IMG/VR virus record: IMGVR_UViG_3300028800_000207 | Location: 1-36,958 of that record | DNA length: 36,958 nt | Reading direction: 5' to 3' (one strand) | DNA from: a virus | Shown here: positions 1 to 36,958 of the stretch, piece by piece | How the letters are laid out: every line of letters begins with the position of its first letter | Position numbering within the stretch: the stretch's first letter is position 1 | Made by a program: the position numbers and the translations under genes | Notes under the pieces: generated by a model | Seen by the model: only the letters and a program-made list of their open reading frames with translations | Databases searched by the model: none | Told to the model about the DNA's origin: nothing

Positions 1-144
1 TCTTCATTAGCGGCAACAACGCACACGAGAGAAGCATAGCAATAGCGCTTCATATAGGTTATGTAGCTCGCCAGTGATTGTATGTCATTTTTTGCAGGAA
101 TAATGCGTACGCGAGTTTCAATCCATTGGCCTGAAATATGGCCC
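1..144. repeat. Terminal redundancy, left copy (pairs with 36815-36958)
   Basis: Bases 1-144 match 36815-36958 with only two mismatches (around positions 23 and 143). Both copies lie inside the same minus-strand ERF gene, and joining the ends gives one uninterrupted reading frame. This points to a circular assembly or a circularly permuted genome of about 36.8 kb; a true terminal repeat is less likely because it would fall inside a coding sequence. The mismatches change Gly to Cys and Tyr to His in the encoded protein, so they look like population variants or assembly noise. Confidence 0.9.
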
Positions 145-521
145 AGAATCGTGTGCAGTATGAGTTGGCCATCATCGTTAGGGAGAATCTGTTGGATGAC
201 GCTGAGTCCATTTTTAGTGAGTGATGGTCGAGAGGCGCGGACTATTTCCGCAAAGTCTGCGTACTTACTTTTGAAGTAAGGGTTTGTGTGATTGAGTCCA
301 GCAGTTGCCATATCTGATTGAGCTTTCGCGAGTGCCGTGAAGAGCTCATTAAGACAATCCGACTGATTGGGACGATTTTTACTTTTAGAGATCGATTCAT
401 GTATCAGTTCAGTTACGCGCTCATTGAAGTGACTCGCTGTTATGGTCCCTACTGATTCGATGAGGTCTTTGATGAGTTGGAATGTATCAATAGGTTGTGG
501 CGAACACGGTTTATCTAACAT
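1..521 (-). CDS. erf: ERF-family single-strand annealing protein, N-terminal part (cut by window start)
   Basis: This is the first 173 codons of an ERF-type recombination protein, which anneals complementary single strands and may circularise or repair phage DNA. The core begins near residue 60 with an AKAQSDM motif, followed by NPYFKSKYADFAEI and a stretch resembling the family's 'RP.L.KNGL' segment. The ITYMKRYCYASLV segment matches the family's conserved region before its acidic patch. The start is ATG at 521, with GGGAG four bases upstream. The gene continues at 36958-36535; on the circle it is 266 codons plus stop. It reads divergently from the HTH gene at 614. Family assignment is by motif recognition. 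Confidence 0.85.
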   Translation of the reverse strand, partial: MLDKPCSPQPIDTFQLIKDLIESVGTITASHFNERVTELIHESISKSKNRPNQSDCLNELFTALAKAQSDMATAGLNHTNPYFKSKYADFAEIVRASRPSLTKNGLSVIQQILPNDDGQLILHTILGHISGQWIETRVRIIPAKNDIQSLASYITYMKRYCYASLVCVVAANE

Positions 522-557
522 GAAACTCCCGATAAGTTGAACCAATCATTGCTTCTT

Positions 558-586
558 ATTATAACATAGTTTAGATTACTCCACAA
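558..586 (-). promoter_or_regulatory. Sigma70-like promoter for the ERF gene, in a divergent control region
   Basis: On the minus strand a perfect -10 TATAAT (563-558) lies 17 bp from a partial -35 TTGTGG (586-581), just upstream of the ERF start. On the plus strand TTGCTT (549-554) and TAGATT (572-577), also 17 bp apart, could serve the divergent HTH gene. The two would overlap, as in many phage switches. The minus-strand promoter is the better match. Confidence 0.5.
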
Positions 587-613
587 ATATGTTGAATGAA
601 AGGATGTTTGATA

Positions 614-859
614 ATGGTGAGTACGCCTGAGTATGTGAAATACATGAAGAGTCAGGATGTGTTTAGAGAGAAGCTGTATGCGTATATGAGAGAACGCAAG
701 ATTGGAATTGTTGAGTTGGGGCGTCGTGTGGCTATTTCCTTTGGTACGTTGAATCGTTTTTTGAACGATGGGAAGAATGTGCGTTTTACGATACTTCTGC
801 GTATTGAGGAGTTCTTGTGTAAAGAGGGAGATTCTCAAGAGGAAAAAAAATTGGTATGA
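614..859 (+). CDS. Small helix-turn-helix regulator
   Basis: An 81-aa protein. An earlier in-frame ATG exists at 596, but the one at 614 has GAAAGGA nine bases upstream and is preferred. Residues about 20-70 read like a Cro/XRE-type helix-turn-helix: LYAYMRERKIGIVELGRRV followed by a second helix with the pattern S.GTLNRFLNDGKN. It is divergent from the ERF gene and sits just before the presumed origin, so control of early genes is a reasonable inference. A terminator-like hairpin follows. The HTH family is inferred from the pattern only, and the DNA target is unknown. Confidence 0.7.
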   Translation: MVSTPEYVKYMKSQDVFREKLYAYMRERKIGIVELGRRVAISFGTLNRFLNDGKNVRFTILLRIEEFLCKEGDSQEEKKLV

Positions 860-912
860 TCTGGCCGATCGATTTCAACAGATCGTACACAGCGTCTACA
901 GATAATAAAAAA

Positions 913-945
913 GTGCCAGTTTTACCTGACACCTTTTTATTTTTT
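913..945 (+). terminator. Terminator-like hairpin after the HTH gene
   Basis: The arms GTGCCAG (913-919) and CTGACAC (926-932) pair with one mismatch around a six-base loop. A T-rich tract follows, and an A-run precedes it, so it could act in both directions. Confidence 0.6.
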
Positions 946-1080
946 ATACCGTGTACGACATAACGAAATGTCATAACGATGAAAACTATGTATTTGCTCT
1001 CGAGTTTCGCTCTTCCAGGGACTCCTGAGATGCAAATGAAGAAGTCAAAACGCGGCCGGAAGAGGGCAGCTTAGTTCAAC

Positions 1081-1259
1081 AGTTGAGTAGTAGAAAAAAG
1101 CACAGGAGTTCTTTCAACTCCACCCAAACTTCGGAGTAACTACTTCGGTCGGAGTAACTACTTCGGTCGGTCTAACTACGTAGTAGAAAAAATCACAGAG
1201 TAGGAGTAACTACGGAGTAACTACGCGGAGTAACTATAGTTGAGTAGTAGAAAAAAGCA
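1081..1259 (+). repeat. Iteron-like repeat array, candidate replication origin
   Basis: The element GGAGTAACTA occurs five times (near 1133, 1151, 1203, 1214 and 1227), and a variant TCTAACTAC lies at 1171. The first two copies form an 18-bp tandem unit (1132-1149, 1150-1167). A second, 22-bp element beginning AGTTGAGTAGTAG is found exactly at 1081-1102 and 1238-1259, with a partial copy at 1180-1196. The last copy overlaps the start of the replication gene. Iterated short repeats next to a replication initiator are typical of phage origins; that role is inferred. The rest of 860-1239 holds the terminator at 913 and a small inverted repeat GACAT/ATGTC near 957, with no convincing gene. Confidence 0.6.
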
Positions 1260-2064
1260 AGTATCCAAGCTACCTTTTCCTGAAAAAGGTTCGGACTTAT
1301 TCCACAATCCGGCGAGTATCGGTAACTATCCTGAGAGTTACCTTGAGATATGGGACTATTGTTTATACCGACATAAGTTGCATGCGAGCTACTTTGAGTC
1401 TCTGGATACCATCAGTAGTAAAACTGGGTGGCATAAGAGAACGGTTCAGCGAGCTCTTAAGTGTGCGCGCAAGATAGGGTTATTTGATTGGTACAATCGT
1501 CCTTACAACTCCAATGTGTATGTATTAAGTAAGTGGCTGGCTGATACGGTGGTGCGCGCCGTAGTGTCTCGTTTTATTCCTTCGCTTAAGGGATTAGCGA
1601 TAGCATTTTTGCTGGCAGACCCCATGATGCTTGGCACACCTAAATCCTCCATTAACAGGGCATTCTCAAGAGGTGTGTCCACGTATAGTTCTCTTAAGGT
1701 ATTTAACAAAGATTTATCTTCCGCGCGGGGGTTAGGGGACGCGTCAGATTTAGTAAAGAGCGTTATTAATAACCTCCCAAAGACAAGAGGAGCACCCAAT
1801 ATGTCTGATAATAGAGAGTTATATCAATACGAAAGAGCTAAGATCCCACAAAAGGCGCCTTCGGCTTCAAGACCAGAGGATGATGCAGCGTTAAAGGCGA
1901 AGGAGCGGAGTCGTCAGGTCTATGAAAAATCACTGGCGAGAACAGCTCGTGAGCGTGAGGAGCGTAATAAGACTGCGGCTCAGGGAGTATCTCTGCGAGA
2001 AGCGCTTAAGGATAACGACACATTGCGTAATTTTTTGCTAGACTTTGGCGTCTCTATTAAATGA
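1240..2064 (+). CDS. Replication initiator-like protein with winged-helix domain
   Basis: A 274-aa protein starting at TTG (1240), with GGAG nine bases upstream; no useful ATG lies near the N-terminus. Residues about 45-85 look like a winged helix (FESLDTISSKTGWHKRTVQR, then a wing region), as found in phage O-like or plasmid initiators. The C-terminal third (residues 195-260) is highly charged and rich in Arg, Lys and Glu, and could bind the host helicase loader or helicase. It lies directly after the iteron array, and the final 22-bp repeat overlaps its first codons, so binding could regulate its own translation or transcription. No polymerase or helicase gene is seen, so host replication machinery must be recruited. 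Function is inferred from fold and context. Confidence 0.6.
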   Translation: MSSRKKQVSKLPFPEKGSDLFHNPASIGNYPESYLEIWDYCLYRHKLHASYFESLDTISSKTGWHKRTVQRALKCARKIGLFDWYNRPYNSNVYVLSKWLADTVVRAVVSRFIPSLKGLAIAFLLADPMMLGTPKSSINRAFSRGVSTYSSLKVFNKDLSSARGLGDASDLVKSVINNLPKTRGAPNMSDNRELYQYERAKIPQKAPSASRPEDDAALKAKERSRQVYEKSLARTAREREERNKTAAQGVSLREALKDNDTLRNFLLDFGVSIK

Positions 2065-2073
2065 GGAGTCGTG

Positions 2074-2469
2074 ATGGTTACGTATGTTGTCATGGGAGAT
2101 CCAATACCACTTGCTCGTCACCGACATTCTGGAAGAAGGACTTGGGATTCACAGAAGCAGATTAAATTGGTGTGGGGTATAGACATACGCAAGCAACACT
2201 TCGAACAACTCGGTGAGTACAAATATACCGGACCATTACACGTCGATATCATCTTTTATCTTCCTATGCCCAAGTGCTCAGTTAAAAAAGCTCAAGAGAT
2301 CCGGGGAAGATACCATATCTTCACGCCCGATCTTTCAAACATGATTAAGTTTGTCGAGGATGCTGCGACTGGAATTCTCTTTGACAACGATTCTATTGTG
2401 GCTTCCATTGCTTCCAAGAAGATTTATGATGATGTACCAAGAACTGAATTTACTATTACGTGTTTGTAG
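2074..2469 (+). CDS. rusA: RusA-like Holliday junction resolvase
   Basis: A 131-aa protein of the usual RusA size (about 120 aa). It begins with the family's GDPIPLARHRHS segment. The C-terminal half has the expected acidic pattern: TPDLSNMIKFVEDA, then ILFDNDS and a late lysine pair (ASKK). In the family, aspartates of this region bind magnesium and cut four-way junctions. AGGAG at 2064-2068 favours ATG 2074 over GTG 2071. The gene follows the replication protein by nine bases and precedes the small terminase, which suits resolving recombination intermediates before packaging. ERF and RusA together form a compact phage recombination set. Confidence 0.85.
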   Translation: MVTYVVMGDPIPLARHRHSGRRTWDSQKQIKLVWGIDIRKQHFEQLGEYKYTGPLHVDIIFYLPMPKCSVKKAQEIRGRYHIFTPDLSNMIKFVEDAATGILFDNDSIVASIASKKIYDDVPRTEFTITCL

Positions 2470-2475
2470 GTAGGT

Positions 2476-2982
2476 ATGGCCAAAAAAAAAATTTCTAATC
2501 CTAGCACGGTGACGTTGGACTGGGCCAGCCACCCGCCCATCGACAATTATATGGACATATTTACGTTCAGAGAGGTCCCTGTATCTGACGTGTGGCTCGA
2601 AGGATTGGCAGCTGAGCTGGTGAAGTGGGCTAAAGAGGACCCCGGGGCATACAAGCTGAATAGATTCTTTTCGAAGAAGGGATTTCACCATGATGATCTG
2701 GTCCGCTGGGAGGAGCGGTGTCCTGCATTGAAGAGAGCGCATGAGTTCGCTTTGATGGAAATAGGAGATCGCAGAGAGCTCAAGGGTCTGGAAAGAAAAT
2801 GGGATCCGGGGATGGTGCTTTCGAGCATGCCCAAGTATGACAAGGACTGGAAAGCGCTGGGTGAATGGCGAGCATCGCTAACCAAGAAGGATGAGGCGAC
2901 TACGGCGACCAATACGGTGGTGGTGATAGATAAATATCCCGAGACATCCGTGGTGCCTGTGAAGGTTGATGAAAAAGTATGA
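2476..2982 (+). CDS. terS: Probable terminase small subunit
   Basis: A 168-aa protein. The central part (about residues 45-120) is helical and charged, with KKGFHHDDLVRWEERCPAL resembling the helix-turn-helix of small terminase subunits that recognise packaging DNA. The tail (residues 135-168) is Thr- and Val-rich and may be flexible. It starts seven bases after RusA and overlaps the next reading frame by four bases (ATGA). Position two genes upstream of the large terminase is the main support. It could be another DNA-binding accessory protein. Confidence 0.7.
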   Translation: MAKKKISNPSTVTLDWASHPPIDNYMDIFTFREVPVSDVWLEGLAAELVKWAKEDPGAYKLNRFFSKKGFHHDDLVRWEERCPALKRAHEFALMEIGDRRELKGLERKWDPGMVLSSMPKYDKDWKALGEWRASLTKKDEATTATNTVVVIDKYPETSVVPVKVDEKV

Positions 2983-3038
2983 AGAGAGTTGGCATAGGAC
3001 ATGGTCTTCAAGGAGCACATATGTTACGAGGAGGTCAG

Positions 3039-3176
3039 ATGTATGTCTATCAAGATACCCATTGGCATGTTGTGGGGAGTGTTAAGGATTTTGAGTGTTG
3101 GAAGTTACCATGGGGCACCTGCGAAGATAGACATGATGGTGAACCGTGCGACACAGAATGTATTGAGGCACAGTGA
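3039..3176 (+). CDS. Small Cys/His/Trp-rich protein between the terminase genes
   Basis: A 45-aa protein with a strong ribosome site (GAGGAGG just upstream of ATG 3039). The frame is open back to an ATG at 2979 that overlaps the stop of the small terminase, giving 65 aa if translation is coupled. It has four cysteines in the second half (C..C..C..C spread over 22 residues) and several His and Trp residues, so zinc binding is possible. Its stop overlaps the GTG start of the large terminase, so translation of the two is probably coupled. No family recognised. Confidence 0.6.
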   Translation: MYVYQDTHWHVVGSVKDFECWKLPWGTCEDRHDGEPCDTECIEAQ

Positions 3177-4528
3177 AGGTCGAGACCAAAATTCATCTTA
3201 ATCGTTTTGTTCCGCGGTCTTACCAACTTCCTATTATTGATGCTCTTGAGAATAAGGGTTATCGGAAGATTATCTGCATTATGCCCCGACGAGCGGGTAA
3301 AGATGTGGTCGCCTTTAACCTGATGTTACGCGCTGCTTTACGTAAGGTTGGAGTTTATTATTACATTTTCCCAACTTACAGCCAGGCAAAAAAAGTAATT
3401 TGGGATTCGATAAATAATGACGGTCAGAAATTTTTAGACTATATTCCACCAGAGCTTATTGCGGGTTCTAATTCCCAGGAGATGAAGATAACGCTAACCA
3501 ATGGTTCGTTAATGCAACTTGTGGGCTCAGATAACGTGGATAGTTTAGTGGGAACTAACCCGCGCGGTTGTGTTTTTAGTGAGTATGCTCTGCAGGACCC
3601 CAGGGCCTATCAATTTATTAGGCCTATTTTGACAGCTAATGATGGGTGGGCGCTCTTTGTGTCTACTCCTCGTGGCAAGAATCACATGTGGGAGTTGTTT
3701 CAGATTGCGGAGAACTCGCCCGATTGGTTTGCGTACAAGCTTACCCTTGATGATACACAACACATTCCGCTCTGGGCCATTGAGAAAGAAATGGCTGAGG
3801 GCATTATGAGCCCTGATTTGGTTCAGCAGGAGTATTACACCTCATTTACCATGGGCGTTGAAGGGGCTTACTACACCAAGTACATAGACCGTATGCGCGT
3901 CAAGGGACAGATTGGGGATGTGCCTTGGGAACCTAGCTTTAAGGTGCATACTGCATGGGACCTTGGGGTGCGCGATAGTACAACGATTATATTCTTTCAG
4001 AATGTTGGGCAGACTGTTCGCATCATAGACTGCTACGAGAAGTCAAAAGAGGGGCTTGAGCACTATATACAGGTGTTACATTCAAAGCCCTACACGTACG
4101 GGAAGCACATAGCCCCTCATGATATTAAGGTTCGAGAGTTTACTTCTGGGGTAGCTCGTATCGAGAAGGCGCGGCAGCTGGGTATAAACTTCACGATAGC
4201 TCCTGATATATCCATTGTTGATGGCATTGAAGGAGTGCGTTCATCTTTGGCGAAGATATGGATTGATGAGCGTAACTGTAAGCCCCTTATCAAGGCGTTA
4301 GAAAACTATCGGCAAGAGTTTGATGCTAAGCGGCGTGTGTATAAGTCACAACCTTTGCATGATCACAATTCACATTTTGCGGATTGCATGCGCTATTTAT
4401 GTGTGTCACTACCTAAGACACGCGATGGATTGACACCAGAAGAGCTCGATAAGCGGTATATGGAAGCGATGATGGGTCCCAATTACAACATGCCCGCGGT
4501 GTTCCGCACAGATCTACCAGATTATTGA
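3173..4528 (+). CDS. terL: Terminase large subunit
   Basis: A 451-aa packaging ATPase/nuclease that drives DNA into the procapsid through the portal. The adenine motif RSYQLPII lies near residue 16, Walker A MPRRAGKD at 37-44, Walker B GCVFSEYA at 132-139 and the coupling motif VSTPRGKNHMWEL near 180. The C-terminal RNase H-like nuclease begins with AWDLGVRDST and ends with an aspartate in the DCMRYL segment near residue 405. The start is GTG, overlapping the upstream stop. The last 41 codons are repeated almost identically at 5774-5896, beyond an inserted cassette, so the present C-terminus may have been rebuilt. The final residues (AVFRTDLPDY) differ from the second copy (TKW). Confidence 0.95.
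   Translation: MKVETKIHLNRFVPRSYQLPIIDALENKGYRKIICIMPRRAGKDVVAFNLMLRAALRKVGVYYYIFPTYSQAKKVIWDSINNDGQKFLDYIPPELIAGSNSQEMKITLTNGSLMQLVGSDNVDSLVGTNPRGCVFSEYALQDPRAYQFIRPILTANDGWALFVSTPRGKNHMWELFQIAENSPDWFAYKLTLDDTQHIPLWAIEKEMAEGIMSPDLVQQEYYTSFTMGVEGAYYTKYIDRMRVKGQIGDVPWEPSFKVHTAWDLGVRDSTTIIFFQNVGQTVRIIDCYEKSKEGLEHYIQVLHSKPYTYGKHIAPHDIKVREFTSGVARIEKARQLGINFTIAPDISIVDGIEGVRSSLAKIWIDERNCKPLIKALENYRQEFDAKRRVYKSQPLHDHNSHFADCMRYLCVSLPKTRDGLTPEELDKRYMEAMMGPNYNMPAVFRTDLPDY
4386..4495 (+). repeat. Terminase 3'-end duplication, upstream copy
   Basis: This 110-bp segment matches 5775-5884 at 103 positions (seven mismatches). The two copies flank the cassette holding the RHH and alpha-CTD regulators. Six of the seven differences are synonymous in the terminase frame and one is Glu/Asp, so both copies seem to have evolved as coding sequence, probably in related phages, before being brought together. 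Confidence 0.9.
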
Positions 4529-4552
4529 CATCTTGTATATCGTTGATATACT
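4525..4552 (+). promoter_or_regulatory. Strong sigma70-like promoter with palindromic operator
   Basis: A perfect -35 TTGACA (4525-4530) overlaps the terminase stop codon. After 16 bp comes TATACT (4547-4552), a five-of-six match to the -10. A perfect 7-bp inverted repeat GTATATC-gtt-GATATAC (4535-4551) fills the spacer and enters the -10, which suggests repressor or activator control. It would drive the RHH and MerR/alpha-CTD genes, whose products are natural candidates to bind it. The remaining leader to 4853 holds a 28-codon hydrophobic frame without a ribosome site and the weak Cys-rich frame listed next. Confidence 0.65.
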
Positions 4553-4762
4553 TATCTTAGTTAAACAACTGGTGTTTAGAAAGAACTGGCCTAAAGAATA
4601 CATGAAACTATTGGATTAATTATGGATACCTATCTCTATTGTATTTTTCTAGTGCTGTTCTTTATGTCTGGTTTTAATATGGTAAAGAGGCGATGCTGCA
4701 TGAAATGACTTAAGTTTTGCGCCCGGGGCGCGTGTATATGTTCTCGCTCAAGAGATTGTTAG

Positions 4763-4897
4763 ATGAAGCTGTGTAAGTCTTGCTTTTGTGAGATAGCTGA
4801 ATATCTCATCTATTGTCACCGGTGCTGGATAGATTATTACGATAAGGAGACTCATGAAAAAACTAGTATCAATACGCATGGATCTCTCAATTCATGA
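4763..4897 (+). CDS. Possible 44-aa zinc-knuckle peptide
   Basis: The frame begins MKLCKSCFCE and has a second CHRC pair at residues 19-22, giving a CxxC...CxxC zinc-ribbon pattern. It overlaps the start of the RHH gene by 44 bases and has only a weak ribosome site. The spacing of cysteines is the only support; it could be a chance frame. Confidence 0.3.
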   Translation: MKLCKSCFCEIAEYLIYCHRCWIDYYDKETHEKTSINTHGSLNS

Positions 4898-5027
4898 CCG
4901 TATTATGCGGATTGTGTATTGGACCCCTGGATTAACATTTAACAAGGTGGTTAACAAGTTATTGGAAGAGTACATAGAGAAGTGTGAGGAGAATAGGGGA
5001 TCGAAGTTTCCTGAGAGGGTTCAGTAG
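4854..5027 (+). CDS. Short ribbon-helix-helix-like protein
   Basis: A 57-aa protein with AAGGAG (4844-4849) at good spacing before ATG. It starts KKLVSIRMDLSIHDRIMRIV, a short strand followed by a helix, then GLTFNKVVNKLLEEYIEKC, resembling the second helix of Arc/MetJ-type repressors that dimerise and insert a strand into DNA. Its TAG is one base before the ATG of the MerR/alpha-CTD gene, so the two are translationally coupled. A role as autorepressor at the palindrome at 4535-4551 is inferred. The fold call rests on pattern only. Confidence 0.65.
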   Translation: MKKLVSIRMDLSIHDRIMRIVYWTPGLTFNKVVNKLLEEYIEKCEENRGSKFPERVQ

Positions 5028-5028
5028 G

Positions 5029-5772
5029 ATGGATAAGCTGAGCGACTATTTGATGGTTAGAGAGGCGGCCGAATTACTTGGAGTCACCCCAAATACCATG
5101 AGAAATTGGGAGAGAGAGAAAAAAATTGTATCCTATCGCAATCCCATCAATAAATACCGCCTCTATAGAAAAGAAGATATTGATAAATTTATGCTGGTCA
5201 TAAAGGGAGAGCCTCCGGTGACTGATGCTGAATTGCAAAACAAAAAAGATAATGAAATAGCGCTTGCGAATCTTTATAAGCGCCAACAAATAGAGGCTGA
5301 TGAATGTGCCAAAAAAGAATTGGCGTCTCGCATGCGACGCATAGAAGAACTTCAAGCATTACTTACTGAAGCAAATAAAGAAATTGAGCGGTATAAACAC
5401 ATAGATAAAGAGCTTGAGAGTTATAAGCTTAAGGAGCGCGAATCGCAGGCAGCCGATCTTTGTGATCAGATACTTAAGATACTTTCTTCTGATGGCTCTT
5501 TTCTGGAAAAAGAAGATTTGTGTAGAAATATCTTGGGAATAAATGCCTCCGCTGGCACTCAGCTTGCCTCAAAAGAGCTCGACAATAGGCCGATAGATAT
5601 ACTCGAACTATCAGTTAGGGCACATAACTGTTTATTAGCTGCTAAATTTAATACTATCGGTGACATACAATGCATGGGAAAAGAGGGTCTGTTGCGCATA
5701 AAGAACTTTGGTAAGAAAAGTTACGAAGAAGTATTGATTGCGTGTCGTAGAAATAAAATAAAGATTAGTTAG
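5029..5772 (+). CDS. MerR-type HTH / coiled-coil / RNA polymerase alpha-CTD fusion regulator
   Basis: A 247-aa protein starting at ATG 5029, one base after the RHH stop; an upstream in-frame ATG at 4984 lies inside the RHH gene and is less likely. Residues 8-55 form a MerR/excisionase-like head (VREAAELLGVTPNTMRNWE, then YRLYRKEDIDKF). Residues 85-145 are a charged coiled coil. Residues 188-247 match the bacterial RNA polymerase alpha-subunit C-terminal domain: ILELSVRAHNCL, then TIGDI, then LLRIKNFGKKSYEE. By alignment from memory with E. coli alpha, R197, N200, G228, K230, S231 and E234 correspond to R265, N268, G296, K298, S299 and E302 (DNA contacts or nearby), and E193 to E261 (sigma contact). 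It may redirect or compete with host polymerase at promoters. The cassette has its own promoter and lies between terminase repeats. Confidence 0.8.
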   Translation: MDKLSDYLMVREAAELLGVTPNTMRNWEREKKIVSYRNPINKYRLYRKEDIDKFMLVIKGEPPVTDAELQNKKDNEIALANLYKRQQIEADECAKKELASRMRRIEELQALLTEANKEIERYKHIDKELESYKLKERESQAADLCDQILKILSSDGSFLEKEDLCRNILGINASAGTQLASKELDNRPIDILELSVRAHNCLLAAKFNTIGDIQCMGKEGLLRIKNFGKKSYEEVLIACRRNKIKIS

Positions 5773-5773
5773 C

Positions 5774-5896
5774 TGCATGCGCTATTTATGTGTTTCTTTA
5801 CCTAAGACACGCGACGGGCTGACACCAGAAGATCTCGATAAGCGGTATATGGAAGCGATGATGGGTCCCAATTACAACATGCCCACTAAGTGGTGA
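5774..5896 (+). pseudogene. Duplicated 3' end of the large terminase gene
   Basis: Forty codons plus stop, in the terminase frame, matching terminase residues from about 405 (CMRYL...) to NYNMP and then ending TKW. There is no start or ribosome site, so it is a remnant. Bases 5775-5884 match 4386-4495 with seven mismatches. It is probably the original terminase end left behind when the 4.5-5.77 kb cassette arrived with a replacement copy, or the reverse. Confidence 0.85.
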
Positions 5897-5958
5897 GACA
5901 TAATCTTTAAAGCAGCTAAGCTGAAGAGACCAATGTTTGTGGGTAGCCACAGCTTTAT

Positions 5959-6014
5959 GAGTCCGAAAAGCGCCAACTTTTCGGACTCAAACTAGTAGGT
6001 CATTCGACCTTTTT
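5959..6014 (+). terminator. Tandem hairpins / terminator between cassette and portal gene
   Basis: A perfect 12-bp stem (5959-5970 with 5977-5988, loop six bases) is followed by a second hairpin AGGTC/GACCT (5997-6010) leading into TTTTT (6010-6014). Together they probably end transcription from the terminase and regulator cassette. Of the rest of 5897-6097 I see only a short GGAAC/GTTCC inverted repeat and a weak promoter-like TTGAAT near 6033. Confidence 0.65.
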
Positions 6015-6097
6015 GTGGAACAAAATCGTTCCGCTTGAATCAATAACTGCACGCAACTACTCTTGGTATGTTAAAAACATTGCCAGGAGTCCGTTTA

Positions 6098-8146
6098 ATG
6101 ATCTTCCCCCAGTTGGGCCCCCAATACTACAACGAGAAAGACAAGGCCATCTTATCAAAGATGGAGACGTTTTATGCCGAATCTATCACGATAAATCAGA
6201 GCTTCTGGGGAGAGGCTGACACCGATACTCGGTTTGAGGCTGGAGACCAGACCTTATGGAACGATCTCTATGGCAACCTTCCGGCAAACCGTCGCAGACA
6301 GTTTAATTTCAATCGCATAAGGCGCGTCATCCAGATGATCTCTGGGCACCAGCGACGCAATCGTAAATCTACCATCGTTACTCCCGTTGAGAACGCTGAT
6401 TCTGAGACTGCTGATCAGTTTACTAAAGTATTGATGTGGATTAATAACCAAGAGGGAGTGCTTGAGACCATATCAGAATCCTTCGAAGGCGCACTCGTTA
6501 CCGGTATGAATCTGCTGCAAGTATGGGTAGATTATCGTTCAGACCCCGTTTCAGGAAATATACGTGTCGACAACTGCTCATATAATAGTTTTCTTATTGA
6601 TCCTTACTTCCGTAAGCCAGATCTTTCTGATTGCAACTCCATTTGGAAACGAACCTTCCTAACCAAACGAGAAGTTCTGTCGCTGTTGCCCGCATACACC
6701 GATGAGATTATGGGAATGGTTGGTGGCGATAACGGAACAGGTAGAGACGGTAAATTTCAATTCTTGCCTGAATCTTATAATTACGGCATGAAAAATTTGA
6801 TGACCTATGATGAATTTTATTATAGAGATTATCGCTTGCAGCGTATGTTGGTTGATGCCGAGACTGGCGAGACTATGGAATGGCGCAGTGAGAACGAAGA
6901 AGGCTTACAGCGCTTTCTCAAACTATACCCACAAGTTACCGTTATTGAGCAAGAAATTCCTACGGTGCGCCTCGCTATTGTGGTACAGGGCAAGGTCATG
7001 TATGACGGCCCAAATCCTATGGGTATTGATAGCTATCCTTTCGTGCCTGTGCTTGCTTATTATCGGCCACAAATGCCATATTTTCCCTATCGCATCTCTG
7101 GCGTTGTACGGGGCCTACGGGATGCACAATATCTTTATGGACGAAGAAAAGTGATCGAATTAGACATTTTGGAGAGTCAAATTAACAGTGGGTTCATCTA
7201 TAAAGAGAACGCATTGGTCAATCCAAAAGATATTTTTTTGAGTGGTCAAGGGCGTGGCTTGGCACTTAAAGAAGAAGCCCAAATGACTGATGTTCAGCAG
7301 ATCGTTGCGCCACAGATACCGCCATCTATGATTGATTTATCCAAGATACTTGCTGATGAGATACAACAGATATCTGGAGTTAATGAAGAGCTGCTTGGTT
7401 CAGCGATGGACGATAAGGCGGGGGTGCTGTCGATGCTCAGACAAGGGGCTGGGCTGACTACCCTGCAGTCGCTTTTCGATCAACTGGATCGATCTCAGAA
7501 GCTGTTGGGTAAGATTATGTTGGATATCATACAGGCTAACTTCACACCGGGTAAGGTTAAGAAGATTCTTGAGGGTCAGGAGCCGACGGCTCAGTTCTAT
7601 AACAAAGCTTTTGGGAAGTATGATGCCAATGTTGAAGAGGGGCTTAACACAACGACGCAGAAGCAGATGCAATTTGCCCAGTTACTGCAATTGCGAGAAT
7701 CTGGGGTGCCCGTTCCTGATGAGGCCCTGCTTGAGTCGTGTACCATCCAGAATAAGAAAAAGCTTATTGAATCTATTCAGCAAGCTCAGCAAGCGCAGCA
7801 GCAGGCTGGACAGATGGCTCAACAACTGCAAATGCAAAAGCTGCAAGCGGATATTGAGCTCTCAAAAGCCCGCGCTACTGCGGATCAAGGCCTTGGTCTA
7901 GAGCGCGTATCTCGTGTTGAAGAGAACCAAGCGCTTGCTATAGAGCGTGAAGCCAAGGCGCGCGCTGATGATGACCTTGGATTCCTGAACAAGATTAAGG
8001 CGCTCAAAGAGATTGATGCTATGGACATCGATCATATTGCTCGTTTATTGGAACTTGAGCGTACTCTCAAAGAACAAGACAAGATGGCCCAAGAGGTAAC
8101 AACTCGTGACAAAACGTCACAGGTTAGTCAGCCACTTGTTGCGTAA
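6098..8146 (+). CDS. Portal protein, P22-like
   Basis: A 682-aa portal subunit; twelve copies form the channel at one capsid vertex. AGGAG at 6085-6089 selects ATG 6098 rather than 6068. The region RIRRVIQMISGHQRRNRKS (near residue 75) followed by ETADQFTKVL and the FEGALVTGMNLLQVW segment matches the P22-type portal family, as does the later DPYFRKPDLSD. The C-terminal 120 residues are Gln-rich, then Ala/Glu/Arg-rich, and probably form the long coiled-coil barrel. Length agrees with P22 portal (about 725 aa). It lies downstream of the terminator that closes the upstream cassette. Confidence 0.9.
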   Translation: MIFPQLGPQYYNEKDKAILSKMETFYAESITINQSFWGEADTDTRFEAGDQTLWNDLYGNLPANRRRQFNFNRIRRVIQMISGHQRRNRKSTIVTPVENADSETADQFTKVLMWINNQEGVLETISESFEGALVTGMNLLQVWVDYRSDPVSGNIRVDNCSYNSFLIDPYFRKPDLSDCNSIWKRTFLTKREVLSLLPAYTDEIMGMVGGDNGTGRDGKFQFLPESYNYGMKNLMTYDEFYYRDYRLQRMLVDAETGETMEWRSENEEGLQRFLKLYPQVTVIEQEIPTVRLAIVVQGKVMYDGPNPMGIDSYPFVPVLAYYRPQMPYFPYRISGVVRGLRDAQYLYGRRKVIELDILESQINSGFIYKENALVNPKDIFLSGQGRGLALKEEAQMTDVQQIVAPQIPPSMIDLSKILADEIQQISGVNEELLGSAMDDKAGVLSMLRQGAGLTTLQSLFDQLDRSQKLLGKIMLDIIQANFTPGKVKKILEGQEPTAQFYNKAFGKYDANVEEGLNTTTQKQMQFAQLLQLRESGVPVPDEALLESCTIQNKKKLIESIQQAQQAQQQAGQMAQQLQMQKLQADIELSKARATADQGLGLERVSRVEENQALAIEREAKARADDDLGFLNKIKALKEIDAMDIDHIARLLELERTLKEQDKMAQEVTTRDKTSQVSQPLVA

Positions 8147-8180
8147 GGTGTATCGTATGAGCGTTTAATTGGAGGTGTTT

Positions 8181-8360
8181 ATGCAATTTCTACAATTAGT
8201 TGAGTCGATAGCTTCAAATCTAACGACTGGTAATGTGTCTGAATTCATAACATTAACTGAGAATCTGATTCAGCTTGCTGAGTCTATGATTCCACATACT
8301 CAGACCAATAGCCCCTCGGCAAGCACATCTATGAATAACGCTGCCCCCAGGGGTAGTTAG
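8181..8360 (+). CDS. Small protein of unknown function after the portal
   Basis: A 59-aa protein with GGAGG (8171-8175) five bases before ATG. Residues 1-40 could form amphipathic helices (MQFLQLVESIASNL, then ENLIQLAESM); the tail is Ser, Asn and Pro rich. No Cys and no clear membrane segment. No family recognised. It is followed by a large hairpin. Confidence 0.6.
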   Translation: MQFLQLVESIASNLTTGNVSEFITLTENLIQLAESMIPHTQTNSPSASTSMNNAAPRGS

Positions 8361-8364
8361 AGGA

Positions 8365-8423
8365 ACATACCATATACCAGTTCGTGATAAAACGTCCCGA
8401 ACTGGTATATGATCACGGTATGT
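8365..8423 (+). promoter_or_regulatory. Long hairpin in the portal-C1q intergenic region
   Basis: A perfect 14-bp inverted repeat (8371-8384 with 8398-8411) is bracketed by a second 7-bp repeat ACATACC/GGTATGT (8365-8371, 8417-8423). It lacks a T-tract, so it may be an RNA processing or stability element rather than a simple terminator. The rest of 8361-8583 holds no gene that I can support. Confidence 0.5.
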
Positions 8424-8583
8424 AAGGTGAGCGGTTACGCCCCACGCTCAACAGTCTAGCGAATATATCAGCACTATAGGAAACCTATAGATCATTGAGG
8501 AAAGTTTTTCTTGCATAGGTAGGTACACCCGGTTAGCCTTAATAGCGTCTTTTAGGGTTAGGGTTCTTATTAGGGGTTTTCTC

Positions 8584-9519
8584 ATGAGTAAATGCTGTAA
8601 AAACAGTCTTAGCTTGGATACGCTCTGCTCGAAGTGTCTCAAGGGTAGAGAGGCTAGGATTGAGAGGTCTATTTTTAATGACGTATGTACCCAAACTGCA
8701 GAGGTAGGAACTCTCTCGGTACAGAACGAAGTGGCGAATAATTTATGCGTATCTAAATCTTTACAAACAGCCCAGTTAAGCGCATCCAGTGCTAATATAA
8801 ATACTTTATGTTCTCAAAAGGCTATACTTGCATCAGCTTGTATTAACGATTTAACGATTGGGAATTTCTCTCCGTGTATTACGTATCGAGCAACGGTTAA
8901 CTTTTCTACTACGCAGACGTATACATTGGGTAGTCCTTTAAACTTCAACAACATTGTTGATGATCCGAACAACAATGTGAACCTATCTCCTGTTACTTCC
9001 TATACGGCTCCTGTTTCCGGATACTACATGTTTTCGTATAAGGTCAACGTTGAGAATCTTGTGGCGACTAGTGGTCCGGTTTTGGGTACGCCTATTGCCA
9101 ATCCAGAGTTGTACGTTAATGGCATTCTGGTTCGGGAGGCTTATTCGCCATGGCTTACCTTTAATAACCAGCAAAAGGTTATTTTAGATTCGCTGATTAC
9201 TCTCCAGGCTGGAGACGTAGTTACTATGGACTATAACGTACTCTCGATGAATGGTGCTTCTGGATTAGCGCCAGTTGTTGGTACGGTGAATATCATAGGA
9301 ACGGGTATTGAGGATGGTAACTCATTCTTCAAGATCATATTCATATCTGGACTCTGTAGCGGTGGAACAAGTGCTCCTTGTACTCCATGTCCTGCAGTGA
9401 CTATTCCTTGTGGAACATTTACCAATCCTTGCAGTCCAATTCGAGTTCATTGTGATGACTTTGATTTACCTGCTCAGCAACAAACGGTGACATATTCTCC
9501 TTGTGATTCTTGTCAGTAG
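8584..9519 (+). CDS. Cys-rich protein with C1q/TNF-like domain
   Basis: A 311-aa protein. The N-terminus has paired cysteines (KCCKNS, LCSKCLKG) and a stretch of short repeated turns with evenly spaced polar residues (30-90), which may be a stalk. Residues about 98-255 look like a C1q/TNF jelly roll: FNNIVDDPNNNV, then YTAPVSGYYMFSYKVNVE, ELYVNG, and LQAGDVVTMDYNV. The C-terminal 50 residues carry clusters of Cys-Pro. Such trimers occur on fibres and spores. Position between portal and small virion genes suggests a capsid or head decoration; the role is inferred. A strong terminator follows. Confidence 0.65.
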   Translation: MSKCCKNSLSLDTLCSKCLKGREARIERSIFNDVCTQTAEVGTLSVQNEVANNLCVSKSLQTAQLSASSANINTLCSQKAILASACINDLTIGNFSPCITYRATVNFSTTQTYTLGSPLNFNNIVDDPNNNVNLSPVTSYTAPVSGYYMFSYKVNVENLVATSGPVLGTPIANPELYVNGILVREAYSPWLTFNNQQKVILDSLITLQAGDVVTMDYNVLSMNGASGLAPVVGTVNIIGTGIEDGNSFFKIIFISGLCSGGTSAPCTPCPAVTIPCGTFTNPCSPIRVHCDDFDLPAQQQTVTYSPCDSCQ

Positions 9520-9534
9520 GTAGACACTCTATCG

Positions 9535-9572
9535 AGCCCCCTGTACTCCTTGGGCAGGGGGCTTATCTTTTA
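9535..9572 (+). terminator. Rho-independent terminator
   Basis: The perfect arms AGCCCCCTG (9535-9543) and CAGGGGGCT (9555-9563) are followed by a T-rich run, 15 bases after the C1q gene. Confidence 0.8.
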
Positions 9573-9682
9573 TTGAATCGCACGTTGTACCGTGTTAGCG
9601 TTGTCTTAGTTAGAGGAATAAACCTTGCGTTCAACTGTCGACATGGTGTCTATGGTTGAGTACGCAGTAACTAGGAGCCATT

Positions 9683-10039
9683 ATGGCAAAACGAATCTAC
9701 GATTCAAAGAAAAGCGGCTCTTCTGTCCGTGAACATTCCGATCACTTTAATGATGAGAAGCGCTCAGACTCAAAGGCGTACGGTATGGCATCTGCGCGAG
9801 GAGTTAATTACTTCCCGCGTATGGGTGGCGAAGGACGTGCTGAGATTGAGAAGCCAGGCATGATCTATGAGGATCGCCGTGCTATCGCTAATCTTCCTCA
9901 GGAAGTGATGATTAAGGCATATCCAATGACCGGTCCATACATGCCTGAGGACCTTGATGACACAGGACGTGGCATTGAGCGTCAAATGGACTACGACGAT
10001 TCACAACGTCGAGCACACTTTTATCCGAAAAAGGTTTAG
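9683..10039 (+). CDS. Small conserved phage protein, paralogue of the next gene
   Basis: A 118-aa basic, polar protein. The C-terminal half (residues 52-110) matches the end of the gene at 10102: both have GM(I/V).ED..A..NLP, then a YP segment, a LDDT.RG motif and a charged tail. I have the impression of similar proteins near capsid genes of uncultured short-tailed phages, but cannot name a family. It has no signal or membrane segment. An internal virion or scaffold accessory role is possible. A good ribosome site (AGGAG) precedes ATG. Confidence 0.65.
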   Translation: MAKRIYDSKKSGSSVREHSDHFNDEKRSDSKAYGMASARGVNYFPRMGGEGRAEIEKPGMIYEDRRAIANLPQEVMIKAYPMTGPYMPEDLDDTGRGIERQMDYDDSQRRAHFYPKKV

Positions 10040-10048
10040 CCAATTAAT

Positions 10049-10090
10049 GGGGGTGCGACGAGAAGGCAAAACGCTGCACCCCCTATTTAA
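10049..10090 (+). terminator. GC-rich hairpin, weak terminator
   Basis: GGGGGTGC (10049-10056) pairs with GCACCCCC (10076-10083). Only a short TATTT follows, so attenuation between the two paralogous genes is as likely as full termination. Confidence 0.5.
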
Positions 10091-10101
10091 AGGAAAATAT
10101 T

Positions 10102-10566
10102 ATGGCTAAAACAATCAAGAATAATCATCTCGATGGATTGGCTCGCTCTAATCGTAATCGCGGCGAAGATATTGGGACACCCCAATCTCGGGAAATGTAT
10201 GATTATCGACCAAGCAATCAATATTTAGACAAGTCTCAAGAACGCGCGATTACTCGTCATGAGATTCGTGAAGAGTACGCCAATGTATACCAATTGGAAC
10301 AAGAGCGTAATCAGCGCGCCTTTGAACGCACCAAAGAGCTTCGTAATGAGTTTTTTGGGGGTATAGATCCACGCAGGCGCTCTGAAATAGCTGATGGCGG
10401 CATGGTCCGGGAAGATCACTTGGCTATGTCAAATCTACCCAGACAAGCCATCCATTGTGAATATCCACAAGCACCCTTCTACAAGACTCCCTACCTTGAT
10501 GATACGGTGCGGGGATATGATTCAAGGCTTGATGATGATGGTAGCTCAATGCGTCGTAGGAGATAA
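10102..10566 (+). CDS. Small conserved phage protein, paralogue of the previous gene
   Basis: A 154-aa charged protein. Residues 1-85 are rich in Arg, Glu, Asn and Gln and could be a helix (EEYANVYQLEQERNQRAFE). Residues 93-150 repeat the C-terminal module of the 9683 gene (GGMVREDHLAMSNLP, then YLDDTVRGYDSRLDDD). The paralogues probably arose by duplication and then gained different N-termini. AAAGGA lies upstream of ATG, and a 49-codon gene starts one base after its stop. Function unknown. Confidence 0.65.
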   Translation: MAKTIKNNHLDGLARSNRNRGEDIGTPQSREMYDYRPSNQYLDKSQERAITRHEIREEYANVYQLEQERNQRAFERTKELRNEFFGGIDPRRRSEIADGGMVREDHLAMSNLPRQAIHCEYPQAPFYKTPYLDDTVRGYDSRLDDDGSSMRRRR

Positions 10567-10567
10567 T

Positions 10568-10717
10568 ATGCCATGCATGCCTCGGCAATATAGGAAAGCC
10601 ACGAAGATAGCTTTTAAGATTCTGGGAACGCCGCAAAATTTGGCCGCTAAGAAGTCCAAAGAACAAAAGCTGATCAATGCTCGTCTAATCATGGAAGAAA
10701 CGACTAGGGTACGATAA
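10568..10717 (+). CDS. Small basic protein of unknown function
   Basis: A 49-aa Lys/Arg-rich protein (for example AAKKSKEQKLINARLIMEE). TAGGAG immediately upstream and overlapping stop/start bases with the next gene (TAATG at 10715-10719) support real coupled translation. No family recognised. Confidence 0.6.
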   Translation: MPCMPRQYRKATKIAFKILGTPQNLAAKKSKEQKLINARLIMEETTRVR

Positions 10718-10965
10718 TGGCTAAAAAAATGGCTCATAAGCCTTGCAAGTGTAAGAACAAGTCCATGGCAAAAGCCGGTAAAAAAGCTGGCAAAGCAATC
10801 AAAAAAGATGTTAAAGTTGCCAAAAAAGAAGGCAAAGTTTCAAAGGTTATGCATGAATGGAAAGAAGGAAAATTGCACAGCGGATCAAAAAAGGGTCCTA
10901 AGGTTAAAAGCCAGAAACAGGCTGTTGCAATAGCCCTTTCTGAAGCTCGTAAAGCTAAAAAATAA
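10717..10965 (+). CDS. Lysine-rich DUF6496-like protein
   Basis: An 82-aa protein, about one third lysine. The N-terminal half is a histone-H1-like Lys/Ala run after a CKCKNK cluster; the C-terminal half has KVMHEWKEGKLHSGS followed by QAVAIALSEARKA, the pattern of the DUF6496 family (recalled, not searched). The strong positive charge suggests DNA binding, perhaps condensation. It overlaps the previous gene by one base and is followed by a terminator. Confidence 0.7.
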   Translation: MAKKMAHKPCKCKNKSMAKAGKKAGKAIKKDVKVAKKEGKVSKVMHEWKEGKLHSGSKKGPKVKSQKQAVAIALSEARKAKK

Positions 10966-10980
10966 GTCCTCCTTATCAAG

Positions 10981-11032
10981 CCCCTGGATTCTAGGATATG
11001 CTCTTCACTCCTATTCCCCTCCAGGGGTTTTT
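10981..11032 (+). terminator. Rho-independent terminator upstream of the toxin cassette
   Basis: CCCCTGGA (10981-10988) and TCCAGGGG (11020-11027) pair perfectly across a 31-base loop and lead into TTTTT. Confidence 0.7.
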
Positions 11033-11049
11033 ATTACTTGTAAAACAAG

Positions 11050-11078
11050 TTGAACTAATTCGAAATTAGATGTAATAT
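11050..11078 (+). promoter_or_regulatory. Sigma70-like promoter of the toxin cassette
   Basis: TTGAAC (11050-11055) and TAATAT (11073-11078) are separated by exactly 17 bp, 50 bases before the toxin start, in an AT-rich gap just after a terminator. This would allow the cassette to be expressed independently. Confidence 0.6.
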
Positions 11079-11127
11079 TATACATCAGAGCATCTTCTAT
11101 TATTAATCTCATTTCGAGGGAGTTTTT

Positions 11128-12021
11128 ATGTATTTCGGAAAACGCTATGCGATAGTTATATCGTTGTTAGCACTGGGCAATTCCGTATCGGGATCGCACC
11201 TATTTCACAACCCATTGAGTCAGCGCTTCAGTAAGCACATGGGTAGTTTGTTGTTGGCCAAGAACTATGGCGGACATTTTAACTACATGCCTAAGCGCAA
11301 GATAACCGGTCTTGAGGTTGCTCCTATTGTGGTTGCTGGTGGTGGGACACTGAGTGCGCCAGTTGTGGTGGCAACAACAGTGGCGGTGACCACCGGTCTG
11401 GTTATTGGTGAGCTTATCGCTACGGGTGAATCTCCAACTGCTCAGAAGATTGGCGACGTTGCCTGCGAGATAGGTGACAAGGTTGCCAAAACGGTTGATG
11501 ATATATGGCCTGAAGAGATCGCCAAAGAAAAGTACGAAGAAGATCAAAAGAAGCGCGACGAAAACGAAGCTATTTGGTCTGCTCGTATGGATGCCATCCA
11601 GCGTGGAGACGTTTTTCCGCCCCTATATGACACCGCTGACAAAGGCAAATCGAACGATAAGGGTGGTAAGTCCAGCGACAAAGGTGGCAAATCGAATGAT
11701 AAGGGCGATAAATCTGGTGATAAAGGTGACAAGTCCAAGGGCGATGATAAGGGTGACAAAGAAAGAGTTCAGGTTACCCCTGAAGAACTTGCTAAGGCTT
11801 GGCAGGAAATAAAACAAGATTACAAGTACAGTCCTCAAACAGGCAGTCATCATTTACAAAAAGGTGGTACTCCTGTTGCCCCAGGTATTGATGAAGTGTG
11901 GCGAGATAGAACTCATAAAGGTATAGAGTGCAATAAGAATGGTAAGCACATGGGTGAACTTGATCCGGTAACTCGGCAAATCTATAAAGATGGTGTTCCG
12001 GGTAGAAAGACAGGTAAATAA
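11128..12021 (+). CDS. Secreted colicin E3-type ribonuclease toxin
   Basis: A 297-aa protein. Residues 1-23 are a signal peptide (h-region AIVISLLALG, likely cut after VSG). Residues 64-98 are Gly/Ala/Val rich and could insert into a membrane. Residues 169-212 are a repetitive Asp-Lys-Gly/Ser linker. Residues 232-297 resemble the RNase domain of colicin E3/cloacin: the catalytic spacing D260-xx-H263-xxx-E267 equals D55-H58-E62 of E3, then GKHMGELDP parallels its DGQHLGSFDP and PGR parallels the late PKR. E3-type enzymes cut 16S rRNA in the decoding centre. Tyr64 of E3 is not conserved. The gene has its own promoter and is coupled to the next gene. Target and use are inferred. Confidence 0.72.
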   Translation: MYFGKRYAIVISLLALGNSVSGSHLFHNPLSQRFSKHMGSLLLAKNYGGHFNYMPKRKITGLEVAPIVVAGGGTLSAPVVVATTVAVTTGLVIGELIATGESPTAQKIGDVACEIGDKVAKTVDDIWPEEIAKEKYEEDQKKRDENEAIWSARMDAIQRGDVFPPLYDTADKGKSNDKGGKSSDKGGKSNDKGDKSGDKGDKSKGDDKGDKERVQVTPEELAKAWQEIKQDYKYSPQTGSHHLQKGGTPVAPGIDEVWRDRTHKGIECNKNGKHMGELDPVTRQIYKDGVPGRKTGK

Positions 12022-12023
12022 CT

Positions 12024-12401
12024 ATGATGAACGAGTTGTATAAAGGTGATTTTTGCTGCATCTCTATGGAAGATGCGGTCCGAGATGATCGCTGGATGGT
12101 TGACTATGATCATGAGGGCAAAAGTCACTTCATGATGCAAGTATGGCCTTACAACGCTAATAAGTTCATATTCTTCTTTTGTCCTTGGTGTGGCAAGGGG
12201 CTTAAGCCTGAGTGGGTTAAAGCTGCAGCTGCGGGAGAAGATGCTCCTTATGCCATATTTGTTAAACGAGATCTTTCTATTGAGGGATTTGATGATGACG
12301 GATTCCACAAGGGAAGAATTGATCCATTTACGAGAAAGTATTGCACGGCACCTATTCCAGGAAGAATGATAGTAACAAAACCTTCGGACTCCTCCGAATG
12401 A
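12024..12401 (+). CDS. Zinc-knuckle protein with a degenerate E3-RNase motif (candidate immunity or decoy)
   Basis: A 125-aa protein, two bases after the toxin stop. C53PWC56 forms a zinc-knuckle motif. Residues 80-114 align with the toxin active region: VKRDLS then IEGF, HKGRIDPFTRKY and IPGR, against VWRDRT then IEC, HMGELDPVTRQIY and VPGR. Three residues including the catalytic His are missing, while Asp83 and Glu87 remain. It does not resemble the known E3 immunity protein, and has no signal peptide. As partner of a toxin it may act as immunity or decoy, or be an inactive relic or a differently targeted protein. A strong terminator follows. Confidence 0.55.
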   Translation: MMNELYKGDFCCISMEDAVRDDRWMVDYDHEGKSHFMMQVWPYNANKFIFFFCPWCGKGLKPEWVKAAAAGEDAPYAIFVKRDLSIEGFDDDGFHKGRIDPFTRKYCTAPIPGRMIVTKPSDSSE

Positions 12402-12432
12402 TGATGTAGTTGATATACATCATGGATTGCTG

Positions 12433-12470
12433 CCCCCGCGAGAGTTTAAATACTTTCGTGGGGGTTTTTT
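12433..12470 (+). terminator. Strong rho-independent terminator after the toxin pair
   Basis: A 12-bp stem (12433-12444 with 12453-12464, two G-U pairs) is followed by six T. It closes the cassette. Confidence 0.85.
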
Positions 12471-12507
12471 ATTATACTCATGGTGAGTTCTATGAAAGGG
12501 AACGGCT

Positions 12508-12762
12508 ATGCGTATGTCTTTGATGGTATTTATGTTTTGTGGTCTATCACATGCACTTACCCAGAAGGGTTTGTACATAAATCGTGTGCGCAAGATTCTT
12601 AACGACATTAATAGGCAGAGCCTGGATACCCATGAAGTACAGCGTCACAACCGAATAGCTAAACAGGCTATTCACTATCTTCTTAAACGCGAGAAACGTA
12701 TGCGTAAGATACTCATAACTCGTGATCGCGATAGAAAATACCAGATATGGGATGACGAATAG
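12508..12762 (+). CDS. Small protein with hydrophobic N-terminus
   Basis: An 84-aa protein with AAAGGGA upstream of ATG. Residues 1-17 (MRMSLMVFMFCGLSHAL) look like a short signal peptide; the remainder is strongly basic (RVRKILNDINRQ, then LLKREKRMRKI). No family recognised. It could be a secreted or membrane-anchored accessory, lysis-related or host-interaction protein. Confidence 0.5.
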   Translation: MRMSLMVFMFCGLSHALTQKGLYINRVRKILNDINRQSLDTHEVQRHNRIAKQAIHYLLKREKRMRKILITRDRDRKYQIWDDE

Positions 12763-12804
12763 GGTTATTTTTTCTACGCTAGGGACCAATAAAACCTAGA
12801 GCAT

Positions 12805-13308
12805 GTGAGAGCGAATACGTTGAATAGAGAAACTGTTGGCAAGCATTCCTTGGACCTCTCCCTTAAAGAGCCCGCATCTCGAGATCCTATTGAGATCGAG
12901 CAGGAGATGCATCAAGAGTATGAAAAGAATGTATTGGAGTGTATTGAGCGCTGTAAAAAAGAGTTTATGGTTCCTGTGGGATCCTGGTTTTATATCGTCG
13001 TCCTCACTAAACGTGAGCCGCTCATGCCTAATGTGCTCAGGCACTACTTTTTCGGCCGTCGTTCTTGTCCCACTCCTGATTACGATCAGGCTGTGTATGC
13101 TTATGATCCTCATCAAGATCGGATTGATTTTCTTTGGGTAATTCCGTCCCGTGATGCGAGCAAGCATCTTATCGATAATGCTCTTCTGGTAGCAGAGTCG
13201 GAGCGTGATTTACTCAGATTTGTTCTACAGTTTGCTGATGGAACTTTATTTAAGATATCTAAGAAGTTAAATGGAGAGCAGCTAGATTCTGCGCTTTTAG
13301 CTGCGTAA
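12805..13308 (+). CDS. Conserved phage protein of unknown function upstream of the scaffold
   Basis: A 167-aa soluble protein. The central segment (about residues 55-130) with VGSWFYIVVLTKREPLMPN, CPTPDYDQAVY and FLWVIPSRDA is typical of an uncharacterised protein found between portal and capsid genes of N4-gp56-type phages (recalled, not searched). The start is a GTG (12805) with a weak ribosome site; a TTG at 12820 is possible. No catalytic motif is visible. Confidence 0.65.
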   Translation: MRANTLNRETVGKHSLDLSLKEPASRDPIEIEQEMHQEYEKNVLECIERCKKEFMVPVGSWFYIVVLTKREPLMPNVLRHYFFGRRSCPTPDYDQAVYAYDPHQDRIDFLWVIPSRDASKHLIDNALLVAESERDLLRFVLQFADGTLFKISKKLNGEQLDSALLAA

Positions 13309-13318
13309 TAGGAGTACT

Positions 13319-14035
13319 ATGTTATTTGATGATGAAGTAGTTCAGCAAGATACCACTGATACCCAAGAACAGACTCAAGAGGATACTCAGGTACAACCCC
13401 AGCAAGTTGAGCAGAAGGTTGACGAGTCTATTTCTAAAAGCTGGCGGGATTTGCGCGCTAAGGCAGAACGCATTGAGCGCGAACGCGATGAAGCCATGCG
13501 CAGGGTGCAGGAGCTTGAGGCAAAGCGGAATAATATAGTAGAAGAAGAAGATATTCGTCTAGGTGATGACGATATTGCTGAAGGAAAGCATCTTAGTAAG
13601 TTAAACAAGAAGATAAAGGCGCTTCAGGAAGAGGTTCACGGCTATAAGCAGCAATCAAGTATGGTAGCCACTGAAGTTCGCTTAAAGACCCAGTATCCCG
13701 ACTTTGATAAAGTAGTCACCAAGGAGAATATCGAGAGCTTGCGGGATATGTATCCGGAGATAGCCCAAACTTTAAATGCCGGCTCAGATCTGTACGCTAC
13801 CGGTGTATCTGCATATACGATGATAAAAAAACTAGGGATACAGGGTGAAGATGTTTATCAAGCTGAGAAAGCTATCGCCCACAGAAATGCAGCGAAACCG
13901 AGACCGATCGCGAGCGTTGCTCCTCAACAAGGTGATTCTCCTCTCTCAAAAGCTAATGCGTTTGCGAATGGTCTCACCGATGAACTCAAAGAACAGCTCA
14001 GAAGAGAGATGTTTGAAGCACGCAGAGCGCATTAA
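13319..14035 (+). CDS. Probable capsid scaffolding protein
   Basis: A 238-aa protein with AGGAG before ATG 13319. The N-terminal 40 residues are Gln, Asp, Thr and Glu rich; residues 42-72 and 90-110 form charged coiled coils (RAKAERIERERDEAMRRVQ). The C-terminus is basic (LKEQLRREMFEARRAH), as in scaffolds whose C-terminal helices contact the shell. Position just ahead of the major capsid gene supports the call; no protease motif is seen. It overlaps the endolysin start by one base. Confidence 0.7.
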   Translation: MLFDDEVVQQDTTDTQEQTQEDTQVQPQQVEQKVDESISKSWRDLRAKAERIERERDEAMRRVQELEAKRNNIVEEEDIRLGDDDIAEGKHLSKLNKKIKALQEEVHGYKQQSSMVATEVRLKTQYPDFDKVVTKENIESLRDMYPEIAQTLNAGSDLYATGVSAYTMIKKLGIQGEDVYQAEKAIAHRNAAKPRPIASVAPQQGDSPLSKANAFANGLTDELKEQLRREMFEARRAH

Positions 14036-14376
14036 TGACCCTTTTTGATAAGCAGACGATATTTGCTGAGAATGTTCAGCATCTTATATGGTATATCGGC
14101 AGCATTGGTCATCGATGCACCCTTGGTGAAGTATATCGAACTAAAGAGCAGGCAGAGATATATGTTAAAGCGGGCAAGGGGATACTTGATAGCTTGCACT
14201 GCAAGAAGCTTGCTATAGATATCAACATATTCGATAACCAGGGTAATTATCTTACAGATATTCAGTCTCTAGAGCCCTTCGGGAAATACTGGGAATCTCT
14301 CAATAAACTCAATAGATGGGGTGGGAGATTCAAAGAACTACCCGATGCGGATCATTTTGAGATGCAAGACTTGTAG
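14035..14376 (+). CDS. M15-family peptidase endolysin
   Basis: A 113-aa zinc peptidase. It shows the M15/VanY-like pattern: YRTKEQAEIYVKAGKGI, S-L-H55, AID62I, a WGG near residue 95 and the final DHFEM, giving zinc ligands H55, D62 and H107. Such enzymes cut the peptide part of peptidoglycan (often L-Ala-D-Glu). There is no signal peptide, so a holin or similar would be needed; the next gene is a membrane protein. The ATG overlaps the stop of the scaffold gene. Confidence 0.88.
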   Translation: MTLFDKQTIFAENVQHLIWYIGSIGHRCTLGEVYRTKEQAEIYVKAGKGILDSLHCKKLAIDINIFDNQGNYLTDIQSLEPFGKYWESLNKLNRWGGRFKELPDADHFEMQDL

Positions 14377-14428
14377 TAGTTGGTAAACAGGAGGCATACT
14401 TGTAGAGGATCTTACCAAGGAGTCCGCT

Positions 14429-14776
14429 ATGGTATGTCTCTTATTTTTCATTACCTGGTCACTCGTATCTTCTCAGCATCACCACGCTCCGCATCACCCC
14501 CATTTTAAGCATCATAGGCCGCACAGTATTGATTTGAGCAAATTGGATAAAAGTTTAGATCCCATAGAGAACATAAATATAAATATCTACACCCCACCAG
14601 TTACATTAAGCCCGAAGAAGCAACACGTACATCTGGATACTCCGCGACCATCATTGGTTGATTCACGGCAAAGTAACAACACAAAGATTAAGGTGGCAAT
14701 AATAGGATTTAGCGCTACTGTATTGAGCTCTGCGATCACTGCGATCATTATGTGGCGTACGTGTAGCTGTCAGTAA
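14429..14776 (+). CDS. His-rich membrane protein, possible spanin or holin
   Basis: A 115-aa protein with AGGAG upstream of ATG. An N-terminal hydrophobic stretch (VCLLFFITWSLVSS) precedes a very His-rich segment (HHHAPHHPHFKHHRPH), a Pro-rich periplasmic-type middle, and a C-terminal membrane helix (KVAIIGFSATVLSSAITAII) ending in CSC. Two hydrophobic ends flanking a soluble middle fits a unimolecular spanin that bridges inner and outer membrane, but no clear lipobox is seen. It directly follows the endolysin and precedes a terminator, which fits a lysis role. Confidence 0.55.
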   Translation: MVCLLFFITWSLVSSQHHHAPHHPHFKHHRPHSIDLSKLDKSLDPIENININIYTPPVTLSPKKQHVHLDTPRPSLVDSRQSNNTKIKVAIIGFSATVLSSAITAIIMWRTCSCQ

Positions 14777-14805
14777 AGACGGCTGCATCACGGCCGTCTT
14801 TGTGT
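14775..14805 (+). terminator. Rho-independent terminator after the lysis genes
   Basis: AAAGACGGC (14775-14783) and GCCGTCTTT (14793-14801) form a 9-bp stem whose last bases give the T-run. Confidence 0.75.
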
Positions 14806-14874
14806 GTGTTTGAGGTATACAGGACCTCTGTGTCGCATTATGGGCACCTTTAATATCATCGTCAATCTATCTGG

Positions 14875-14901
14875 TTGCGTAAGTTTGATTCGCGCTATAA
14901 T
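14875..14901 (+). promoter_or_regulatory. Candidate promoter of the major capsid gene
   Basis: A perfect -10 TATAAT (14896-14901) follows a partial -35 TTGCGT (14875-14880) at a short 15-bp spacing, in the gap between the lysis terminator and the capsid gene. The -35 assignment is weak, so an activator may be needed. Confidence 0.45.
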
Positions 14902-15026
14902 AAGGGCGCGCAACGGCGATTCGCACCGCCAATCTGAACGCAACGGGAAGTCGTTCATCCAATGGCGCAAAACAAGCCTCGCCAGCTTGAAGAGACATAC
15001 CAGTTAGTCCTTCAAGGAGTTATCTG

Positions 15027-16966
15027 ATGGCTATAACAACCACCAGTACACTGCCGGCACCAGTTCAGCAAAGCTTTAGCTATAAATTGCTAAGCGTCCC
15101 TGTGCCGAACATGATTCATAAAATTCCTGCGATGAAGAAGAATATGCCCCGTAATGGTGGTACTACGCTTCGTATGCGCCGGTATAATCCTTTAAACACT
15201 GCGATGGTTCCGTTGGGAAATAGCGGTGTCACGCCTCCGCCACAAAATCTGACCGCAGTCGATATCGATGCGAAGATTTCGTTTTACGGGACCTACGTAA
15301 GCATCAACGAGCAGGTGACGCTTGGATCTTGCTGAGGCGTCAATAAACCAAAGGTGATTACTTGGAAAACCTAAACCTTATCTAGCAATTAAGGCATGGC
15401 AACCAGAGGCAAGTGTTAATTATGATAATTGCGAACGTGAAGAGCTCTCATTTCTGCTTCAAGACGCTTGCGAATCTCAAGAATTTCTTGGGAAACCGCC
15501 GGGGTTCCTTGTCTGCCCTTTTGCGCACCTGTGTGCTTGAAAGTTGCACGCATTTGAAGCATGATTTCTGCCTGCCGCTTCTTGATGACCAGATAAGGCA
15601 TCATGATCTCGCAGAGATGAGTGCATCTATCGCCGCTCGCCATCCATCTGTAAACAGCTCGCCTGGAATTCTTAGGAGTTTGCTTAGCTGTATAGCTTGC
15701 GCGCCTTCCTCCAAATACATTAACAAGCCAATCAATCAATCCAATATCAGTATTAGTTACTTCGATATTGGTCTGATAATGAGGAGCTCCTGTTTTTGGA
15801 TTAGAGCTAAATGCGCCAATATATATCGATCCTTCTCCGTCAACTATTCCAGCAAGATACGCGATCTCTTCAATAGAATATTCTTTTCTTGTATAGGGAT
15901 ATCTGTTCATTTCGCCAGCTGCGTTATGTATTGTGAATATACATTACAGAATATCATAATTAATGGACAGCCGCAACGACTAAGCCCCTTGGCTCATAGC
16001 AATATGAGATGCGATAGTCTGTTCTCATGTGAAAACATGAGAGGGAGATCCGAAGAGTTTTCCCCGCCATATAGAAAATATATGGTCAATAAAAGTAACA
16101 GTATAATTACAAATAGTCAGAACCAAGATCCGGTTCTCAACGAATGCGCAGCACGTCTTGGTGTAAGTCTTCGCCAAACCGAAGATCAACTTACCCGAGA
16201 TATGTTGGCTTCAACTGCTGGGTTCATCAACTGTACCGGTGGTGTAAACGGTGATAATCCTACCGAGATTACCCGTTCTGATGTTGATACCGTTGTCCGT
16301 TCATTGTTGAACAACAACGCGTACACAATAATGGATAAACTTGTTGTCCATTTAAAATCTTCTCTGATTGACTTGGAAGCCCTATGGGGCAACAAGGGGC
16401 AAGCGCAAGCAGCCTGAACGACTAAGTGAGAAGACCTCGAAAGAGGATGCGATAGTCTGAACACTATGGAAACATAGTGAGGGAGATTCGAAGAAGTTTC
16501 CCCGCCCGAAAGGGTCATTAAAGTAACAGAATTGAACATTGAGGGTGAAGATAAATTTGGTACGGCTCCTGTTCGTGATGCCTACTTTGCACTTTGTTCA
16601 ACAAACCTCACGGGCAACTTGGACAACGTGGCAGGATTTATCCAAAAGAACCAATATCCAGCACCTATGAATGCATTGCGTTCAGAATGGGGTGCTATTG
16701 GTAACCTTCGGTTCCTCATTTCATCTATTGGTTCGACAACACTGCAAGGTTCATCACTCGGTGCGACCGTGTACAACATATTCTGTGTTGGTATGGAAGC
16801 ATACGCATGTATCGAGCAGGACGGATATAGCGCGAGCTTTATCTATCGTCCTCCAATATATGACGGACCATTGGCGCTTAACGCTTCTGTGGGCTATAAG
16901 TTCGCTGAAGTGCCACGCATCACCAATGATCTCTGGGTTATCAACTTACGTGCCACCCTTGCTTAA
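15027..16966 (+). CDS. Major capsid protein, N4-gp56 family, split by two group I introns
   Basis: Exons 15027-15322, 16117-16336 and 16535-16966 join to 315 codons plus stop. Exon 1 has the family pattern (NMIHKIPAMKKNMPRNGG, RMRRYNPL, YGTYVSINEQVTL); exon 2 continues QNQDPVLNECAARLG, then TRDMLAS; exon 3 begins NIEGEDKFGTAPVRDAYF. The first junction falls in a Leu codon (CT|T), the second between Asp and Asn. Frames close exactly, and the joined protein runs without gap against what I recall of the family. Unspliced, translation stops after exon 1, giving a useless 102-aa product. AAGGAG at 15014-15019 sets the start. The protein forms the icosahedral shell. Confidence 0.9.
15323..16116 (+). 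mobile_element. Group I intron 1 in the capsid gene (794 nt)
   Basis: P1 pairs exon GACGCT (15317-15322, U-G at the splice site) with GGCGTC (15336-15341). P10 pairs exon 2 TCAG (16117-16120) with CTGA (15332-15335). P7 is GACTA (15978-15982) with TAGTC (16015-16019). P8 (15993-16008) has a GCAA loop and P9 (16024-16041) a GAAA loop. The last intron base is G. A homing endonuclease gene lies in the P6 extension on the opposite strand. Subgroup not determined. Confidence 0.9.
15416..15910 (-). CDS. LAGLIDADG homing endonuclease, antisense within intron 1
   Basis: A 164-aa protein with one LAGLIDADG motif, LAGIVDGEG at residues 19-27, whose final acid would bind the metal; single-motif enzymes act as dimers on near-palindromic sites. 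Downstream, IEVTNTDIGLIDWLVNVFGG is typical of the fold's second part. It is encoded opposite to the capsid transcript, so it needs its own promoter; none is obvious. Its stop falls within the P6 stem of the intron. It probably cuts intronless capsid genes and spreads the intron. A plus-strand frame through the same region (15413-16417) is not a gene. Confidence 0.85.
   Translation of the reverse strand: MNRYPYTRKEYSIEEIAYLAGIVDGEGSIYIGAFSSNPKTGAPHYQTNIEVTNTDIGLIDWLVNVFGGRRASYTAKQTPKNSRRAVYRWMASGDRCTHLCEIMMPYLVIKKRQAEIMLQMRATFKHTGAQKGRQGTPAVSQEILEIRKRLEAEMRALHVRNYHN
16337..16534 (+). mobile_element. Group I intron 2 in the capsid gene (198 nt, no ORF)
   Basis: P1 pairs exon AATGGAT (16330-16336) with GTCCATT (16346-16352), U-G at the splice site. 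P10 pairs AACA (16535-16538) with TGTT (16342-16345). P7 is GACTA (16420-16424) with TAGTC (16453-16457). P8 (16435-16446) and P9 (16462-16479) both have GAAA loops. The last base is G. From P7 onward it is very similar to intron 1, so the two share ancestry. It carries no endonuclease gene. Confidence 0.88.
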
Positions 16967-16979
16967 TTAGGAGACTATT

Positions 16980-18182
16980 ATGGATGGTACAATACTCGGT
17001 CAGGGTACTTTTACTGCAAACTCAGCAAATCTGGCAAACCCAAATCCAGGTAATGCTGAAGTAGGACAAGCAAACCCGACTATTATTCAGATCCCTTCGA
17101 ATGCTGATTGGGTGAGAGTTTTAAACTTCACGCAATTTGGCACCGAAGGATCAAGTGGTTCATATTTTAATGGGGTAGCAAATGCCTATGCCGGTGTTGA
17201 GTTCTACTGGCAACGCGGTATGGCGGCTGGTACTGCCATAGCTAAATACTATGGCAACGGAAATCAAGGCCTATATGGTGATACGCTGCTTGCTGGTGGA
17301 TTTACTCTGTATGATCCATCGGGACAATCAGTTGGCGCACAACCGTTCTTGGGTACTCCAGTAGCGGTAAGCGCAGTAACCAACGCTACGCGCCCCGCCG
17401 TAACTCATACTGCCGATACAACTGTTGTTGTGGGCTCTATCGTGAGACTTTACGGCACTGCACAAACAGATGTTAATGGCGTCGATATGGTAGTTGGTAC
17501 TATTACTGATAGTACTCACTTCACACTATTGACTGCTACTAATACATTGGCCACAGCTCCTGGTGCTATTGGTGGTGCTGGATTCTATTCGTTGGTCAAT
17601 TTTGATCCTCTGTATTATCCACGCCGTCGTTTTGTGGTGAACATTACCCAAGCGACCAATGCTCAGGTATCCACTTCAGTTCCGCATCAATATGTTGCAG
17701 GACAAGCAGTTCGATTCACTATCCCTGCAGTGTCTGGCATGGTTCAGTTGAACCCTGGTGCGACCAATAACTACATGTATTCAACCGTATTAACTGTTGT
17801 GGATGCCTACAACTTTACGATTGATACAAATACGAGTGCCTACACCGCGTTCACCTGGCCTACGATTGCTCAACAACCAAGCTCATTCCCTATTGTTGAA
17901 CCTATTGGTGAAAACAGTGCCTCTGCATTGCTTTCTACGCAGGCTCAAACACCAGTTGATGCGCAAGGTAATCTGATCAATAACGCTAACGTTGGATTCT
18001 TGTCTGATTCAACCATTAATACTGGTTATCTTGGCATGATTCTTGGCGCTGGTGGAAACGGCAAGGTACTTACCACTCCTATCTTAGGGCCTTCTGGTTC
18101 TATATCGTGGAGTGCGGGTAACGCGCCTACTGGCGATACGATGTACTGGCTTGCTGGTAAGTCAACTTACGGTGGTCTGTAG
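16980..18182 (+). CDS. Structural protein with FCCH-like beta domains (head decoration or tail)
   Basis: A 400-aa protein, 14 bases after the capsid gene with a clear AGGAG. Two stretches (about residues 127-185 and 222-300) repeat a beta-rich pattern: 'TNA.PAVTHT...VVVGSIVRLYG..' and 'TNAQVSTSVPHQYVAGQAVRF', followed by a V..(D)..(T)F segment, resembling FCCH-type domains of phage structural proteins. The gene at 18681 carries the same domain. No signal or membrane segment. Position suggests a capsid decoration or head-fibre protein. Domain naming is from memory. Confidence 0.55.
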   Translation: MDGTILGQGTFTANSANLANPNPGNAEVGQANPTIIQIPSNADWVRVLNFTQFGTEGSSGSYFNGVANAYAGVEFYWQRGMAAGTAIAKYYGNGNQGLYGDTLLAGGFTLYDPSGQSVGAQPFLGTPVAVSAVTNATRPAVTHTADTTVVVGSIVRLYGTAQTDVNGVDMVVGTITDSTHFTLLTATNTLATAPGAIGGAGFYSLVNFDPLYYPRRRFVVNITQATNAQVSTSVPHQYVAGQAVRFTIPAVSGMVQLNPGATNNYMYSTVLTVVDAYNFTIDTNTSAYTAFTWPTIAQQPSSFPIVEPIGENSASALLSTQAQTPVDAQGNLINNANVGFLSDSTINTGYLGMILGAGGNGKVLTTPILGPSGSISWSAGNAPTGDTMYWLAGKSTYGGL

Positions 18183-18189
18183 ATAAAAA

Positions 18190-18210
18190 CCCATGGCTCG
18201 CAACCATGGG
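18190..18210. terminator. Hairpin after the decoration gene
   Basis: CCCATGG (18190-18196) pairs with CCATGGG (18204-18210). The T-run follows only on the minus strand (the plus strand has A-runs on both sides), so it may block antisense transcription or act as an mRNA processing signal. Confidence 0.45.
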
Positions 18211-18280
18211 CTAAAAAAGGCCGGCATGAGACAGAGGGAATGAAACACGCCAGGTAGATTATTGCCGTATGAGGAGCTAT

Positions 18281-18679
18281 ATGTCAACAGCTATTCAAGC
18301 TGCCGAACCTAAAAAGGATAAAAAGGTTAATCTGCGCTATTTGCGCGATAAAGATCGTGAGATGGTGAAGGGAATATTTCGCTATCACGAATGCCCAGGT
18401 GGCATGTTAAGCTTTCCCTTTAAGAAGTGGAAAGAAGATGAGGTAGAGACTTATCACCTGATGGATGGGGAAGTATACACGGTTCCCCTTGGTGTTGCGC
18501 ATCATCTGAACAAGAATCTCTGGTATCCCGTGCATGCATATGCTATGGATGAGAATGGTAAGTCCCTGATGAAGATTGGTCAGAAGGTGAGACGTGCCAG
18601 CTTCCAGAGTTTGGAGTTTGTTGATGTTGCAGACCTGACCCCTGAGGGTAATTCGGTTATTACGGTAGAACGGGTATAG
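18281..18679 (+). CDS. Conserved structural or accessory protein
   Basis: A 132-aa protein. GAGGAG at 18270-18275 selects ATG 18281 over the one at 18269. The sequence is basic at the N-terminus (EPKKDKKVNLRYLRDKDREM) and then has FRYHECPGGMLSFPFKKW, YTVPLGVAHHLNKNLW and KVRRASFQSLEFVDV. No family that I can name, but I have the impression of similar proteins between capsid and connector genes of related phages. Function unknown; a virion or chaperone role fits the position. Confidence 0.6.
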   Translation: MSTAIQAAEPKKDKKVNLRYLRDKDREMVKGIFRYHECPGGMLSFPFKKWKEDEVETYHLMDGEVYTVPLGVAHHLNKNLWYPVHAYAMDENGKSLMKIGQKVRRASFQSLEFVDVADLTPEGNSVITVERV

Positions 18680-18680
18680 C

Positions 18681-19052
18681 ATGAGTTCCCCTAAGCCAGC
18701 GCAGCAATATCCAGTCTTTCAACCATCGATGCGTATTATAGCCAGTATTACAAACGCCAATCCGTGTGTAGTAACCACCACTTTTGCACATCAATACGTG
18801 AACGGTACCATTGTAAGATTTGATATTCCCTACGCAGATGGGATGCAACAGCTTAACCAACAGATTGCACCCATTACGGTGACGGGAACCACTACGTTTA
18901 CTGTTAATATAGATACAACCTTGTTTGCACCATTTGCCATACCTGGATCCGCCAATCCTCCCATTCAGTATGCGCAGGTGGTGCCAATAGGGGAAATTAA
19001 CGAAATACTTACAGCAGCGGTACAGAATGTACTGCCGTACGGAGCAAGCTAA
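18681..19052 (+). CDS. Small FCCH-like structural protein
   Basis: A 123-aa protein starting one base after the previous stop. Residues 20-85 carry the same domain as the gene at 16980 (ITNANPCVVTTTFAHQYVNG, then GMQQLNQQ, then a T.FTV segment). It overlaps the connector gene by one base. Likely a small head-tail or decoration subunit. Confidence 0.6.
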   Translation: MSSPKPAQQYPVFQPSMRIIASITNANPCVVTTTFAHQYVNGTIVRFDIPYADGMQQLNQQIAPITVTGTTTFTVNIDTTLFAPFAIPGSANPPIQYAQVVPIGEINEILTAAVQNVLPYGAS

Positions 19053-20230
19053 TGGCTATCGCGCCTACCTTTACGCTTCAAGCAATAGAGACTAAGGTTC
19101 GTCGTTTGACCAGAAGCCCTTCAGAGGCACAGCTGACAACGGCAGATCTAGATAACTACATAAACACATTTGTGGTGTATGATTTCCCCGAGCATCTGCG
19201 CACTTTTAACTTTAGGCAATCCTTCAAGTTTTGGTGCAACCCATTTCAGGATGAGTATCCTACCGACATTGCATCATTTGGTACTGCCTCACAAGCCTCC
19301 CAGAACATTCTGTATAACTTTCAGAATCATATTCTGACGGTTCATGATCCGGTATATATAGCTGGATATCAATCATTCTATTCACAAAATAGGGAGCAAT
19401 TTTTTAGCATCTACCCAAATGTGAACAGCATTCAGTCTATTGGCGTGTGTGGTGATGGAGTTACCGTTACCTTTAGTGGTAGAATCAACACTCACTTTTC
19501 GTCTACTTTTCCCAACCCATCAGTGCATAACAACCAGGGTGGCGCAGTTTTACTCAAACGAAACGTTCTATTTGAATCGGTAGATTTGTATGGTAATGGC
19601 TTAAGCTTGGTGGATATACCGGTGATCGATAGTGTGACTGGCAATCCTACCGTTTGGGGAAATCTTTATGTTCCCGGATCGTCTGCATGGCAAGCGGCCA
19701 TTGAAACTCCACCCATTGCTGCGACTCCTTATACACTTGTACCTGGTGGAGCACCAAATTCGCAGAATTATATTAACTATGTGACGGGAAGATTCACGAT
19801 AACCTTTCCATTTGCACCCCGTACGGGACACGCTATTAATAGCCAGACGGTACCAGAGATAACTTCATTACCGCAGGCAATGTTATGGTATCAGAATAAA
19901 TTTGTCTTAAGACCGGTTCCCGATCAGCCATACCAGATTAATTTCGAAGTATTCAGGCGACCAACCTATTTGATGTCTACTAACTCAGCTCCCGCGCTTG
20001 AGGAATATTGGCAATACATAGCCTACGGTGCCGCTAAGAAGATATTTGAAGATCGCCTAGATATGGATTCGGTGCAGTTAATAATGCCTGAGTTCAAAGT
20101 GCAACAGGCGCTCTGTGAGCGTAGAAATATAGTTCAATGGACCAACGAAAGAACTGCCACTATCTATACCGAACAAACTTCATTTGGTGGCCAAGGTGGC
20201 TGGGGCTGGGGTGGTGGTGGCAATTTCTAA
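19052..20230 (+). CDS. Head-tail connector / tail adaptor-like protein
   Basis: A 392-aa protein. The N-terminus (LQAIETKVRRLTRSPSEAQL) is helical and the start resembles short-tail adaptor proteins that bind beneath the portal; the middle is beta-rich. Residues 320-345 (EEYWQYIAYGAAKKIFEDR) are helical, and the end is a Gly/Trp-rich run (GGQGGWGWGGGGNF). Position after capsid proteins and before the nozzle-like gene supports the call. Sequence similarity to a known adaptor is not certain. Confidence 0.55.
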   Translation: MAIAPTFTLQAIETKVRRLTRSPSEAQLTTADLDNYINTFVVYDFPEHLRTFNFRQSFKFWCNPFQDEYPTDIASFGTASQASQNILYNFQNHILTVHDPVYIAGYQSFYSQNREQFFSIYPNVNSIQSIGVCGDGVTVTFSGRINTHFSSTFPNPSVHNNQGGAVLLKRNVLFESVDLYGNGLSLVDIPVIDSVTGNPTVWGNLYVPGSSAWQAAIETPPIAATPYTLVPGGAPNSQNYINYVTGRFTITFPFAPRTGHAINSQTVPEITSLPQAMLWYQNKFVLRPVPDQPYQINFEVFRRPTYLMSTNSAPALEEYWQYIAYGAAKKIFEDRLDMDSVQLIMPEFKVQQALCERRNIVQWTNERTATIYTEQTSFGGQGGWGWGGGGNF

Positions 20231-20248
20231 CCGTGAAAGTGATATATC

Positions 20249-20809
20249 ATGACATTACCAAGTTCTTATAATCCTAATATACCTGCGGCGACCGACGTTA
20301 TAAGTGTTTCTCAGGGACAGCTATTACTTAACTTCCAAGCGCTACAGGCATGGATAGATGTAAACCATGTAGACTACGCATCGGTAAATGCAGGGAAACA
20401 TTTCTTTGTTGAGTTTCCCGTGCAAAGCCCAGTCCCTACAACAGGCGCAAGTGAAGTGGGGCTTTATTGCCAAACCTCTGCATTTTCAGGTAATCCTGAA
20501 CTCGTATTTTCACATCAGAGCGCTGGTGGTATTTATGAATTCACTTCAGCTGGGCTTGCTTCACCAGGATGGGCTAGATTACCTTCTGGAGTTCTCTATA
20601 AATGGGGTACTGGTTCGCCAAGTGGGTCAGGAAATTATACAGTTACCTTTCCAGTTGCATCTACCATACCGGTATTCGCTGCAACTTATGTGGCATTTAT
20701 CACGCCAACTACTGCTATAACAACCTATGTTTCGAGCGTTAATACAACCACTCTCGTGGTAAACGCATCTGCTGCGGGAAACTTTAACTACTTGGTTATA
20801 GGAAGCTAA
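20249..20809 (+). CDS. Short fibre-like protein with gp53-type C-terminal domain
   Basis: A 186-aa protein. The N-terminal 50 residues (PNIPAATDVISVSQGQLLLN) resemble an attachment segment. The C-terminal 75 (ARLPSGVLYKWGTG, then YTVTFPVAS, and a final NYLVIGS) follow the pattern of the putative tail fibre gp53-like C-terminal domain. It lies directly before the large tail gene. Probably a small tail fibre or tip protein. Confidence 0.6.
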   Translation: MTLPSSYNPNIPAATDVISVSQGQLLLNFQALQAWIDVNHVDYASVNAGKHFFVEFPVQSPVPTTGASEVGLYCQTSAFSGNPELVFSHQSAGGIYEFTSAGLASPGWARLPSGVLYKWGTGSPSGSGNYTVTFPVASTIPVFAATYVAFITPTTAITTYVSSVNTTTLVVNASAAGNFNYLVIGS

Positions 20810-20810
20810 A

Positions 20811-23123
20811 ATGCCATTAGATAAGTTCATGATTGTCCCGTTCGAAACTGGTTTACAGACTAACGTGCGCCCGTGGCTTATTTTGGACGATGCTTTTGAG
20901 GTATTAGAGAATGCCTACGTCTACCGTGGTCGCCTGCGTAAGCGGTTTGGTGGTCGTTATACTGGCTACGGTTGGGATAATGCGAATGTTGCGCAGCTTT
21001 TTTCTCGATTAAGAGTTCAAGTGGGCACTATTGGCTCTCCCTCGTCGCCGGTTCCAGGTAACATATTCCTACCGGGGCAACAATTTTCAGCCGGTGATCA
21101 GATATTTACCGTGGTAACCACCGGAACCCCAGCTAATATGCTTGCCACGGGCCCCGGAACAGGAACTTTTAACACAAGTACGGGGGCGTTTGTACTTTCT
21201 GGTACCGGTCTGGGTAATAGTACCCCTATTTGGTGGTATCCTGCACAACCAGTTATGGGGATCACAACCTACCAACTAGGTGCGCCAGAAAATGAACCCA
21301 CGTATGCGTTTGACACCCAGTTCGCGTATCTCTACGCCAACGGATATTGGCAAAGATCTGGTAGTGGATCTACCCCCTTATGGCATGGTGACAACTTAAA
21401 CTTCTTCGATGCAGCTATGTGGATTGGAGTGACTACCAATTTAGTGGCCATGTTCGTATCAAATTTCAACGCTACGGTAGGATCTCCTGCGGCGACTGAT
21501 GATCCCCTATGGTCATTTAGTAGTGGATCCTGGGCTAAATTTGTGCCCTATACAAATCCGGGTGGTGGAGCTCCAGGAAGTGGACCATTTGTTCAAACGG
21601 CTCGCCTGATAGTTGCCTTTAGGAATCGTCTGATTTTGCTTAACACCGTTGAGAATGATGGTGGTGGAGGGGGCGGCACTAATGCGCAATACGTAGCTCG
21701 ATGCAGATTCTCTGCTAACGCGAGCCCATTTGCAGTTAATGCCTGGTATGAGCCGAATGTGGTGGATAATGTACCAAATACCTATATTGGTGGTGGGTAT
21801 ATAGATGCATACACCGATGAAGCTATTATTGCTGCTGAGTTCATAAAAGATCGCCTTATTGTGTTCTTTGAGAGGTCGACTTATGAGCTAGCCTACACGG
21901 GCAACGATATTCAACCCTTTTTGTGGCAAAAAATTAACACAGAACTTGGTTCTGAGTCACCCTTCTCAACCATACCATTCGATAAACAGGTCCTTACGGT
22001 TGGTAACGTGGGTGTTCATGCCTGCAATGGTGCCAATGTTGAACGCATCGATACGAAAATACCACAGACGGTGTTCACTATTTCGCTATCGGGTAATGAC
22101 AACCTGCGTGTTCAAGGTGTTCGTGACTACTTTCCTGAGCTCGCTTATTGGGGATATTGTTCGAGCGATGCGCCCGCACAGTTTGTATATCCCAATAAAG
22201 TACTGTTGTATAACTACCAAAACCAGTCATGGGCTATTGTTGATGATTGCATAACCGCTTTCGGTTATATCCAGCAGCAACCAGCATTAACGTGGGCTGG
22301 AATATTAGATACATGGGAAGATTTTGACGAGACGTGGCAACAGGGAACCATTGGTTATGATTCGCGGCGTGTTGTAGCGGGCAACCAACAGGGATATGTA
22401 TTTATTATTGATGTTGATTCGACGCGCAATGCCAGCGTGATGGAGATCACTAATATAGTGCAGGCAAATGGATATACATATCTACAATCCATCGCTAATA
22501 CATTGGCGGTGGGTGAATATATACAGGTTAACTATTGTCAGGGAACTGGATTTACCGGAATTAACACACAGATAGTTCAAGTAATAGCTAATCTTGGTTA
22601 TAATCCTGCGGCGATGCCACCTGCTGAGTTTTTTAGTGCTGATTGGGTGAAGGTCCAATTCAGTCCGAGTGCTACCCTGAGTTATACCGGAGGCGGCGTC
22701 ATAGCTCGTGTGTCTAATTACAATATATTGTCCAAGCAGTGGAACCCCTATATAGCTGATAACCAAAATGTGCATTTACAACGTATTGAATTTGGCGTTG
22801 AGAAGACTGCGGCGGGCGAAGTTACGGTTGATTACTATCCATCTGCAACCGAAGTCTCCATGCTGCAAGCTGGCACAGATAATGGATCAATAATGGGGAC
22901 CGGAGTCTTAACAACTGCCCCATATCTAGCTATTTATTATCCACTAGAGCAGTTCCAGAACAGGCTATGGCACTCGGTTTATTTTCAGTCAACGGGTGAG
23001 TGTATACAGATCAATATCTACATGAGTAATACACAGATGCTTAACCCGGGCATAGCACTATCAGATTTCCAGATTGATGGGATGGCGCTGCTTTGTCAGT
23101 CAAGTAGTTCTCGCTTAGAATAA
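20811..23123 (+). CDS. Large tail protein, probable nozzle/stabilisation protein of the short tail
   Basis: A 770-aa beta-rich protein starting one base after the previous stop. The N-terminus (FMIVPFETGLQTNVRPWLIL then NAYVYRGRLRKRFG) is characteristic of large tail proteins in uncultured short-tailed phages and recalls P22 gp10-like nozzles. No lytic motif or coiled coil is seen. It is the longest tail-region gene apart from the fibre at 32109, and there is no tape-measure protein, which supports a short tail. Function by position and overall resemblance. Confidence 0.6.
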   Translation: MPLDKFMIVPFETGLQTNVRPWLILDDAFEVLENAYVYRGRLRKRFGGRYTGYGWDNANVAQLFSRLRVQVGTIGSPSSPVPGNIFLPGQQFSAGDQIFTVVTTGTPANMLATGPGTGTFNTSTGAFVLSGTGLGNSTPIWWYPAQPVMGITTYQLGAPENEPTYAFDTQFAYLYANGYWQRSGSGSTPLWHGDNLNFFDAAMWIGVTTNLVAMFVSNFNATVGSPAATDDPLWSFSSGSWAKFVPYTNPGGGAPGSGPFVQTARLIVAFRNRLILLNTVENDGGGGGGTNAQYVARCRFSANASPFAVNAWYEPNVVDNVPNTYIGGGYIDAYTDEAIIAAEFIKDRLIVFFERSTYELAYTGNDIQPFLWQKINTELGSESPFSTIPFDKQVLTVGNVGVHACNGANVERIDTKIPQTVFTISLSGNDNLRVQGVRDYFPELAYWGYCSSDAPAQFVYPNKVLLYNYQNQSWAIVDDCITAFGYIQQQPALTWAGILDTWEDFDETWQQGTIGYDSRRVVAGNQQGYVFIIDVDSTRNASVMEITNIVQANGYTYLQSIANTLAVGEYIQVNYCQGTGFTGINTQIVQVIANLGYNPAAMPPAEFFSADWVKVQFSPSATLSYTGGGVIARVSNYNILSKQWNPYIADNQNVHLQRIEFGVEKTAAGEVTVDYYPSATEVSMLQAGTDNGSIMGTGVLTTAPYLAIYYPLEQFQNRLWHSVYFQSTGECIQINIYMSNTQMLNPGIALSDFQIDGMALLCQSSSSRLE

Positions 23124-23133
23124 GGATCTTGTT

Positions 23134-23161
23134 GTGTTATAATTAATTAAAATTATAACAC
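23134..23161. promoter_or_regulatory. AT-rich inverted repeat ahead of the HNH gene
   Basis: An 11-bp perfect inverted repeat (23134-23144 with 23151-23161, loop six bases). It contains TATAAT-like sequence and lies nine bases before the HNH start. It may be a terminator or operator carried with the endonuclease. Confidence 0.45.
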
Positions 23162-23170
23162 GGATATCTT

Positions 23171-23974
23171 ATGAAGCCCTGTAAGACCTGTGGTGAACTT
23201 TTTATTGTGAAAAAGAGAAGAATAAAGTTCTGTTCGCAAAAATGCATACGATATGATGGCCCCGATGAGCTAAAGAGGGGAGATCTTTTTCTAAATAAAC
23301 ATGAAGAACTTCAGCGCCTTATGAAGCTATATGATAGGAAAGTTTTAAAGAATCCTGCGGGCTGTTGGTCGTGGATTGATATAAAAAGTGGATATGGAAC
23401 AATAAAGTGCAACAACAAGATAATAAGTGGACATGTTGCTAGTTGGTTGATCAACTATGGAGAAATTCCAGAAGGTATGTGGGTTCTGCATTCATGTGAT
23501 AATAGATCATGTTCAAATCCAACACACTTATTTTTAGGATCGCCTAAGGATAATTCTCGGGACATGATATCCAAAAAAAGAAATAATCCTGTACGTGGAT
23601 CGAAGCATTATAGTGCAAAATTAAATGAGTTACAGGTATCCGAGATTAAAAAATTACTTGAATTAGGTTACTCGCAATATTTAATCTCTAGGCATTATAC
23701 AGTTAGCAGATCATCGATAGAAGATATTAAATTTAAAAGGACTTGGGTAGCAGTTCCTTCAGCACTTAATGTACCTTCTATTGGTAAAACAAAAAAAGAA
23801 TATTTCCAAAGGGGTGAGGATAATTCCTCCTGTAAGCTAGATATACTTAAAGTTCGCGAGATAAGAGAACTTATTTCTGCTGGATGGTCACAACCAAGGA
23901 TAGCTCAAAAATATGGTGTCAGCCGGGGAGCAATTCAGGGTATTAAAGATGGTAGAAACTGGAAGGATGTCTAA
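23171..23974 (+). CDS. HNH homing endonuclease, free-standing, in the tail operon
   Basis: A 267-aa protein. Four cysteines (C4, C7, C21, C25) form an N-terminal zinc finger. Residues 83-135 are an HNH nuclease: SGHVASWLINYGE, VLHSCDNRSCSNPTHL and LGSPKDNSRDM. Two similar helix-turn-helix repeats follow (about 146-188 and 222-265; for example SQPRIAQKYGVSRGAI), probably for target recognition. It is AT-rich compared with its neighbours, and its stop overlaps the next start (TAATG). It probably invades the gap between the nozzle and next tail gene in related phages. Confidence 0.85.
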   Translation: MKPCKTCGELFIVKKRRIKFCSQKCIRYDGPDELKRGDLFLNKHEELQRLMKLYDRKVLKNPAGCWSWIDIKSGYGTIKCNNKIISGHVASWLINYGEIPEGMWVLHSCDNRSCSNPTHLFLGSPKDNSRDMISKKRNNPVRGSKHYSAKLNELQVSEIKKLLELGYSQYLISRHYTVSRSSIEDIKFKRTWVAVPSALNVPSIGKTKKEYFQRGEDNSSCKLDILKVREIRELISAGWSQPRIAQKYGVSRGAIQGIKDGRNWKDV

Positions 23975-24507
23975 TGTCGTTTCCCCAAAACACGGGGTCT
24001 TTTGTACCGGTAAGTAACGTATGGGATATAGGGCAGCTAGCCGATCTCAATATAGATCCCGCTTTAAAAGAGCTGCTTATACGCCTGTATCAGAACATTA
24101 ATTTACTCGCCATTAATGTGAATCTGAAAGACACGGGATATTACTCGCAGCTTGAGTTTGTGAATGGTCAGTTGTTCTTTCCCAATACTGCCGCGACACC
24201 ATCGGCATCAATGCCGGCAACGTATAGACAGGTATTTCGTAAAGTTATTAACTTTGGTGCACTTCCTAATGCGGCTACAAAAAGTGTTGCACATAAAATA
24301 CCAGTTAATATTGGCTACACCTTCACTCGTATTTATGGATGTGCGACCGATCCAAATACTGAATTCATACCCCTACCCTATTCATCGGGAACATTGAACA
24401 AGAATATAGAACTGTGGGTTGATACGACGAATGTGAATATTAAAACATCTATTGATTACAGTGCGTATACGACGACGTATGTAGTGCTTGAGTTTATCAA
24501 GTATTGA
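23974..24507 (+). CDS. Tail-region structural protein of unknown function
   Basis: A 177-aa protein. The N-terminal 55 residues have short helices (VWDIGQLADLNIDPALKELL); the remainder is beta-rich (RKVINFGALPNAATKSVAHK, IYGCATDPNTE) like small phage fibre or tip domains. It starts overlapping the HNH stop, which suggests the endonuclease entered just before it. Followed by a hairpin. Confidence 0.55.
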   Translation: MSFPQNTGSFVPVSNVWDIGQLADLNIDPALKELLIRLYQNINLLAINVNLKDTGYYSQLEFVNGQLFFPNTAATPSASMPATYRQVFRKVINFGALPNAATKSVAHKIPVNIGYTFTRIYGCATDPNTEFIPLPYSSGTLNKNIELWVDTTNVNIKTSIDYSAYTTTYVVLEFIKY

Positions 24508-24510
24508 AAA

Positions 24511-24547
24511 CCCACCATGCAGAATCGTTCAAAAACTGCATGATGGG
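24511..24547. terminator. Hairpin after the tail gene
   Basis: CCCACCATGCAG (24511-24522) pairs with CTGCATGATGGG (24536-24547), one mismatch. As at 18190, the T-rich side follows only on the minus strand. The rest of 24508-24660 holds no gene. Confidence 0.4.
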
Positions 24548-24660
24548 CGAAGGAGAGAGGCCTGGACCGTTAGACGCGCCACAAGTCTCATATGGAACAT
24601 ATTTGTTGTCAAAAGTGCAACGCGGTAGGATTGGGGTATTGAAAAATCTATGGAGATGAT

Positions 24661-25311
24661 ATGGCTAGATGTGCTGGTGGCGTGTGTGATATTCCTGGTA
24701 ACAATATGGCTATGGGATCTGTTGGTTTACAAAATATAGGTGGCAAGAAGGATAGATTGGGCCAGTTAGCTCAATTCCCACAATTTGATCCTCAACAAAT
24801 GGGCTTACTTAATCAATTGGGATTACTTACTCAGAATCAACTTAAACAAGCGGGGGGGCCACTCGGACAAAGTCCATTGAATAACAATTGGCAGCAATAT
24901 TTTAATTTTGCCCCTATTGAAGCTCAGGCTCGAAATCAATTCCAGACACAAACTATACCTAGTTTAGCAGAGAGATTTACCGCGATGGGTGGAGAGGGTG
25001 GTCAGAGATCGAGCGCCTTTCAGGCTGCTTTAGGAAATGCGGGTTCTCAATTAGAGCAAGGTCTAGCGGCTCTAAAAGCTCAATATGCATTACCTCAGGC
25101 ACAACTTGCTCAAAATCAACAACAATTAGGTCTTAGTCAACGGGGACAACAGCTAGATTTATTGCGAACATTGTTGGGGGGAGCCCTTAATCAGAGATTT
25201 GAGAACGCATATATTCCACGTCAACCAAGTGCGTGGGGCCAATTCCTAGGTCAAGCGGCTGGCGGAATAGCTCGCGGAGCGGCACAGGCATTACCTTTAG
25301 CGTTCTTATAG
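24661..25311 (+). CDS. Probable internal virion / DNA-ejection protein
   Basis: A 216-aa Gln-rich protein with GGAGAT upstream. After a CAGGVCD start it has many Leu/Gln helices (QQMGLLNQLGLLTQNQLK), an Ala/Gly/Gln mid-section, and a hydrophobic C-terminus (GIARGAAQALPLAFL). Such Gln/Ala-rich proteins beside a large helical partner recall P22-type ejection proteins that leave the head with the DNA. Function by composition and order. Confidence 0.5.
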   Translation: MARCAGGVCDIPGNNMAMGSVGLQNIGGKKDRLGQLAQFPQFDPQQMGLLNQLGLLTQNQLKQAGGPLGQSPLNNNWQQYFNFAPIEAQARNQFQTQTIPSLAERFTAMGGEGGQRSSAFQAALGNAGSQLEQGLAALKAQYALPQAQLAQNQQQLGLSQRGQQLDLLRTLLGGALNQRFENAYIPRQPSAWGQFLGQAAGGIARGAAQALPLAFL

Positions 25312-25320
25312 GAGAAAATC

Positions 25321-26775
25321 ATGCCACAAATAATTAATCAACCGAGAACTGGATTCTGGGATACTTTTGCTCAAACAGCTGGACCCCATATAGGTGAAGC
25401 CCTTAGTTCAGGTATAGGTTCTTTGGCACAACATAAATTAAATCAAGTCCTAGAGCGCCAACAGCAGGTCAAATTCACAAATGCCCTGGAAGGCTTAGGA
25501 TATACGCCTCAACAAGCGCAACAACTATCCCAATTTGGTCCACAGCTGTTAGCTCCAATTATAAAAGAGCAAGCCAGGGCTCGGGTGAGCCAAGATGTAA
25601 CATCACCAGGATTGCAAGCTATAGTTCCTGGATTGGGGGCTGCAGAAGCTCAAGCTATTGGTAAACTTTCACCAGGACTTCAGCAAGCATGGTATCGTAA
25701 TGTTATTGGTGATCTTGCAGCAGCTCAACAACAAGGGCGTGATCAACAACAAGATTTTTCTCCACAAGAGTATCAACACACTCCACAATCGGCCCCAGAA
25801 TCACAGCAACAAATTGCTCCCGCTGATTTGTTGTCATTGTTGCAGGGATCCTCTCCTCAAGCACAACTGGCTGCTCAATTAGGACAACAGGCGAGGCCGG
25901 TTACTCCCGCCACTCCTTCTACTGCCCCTACCTTAACTCCTGAAAGTAATGTGGTTAAGGAACTGAAGAGTGATGAAGAACGCAGAAAGGAACATGCTGC
26001 GCAAAAAGAGGCCGAGAAAAAATTACGTGAAGACAAAAAAGAAATTGCTGCCGAGCGTAAAAGATCTATAACTGAACGCGCTCTTGAAGAAAAGTCTAAA
26101 AGGGAAGCTAAAAAGGCTGAAGCTCAGGATACGAAAGAGAAGTTTAAGTTTAATAAAGATTTACGTGAATCGATCATAAAAGATTCTCAGTCAGCGAGAT
26201 CTCAGTTGACTGATCTTAGCCGTATCGATGAATTGAATAAATCGGGAAAATTGGACACTCCGGGATATGTTGAATTTCTCAAAAGGTCTGGTTTAGATAT
26301 CCCAGCACTAATGAATCCCGAGAGTGAAGAATTTCAAAAGATAGTTCAGAATTTCACGAAAGATGCTAAAACATATTTCGGCGGAAGAGTTAGTAATTTT
26401 GAAGTTGAGCAATTCTTAAAAACTGTTCCTTCCTTGTCCCAAAGCCCTGAGGGTCGTAATCGTGTCATGTCGAATCTCAAACGTCTTTCACAGGCAAAAT
26501 TGGATTACTATAATACCTATAAAGAAATTCTTAGAGATAATAAGGGCGTTCCTCCTTATGATTTGCTGGAACAACTCGAAGATAGAATGGAGTCTAAATA
26601 TGAAAAACTCAGCGAAGCGTTCCGGAAATCTCTAGAAAAAAAGGTTCCAGCCGGACAAAATAGATTGATCACGGCATTACAAGCTACCGTTGGAAGCATT
26701 GCTGGAATTCCTGGAGCTGTTATAGGAGGCATAGGGAAATTACTTAGTTCTGCTGGGAGTTCCGCAGGTCTATAA
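25321..26775 (+). CDS. Probable internal core / DNA-ejection protein
   Basis: A 484-aa helical protein starting nine bases after the previous gene with GGAGAA upstream. Residues 1-130 are Gln/Ala-rich with a short glycine region. Residues 145-205 are Gln/Pro/Ser-rich linker. Residues 215-290 form a strong coiled coil (EERRKEHAAQKEAEKKLRED). The C-terminus is hydrophobic and Gly-rich (GSIAGIPGAVIGGIGKLL), suited to membrane insertion on entry. It is the last gene of this tail block, before a minus-strand insertion. Confidence 0.5.
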   Translation: MPQIINQPRTGFWDTFAQTAGPHIGEALSSGIGSLAQHKLNQVLERQQQVKFTNALEGLGYTPQQAQQLSQFGPQLLAPIIKEQARARVSQDVTSPGLQAIVPGLGAAEAQAIGKLSPGLQQAWYRNVIGDLAAAQQQGRDQQQDFSPQEYQHTPQSAPESQQQIAPADLLSLLQGSSPQAQLAAQLGQQARPVTPATPSTAPTLTPESNVVKELKSDEERRKEHAAQKEAEKKLREDKKEIAAERKRSITERALEEKSKREAKKAEAQDTKEKFKFNKDLRESIIKDSQSARSQLTDLSRIDELNKSGKLDTPGYVEFLKRSGLDIPALMNPESEEFQKIVQNFTKDAKTYFGGRVSNFEVEQFLKTVPSLSQSPEGRNRVMSNLKRLSQAKLDYYNTYKEILRDNKGVPPYDLLEQLEDRMESKYEKLSEAFRKSLEKKVPAGQNRLITALQATVGSIAGIPGAVIGGIGKLLSSAGSSAGL

Positions 26776-26778
26776 TCA

Positions 26779-26886
26779 TCATTCACCCCAAAGCAACTTA
26801 TCCCATCGCACTAGTAGTTTATATATAAATACTGGCGCGATAGTGATAGAAATAATCATTCTGAAGAATCTTGCTAGATCACTCAT
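26779..26886 (-). CDS. 35-aa single-span membrane peptide
   Basis: The frame [20 protein letters not shown] continues into a Trp-rich basic end. One membrane helix (about 9-25) is predicted. Its ATG overlaps the stop of the HNH gene (TATGAGTGA), so it lies in the minus-strand unit RHH-HNH-peptide. No ribosome site beyond the coupling; short length limits confidence. Confidence 0.4.
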
Positions 26887-26896
26887 ATTTTTGCTC
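26879..26896. repeat. Short direct repeat at the HNH insertion (pairs with 27619-27636)
   Basis: Sixteen of 18 bases agree, and both copies encode a C-terminal EQKYE plus stop on the minus strand. They bracket the HNH gene. Confidence 0.6.
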
Positions 26897-27610
26897 ACGT
26901 TGTACTAGTTGCCCCATTTTGTGGAGTTTTCTACTATATTCCTTAACTATGTGAATACTGATCAAGAGCTTTGATGCTATTTCTTTAAGTTTAATTTTAT
27001 CCTTTAGTTCTTTTATTTTTTGCTGATGGCACTCATTTATTATTTTATTGTGTGGCGATACCCCTTTGGGGAATTGTCCTTTCATTCTTCCTTTATTTTT
27101 GGCATCGAGCATGTTTTCTTTTGGTGTTCCTAAAAAAAGATGTGATGGATTAGAGCATATCGGATTGTCGCAATGGTGACACACATATAATCCAGGTTTT
27201 ATTGGGCCATGATGAATAATCCATGATGCCCTATGTGCTCCTATTTTCTTGTTTGTCCCTTGGGAAATAGAGCCATATCCATTCGACATAATTGTACCGC
27301 TCCACCCCCAGCATCCATCTTTAATTATTACATATTGTTCATAGAATTCTTTCATTCTTCTTATTTTTTCTTTTGGTGATATTCGAGAGCCAGTTGTTTT
27401 GCATAATATGGAACAATATTTACCCATACCATTATGTTTATAGTACTCAAACACTATTGAACAAAAAGAGCATGTTGCTTTAATTTTTAAATCAGGATTT
27501 GCCGTGATACTATTTTTTATTCCTAAGCACTTCAAAGAGCAATAAGAGGCCCTTTTTGAGGGCTTACTTTTGAATTCTCGCTGGCAAATTAAACAATTTT
27601 TGGTGATCAT
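26879..27610 (-). CDS. HNH homing endonuclease with two zinc fingers
   Basis: A 243-aa protein. Two Cys4 fingers (about 6-27 and 47-70) precede an HNH domain ([39 protein letters not shown]). A helix-turn-helix-like tail follows ([18 protein letters not shown]). It is related to the endonuclease at 23171 but has an extra finger. Strong AT bias. It lies between the RHH gene and the 35-aa peptide; its final residues EQKYE and stop repeat those of the RHH gene, marking an insertion site. Confidence 0.85.
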
Positions 27611-27618
27611 ATATTAAG

Positions 27619-27777
27619 TCATTCATATTTTTGTTCTTGTTTTATTTTTGATGCAATTGCCGACATTATCCATCCAGTGAGAGACATTCCCCGTAGCGTA
27701 GCCCGAATCTTTATAGCTTTATGAGTCTCGGGGTCTATATTAAATAGAACCCTCTTTCTAGTTTTTTTGTTTTCCAT
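27619..27777 (-). CDS. Ribbon-helix-helix protein
   Basis: A 52-aa protein. RKRVLFNIDPETHKAIKIRA and then GMSLTGWIMSAIASKI give the strand-helix-helix order of Arc/CopG-type repressors. The ATG at 27777 is chosen; the frame extends upstream only to a TTG (27813). It lies upstream of the HNH gene on the same strand and is opposite to the fibre cluster. It may regulate the nearby fibre operon or its own unit; no target is visible. Confidence 0.7.
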   Translation of the reverse strand: MENKKTRKRVLFNIDPETHKAIKIRATLRGMSLTGWIMSAIASKIKQEQKYE

Positions 27778-27868
27778 ATATATAAGTATATACCATGTCT
27801 TTGTATTAGGCAAATAGCTTGTAATGGATTCTAATTGTAGAAATTAATTTATCCCTATGGGAGTACAA

Positions 27869-28834
27869 ATGTCTAAACAATTTAAGCAAGTTAATTACGG
27901 CTTAACGCAGCCACTTATAAATGAATCGCAACCGCCTATTGTGGCCATGCGCGCCCCAACTACTGCAGACTTTGCTGCCATAGGAAGCTTATGGATCGAA
28001 CCAAAAAATTCGTCTGGTACAACAGTTAATGGTGCGTGGGTTTTGACTTCTATTATTTCCAATAGTGCTAATTGGGAAAATCTAACTGGAGGAGCAGCTA
28101 CTCTAACTTCTCTGACGGTGAATCCCGGACCAACCGCTCTCTCAACAGTTGGCAATGGTGCTGTTACTATCGGTAATGCAGCAAATACAGCGGCTATTAC
28201 TATTGCATCTGGTGTTGGAAACTTAGCTATCACGGGTAATGGAAACGGGATATCCATTGGTACTGATGCAAATGCTAACTCGGTTACGGTGGGCAGTCTC
28301 ACCAATGGCAGTCTATTATTACTGCAGGGCGGTAATGGGGCTGGAGTAAGTTCATCTGCAATTACTCTGGGTACTGCTGTTGCTGGGTCTATACAGATTG
28401 GTCTGGCCACCCAAACAGGTGCTATATATCTCGGCACAAGTACTGCGGGTAACACGGTAAATATTGCGACGGGTATAAATGCTGGTGCACAGGTAGTAAA
28501 TATTGCTACTGGGGCATCTGCAGCAAACAATACAGTTAATATTCTGAGTGGGACCCCTACTGCGGGAACTGCTACCGTTAATGTGGGCACAGGTGCCTAC
28601 GCGACGCAGGTTAATCTAGGAAGTGCAACGGGTGGTAATCGGGTAAATATTGCCTCAAATCCATTTCAGATTGCTGGACCGGTTTTTGTGTATACCGGTG
28701 CTGGTGCGCCAGCTGGTGGTAGTGCTGTGCATGTGGGTGATCTTTACATAAATACTACTGCAGCTACTGCGGCAACCCGGATGTATATAGCTACTGCAGT
28801 AGGAACCTGGACTAATATTACGTGCGCTGCATAG
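27869..28834 (+). CDS. Tail fibre 1 with repetitive beta shaft
   Basis: A 321-aa protein; GGGAG at 27859-27863 selects ATG 27869. The N-terminal 65 residues (FKQVNYGLTQPLINESQ, then an IGSLWI motif, then TSII.NSANWENL) recur in the fibre at 32109 and, more divergently, at 34520, so this is probably the shared attachment module. The rest consists of short Gly/Ala/Thr-rich repeats with N.V.I.T turns, ending in a compact domain with VHVGDLYINT. No S74 or C1q tip, so it could be a shorter fibre or an adaptor. Confidence 0.7.
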   Translation: MSKQFKQVNYGLTQPLINESQPPIVAMRAPTTADFAAIGSLWIEPKNSSGTTVNGAWVLTSIISNSANWENLTGGAATLTSLTVNPGPTALSTVGNGAVTIGNAANTAAITIASGVGNLAITGNGNGISIGTDANANSVTVGSLTNGSLLLLQGGNGAGVSSSAITLGTAVAGSIQIGLATQTGAIYLGTSTAGNTVNIATGINAGAQVVNIATGASAANNTVNILSGTPTAGTATVNVGTGAYATQVNLGSATGGNRVNIASNPFQIAGPVFVYTGAGAPAGGSAVHVGDLYINTTAATAATRMYIATAVGTWTNITCAA

Positions 28835-28849
28835 TTCTTAATTTGATAT

Positions 28850-28881
28850 TATAGGGGTCAGTTTAATGTACGGCCCCTATA
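28850..28881 (+). promoter_or_regulatory. Hairpin between fibre 1 and the next small gene
   Basis: TATAGGGG (28850-28857) pairs with CCCCTATA (28874-28881). There is no T-run, so an attenuator or processing site is more likely than a terminator. Confidence 0.4.
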
Positions 28882-28896
28882 AATATGAGGATTGTT

Positions 28897-29118
28897 ATGA
28901 ACTATCGCGCTACCGTAGAGCTATCGACCGTTATTAATGATCGCGCCTACTTGGCTACATTGCCTATTGGTGCACCATTTGAAGAATGTCGGCGAGCAAT
29001 TAAAGAGTTTGAAGAAGGCATAGATTTCCTGGAGAAACAGGCGAAGGACCAAGCTGCAGCTCTCGCAGCTCAGCAAGCTGGACCAGCAGAACCAGTTAAT
29101 GCCGAATTGACCGATTAA
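28897..29118 (+). CDS. Small acidic protein of the fibre cluster
   Basis: A 73-aa protein; GAGG upstream favours ATG 28897 over 28885. N-terminal strand (YRATVELSTVINDRAYLATL) then a helix (EECRRAIKEFEEGIDFLEKQ) and an Ala/Gln/Pro tail. Similar small proteins occur in fibre regions of related phages (recollection). Function unknown; a fibre chaperone or adaptor is possible. Confidence 0.55.
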   Translation: MNYRATVELSTVINDRAYLATLPIGAPFEECRRAIKEFEEGIDFLEKQAKDQAAALAAQQAGPAEPVNAELTD

Positions 29119-29139
29119 ACCCCTAAGGGGAGTGGATAT

Positions 29140-29214
29140 ATGGCGATAGCCCGACGAAGCCAAAAGAAGATTATGTTGAACAATAAAATCGTGAAGGCGC
29201 AGACGTGGCTTTAA
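29140..29214 (+). CDS. Possible 24-aa basic peptide
   Basis: AGGGGAG (29126-29132) stands at good distance before ATG 29140, and the stop overlaps the start region of the next gene. The peptide is basic and ends KAQTWL. Good translation signals but too short for a firm call. Confidence 0.4.
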   Translation: MAIARRSQKKIMLNNKIVKAQTWL

Positions 29215-29549
29215 AGAACTCAGTCGCTGCTATTCCGGTGGCCATATACGATTCAGCTAACTTATTGGTTGGCTATCAGGCTTTTACTACGCTACCTGAG
29301 CCAGTATTTTTTATGCGTATTAACAACACCTCAGATGTGGGAGTTATCATCAGCTTTGATGGTGGCGCTCATGATGCTGAAGTGATTAACGCAGGTGATT
29401 TTGTGGAGCTTAACTTCCAGAATAATGCATCCCCTAATGGGTATGTATGTAAGATGGCGGCTGGCACCAAGGTTGCAATAAAGTGGCTCACTGCTGCGGG
29501 TACTGGGGATATCTATCTTTCTGGGTATTACCAAGTTCAGGCCAACTAG
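29205..29549 (+). CDS. Small beta-rich virion protein, paralogue of 29558 gene
   Basis: A 114-aa protein with a GTG start (29205). It shares with the next gene the order: AIPV..., a hydrophobic strand, P.(F/V)FMRINN or PIRQFLIQN, an SFDG turn, a (D/S)GF or GDF segment, a MA.GT motif and a final (SG/SA)(Y/F)Y. Both probably form small beta-sandwich domains. Likely fibre base or tail accessory subunits. Confidence 0.6.
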   Translation: MALKNSVAAIPVAIYDSANLLVGYQAFTTLPEPVFFMRINNTSDVGVIISFDGGAHDAEVINAGDFVELNFQNNASPNGYVCKMAAGTKVAIKWLTAAGTGDIYLSGYYQVQAN

Positions 29550-29557
29550 GAGATGGA

Positions 29558-29893
29558 ATGAGTTTAGCAGTAAGATTTGCGGCGATTCCGGTGCAGAGTA
29601 TTGCCTACACATCTCTTGGTGTGGGCTACATGGGGGTGGGTAACGCGGTTCCCTTTCCCATCAGGCAGTTCCTAATACAGAATCTGACTGATGCTACACT
29701 GATGTTTTCTTTTGACGGAGTTAATGATCACTTTCCACTCCCCGCTAGTGGTTTTTTCTTGAATGATATTTCGAGTAACCAGACCTTTAACCAGGGATGG
29801 TATATGGCGGAGGGAACACGGCTGTATGTGCGTGAGATAGGAACACCAACTACAGGTACCGTATACTTCTCAGCATTTTATGGTGCCGTATGA
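29558..29893 (+). CDS. Small beta-rich virion protein, paralogue of 29205 gene
   Basis: A 111-aa protein; AGGAGA at 29548-29553 selects ATG 29558. FPIRQFLIQNLTDATLMFSF and NDHFPLPASGFF form the conserved core shared with the previous gene. The stop overlaps the start of the S74 fibre by four bases (ATGA), which suggests a coupled role in fibre assembly. Confidence 0.6.
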   Translation: MSLAVRFAAIPVQSIAYTSLGVGYMGVGNAVPFPIRQFLIQNLTDATLMFSFDGVNDHFPLPASGFFLNDISSNQTFNQGWYMAEGTRLYVREIGTPTTGTVYFSAFYGAV

Positions 29894-32109
29894 GTCAGTA
29901 CGGAACTTTTTTAATACGGGGTGGCTTAGGGCCAGTCAATACTTTAACGGGAAATACGGGTGGTCCAGTACCGCCTGACGGAAGTGGAAATATAAATGTT
30001 ATTGGTTCTGGAGTCATATCTGTTGCTGGTAATCCTGGTACAAGCACCCTCACCATCACCGGAACAGGAAGCATTCCGTCTTCCTTTGCCACTGATTCAG
30101 GAACTGCTGTCCCATCAGGAGGAGTCCTCACCGTCCACGGAGTCTCTCCTCTTACCACCAGTGGAAGCGGATCTACTGTCTCAATATCTATTGGATCAGT
30201 AATACCGATTGCTGATGGAGGTACCAATGCGACGTCTATGGCTAACACTGACGGCGTTGTGTACTTTGATGGTACGCGATTGGTTACGACGGCTGTGGGA
30301 ACAGCAACGTATGTCTTAACGAGCAATGGTGCAGGACTTGCGCCTACGTTTCAGGCTGCGGCTTCAGGGGGAATAGTTACCCTGGATGGCGATTCTGGTT
30401 CAGCCACTGGCTCGACAGTTACTATTTCAGGTGGGACCACGGGACTTACTACAACTGCGTCATCTGCGACGATGGATTTAACGGGCACATTGATTGTGGG
30501 CAATGGTGGAACTGGTGCTACCACATTCACGAGTCATGGTGTTTTGTTGGGTAATGCCACAGGTGCTATTACCGCAACGGCTAATGGCACAACTGGTCAG
30601 TTATTTACCGCGACCACGGGGTCAGCTCCTGGATGGGCAAATGCCCCAGCAAGCTCCATATCCATAACCGGAAATACGGGTGGCGCACTAACGGGCGCTT
30701 CGTTCACCTTTACCGGCGGAACTACTGGATTAACTTTTGCTGGAGCAGGTACTACTGAAACATTGGGTGGCACACTCGTGGTTGCCAATGGCGGCACTGG
30801 CGCTGCAACACTGACGGGCGTCCTGATTGGCAATGGCACCTCTGCGGTTAGCGGAAACGCTATAACTCAGCATGATGTTCTCGTTGGAGGAGCCTCTAAT
30901 GCAATTACTTCTGTTGCCCCTGGCGCTACCTCGGGAGTGGCTCTGGTTTCACAGGGATCTTCCAGTGATCCCCATTTCGGAACTGTCGTTGTTGCTGGAG
31001 GTGGCTCGGGTGTTACCAGTCATACCGCATATATGCCTATTTGCGGGGGAACAACTACCACAGGCGGAGTACAGTCGGTAAATCCAGTTGGTGCATTGGC
31101 TGGATATGTACTTACTTTCGTTTCAAGTAGCGCACTGCCTACCTGGCAGGCTGGCGGGGGAGGTGGTGGCATAACCACTATTGATGGGGATACGGGATCT
31201 GTAACTGGATCTACGGTTACCATCTATGCTGATCAAGCAGCTAATGGATGTGGTTCATCGGTAGGATTTAGTGGGAGTTCTGCAACATTAACACTTAATG
31301 TTACTGATGGTAGTGGCAATACGGTCATTGGATCAAGCGCTGGTAATGGAAGTATTGGTATTCGCAATACGGTCATAGGTTCTAACGGTGCGGGTGCTGT
31401 TAATTCGCCTGGTGGTGTTTTGACGGGAAACTACAATACTATTGTCACAGGTGCTGGTGGTGGTTCAAAGCTGACAAGTGGATCTTTCAATTCAATTTAT
31501 GGCTACCAAGCGCAGATATCTAATGCGGGTGAGTTTAATGTCTGTATTGGAAACTCTTCTGGTGACAATAATGCTACAGGGATCACTAATAATGTGCTTA
31601 TTGGCCAAAATGCCGGTAATAATTATACCGGCACCGAGGCATATAACATTCTTATTGGTGATAACCAAGTTGGGGTCAATGGGGAAACTGGAGCTACCCA
31701 CATTGGAACCAATGGAAATACCACCAAATGTTATGTTGAGGGTATTAGGGGAGTAACTGTTACCACCACTGCCGCTGTGTTGGTGGGAAGCAATAACCAG
31801 TTGGGTACGGTTATATCTTCACGCAAGGTCAAAGATGACATAGTAGACATGGGTGATAAAAGCTCTTCGTTACTTAATCTCAGGCCGGTTAATTTTGTAT
31901 TTAAGGAAGATAAAACGAGATACATGCAGTGGGGACTTATCGCTGAAGAAGTGGCAGAGGTATTTCCCGATATAGTGAATTTTGACGCTTCAGGAAGCCC
32001 TGAATCGGTAAGATATCATGACATGCCCGCGATATTGCTTAATGAACTCCAGAAGTTACGCAGAGAATTCGAAGAATTTAAAGCATCTTGTGGTTGTAGG
32101 AGATACTAA
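29890..32109 (+). CDS. Tail fibre 2 with C-terminal S74 intramolecular chaperone
   Basis: A 739-aa fibre. The shaft is built of Gly/Thr/Ser repeats such as LTGNTGGPVPPDGSGNINV, ADGGTNAT and VVGNGGTGA types, then YadA-like NTVIGS turns (residues 470-600). The last 100 residues are a peptidase S74 domain (SSRKVKDDIVDM, LRPVNFVFKE, GLIAEEVAEVFPD, YHDMPAILLNE) that trimerises the fibre and cleaves itself off, normally at the Ser of the SS.(K/R).KDDI motif. It overlaps both neighbours by one to four bases. Confidence 0.85.
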   Translation: MSQYGTFLIRGGLGPVNTLTGNTGGPVPPDGSGNINVIGSGVISVAGNPGTSTLTITGTGSIPSSFATDSGTAVPSGGVLTVHGVSPLTTSGSGSTVSISIGSVIPIADGGTNATSMANTDGVVYFDGTRLVTTAVGTATYVLTSNGAGLAPTFQAAASGGIVTLDGDSGSATGSTVTISGGTTGLTTTASSATMDLTGTLIVGNGGTGATTFTSHGVLLGNATGAITATANGTTGQLFTATTGSAPGWANAPASSISITGNTGGALTGASFTFTGGTTGLTFAGAGTTETLGGTLVVANGGTGAATLTGVLIGNGTSAVSGNAITQHDVLVGGASNAITSVAPGATSGVALVSQGSSSDPHFGTVVVAGGGSGVTSHTAYMPICGGTTTTGGVQSVNPVGALAGYVLTFVSSSALPTWQAGGGGGGITTIDGDTGSVTGSTVTIYADQAANGCGSSVGFSGSSATLTLNVTDGSGNTVIGSSAGNGSIGIRNTVIGSNGAGAVNSPGGVLTGNYNTIVTGAGGGSKLTSGSFNSIYGYQAQISNAGEFNVCIGNSSGDNNATGITNNVLIGQNAGNNYTGTEAYNILIGDNQVGVNGETGATHIGTNGNTTKCYVEGIRGVTVTTTAAVLVGSNNQLGTVISSRKVKDDIVDMGDKSSSLLNLRPVNFVFKEDKTRYMQWGLIAEEVAEVFPDIVNFDASGSPESVRYHDMPAILLNELQKLRREFEEFKASCGCRRY

Positions 32110-34511
32110 TGTCTAACTCTCAATTTCAACAAGTATCCTATGGGCTAACCCAGCCGCTTATTAATCAAAATCCCATCAATATCATCTCTCATCGTAATCC
32201 AACGACGGTAGATAAGGCTCAACTAGGTACTTTGTGGATAAACGAGAGTAATAACACGTTTTACACCTTGACCTCTATTGTTAATAATAGTGCCAATTGG
32301 GAATCGAGTGGTATTGGCAATGGCACCAATGGCCAGGTACTCATTGGTGGTGGTACAGCACCCGTTTGGAATAACATTACGGCAGGATCTGGAGTAACGA
32401 TAACGAATGGTGTCAATTCTATCACTATTGCTGCCTCTGGCAGCTTGGCGACAACCCTCAACGCTGATACCGGTTCGGCCACCTTTGCTTCAGGGGCGGC
32501 CACCATTGCGGGTGGTTCTAATATCTCCACCTCGGCAACATCACATACGCTTACGGTCAGTCTTGTTGCATCCCCATCGGTATCCGGTTCCCTTACGGCG
32601 GCTACCGGCCTGGTTGCCTTAGCTGGTGGGGTAGTAACGACAGGAACAAATCAGTTTAAATCATTGGGTGCTGGGGTCATGCAGACCTCTGGCAATGGAA
32701 CAATATCTTCTACAAGTGGAACGAATGGACAAATTCTCATCGGATCAAGCCCCGGCGTCCCGTCGTGGAGTACTATTACCGCTGGCGCTAATGTTACTAT
32801 TACAAACGGGGCTAATAGTATTACTATTGCGGCGGCAGGTGGATCCGGTGGAACAGTTAGCCAACTCGCGGGGAATACTGGGGTTGCGGGGCCAGATGGA
32901 GGAGGTAATGTCAATGTTGTCGGTTCTGGAAATATTACTGTCACAGGCGACAATTCCCACACCCTCACTGCCACGCTTACTGGAACAACTAATCATGCGG
33001 TTCAAGTGGGGACATCCGGAGGTGCGTTGTCCTCTTTGTCGGTCGGAACCGATGGACAAGTTTTACTTGGAGCCAGTGGAGGAAACCCTTCCTTCGTTAC
33101 TCCTACTGCAGGATCAGGGTTAGTAGTAACCGCTAACTCAACAACGCTTTCGTATGCTTTATCTGCTCCGGTATCTATCGCTAATGGTGGTACTGACGCC
33201 ACAAGCTTTGCACACACTGATGGCGCTGTATATTTTGATGGGACGAGATTGGTTGCTGCTTCAGCGGGGACCAATGGCCAAGTTTTTCTGGGGGCCACCG
33301 GCGCGGCACCTGCGTTTGCGACACTGACGAGCTCGGGTGGAACCCTCACTTATACCACTGGAGCTAATAGTTTAAACATAGATGGGACTGCTGCCTCAAC
33401 ATCGCAAGCAGGCGTTGTAGCATTAGCCACAAACGCACAAGCAATTGCGGGGGTATCCAGTACTACGGCAACACCGCCAAGTGCGCTAACGGCTAAATTA
33501 GGGGCCCAAACATCCAATGGGGTTGCGTATGGTGCGGGAACAAGTTCTGCTTTAGGGTGGACAGGCGCTGGGTCGAATGGCCAGGTACTGATTGGAGCGA
33601 CTTCAGGTGCGCCCGCATTTAGTTCTATTACTTCAACGGGTGGAACTATCATTATCACGCCTGGGGCGAACAGTCTTAATTTGGATGTTATGGCAGGGTC
33701 GGCAAATAAACTAGATGCGGATAGTGGGTTTGCAACGTTTACGGGTGGGGTTATTACTATATCGGGTGGTTCTACCGGACTTACCACCACAGCATCCGCT
33801 GCTACGATGAATTTGACAGGCACTTTGGCCGTTGGATCTGGAGGAACGGGAGCAAACACTCTAACAGGATTACTGACTGGAAATGGTTCTTCCGCGGTTA
33901 CTGCTAGCGCAATAACCCAGCATGATGTATTAGTGGGAGGCGCATCTAATGCGGTAAATTCTGTTTCTCCATCAACATCTGGCAGTGTTTTAACATCAAA
34001 TGGTACAGGTTCTAATCCATCTTTTCAGCAAATAGGATCTTCTGGAGTTTCATTCTCCGCCTATAAGAGCTCTTCCTCAACCAATCAAACAGGAGGTGGT
34101 GCTACTGTTTTAGTGGTATTCGACTCAGCTTTTTATAATACTGGATCGGCTTATAATACATCAACTGGTCAATTTACTGCCCCTTCTGCTGGAGTTTATA
34201 CGTTTTCTACTTCAGTGACTGTAACTTCTTTCACCTCCCTTATGACAAATGGAAGTGGGAATATCCAGATAAAGGGATCTGGCCCTTCGGTGGGAACATA
34301 TGATTTGATAAGCACAAATCCATTCGCCGTTATGAATGCGAATTCAGGAAATTGGCGATGGAATGGATCAACCTCTGTGTCTATGAGCGCTGGCGATACC
34401 GCTCAAGTTAATGTAAATGTAACGGGGGGATCAGGAAATACTGCTGGTATAAAAGGGGTTGATGTGGCTGGAATTTATCAAAGCTGGTTCTCGGGATATA
34501 AATGTGTTTAG
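32109..34511 (+). CDS. Tail fibre 3 with C1q-like tip
   Basis: An 800-aa fibre. The N-terminus repeats the attachment module of fibre 1 (VSYGLTQPLINQN, LGTLWIN, NSANWES). The shaft shares with fibre 2 the units NGGTDAT/HTDGAVYFDGTRL and TQHDVLVGGASNA. The last 150 residues resemble a C1q/TNF jelly roll (VSFSAYKSSSS, FNTGSAYN-type segment, FTAPSAGVYTFS, then a final hydrophobic strand). No S74 domain. It may bind a different receptor from fibres 2 and 4. Confidence 0.8.
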   Translation: MSNSQFQQVSYGLTQPLINQNPINIISHRNPTTVDKAQLGTLWINESNNTFYTLTSIVNNSANWESSGIGNGTNGQVLIGGGTAPVWNNITAGSGVTITNGVNSITIAASGSLATTLNADTGSATFASGAATIAGGSNISTSATSHTLTVSLVASPSVSGSLTAATGLVALAGGVVTTGTNQFKSLGAGVMQTSGNGTISSTSGTNGQILIGSSPGVPSWSTITAGANVTITNGANSITIAAAGGSGGTVSQLAGNTGVAGPDGGGNVNVVGSGNITVTGDNSHTLTATLTGTTNHAVQVGTSGGALSSLSVGTDGQVLLGASGGNPSFVTPTAGSGLVVTANSTTLSYALSAPVSIANGGTDATSFAHTDGAVYFDGTRLVAASAGTNGQVFLGATGAAPAFATLTSSGGTLTYTTGANSLNIDGTAASTSQAGVVALATNAQAIAGVSSTTATPPSALTAKLGAQTSNGVAYGAGTSSALGWTGAGSNGQVLIGATSGAPAFSSITSTGGTIIITPGANSLNLDVMAGSANKLDADSGFATFTGGVITISGGSTGLTTTASAATMNLTGTLAVGSGGTGANTLTGLLTGNGSSAVTASAITQHDVLVGGASNAVNSVSPSTSGSVLTSNGTGSNPSFQQIGSSGVSFSAYKSSSSTNQTGGGATVLVVFDSAFYNTGSAYNTSTGQFTAPSAGVYTFSTSVTVTSFTSLMTNGSGNIQIKGSGPSVGTYDLISTNPFAVMNANSGNWRWNGSTSVSMSAGDTAQVNVNVTGGSGNTAGIKGVDVAGIYQSWFSGYKCV

Positions 34512-34519
34512 GAGATTGA

Positions 34520-36193
34520 ATGTCTAATGTAGCTGATCTTAGATTAAATGGATTGAATCCTCTTTCGTACCAAGGCGTTAATCCCTATACTCCTGTGCCA
34601 TTTTTTACCAGTTCACGTCCGAATGCCCATGCGCCAACGGTTAATGATTATCAAAATTTCACGCTAGGTACTATATGGCTTGATCAGGTTACCCAGACCG
34701 CATACATGTTGGTGAATATCAACAGGGTAAATGCGGTTACTATACAGGCAAACTGGGTACCATTTGTTACCAGCTATGGGATCGTTGCTGGTTTGCAGGG
34801 TAATACAGGTGGATTTGTTGGGCCTACCGGTGCGCCACCCTATATTAATGTGGTTGGAGATGGAACGGGAATAACCATTTCGGGAAACCCATCGACCCAT
34901 ACACTCACCGCATCTCTGGTCGGTGGTGGTGTGGCGGCTCAGACTTTTTTGGGTAACACAGGTACTGCTACCCCAACTGCATTAGGAGTTCTTTCGATTG
35001 TTGGAGATGGTACGCATACAAGAACCACTGCATCTGGTAATACCATAACTATAACTTTAGTTGGGACTGGTATTGTCGAGACATTGACCGGAGATTCTGG
35101 TGGTGCTATCAGTCCAACGGCAGGTAATATAAATATCATATCAGGTTTTTCGACACTAAATTCGGGCTCAACGGTCAAAATAGCCGGAAGTGGATCAACA
35201 CTTACACTTGATGTTACTGATAGTAATACTAATACTATTATTGGAAATGGATCTGGAATTTCTACATTGAGTGGTGCATCGAATACTATTATAGGAAGTG
35301 GTAATTTTTTATCAGCAACATCTGGTTATAACAATGTTGTGGTGGGAAGTGGTAGCCTAACTGCATGTACAACTGGCTATGGTAATACTATATTTGGAAA
35401 TGGAATAATGACAGCTTCTACATCGGCAGCTGGTAACACCATTATTGGAGACGGAGCTGGGGAAAATATTACGATCGGCATAGATAATTGCTTACTCGGA
35501 GGGGATAGTGGAATATCCTTAACGAGCGGTGGGTTAAATTGTCTAATTGGAATAGATGCAGGAACTGATATCACGACAGGTTCTTATAATATTGGTATCG
35601 GTCAATTTGTTTTTGTTTTACCGACAACGAGTGGTTTGACTACAGGTAGTTACAACATAGCCATAGGTGCGGGAAATTCACCAAGTGGACCCCATTCTGC
35701 AGGGGACGCATACACATCGAGCGAGAGCTCAAATATCCTGATTGGCAACAGAGGTGTTAATGGTGAATCGAATACGATACACATAGGAACTACGGGCACC
35801 GGCAACGCACAACAAAGCACCTGTTTTATTGCGGGCTCATATGGAGTTACCACGACGAGTGGAACCACGGCAGCGCTCTTAATATCTAACACAGGACAAC
35901 TAGGCACCGTATCTTCATCGCGGCGCTACAAAGACAATATCAAAGATATGGGTGCTTACAGTAGCAAAGTATTGGCTATGCGGCCCGTGACGTTTAACTA
36001 TAAACAACATCCAGGAATTACATCAATGGGGCTGATAGCTGAAGAGGTTGCTGAGATTATGCCCGAGCTGGTTAATCTCAATGATGAGGGACTGCCAGAG
36101 TCCGTTAAATATCACGACTTTCCGGCGCTATTGTTGAATGAGATTATTAAGTTACGGGTCGAGTTAGACGAGCTTAAGAGACATCTAAACTAA
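34520..36193 (+). CDS. Tail fibre 4 with C-terminal S74 intramolecular chaperone
   Basis: A 557-aa fibre. The start (LGTIWLDQ then VNI..V..QANWVPF) is a divergent attachment module. Shaft repeats of the type GNTGG...P...INVVGDG occur three times; residues 225-400 contain many N-T-I-I-G-type turns spaced by about 20 residues as in YadA-like heads. The S74 domain (SSSRRYKDNIKDMG, GLIAEEVAEIMPELVN, YHDFPALLLNE) lies at the end. A terminator follows. Confidence 0.85.
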   Translation: MSNVADLRLNGLNPLSYQGVNPYTPVPFFTSSRPNAHAPTVNDYQNFTLGTIWLDQVTQTAYMLVNINRVNAVTIQANWVPFVTSYGIVAGLQGNTGGFVGPTGAPPYINVVGDGTGITISGNPSTHTLTASLVGGGVAAQTFLGNTGTATPTALGVLSIVGDGTHTRTTASGNTITITLVGTGIVETLTGDSGGAISPTAGNINIISGFSTLNSGSTVKIAGSGSTLTLDVTDSNTNTIIGNGSGISTLSGASNTIIGSGNFLSATSGYNNVVVGSGSLTACTTGYGNTIFGNGIMTASTSAAGNTIIGDGAGENITIGIDNCLLGGDSGISLTSGGLNCLIGIDAGTDITTGSYNIGIGQFVFVLPTTSGLTTGSYNIAIGAGNSPSGPHSAGDAYTSSESSNILIGNRGVNGESNTIHIGTTGTGNAQQSTCFIAGSYGVTTTSGTTAALLISNTGQLGTVSSSRRYKDNIKDMGAYSSKVLAMRPVTFNYKQHPGITSMGLIAEEVAEIMPELVNLNDEGLPESVKYHDFPALLLNEIIKLRVELDELKRHLN

Positions 36194-36223
36194 TTCGTGA
36201 CGTGTTAGCGCGAGTTATTGTCG

Positions 36224-36244
36224 GGGGGCATAGTGCCCCCTTTT
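36224..36244. terminator. Terminator between convergent fibre and minus-strand genes
   Basis: GGGGGCA (36224-36230) and TGCCCCC (36234-36240) with a 3-base loop, followed by TTTT. It ends the fibre operon and overlaps the stop of the minus-strand gene at 36244. Confidence 0.75.
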
Positions 36245-36525
36245 CATAGGAGATGCTTTTCTCGTTCAGATCTTTTCTGGAGCTCAAGATGATCGCTATA
36301 GTAAGCGATAGCTTCTGCGAGGTTGTGGATATCTACACAGTCTGTACGCGCAAGTAGTTCACCAACGGTCATCCATGACGAAGATTCTGGTTCGCTTGAT
36401 ACTTGTATGTAGAGTTCTTCCCGACAATCTTCGTATATCACCTTCGCCAATGCACCATACGGGGCGAAATCATAGCGGGTAGGGGTGTTGTACCTTACGG
36501 GTATCTCAAGCGGATCTCCGTTCAT
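36244..36525 (-). CDS. Hypothetical early protein downstream of ERF
   Basis: A 93-aa protein with AAGGAT upstream of ATG 36525. Soluble and acidic; SSSWMTVGELLARTDCVDIH and a helix AEAIAYYSDHLELQK are visible, without a family match. It is nine bases downstream of the ERF stop and is probably co-transcribed with it. Confidence 0.6.
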   Translation of the reverse strand: MNGDPLEIPVRYNTPTRYDFAPYGALAKVIYEDCREELYIQVSSEPESSSWMTVGELLARTDCVDIHNLAEAIAYYSDHLELQKRSEREKHLL

Positions 36526-36534
36526 TTTTGATCC

Positions 36535-36958
36535 TTATTTATTAATGCCATTGCGAGCGTTCTTAATCTCTCTGATTCGTCTCAGGGAGTTATGATACTT
36601 TGATTTGGGCATATCAGCTAAAGATTGTATTTTGAGACCATCAAGCACTTGCTCGGCGATATCGGGATATTCCGCGAGTTCATACTCTACTTCCTCCATC
36701 TGTTCGCGGGTTATGGTCTCTGATGATTCTTCTTTGGGATTGTATTTAGTATTGAGGGCTACCCCTTTTGCCATGACATCTCGGCTTTCTACCATAGCTC
36801 GTTCGCCATCATCATCTTCATTAGCGGCAACAACGCCCACGAGAGAAGCATAGCAATAGCGCTTCATATAGGTTATGTAGCTCGCCAGTGATTGTATGTC
36901 ATTTTTTGCAGGAATAATGCGTACGCGAGTTTCAATCCATTGGCCTGAAATATAGCCC
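36535..36958 (-). CDS. erf: ERF-family single-strand annealing protein, C-terminal part
   Basis: The continuation of the gene at 1-521, cut by the window end. It includes ITYMKRYCYASLVGVVAANE and the acidic DDDGERAM after it, typical of ERF proteins. The last 60 residues are helical and charged (ITREQMEEVEYELAEYPDIA). The repeated part (36815-36958) gives Gly where the left copy has Cys; Gly fits the family better. On the circle the joined frame has 801 bases. Confidence 0.85.
   Translation of the reverse strand, partial: GYISGQWIETRVRIIPAKNDIQSLASYITYMKRYCYASLVGVVAANEDDDGERAMVESRDVMAKGVALNTKYNPKEESSETITREQMEEVEYELAEYPDIAEQVLDGLKIQSLADMPKSKYHNSLRRIREIKNARNGINK
36815..36958. repeat. Terminal redundancy, right copy
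   Basis: Matches 1-144 with two mismatches. See the left copy. Confidence 0.9.

Follow-up and report, generated by a model that had tools for sequence, protein, structure and literature searches.

The window analysed here, the whole 36,958 bases of an IMG/VR virus record, raises the question of how a phage came to carry the 3' end of its terminase large subunit gene (terL) twice, once in the gene itself and once beyond a small cassette of regulator-like genes. The gain of a single gene between tightly packed essential phage genes is usually inferred from mosaic boundaries. A duplicated gene end is a readable scar that gives both the joint and a rate; it makes the model of illegitimate recombination plus selection testable by counting and is a way to find recently acquired cargo.

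The repeated terL end and the cassette between its copies

The terL gene of the window (3173-4528, plus strand) is intact, matches phrog_2 (E 3e-31) and phrog_2472 (8e-47), and has 21 tblastn relatives at 52-76% identity. The earlier note had described a 110-bp segment of terL, beginning at position 4386, that is repeated on the far side of a regulator cassette. The duplication is borne out, but the segment was one base short; by repeat search and codon comparison it starts at 4385. The copies, both on the plus strand, are 111 nt long and identical at 104 positions (94%). Copy 1 (4385-4495) corresponds to terL codons 405-441 and copy 2 (5774-5884) is a stranded fragment of a terL 3' end, which is also matched by a profile of terL C-termini (E 4e-16). 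Comparison of the window's terL with its own terL-portal gap gave an E-value of 8e-46, which is far past chance. The seven mismatches fall in seven codons, six of them synonymous and one changing E to D; all seven lie within the first 60 nt of the repeat and the last 51 nt are identical, a clustering with a naive probability of 0.013. Past the repeat, copy 1 continues to the full terL end, ...NMPAVFRTDLPDY, whereas copy 2 continues to ...NMPTKW, the differing stretch at 5885-5895 (plus strand) coding TKW and a stop codon. Copy 2 begins one base past the stop codon of the ORF at 5029-5772, and an ATG at 5777, 4 nt past that stop, opens a frame of 39 codons in it. Between copy 2 and the portal gene is a terminator-like hairpin with a T run (5997-6010, plus strand), which is a consensus match only. 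The portal gene, of the P22 type (6068-8146, plus strand; Pfam P22_portal, 1.2e-70), is the right border of the cargo slot.

The cassette opens with a sigma70-like promoter, TTGACA-16-TATACT with TG before the -10 box (4525-4552, plus strand), that spans the terL stop codon; it is a consensus match at 11 of 12 positions, and 0.045 such sites are expected per Markov-1 resample of the region. A small ORF of 57 aa (4854-5027, plus strand), ribbon-helix-helix-like (RHH) by eye, follows; it has a weak match to phrog_5118 (E 0.057) and no Pfam match. The last gene (5029-5772, plus strand) codes for a regulator-like protein of 247 aa with an HTH_17/MerR domain (residues 8-55) and an RNA polymerase alpha-CTD (181-235); the part between the two resembles, by eye, a coiled coil. 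The Pfam matches are to RNA_pol_A_CTD (3.7e-18) and HTH_17 (2.6e-9), and the best solved-structure match is 8syi, the RNA polymerase alpha subunit (1.4e-10 over 185-246), with 3qao matching residues 7-58 (4.9e-4). The GC content of the cassette is 0.386 as against 0.455 in terL and 0.459 in the portal gene. Its function, presumably regulatory, is a prediction from sequence.

When the 247-aa protein was used as a probe, 17 pattern matches were found in viral contigs, none of them a relative, and searches of phages and plasmids gave single-domain matches only. Judged by titles and abstract starts, no paper among the matches listed is evidently on a phage fusion of alpha-CTD and MerR. Three different phage proteins with an alpha-CTD were found in all, in the window (5029-5772), in L004 (3715-4176; 3.5e-13) and in L114 (4457-5005; 2.4e-7), and only that of the window has a MerR-type HTH. 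The L004 protein adjoins a repeat of a gene start and the L114 protein a repeat of another gene's end, so that all three lie by gene-edge repeats; the number is small and L114 surfaced partly because it lies between repeats.

It had been suggested that the arrangement reflects a route used by mobile elements. A self-moving element is not supported, since no transposase, integrase, homing endonuclease or recombinase of its own was recognised in the two cassette ORFs with Pfam and PHROG, and the HTH of the 247-aa protein gave only weak matches to excisionase and transposase HTH profiles. A group I intron or an intein in the window's terL was also considered, but no ribozyme or splicing domain was recognised at the insertion: the window has no Rfam match, Pfam matched no intein domain in terL, and the terL frame closes before the cassette.

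Second terL ends in related phages

TerL and portal searches of viral contigs, plus one search of genome contigs, yielded 163 loci in which a terL 3' end is present, which reduce to 128 distinct loci at 97% identity of the last 300 nt. The scan of genome contigs with a TerL alignment contributed 24 loci, the six best of which were 33-42% identical. After removal of one locus from outside the viral collections 127 remain, and in 126 of them the terL-portal gap reaches at least 60 nt. The gap is a variable cargo slot: in the 118 of 128 distinct loci in which the portal start is also present it measures 54 to 3876 nt (median 1074.5), and these 118 gaps hold 256 plus-strand ORFs of at least 60 aa that fall into 175 clusters, 149 of them singletons. 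The terL-portal gaps searched in related loci gave no homologue of the window's cassette, and matches elsewhere cover the HTH region only (L031, L053, L087 and L128). The DNA flanking the two copies had no match in the first 21 relatives, nor in all loci. The search for a donor or an empty sister of the window phage found none, the nearest relative by TerL probe being 76% identical in TerL.

Recurrence was tested by comparing each terL, up to 1350 nt of it, with its own gap at E 1e-4 and a fixed search space. A second copy of the locus's own terL 3' end was present in the gap of 11 of the 126 distinct viral loci, about 9% (the window, L035, L072, L101, L114, L124, L137, L145, L158, L171 and L179), and in all 11 the matched segment was restricted to the last 144 nt of the gene. 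None was seen in the other 115 at the sensitivity used. These 115 loci agree with the expectation that some relatives would lack the insert and have a single terL end, but no close sister of the window phage is among them. The count includes L101 on a 21-nt match only; a scan without the control had given 10/128, and the controlled scan adds L101. In L114, which has no portal match, the gap was taken as 3 kb. Because L137 and L171 share one cassette, the 11 loci represent at most 10 events. In the cross control, in which each terL was compared with every other gap, 88 of 16,002 pairs matched, and in 60 of these the match was to one of the two long copies, that of the window or that of L035. 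The start of copy 2 scatters from 21 to 144 nt before the stop codon across loci, and most loci other than the window keep 21-81 nt. The same test at other gene edges gave 5/97 for the terL start against upstream DNA, 2/111 for the portal start against the gap, and 2/85 for the portal end against downstream DNA, one of the two near the gene end. Plain self-comparison found direct repeats in 32/128 loci, several at gene ends or starts and not all of the stranded-end kind.

The cargo beside the stranded tails varies: L035 has a LAGLIDADG relative, L158 a Fic protein (5.1e-7) and L072 a weak match to DUF551 (0.025), others being unmatched; in L072 and L137 a cargo ORF runs in frame into the tail copy and ends with it. 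From 32 nt before the terL stop codon onwards, L137 and L171 agree at 99.6% over 1578 nt, whereas their terLs upstream of this shared piece are 72% identical. A separate observation in the terL-portal gap is a DNA methylase gene in L096 (2730-4934; N6_N4_Mtase, 6.2e-35) that lies between the copies of a 96-nt direct repeat of 98% identity. Parts of the L147 gap resemble the terLs of other phages (cross matches from L015 and L026) and may be remnants of a second terL.

Second matches resembling copy 2 in L015/L016, L026, L060, L063, L071, L101 and L154 were rejected as duplications because they are intein splits. These are eight records, or seven viruses when L015 and L016 count as a single virus. 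The terL inteins at codon 402/403 lie at L026:2710-3747, L060:3-2075, L063:1864-2907, L071:3000-4058, L101:1581-2639 and L154:4602-5663, that of L060 matching Pfam Intein_splicing at 2.2e-10. The DNA of these six inteins also codes, in another frame, for an HNH endonuclease of 208-221 codons that overlaps a splicing block (HNH_3 3.7e-11 in L060 and 4.6e-14 in L026). All six intein frames are stop-free, and out of 2000 trials in which the HNH codons were permuted synonymously, 6 to 384 left them open. The arrangement resembles that of the hidden HNH in the ShiLan insertion which, as described in PMC11855218, is without splicing domains. These inteins with an overlapping HNH may be more novel than the finding on terL ends. 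The window itself has a LAGLIDADG ORF (15416-15910; Pfam 2.9e-5) on the minus strand amid plus-strand genes, with close homologues in L073/L074 and another relative in the terL-portal gap there (L074:3699-4193), and two HNH endonuclease ORFs at 23171-23974 (plus strand) and 26879-27610 (minus strand; HNH_3 1.9e-9 and 3.5e-10, respectively).

Origin of the two ends

The earlier note proposed that the cassette was acquired together with a replacement terminase end from a relative, and took the second copy, ending in TKW, for that replacement. The first part agrees with the lack of a cassette homologue in the gaps of the relatives, with the 115 of 126 loci without a second end, with the mostly synonymous differences, and with a layout that fits known insertions that replace a gene end. 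The second part is not supported, because TKW is not obviously the incoming end: of 127 terLs, a number that includes the window's, 38 have at their end an FRxDxPxY-type motif as copy 1 does, and none ends in TKW. Judged from these sequences, AVFRTDLPDY is the family-typical end and TKW the odd one. Nucleotide similarity did not settle which end is ancestral, 54 of 113 relatives being nearer copy 1 and 43 nearer copy 2 with 16 ties, and a test by nucleotide state at the seven sites gave no decision. Since the end of copy 1 is family-typical, it is likelier that the stranded copy by the portal gene represents the older end, or a relic shortened by truncation; either TKW was the unusual end of the resident's terL, or sequence was lost on both sides of copy 2.

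The codon differences between copies bear on where they diverged. Pooled over 10 loci, with L171 left out because its cassette is common with L137, 20 of 26 are synonymous and six non-synonymous. If the copies had arisen by duplication in place, with copy 1 purified and copy 2 neutral since then, the probability of the pooled count would be 1e-5 to 5e-4, depending on the transition weight, and that of the window alone 0.008-0.029. The count of 20/26 indicates that most of the divergence between the copies arose while each was a coding end in a genome of its own, and this bias, together with the sharing of cassette plus tail by L137 and L171, makes recombination between related phages the better account.

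The explanation that we favor, and regard as probable, is therefore that related phages recombined and that the cassette arrived in this way along with a functional terL end, the former end being left stranded. The donor would be a related phage that carried the cassette, a moron-like unit of promoter, RHH-like ORF and MerR-type HTH/alpha-CTD protein, behind its own terL, and the cassette would have entered the slot between terL and portal with this exchange. The left joint presumably lies somewhere in terL, so that the incoming DNA would supply the cassette and the working 3' end, copy 1. The right joint, illegitimate or micro-homologous, would lie near codon 405 of the resident terL and would strand the last codons of the resident, copy 2, between cassette and portal gene. 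Selection would have kept the product because terL stayed whole. The same type of event would recur in this phage group with other cargo, and the fact that it recurs with cargo that is unrelated speaks for ordinary phage recombination plus selection. Some observations stand against this explanation. The proximal clustering of differences in the window and L035 is not predicted by a simple close-relative donor, no donor or empty sister was found, L145 (0/1 synonymous) and L179 (0/3) go against the synonymous trend, and the L145 copies, 99.3% identical over 139 nt, fit duplication in situ equally well. More tentatively, the terL 3' end and other gene edges may form a standing recombination joint, at which single-gene cassettes made of a neighbour-gene tail plus cargo, the different alpha-CTD proteins included, circulate; each arrival would replace the neighbour's end and strand the old one, and the repeat would let the cassette leave again.

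An unlikely alternative is that a homing endonuclease gene with a replacement C-terminus cut terL near its last nuclease motif and inserted together with a recoded, uncuttable terL end, the endonuclease of the window having since been lost or replaced by the regulator. It would account for the proximal synonymous recoding in the window and L035, and terL codons 402/403, the intein site in the eight records named above, are only codons away from the start of copy 2 in the window (405) and in L035 (407-411). The L035 ORF that abuts copy 2 is matched by a LAGLIDADG profile built without it (E 6e-6), but its protein of 162 aa is without the acidic residue of the motif (by eye), has no Pfam match and, as a probe, found only L035 itself. 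A mirror case at the terL 5' end is seen in L007 (5104-6144), where an orphan terL N-terminus is followed by an ORF that looks HNH-like by eye and then by another terL start, whose frame stops at 6123 and reopens at 6144, and there is a precedent in fungal mitochondria (PMC3630166). We rate homing low because no endonuclease domain was recognised between the window copies with Pfam and PHROG and because the right joints scatter over the terL tail, copy 2 starting at many positions across loci and not at one site; in the other loci, most of the cargo cannot be recognised as an endonuclease.

It is improbable that slippage or template switching duplicated the terL tail in tandem in situ and that a cassette was then inserted, or grew, between the copies. 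High identity of the copies, up to that of L145, is what such a duplication would produce, but the synonymous bias is not, nor are the ends, which differ past the repeat in both the window and L035, or the presence of one common piece of cassette and tail in L137 and L171. It is very doubtful that copy 2 is kept for a role, either as a 39-codon ORF translated by reinitiation after the regulator stop or as homology for an excision that restores a TKW-ending terL. Its frame is open, with the ATG 4 nt past the regulator stop, and a crossover from one copy to the other would yield a hybrid terL with an open frame, but most other loci keep 21-81 nt only. Although the window is a virus record from IMG/VR, an assembly artefact of the metagenome is highly improbable because the copies differ at seven sites and similar repeats occur in other contigs of the same group.

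Relation to known systems

Insertions with this anatomy have been described in mycobacteriophages (PMC3029335). The 18 C-terminal residues of Island3 gene 68 are closely related to those of gene 67, the common sequence measuring 60 bp, and in LRRHood 29-bp repeats surround a 1.35-kb insert; the relatives Brujita and Cali have a single copy. As described there, Island3 and LRRHood have, like the window, an extra gene or genes between direct repeats of a neighbour gene's 3' end; unlike the window, they concern genes other than terL, have a known empty relative, and have repeats shorter than 111 nt. The window also resembles the phage morons of that description in having additional ORFs and a promoter-like site lodged between conserved genes, on DNA that is missing at the same place in relatives (no cassette homologue was found in the gaps of other loci). 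The morons described there are flanked by a promoter and a terminator; in the window the promoter-like (4525-4552) and terminator-like (5997-6010) sites are consensus matches only. The duplicated gene end of the window is not part of the moron description in that source. Neither cassette ORF is a recognisable recombinase or transposase, such as a self-mobile element would carry.

The mORF hybrids of fungal mitochondria reported in PMC3630166 (atp6 in Allomyces and Glomus, and atp9, cox2 and nad3 in Glomus) are an essential gene with a foreign C-terminal end plus a cargo ORF, the native C-terminus being stranded downstream with largely synonymous divergence. A displaced end downstream with mostly synonymous divergence is likewise present in the window, but the cargo of the hybrids in that report is a homing endonuclease, whereas between the window's ends none was recognised and only HTH/MerR and alpha-CTD families were matched. 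Literature searches found no paper on a partial duplication of a terminase gene beside cargo or a homing endonuclease. On present evidence the window does not hold a new kind of element; its anatomy is already known from these systems, and what is new, as far as the literature searches tell, is the terL site and the controlled count.

Follow-up and report, generated by a model that had tools for sequence, protein, structure and literature searches.

A phage protein with an RNA polymerase alpha-CTD behind a MerR-type head and a long coiled coil

Analysis of the IMG/VR virus record IMGVR_UViG_3300028800_000207, a metagenomic phage of 36,958 nt whose whole length is referred to here as the window, revealed a gene encoding a 247-aa putative regulatory protein (the regulator). 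This gene is positioned between the terminase large subunit gene and the portal gene, and the region has the following features:

3173..4528, + strand: terminase large subunit gene, left neighbour (PHROG phrog_2, E=3.3e-31)
4525..4552, + strand: predicted sigma70 promoter TTGACA-16-TATACT with an extended -10 TG, overlapping the terminase stop codon (by consensus match only)
4535..4551, strand not assigned: perfect 7-3-7 palindrome GTATATCgttGATATAC inside the predicted promoter, candidate operator
4854..5027, + strand: 57-aa ORF, ribbon-helix-helix-like by eye, stopping one base ahead of the regulator start
5029..5772, + strand: 247-aa regulator gene (ORF reading)
5029..5208, + strand: MerR/HTH_17 winged-helix head of the regulator, residues 1-60 (Pfam; model pLDDT about 95; Foldseek)
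5224..5487, + strand: long helix, predicted coiled coil, residues 66-153 (AlphaFold2 model)
5569..5769, + strand: alpha-CTD tail, residues 181-247 (PF03118; model; Foldseek)
5774..5896, + strand: near-duplicate of the terminase 3' end, directly past the regulator gene (94% over 111 nt)
6068..8146, + strand: P22-like portal gene, right neighbour (PF16510, E=1.2e-70)

A GTG codon at position 4984, upstream of the ATG at 5029, would extend the regulator to 262 aa. The ATG was preferred as the start because it lies 1 base past the stop codon of the 57-aa ORF, which itself gave no Pfam match. The predicted promoter agrees with the consensus at 11 of 12 positions and is the sole site in the window that combines an agreement of at least 11/12 with an extended -10. 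The palindrome sequence occurs only once in the window, where it overlaps both the spacer and the -10 box of the promoter; as an operator it is suggestive only, because perfect 7-bp inverted repeats with spacers of 0-10 occur about 1.1 times per kb. The promoter spacer measures 16 bp; the usual spacer of MerR-activated promoters is 19-20 bp.

Comparison of the two copies of the terminase 3' end showed that six of the seven codon differences are synonymous. The terminase has 21 relatives in IMG/VR (52-76% identity). The relatives' terminases end like the first copy (...FRDDLPxY), and the second copy is therefore a remnant of another allele. Its position beside the regulator gene suggests an acquired cassette, and the region appears to have been gained through recombination with a relative.

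Pfam analysis of the regulator head (residues 8-58) revealed matches to HTH_17 (E=2.6e-9; 37.6 bits, cut-off 27), MerR (7.2e-8; 32.6 bits, cut-off 28.2) and MerR_1 (4.3e-7), all above the cut-off and in agreement with the MerR-type HTH of the original prediction. A sequence search of the PDB retrieved the MerR-like protein 3qao from Listeria (4.9e-4). The full-length protein was modelled with AlphaFold2 using an alignment of head relatives. The model comprised a confident winged-helix head (pLDDT about 95) and a single continuous helix of 88 residues (66-153; pLDDT mostly >88), which supports the coiled coil that had been proposed; the tail was poor in this model because the alignment contained no tail relatives. 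Searching Foldseek with the full-length model as the query matched the head to HiNmlR, BldC, RacA and Xis with probabilities of 0.99-1.00 and E values of only 0.004 or weaker. In MerR-superfamily and MerR-like HTH proteins (NmlR, BldC, RacA, excisionases), a winged-helix head is likewise followed by a helix. The regulator differs from them in the length of this helix (about 88 residues) and in its C terminus, where the classical MerR effector-binding domain is absent and an alpha-CTD stands in its place. The equivalog models of CueR, ZntR and MerR scored far below the cut-off for the regulator. The plan of RacA is a MerR-type head with a long coiled coil, and MerR-like HTH_17 heads also occur in excisionases, as judged by profile matches and by the Foldseek match to Xis.

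The tail (residues 181-235) matched PF03118 (RNA_pol_A_CTD) with E=3.7e-18 and 65.4 bits against a cut-off of 23.8. The best match in the PDB sequence search was RpoA from Synechococcus (1.4e-10), and all top matches were RpoA. Residues 170-247 were modelled separately, with alpha-CTDs from the studied loci as alignment rows. The mean pLDDT of this model was 84.9 overall and about 95 across the alpha-CTD domain, and its best Foldseek matches in the PDB were the RpoA chains 9dvu (2.6e-5), 9dvt (3.6e-5, rmsd 1.4 A), 1lb2 and 3n97. The predicted C-terminal alpha-CTD-like domain is thus borne out by profile, sequence and structure searches. An unrelated helix-hairpin-helix family with a better score, which had been named as the result that would speak against this domain, did not appear: the Pfam scan of the regulator matched no such family, and the top Foldseek matches in the PDB were alpha-CTDs. 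NCBIfam RpoA models matched residues 167-240 only, far under their cut-offs. Because the alpha-NTD is absent, the regulator cannot be built into polymerase. The Pfam scan likewise found no sigma domain in the 247 residues, Sigma70_r4 included, and identification of the regulator as a sigma factor was dropped on this ground.

The tail was aligned without gaps to an enterobacterial RpoA CTD (L132). This alignment confirmed the earlier residue assignment, with R197, N200, G228, K230, S231 and E234 at the positions of R265, N268, G296, K298, S299 and E302 and with E193 at that of E261. In addition, C201 aligned with C269, so that all seven DNA-contact positions of the 265 determinant (R265, N268, C269, G296, K298, S299, E302) are identical, compared with 15 of the 41 other positions (hypergeometric P=0.002). 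Some of these residues, e.g., the glycine, may have been retained for the fold rather than for contact. Each of the three other alpha-CTD tails found in the same phage group lacks two or more of the seven residues, and their retention in the regulator is therefore not automatic. Of the two sigma-contact acids examined, E261 is kept as E193 and D259 is replaced by isoleucine (I191), a change absent from the original prediction. The D259 position is occupied by E in Chlamydiota RpoA, or by D in 1 of 13, and cyanobacterial RpoA has Q at position 261. The 287 determinant is not conserved in the tail. Bacterial RpoA CTDs thus share the fold and all seven DNA-contact residues with the regulator, which differs from RpoA by the missing alpha-NTD, the missing D259 equivalent and a shorter tail past helix 4. 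By identity, the nearest RpoA is cyanobacterial (53%, versus 45-51% for Chlamydiota). No donor of the tail is claimed, as a tree of 24 CTDs was long-branched and unresolved.

These results give good support to the conclusion that one phage protein combines a genuine alpha-CTD with a MerR-type head and a long coiled coil. Heads of the regulator's family nearly always stand alone in the phage group. Such stand-alone HTH_17 proteins, from the same phage group and from Chlamydiota, have 60-75 aa and are up to about 61-69% identical to the head, but they carry neither coil nor alpha-CTD. Of the 95 viral records that were searched, 4 contain an alpha-CTD above the cut-off, one of them being the window. 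The other three proteins (L005, 153 aa, likewise encoded between terminase and portal; L025, 94 aa; L116, 141 aa) have N-terminal parts that all differ, and a protein with all three of head, coil and tail occurs in the window alone among the 95 records. No full-length relative emerged when IMG/VR and GTDB genomes were scanned for peptide patterns, a method that detects close relatives only, or when phages and plasmids were searched by tblastn. The alpha-CTDs proved too divergent for their joint alignment to serve as a search query.

Alpha-CTD proteins of other phages have been annotated already, namely QDP42789 of Bacillus phage Goe8 (PF03118, 4.3e-22) and proteins of uncultured Caudovirales annotated "RNA polymerase, alpha subunit, C-terminal". 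Gp24 of Atraxi and gp26 of Mazun, two Microbacterium phages, are annotated merely as DNA binding proteins and exceed the PF03118 cut-off. All these proteins resemble the regulator in their C-terminal alpha-CTD and differ from it in their N-terminal domains, which are mostly unrecognised; none of those scanned matched HTH_17 or MerR. Two proteins from gut-phage contigs combine HTH_17, sigma70 region 4 and an alpha-CTD:

MT835636.1, 8923-9921 (L233): gut-phage fusion gene, 331 aa
MT837876.1, 948-1856 (L235): gut-phage fusion gene, 302 aa

They share head and tail with the regulator and differ in having sigma70 region 4 between the two. The likeness is at the domain level only (BLASTP identity 45% over 38 aa in the tail and 30% over 43 aa in the head). 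The original remark that no described phage regulator with this domain order was known applies only in a narrow sense: annotated phage alpha-CTD proteins exist, and the two gut-phage contigs encode HTH_17 and an alpha-CTD together with sigma region 4. What is new is the head-coil-tail combination, and phage alpha-CTD proteins in general are known but uncharacterised. Our search returned no papers on phage alpha-CTD fusions, which is weak evidence as most subscription journals lay outside it.

A related portal is encoded in >550 IMG/VR stretches. A portal pattern scan of GTDB retrieved one Parachlamydia bin and one Methanomicrobiales bin, and 10 of 234 Chlamydiota genomes contained a portal match (3 of them strong). 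Most of the portal-bearing Chlamydiota contigs are phage-sized (5-41 kb), with one weak fragment on a 125-kb contig, and the Chlamydiota link is therefore evidence from binning, not from integration. Chlamydiota genomes also encode relatives of the regulator head with 45-61% identity, some of which adjoin serine recombinase-like ORFs (by eye). Judged from these sequence matches, the host is likely a member of the Chlamydiota.

Everything beyond the domain anatomy we infer. The DNA recognised by alpha-CTD is A/T-rich and lies at -40 to -60, and Arg265 is required for UP-element and activator contact (PMC2988021). Because the DNA-contact surface of the tail is intact, it is plausible that the regulator docks at promoters. 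Our tentative preference, which we regard as quite possible, is that it acts as a DNA-tethered alpha-CTD controlling transcription, most likely as an activator. The regulator would dimerise through its coiled coil and bind a specific operator with its head, and the flexibly linked alpha-CTD would bind the A/T-rich minor groove beside a -35 box and touch sigma region 4. In this way, host RNA polymerase might be helped onto promoters without a good UP element by an alpha-CTD supplied in trans, from outside the polymerase. The regulator probably also controls the predicted promoter of its own cassette. The domain evidence, the seven contact residues, the E261 equivalent and the sigma70-type predicted promoter of its own count for this reading, as do the independent HTH_17-sigma region 4-alpha-CTD proteins of gut phages. 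Alpha-CTD tails also recur on differing N-terminal domains in the phage group, which would be expected if the alpha-CTD were a polymerase-facing module open to reuse. The replacement of D259 by isoleucine, the position of the candidate operator in a 16-bp spacer and the occurrence of the fusion in one contig count against it.

The main rival to activation is a competing or repressing role, in which the tail occupies UP elements or the surfaces of activators that bind host alpha-CTD and so shuts or delays host or phage promoters. A tail whose DNA surface is intact but whose sigma patch is weakened fits binding without recruitment, a candidate operator over the spacer and the -10 box is in a repressing position, and there are precedents for phages acting on alpha-CTD function, such as T4, whose Alt and ModA modify Arg265 of alpha (PMC2988021). 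A global competitor, however, needs neither a specific head nor a long coil, and we consider this role unlikely on balance. We rate it as less probable still that the alpha-CTD is merely a second DNA-binding domain, with which the regulator would bridge or organise DNA in the manner of RacA, leaving polymerase untouched. RacA is among the Foldseek matches of the head and has the same head and coiled-coil plan, and the excisionases, too, have such heads; a general DNA binder, though, need not keep E261, nor need its tail be an alpha-CTD over any other helix-hairpin-helix domain.

Two further explanations are rated lower again. A free alpha-CTD could serve as a decoy that soaks up a host or rival-phage factor binding host alpha-CTD, which is a frequent target (PMC2988021, PMC8321222), but this leaves the specific DNA-binding head unexplained and the 287 determinant is not conserved; such a role is improbable. 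It is very improbable that the gene is an assembly chimera or has decayed and lost its function: despite the single contig and the 94% terminase duplicate at the right border, the ORF is intact and free of long internal repeats, both domains score far above the cut-off, and the duplicate lies outside the ORF.

If the tail works as in the tethered alpha-CTD model, a promoter-reading domain has been detached from RNA polymerase and attached to a DNA-binding protein of the phage. This would be a route of takeover unlike modifying alpha (as T4 does), blocking sigma or encoding a new sigma, and a functional regulator could steer host polymerase toward or away from chosen promoters. It would also provide a test case for which alpha-CTD contacts suffice for recruiting polymerase in trans. 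More speculatively, and with some doubt on our part, Chlamydiota phages may repeatedly attach a host-type alpha-CTD to their own DNA-binding proteins, placing a free polymerase-recruiting module at phage promoters. The same doubt applies to the idea that this module would act apart from the polymerase's own alpha subunits, as a natural counterpart of engineered alpha-CTD chimeras. The regulator also hints at a larger group of phage alpha-CTD proteins that are as yet unstudied.

Several minor observations were made in the searched records. In each gut-phage fusion, a single chain unites domains for reading DNA, the -35 box and the UP element, and one of their contigs also has tyrosine-recombinase-like and terminase-like ORFs (both by eye). 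A Chryseobacterium plasmid encodes a protein with sigma region 4 and an alpha-CTD. Many "phage" tblastn matches to the tail were rejected because they resemble bacterial rpoA whose records are mislabelled. Bacterial rpoA is present in MT837142, MT837710, MT839982, AFYI01000003, AGRM01000003, CAKLQH020000003 and CAKLQF020000004, which are filed as phage; the three inspected have ribosomal-protein-like neighbours, and these records are probably host DNA or misfiled genomes.

The small genes in the terminase-portal gap vary among the relatives, and some ORFs in it resemble HNH endonucleases by eye. In L008 (4104-5143), the first 41-48 terminase codons occur twice with an HNH-like ORF between them (by eye; no Pfam match), a 5' duplication that parallels the terminase duplicate beside the cassette of the window. 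The gaps of L008, L012, L014, L015 and L019 encode small proteins that are rich in cysteine and in which the motif G(K/R)xFGxWTII...CxCGT recurs; these proteins stand alone or are fused to HNH-like parts (by eye). Four terminase ORFs of relatives are oversized and contain intein-splicing domains in frame (L017, 3798-6875; L018, 1828-4269; L022, 941-3277; L097, 5447-7639). The intein-splicing family PF14890 scored above the cut-off in L017 and L097, and L017 apparently has two Hint-type stretches.

No RNA families or tRNAs were found in the window. Its late region contains two HNH endonuclease genes with PHROG matches (23171-23974 and 26879-27610 (-)). At 1131-1236, CGGAGTAACTA is directly repeated five to six times in what looks like an iteron-type origin, immediately ahead of a replication-initiator-like gene (1240-2064).

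What the first reader, a model, noticed from the sequence alone, without database searches (positions are those of the whole stretch)
11128..12021. Phage-encoded secreted colicin E3-type 16S rRNase
A signal peptide, membrane-like segment, flexible DKG linker and a C-terminal domain with the E3 catalytic spacing (D260, H263, E267) and later GKHMGELDP. E3 domains are known from colicins and bacterial polymorphic toxins. Carriage by a virulent-looking phage, with its own promoter and terminator, is unusual: it might kill competitors, act after lysis, or be imported back into infected cells.
Basis: partly seen in the sequence, partly recalled or inferred. Interest (0 to 1): 0.82.

Follow-up and report, generated by a model that had tools for sequence, protein, structure and literature searches.

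The report
Phage-borne secreted ribosome-cutting toxin with immunity
A phage, probably infecting environmental chlamydia-like bacteria, carries a gene for what looks like an exported toxin that cuts bacterial ribosomes as colicin E3 does, next to a gene that probably neutralises it, in a genome slot where related phages carry similar or different toxin-immunity pairs.

Summary
The ORF is real (11128-12021, 297 aa), with D260/H263/E267 as stated. Its C-terminal ~90 residues are a divergent colicin-E3-type (Tox-ColE3, PF09000) domain. The direct Pfam score is below the cut-off (16.8 vs 22 bits), but HMMs built without the window find it at 6e-16 (phage relatives) and 5e-9 (bacterial E3 toxins only); a sister-phage homologue passes the cut-off; the relatives' profile has colicin E3 as best PDB match; an AlphaFold model ranks colicin E3 first. 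DUF6980 genes follow E3 toxins in three other phages of the group and other toxin-like ORFs in a Chlamydiota genome and a polymorphic-toxin locus, so it is probably the immunity gene. The same slot in another sister phage holds a CdiA-CT(ECL)/CdiI-type pair, a known 16S rRNase family. So this is a variable toxin-immunity cargo slot in a podovirus-like group, distinct from MuF toxins. Binning evidence points to Chlamydiota hosts. Ribosome cleavage, export, immunity and delivery are inferred. New variant of a known kind.

The parts
11128..12021 (+). toxin gene, 297 aa
   Evidence: ORF; HMM of phage relatives 5.8e-16
11128..11193 (+). signal-peptide-like N-terminus (residues about 1-22)
   Evidence: hydropathy and pattern shared with L052, L036, L073; no dedicated predictor available
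11311..11424 (+). Gly/Ala/Val-rich hydrophobic segment, residues 62-99
   Evidence: similar segments in L052, L036, L121, L070, L073
11638..11763 (+). low-complexity DKG/K-rich linker, residues about 171-212
   Evidence: sequence
11749..12018 (+). E3-type ribonuclease domain
   Evidence: alignments A1 and A5, HMMs, AF2 model pLDDT 80.6 / pTM 0.68, fold search best rows colicin E3
11905..11928 (+). codons D260..H263..E267, aligned with the colicin E3 catalytic D-H-E
   Evidence: invariant in A5, numbering
11947..11949 (+). H274, the second conserved histidine of Tox-ColE3
   Evidence: invariant in A5; role discussed in PMC3482391
12004..12006 (+). R293, conserved C-terminal arginine
   Evidence: invariant in A5
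12024..12401 (+). partner gene, 125 aa: DUF6980-like (CC...CPWCG), likely immunity protein
   Evidence: DUF6980 HMM without window 2.2e-9, next ORF 0.29; co-directional, 2 nt after toxin stop
12276..12371 (+). E3-like C-terminal tail of the partner gene, aspartate and first histidine lost
   Evidence: PF09000 12-15 bits; hhalign 92.8 %; bacterial E3 HMM 1e-6
10981..11036 (+). terminator-like repeat after the upstream DUF6496 gene
   Evidence: CCCCTGGA...TCCAGGGG-TTTTTATTA read from the sequence
12432..12475 (+). intrinsic terminator closing the toxin-immunity unit
   Evidence: 14 pairs, 8 G-C, T-run

Best explanation
It is a two-gene toxin-immunity cargo cassette of the polymorphic-toxin kind. 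Gene 1 encodes a protein with an export signal, a hydrophobic segment that may help cross a membrane, a flexible linker, and a C-terminal metal-independent ribonuclease of the colicin E3 type, predicted to cut 16S rRNA in the decoding site. Gene 2 encodes a DUF6980-type protein that most likely binds and blocks that nuclease in the infected cell. The cassette is expressed in the infected cell; the toxin is moved out of the cytoplasm and leaves by secretion or at lysis, then stops translation in neighbouring bacteria, or in cells taken by rival phages, that lack the immunity. Shown by sequence: the domain homology, conserved catalytic residues, pairing with DUF6980 in relatives, and the variable slot. 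Inferred: ribosome cleavage, export, entry into target cells, immunity activity, ecological role.
For: Catalytic domain: HMMs 5.8e-16 and 5.5e-9; L052 homologue over the PF09000 cut-off; L052 domain vs colicin E3 PDB chains 4e-4; A1 profile best PDB hit 1e44 colicin E3; fold search: colicin E3 chains and CdiA-CT ECL (4ntq) fill ranks 1-5; D, H, E, second H and R invariant. Immunity: DUF6980 gene directly downstream of E3 toxins in L052, L036 and L121, and of a toxin-like ORF in Chlamydiota L115 and in a polymorphic-toxin locus L122. Cargo slot: L073 carries Ntox21 + CdiI_N, both matching 4ntq, E. cloacae CdiA-CT/CdiI, a 16S rRNase cutting between A1493 and G1494 (PMC9086364); L082 carries a pretoxin HINT domain.
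Against: Direct PF09000 score of the window domain is below the cut-off. Fold-search scores are low in absolute terms (Z 4.4, Foldseek E 0.4) and four of five models were less confident. The chromosomal DUF6980 genes sampled in Pseudomonadota stand alone, with no toxin seen beside them, and the window member matches DUF6980 only through a home-made HMM; its model was poor. The partner carries an E3-like tail of unknown purpose. No known receptor-binding or translocation domain was found in the N-terminus, so delivery is unexplained.
Confidence: 0.6

Rival explanations
1. The toxin acts inside the infected cell: it shuts off host translation, or the pair works as a toxin-antitoxin / superinfection-exclusion module, and the N-terminal hydrophobic stretch is not an export signal.
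For: E3-type domains occur in phages as small, apparently cytoplasmic pairs next to repressors (Gordonia phages L127, fecal phage L128).
Against: Four slot proteins (window, L052, L036, L073) keep a signal-like N-terminus and a second hydrophobic segment; the cytoplasmic versions lack these; partner families differ.
Confidence: 0.13
2. Decayed or drifting remnant: the domain is too diverged to be active and the partner is a fusion scar (immunity gene joined to the stump of an orphan E3 cassette).
For: Sub-threshold Pfam score; loop between E267 and GKHMG shorter than in colicin E3; partner tail has lost the aspartate and first histidine.
Against: Both ORFs are intact; all residues invariant among the relatives plus a colicin E3 fragment are kept in the toxin; operon layout and terminator preserved.
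Confidence: 0.15
3. Effector aimed at the eukaryotic (protist) host of an intracellular bacterium, not at bacteria.
For: Binning evidence for Chlamydiota hosts, which live inside cells; secreted-looking proteins are common in the slot.
Against: Paired immunity-type genes, including a CdiI match, make sense only if bacterial ribosomes are at risk.
Confidence: 0.07
4. Virion-packaged toxin delivered with phage DNA, in the manner proposed for MuF toxins.
For: Slot lies inside the head-gene cluster between portal and capsid.
Against: No MuF domain; signal-like N-terminus; in L052, L036 and L121 the cassette is on the strand opposite to the portal.
Confidence: 0.05

Closest known systems
Colicin E3 / cloacin DF13 cytotoxic domain (PF09000, Tox-ColE3)
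   Same: C-terminal domain homology, D-H-E catalytic spacing, conserved second histidine and C-terminal arginine, similar predicted fold
   Different: No colicin receptor-binding/translocation domains detected; signal-like N-terminus; partner is DUF6980-like, whereas the listing read gives Imm-Cloacin and Imm45 for Tox-ColE3 and names no virus among its carriers (PMC3482391)
CdiA-CT(ECL)/CdiI(ECL), Ntox21 + CdiI_N
   Same: 16S rRNase with dedicated immunity; a relative occupies the same slot in sister phage L073
   Different: Different sequence family from the window toxin; the known system is delivered by CdiB/CdiA
MuF polymorphic toxins of temperate phages (PMC5576092)
   Same: Phage-encoded polymorphic toxins
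   Different: MuF toxins carry a MuF domain and occur in temperate phages of Firmicutes; here no MuF domain, an export-type N-terminus, no integrase seen
Secreted (T2SS/MafB-like) polymorphic toxins; SAR2788-family and Bosea E3 toxins (L113, L118)
   Same: Signal-like N-terminus + short body + E3 domain in one protein, followed by a small gene
   Different: Found on plasmid records, not in phage genomes; different neighbouring genes
Gordonia phage and fecal phage E3-type pairs (L127, L128)
   Same: E3-type domain carried by phages with an adjacent partner gene
   Different: No signal-like N-terminus, beside repressor/HTH genes, other partner family

Membership tests
Tox-ColE3 / Cytotoxic (PF09000) | score above Pfam curated cut-off (22 bits) for the window protein itself | tested here: not met
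   16.7-16.8 bits for the C-terminal piece, none for the full protein; sister homologue L052 at 26.2-29 bits passes. Filed as a divergent homologue, not as a Pfam-called member
Tox-ColE3 / Cytotoxic (PF09000) | catalytic Asp-His-Glu plus second conserved His and Arg | tested here: met
   D260, H263, E267, H274, R293 invariant in A5
Tox-ColE3 / Cytotoxic (PF09000) | statistically supported homology to known E3 domains | tested here: met
   HMM of bacterial PF09000 proteins 5.5e-9; A1 profile best PDB hit colicin E3
Tox-ColE3 / Cytotoxic (PF09000) | E3 ribonuclease fold | tested here: inconclusive
   colicin E3 chains are the best rows but Z only 4.4
Tox-ColE3 / Cytotoxic (PF09000) | cleavage of 16S rRNA in the decoding site | not testable with these tools
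   needs ribosomes
Polymorphic toxin-immunity systems | variable C-terminal toxin domains at a shared locus | tested here: met
   E3 in window, L036, L052; Ntox21 in L073; PT-HINT in L082, in the same stretch between portal and capsid genes
Polymorphic toxin-immunity systems | cognate immunity gene directly downstream | tested here: met
   gene position: co-directional DUF6980-like gene 2 nt downstream; same in L052, L036, L121; CdiI_N in L073. Protection itself untested
Polymorphic toxin-immunity systems | N-terminal trafficking module | tested here: inconclusive
   signal-like N-terminus only; no known trafficking domain
DUF6980 (PF22400) | score above Pfam cut-off (27 bits) | tested here: not met
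   window gene gives no PF22400 hit at E<=1; an HMM of nine relatives finds it at 2.2e-9; L052, L036, L115, L116 pass. Filed as DUF6980-like only
Colicin (bacteriocin) proper | receptor-binding and translocation domains, cloacin-type immunity | tested here: not met
   no Pfam match of these kinds in the N-terminal part or in the partner
MuF toxin | MuF domain | tested here: not met
   no MuF match

The most novel reading that the evidence does not exclude
A group of podovirus-like phages of intracellular Chlamydiota carries a dedicated slot for exported polymorphic toxins that converge on the 16S rRNA decoding site through two nuclease families (E3 and CdiA-CT ECL), each with its own immunity gene: phage-borne bacteriocins, used between infected bacteria that share one host cell. 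A divergent branch of DUF6980 would be an unrecognised immunity family.
Probability: 0.3. Interest if true: 0.82.

Novelty: new variant of a known kind. Interest (0 to 1): 0.64.

Why it matters
Phage-borne polymorphic toxins were known chiefly as MuF proteins of temperate Firmicutes phages (PMC5576092) and as a type VII-linked cassette in a mycobacterial temperate phage (PMC7849713, abstract). Here a different phage group, with no integrase seen and likely infecting chlamydia-like bacteria, carries exported ribosome-targeting toxins with immunity genes. If confirmed, infected cells would double as toxin producers, rivalry among phages or intracellular bacteria would become testable, and a protein family of unknown function would gain a role.

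Tried and rejected
Single-protein searches with the toxin or partner in viral contigs and phages gave no relatives; the portal protein was needed to find sister phages. Profile scans with E3 alignments in viral contigs gave only the two known sisters or could not run. Direct phmmer of the window domain to PDB gave only chance hits. The AF2 model of the partner was too poor to use (pLDDT 47). Considered 'DUF6980 is an immunity family throughout': rejected, since six DUF6980 genes in Pseudomonadota have no toxin seen beside them. Considered a shared N-terminus with swapped C-terminal domains between L052 and L073: no significant similarity, only similar architecture. PADLOC gave no hit. GroEL identity did not separate candidate hosts.

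Full report
WHAT IS THERE. The window is one virus record, 36958 bp, with a 144-bp terminal direct repeat of 98.6% identity, so probably a whole genome. It has Erf-like recombinase, RusA, terminase, portal, capsid, tail and tail-fibre genes; no integrase appeared among the proteins scanned. The reported ORF is real and the residue numbers are right.

THE DOMAIN. The full-length protein has no Pfam, PHROG, NCBIfam or PDB hit; the C-terminal piece alone gives PF09000 at 16.7-16.8 bits, below the 22-bit cut-off. To get relatives I used the portal protein, which found 345 relatives in viral contigs, 80 kept. Two of them encode toxin homologues: L052 (6307-7815 -) and L036 (13546-15201 -). L052 passes the PF09000 cut-off and matches colicin E3 chains at 4e-4 with D, H and E aligned. 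A third sister, L121, was found through its DUF6980 gene. HMMs built without the window rank the toxin first among 221 window ORFs: 5.8e-16 (phage relatives) and 5.5e-9 (bacterial E3 toxins L113, L114, L118, all PF09000). Across window, L052, L036, L114, L118, L113 and a colicin E3 fragment, D260, H263, E267, H274, G276, D279, P280, K287 and R293 are invariant (A5; column numbers there count from residue 208). [quoted passage not shown] In L036 the E3 domain is followed by about 220 further residues, unlike the others.

THE PARTNER. Two bases after the toxin stop begins a 125-aa gene on the same strand; the only strong terminator follows it. In L052, L036 and L121 the gene at this place is DUF6980 (PF22400) or its close relative. 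The junction between the two genes runs from a 37-nt overlap to a 4-nt gap. DUF6980 also directly follows a toxin-like ORF in a Chlamydiota genome (L115) and in a locus with a large polymorphic-toxin-like protein, an immunity-like gene that resembles SUKH by eye, and an orphan toxin-like ORF (L122). An HMM of nine DUF6980 proteins, window excluded, finds the window partner at 2.2e-9. Its last 45 residues resemble the C-terminal half of the E3 domain without the aspartate and first histidine, where other members end in a TDEWWKKRGL-like tail. I infer an old fusion of an immunity gene with the stump of an orphan E3 cassette. Caveat: six DUF6980 genes found in 398 Pseudomonadota genomes show no toxin beside them, so the immunity claim concerns only the divergent toxin-linked branch.

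THE SLOT. Between the portal-side small genes (DUF6496) and the scaffold/capsid genes the relatives vary (53 loci hold both flanking markers after the portal). L073 carries a signal-like 489-514 aa protein ending in Ntox21 with a CdiI_N gene behind it; toxin end and immunity match 4ntq_A and 4ntq_B, E. cloacae CdiA-CT/CdiI, which cuts 16S rRNA between A1493 and G1494 like colicin E3 (PMC9086364). L082 carries a PT-HINT domain. L070 carries a 626-aa protein of similar build with no Pfam match. In L052, L036, L121, L070 and L073 the cassette is antisense to the head genes; in the window it is sense but fenced by terminators. This is the layout of a mobile cargo gene.

HOST. Portal relatives occur in 10 of 232 Chlamydiota genomes (8 strong ones beside the seed) and, apart from the seed, none strong in 398 Pseudomonadota (Fisher p = 3e-4 for strong matches without seeds). 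Those fetched lie on contigs no longer than about 41 kb, so they are phage contigs binned with the genomes, not shown to be integrated. Other phyla, Dependentiae above all, were not tested.

NOVELTY. E3-type domains in polymorphic toxins are known; the listing read gives Imm-Cloacin and Imm45 as their immunity proteins and names no virus (PMC3482391). MuF toxins are phage-borne but built differently (PMC5576092). No paper held mentions DUF6980. Small cytoplasmic E3-type pairs exist in Gordonia phages and a fecal phage contig, so phage carriage as such is not unique. New variant of a known kind.

MECHANISM. Best model: export-type polymorphic toxin with an E3-type 16S rRNase and a DUF6980-type immunity protein, used against competitors. 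Domain identity is well supported; immunity fairly; export, entry, target and ecological role are inference.

Noticed in passing
window 15027-16966: The major capsid gene is interrupted twice; the first insert carries an antisense homing-endonuclease ORF (15416-15910), the second matches a group I intron below the gathering score (28.9 bits, E 4.8e-5). L036 has an uninterrupted capsid gene.
   Followed up: partly
window 4984-5772: MerR-type HTH fused to an RNA polymerase alpha C-terminal domain (PF03118, 4e-18), perhaps a phage transcription-hijacking protein.
   Followed up: no
L006 12584-14224, L012 12372-14006: Related phages carry a complete GroEL gene in the late region near the capsid gene.
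   Followed up: partly
L056 10807-13058: Slot holds two secreted-looking proteins, one AAA-ATPase-like by eye, neither with an assigned role.
   Followed up: no
L127 1165-2518, L128 2435-2978: E3-type domains beside repressor/HTH genes in Gordonia phages (annotated HicA-like) and a fecal phage contig; the partner genes resemble each other, suggesting an E3-type toxin-antitoxin system in phages.
   Followed up: partly
L114 1-1130: Chlamydiota genome with a PT-VENN + PF09000 toxin followed by a DUF7683 gene, a candidate immunity family.
   Followed up: no
L061 17789-18511, L082 4803-5618: Sister phages encode secreted-looking proteins with long Gly/Ala-rich hydrophobic tails that end in IPFLP, possibly membrane-active cargo.
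   Followed up: no
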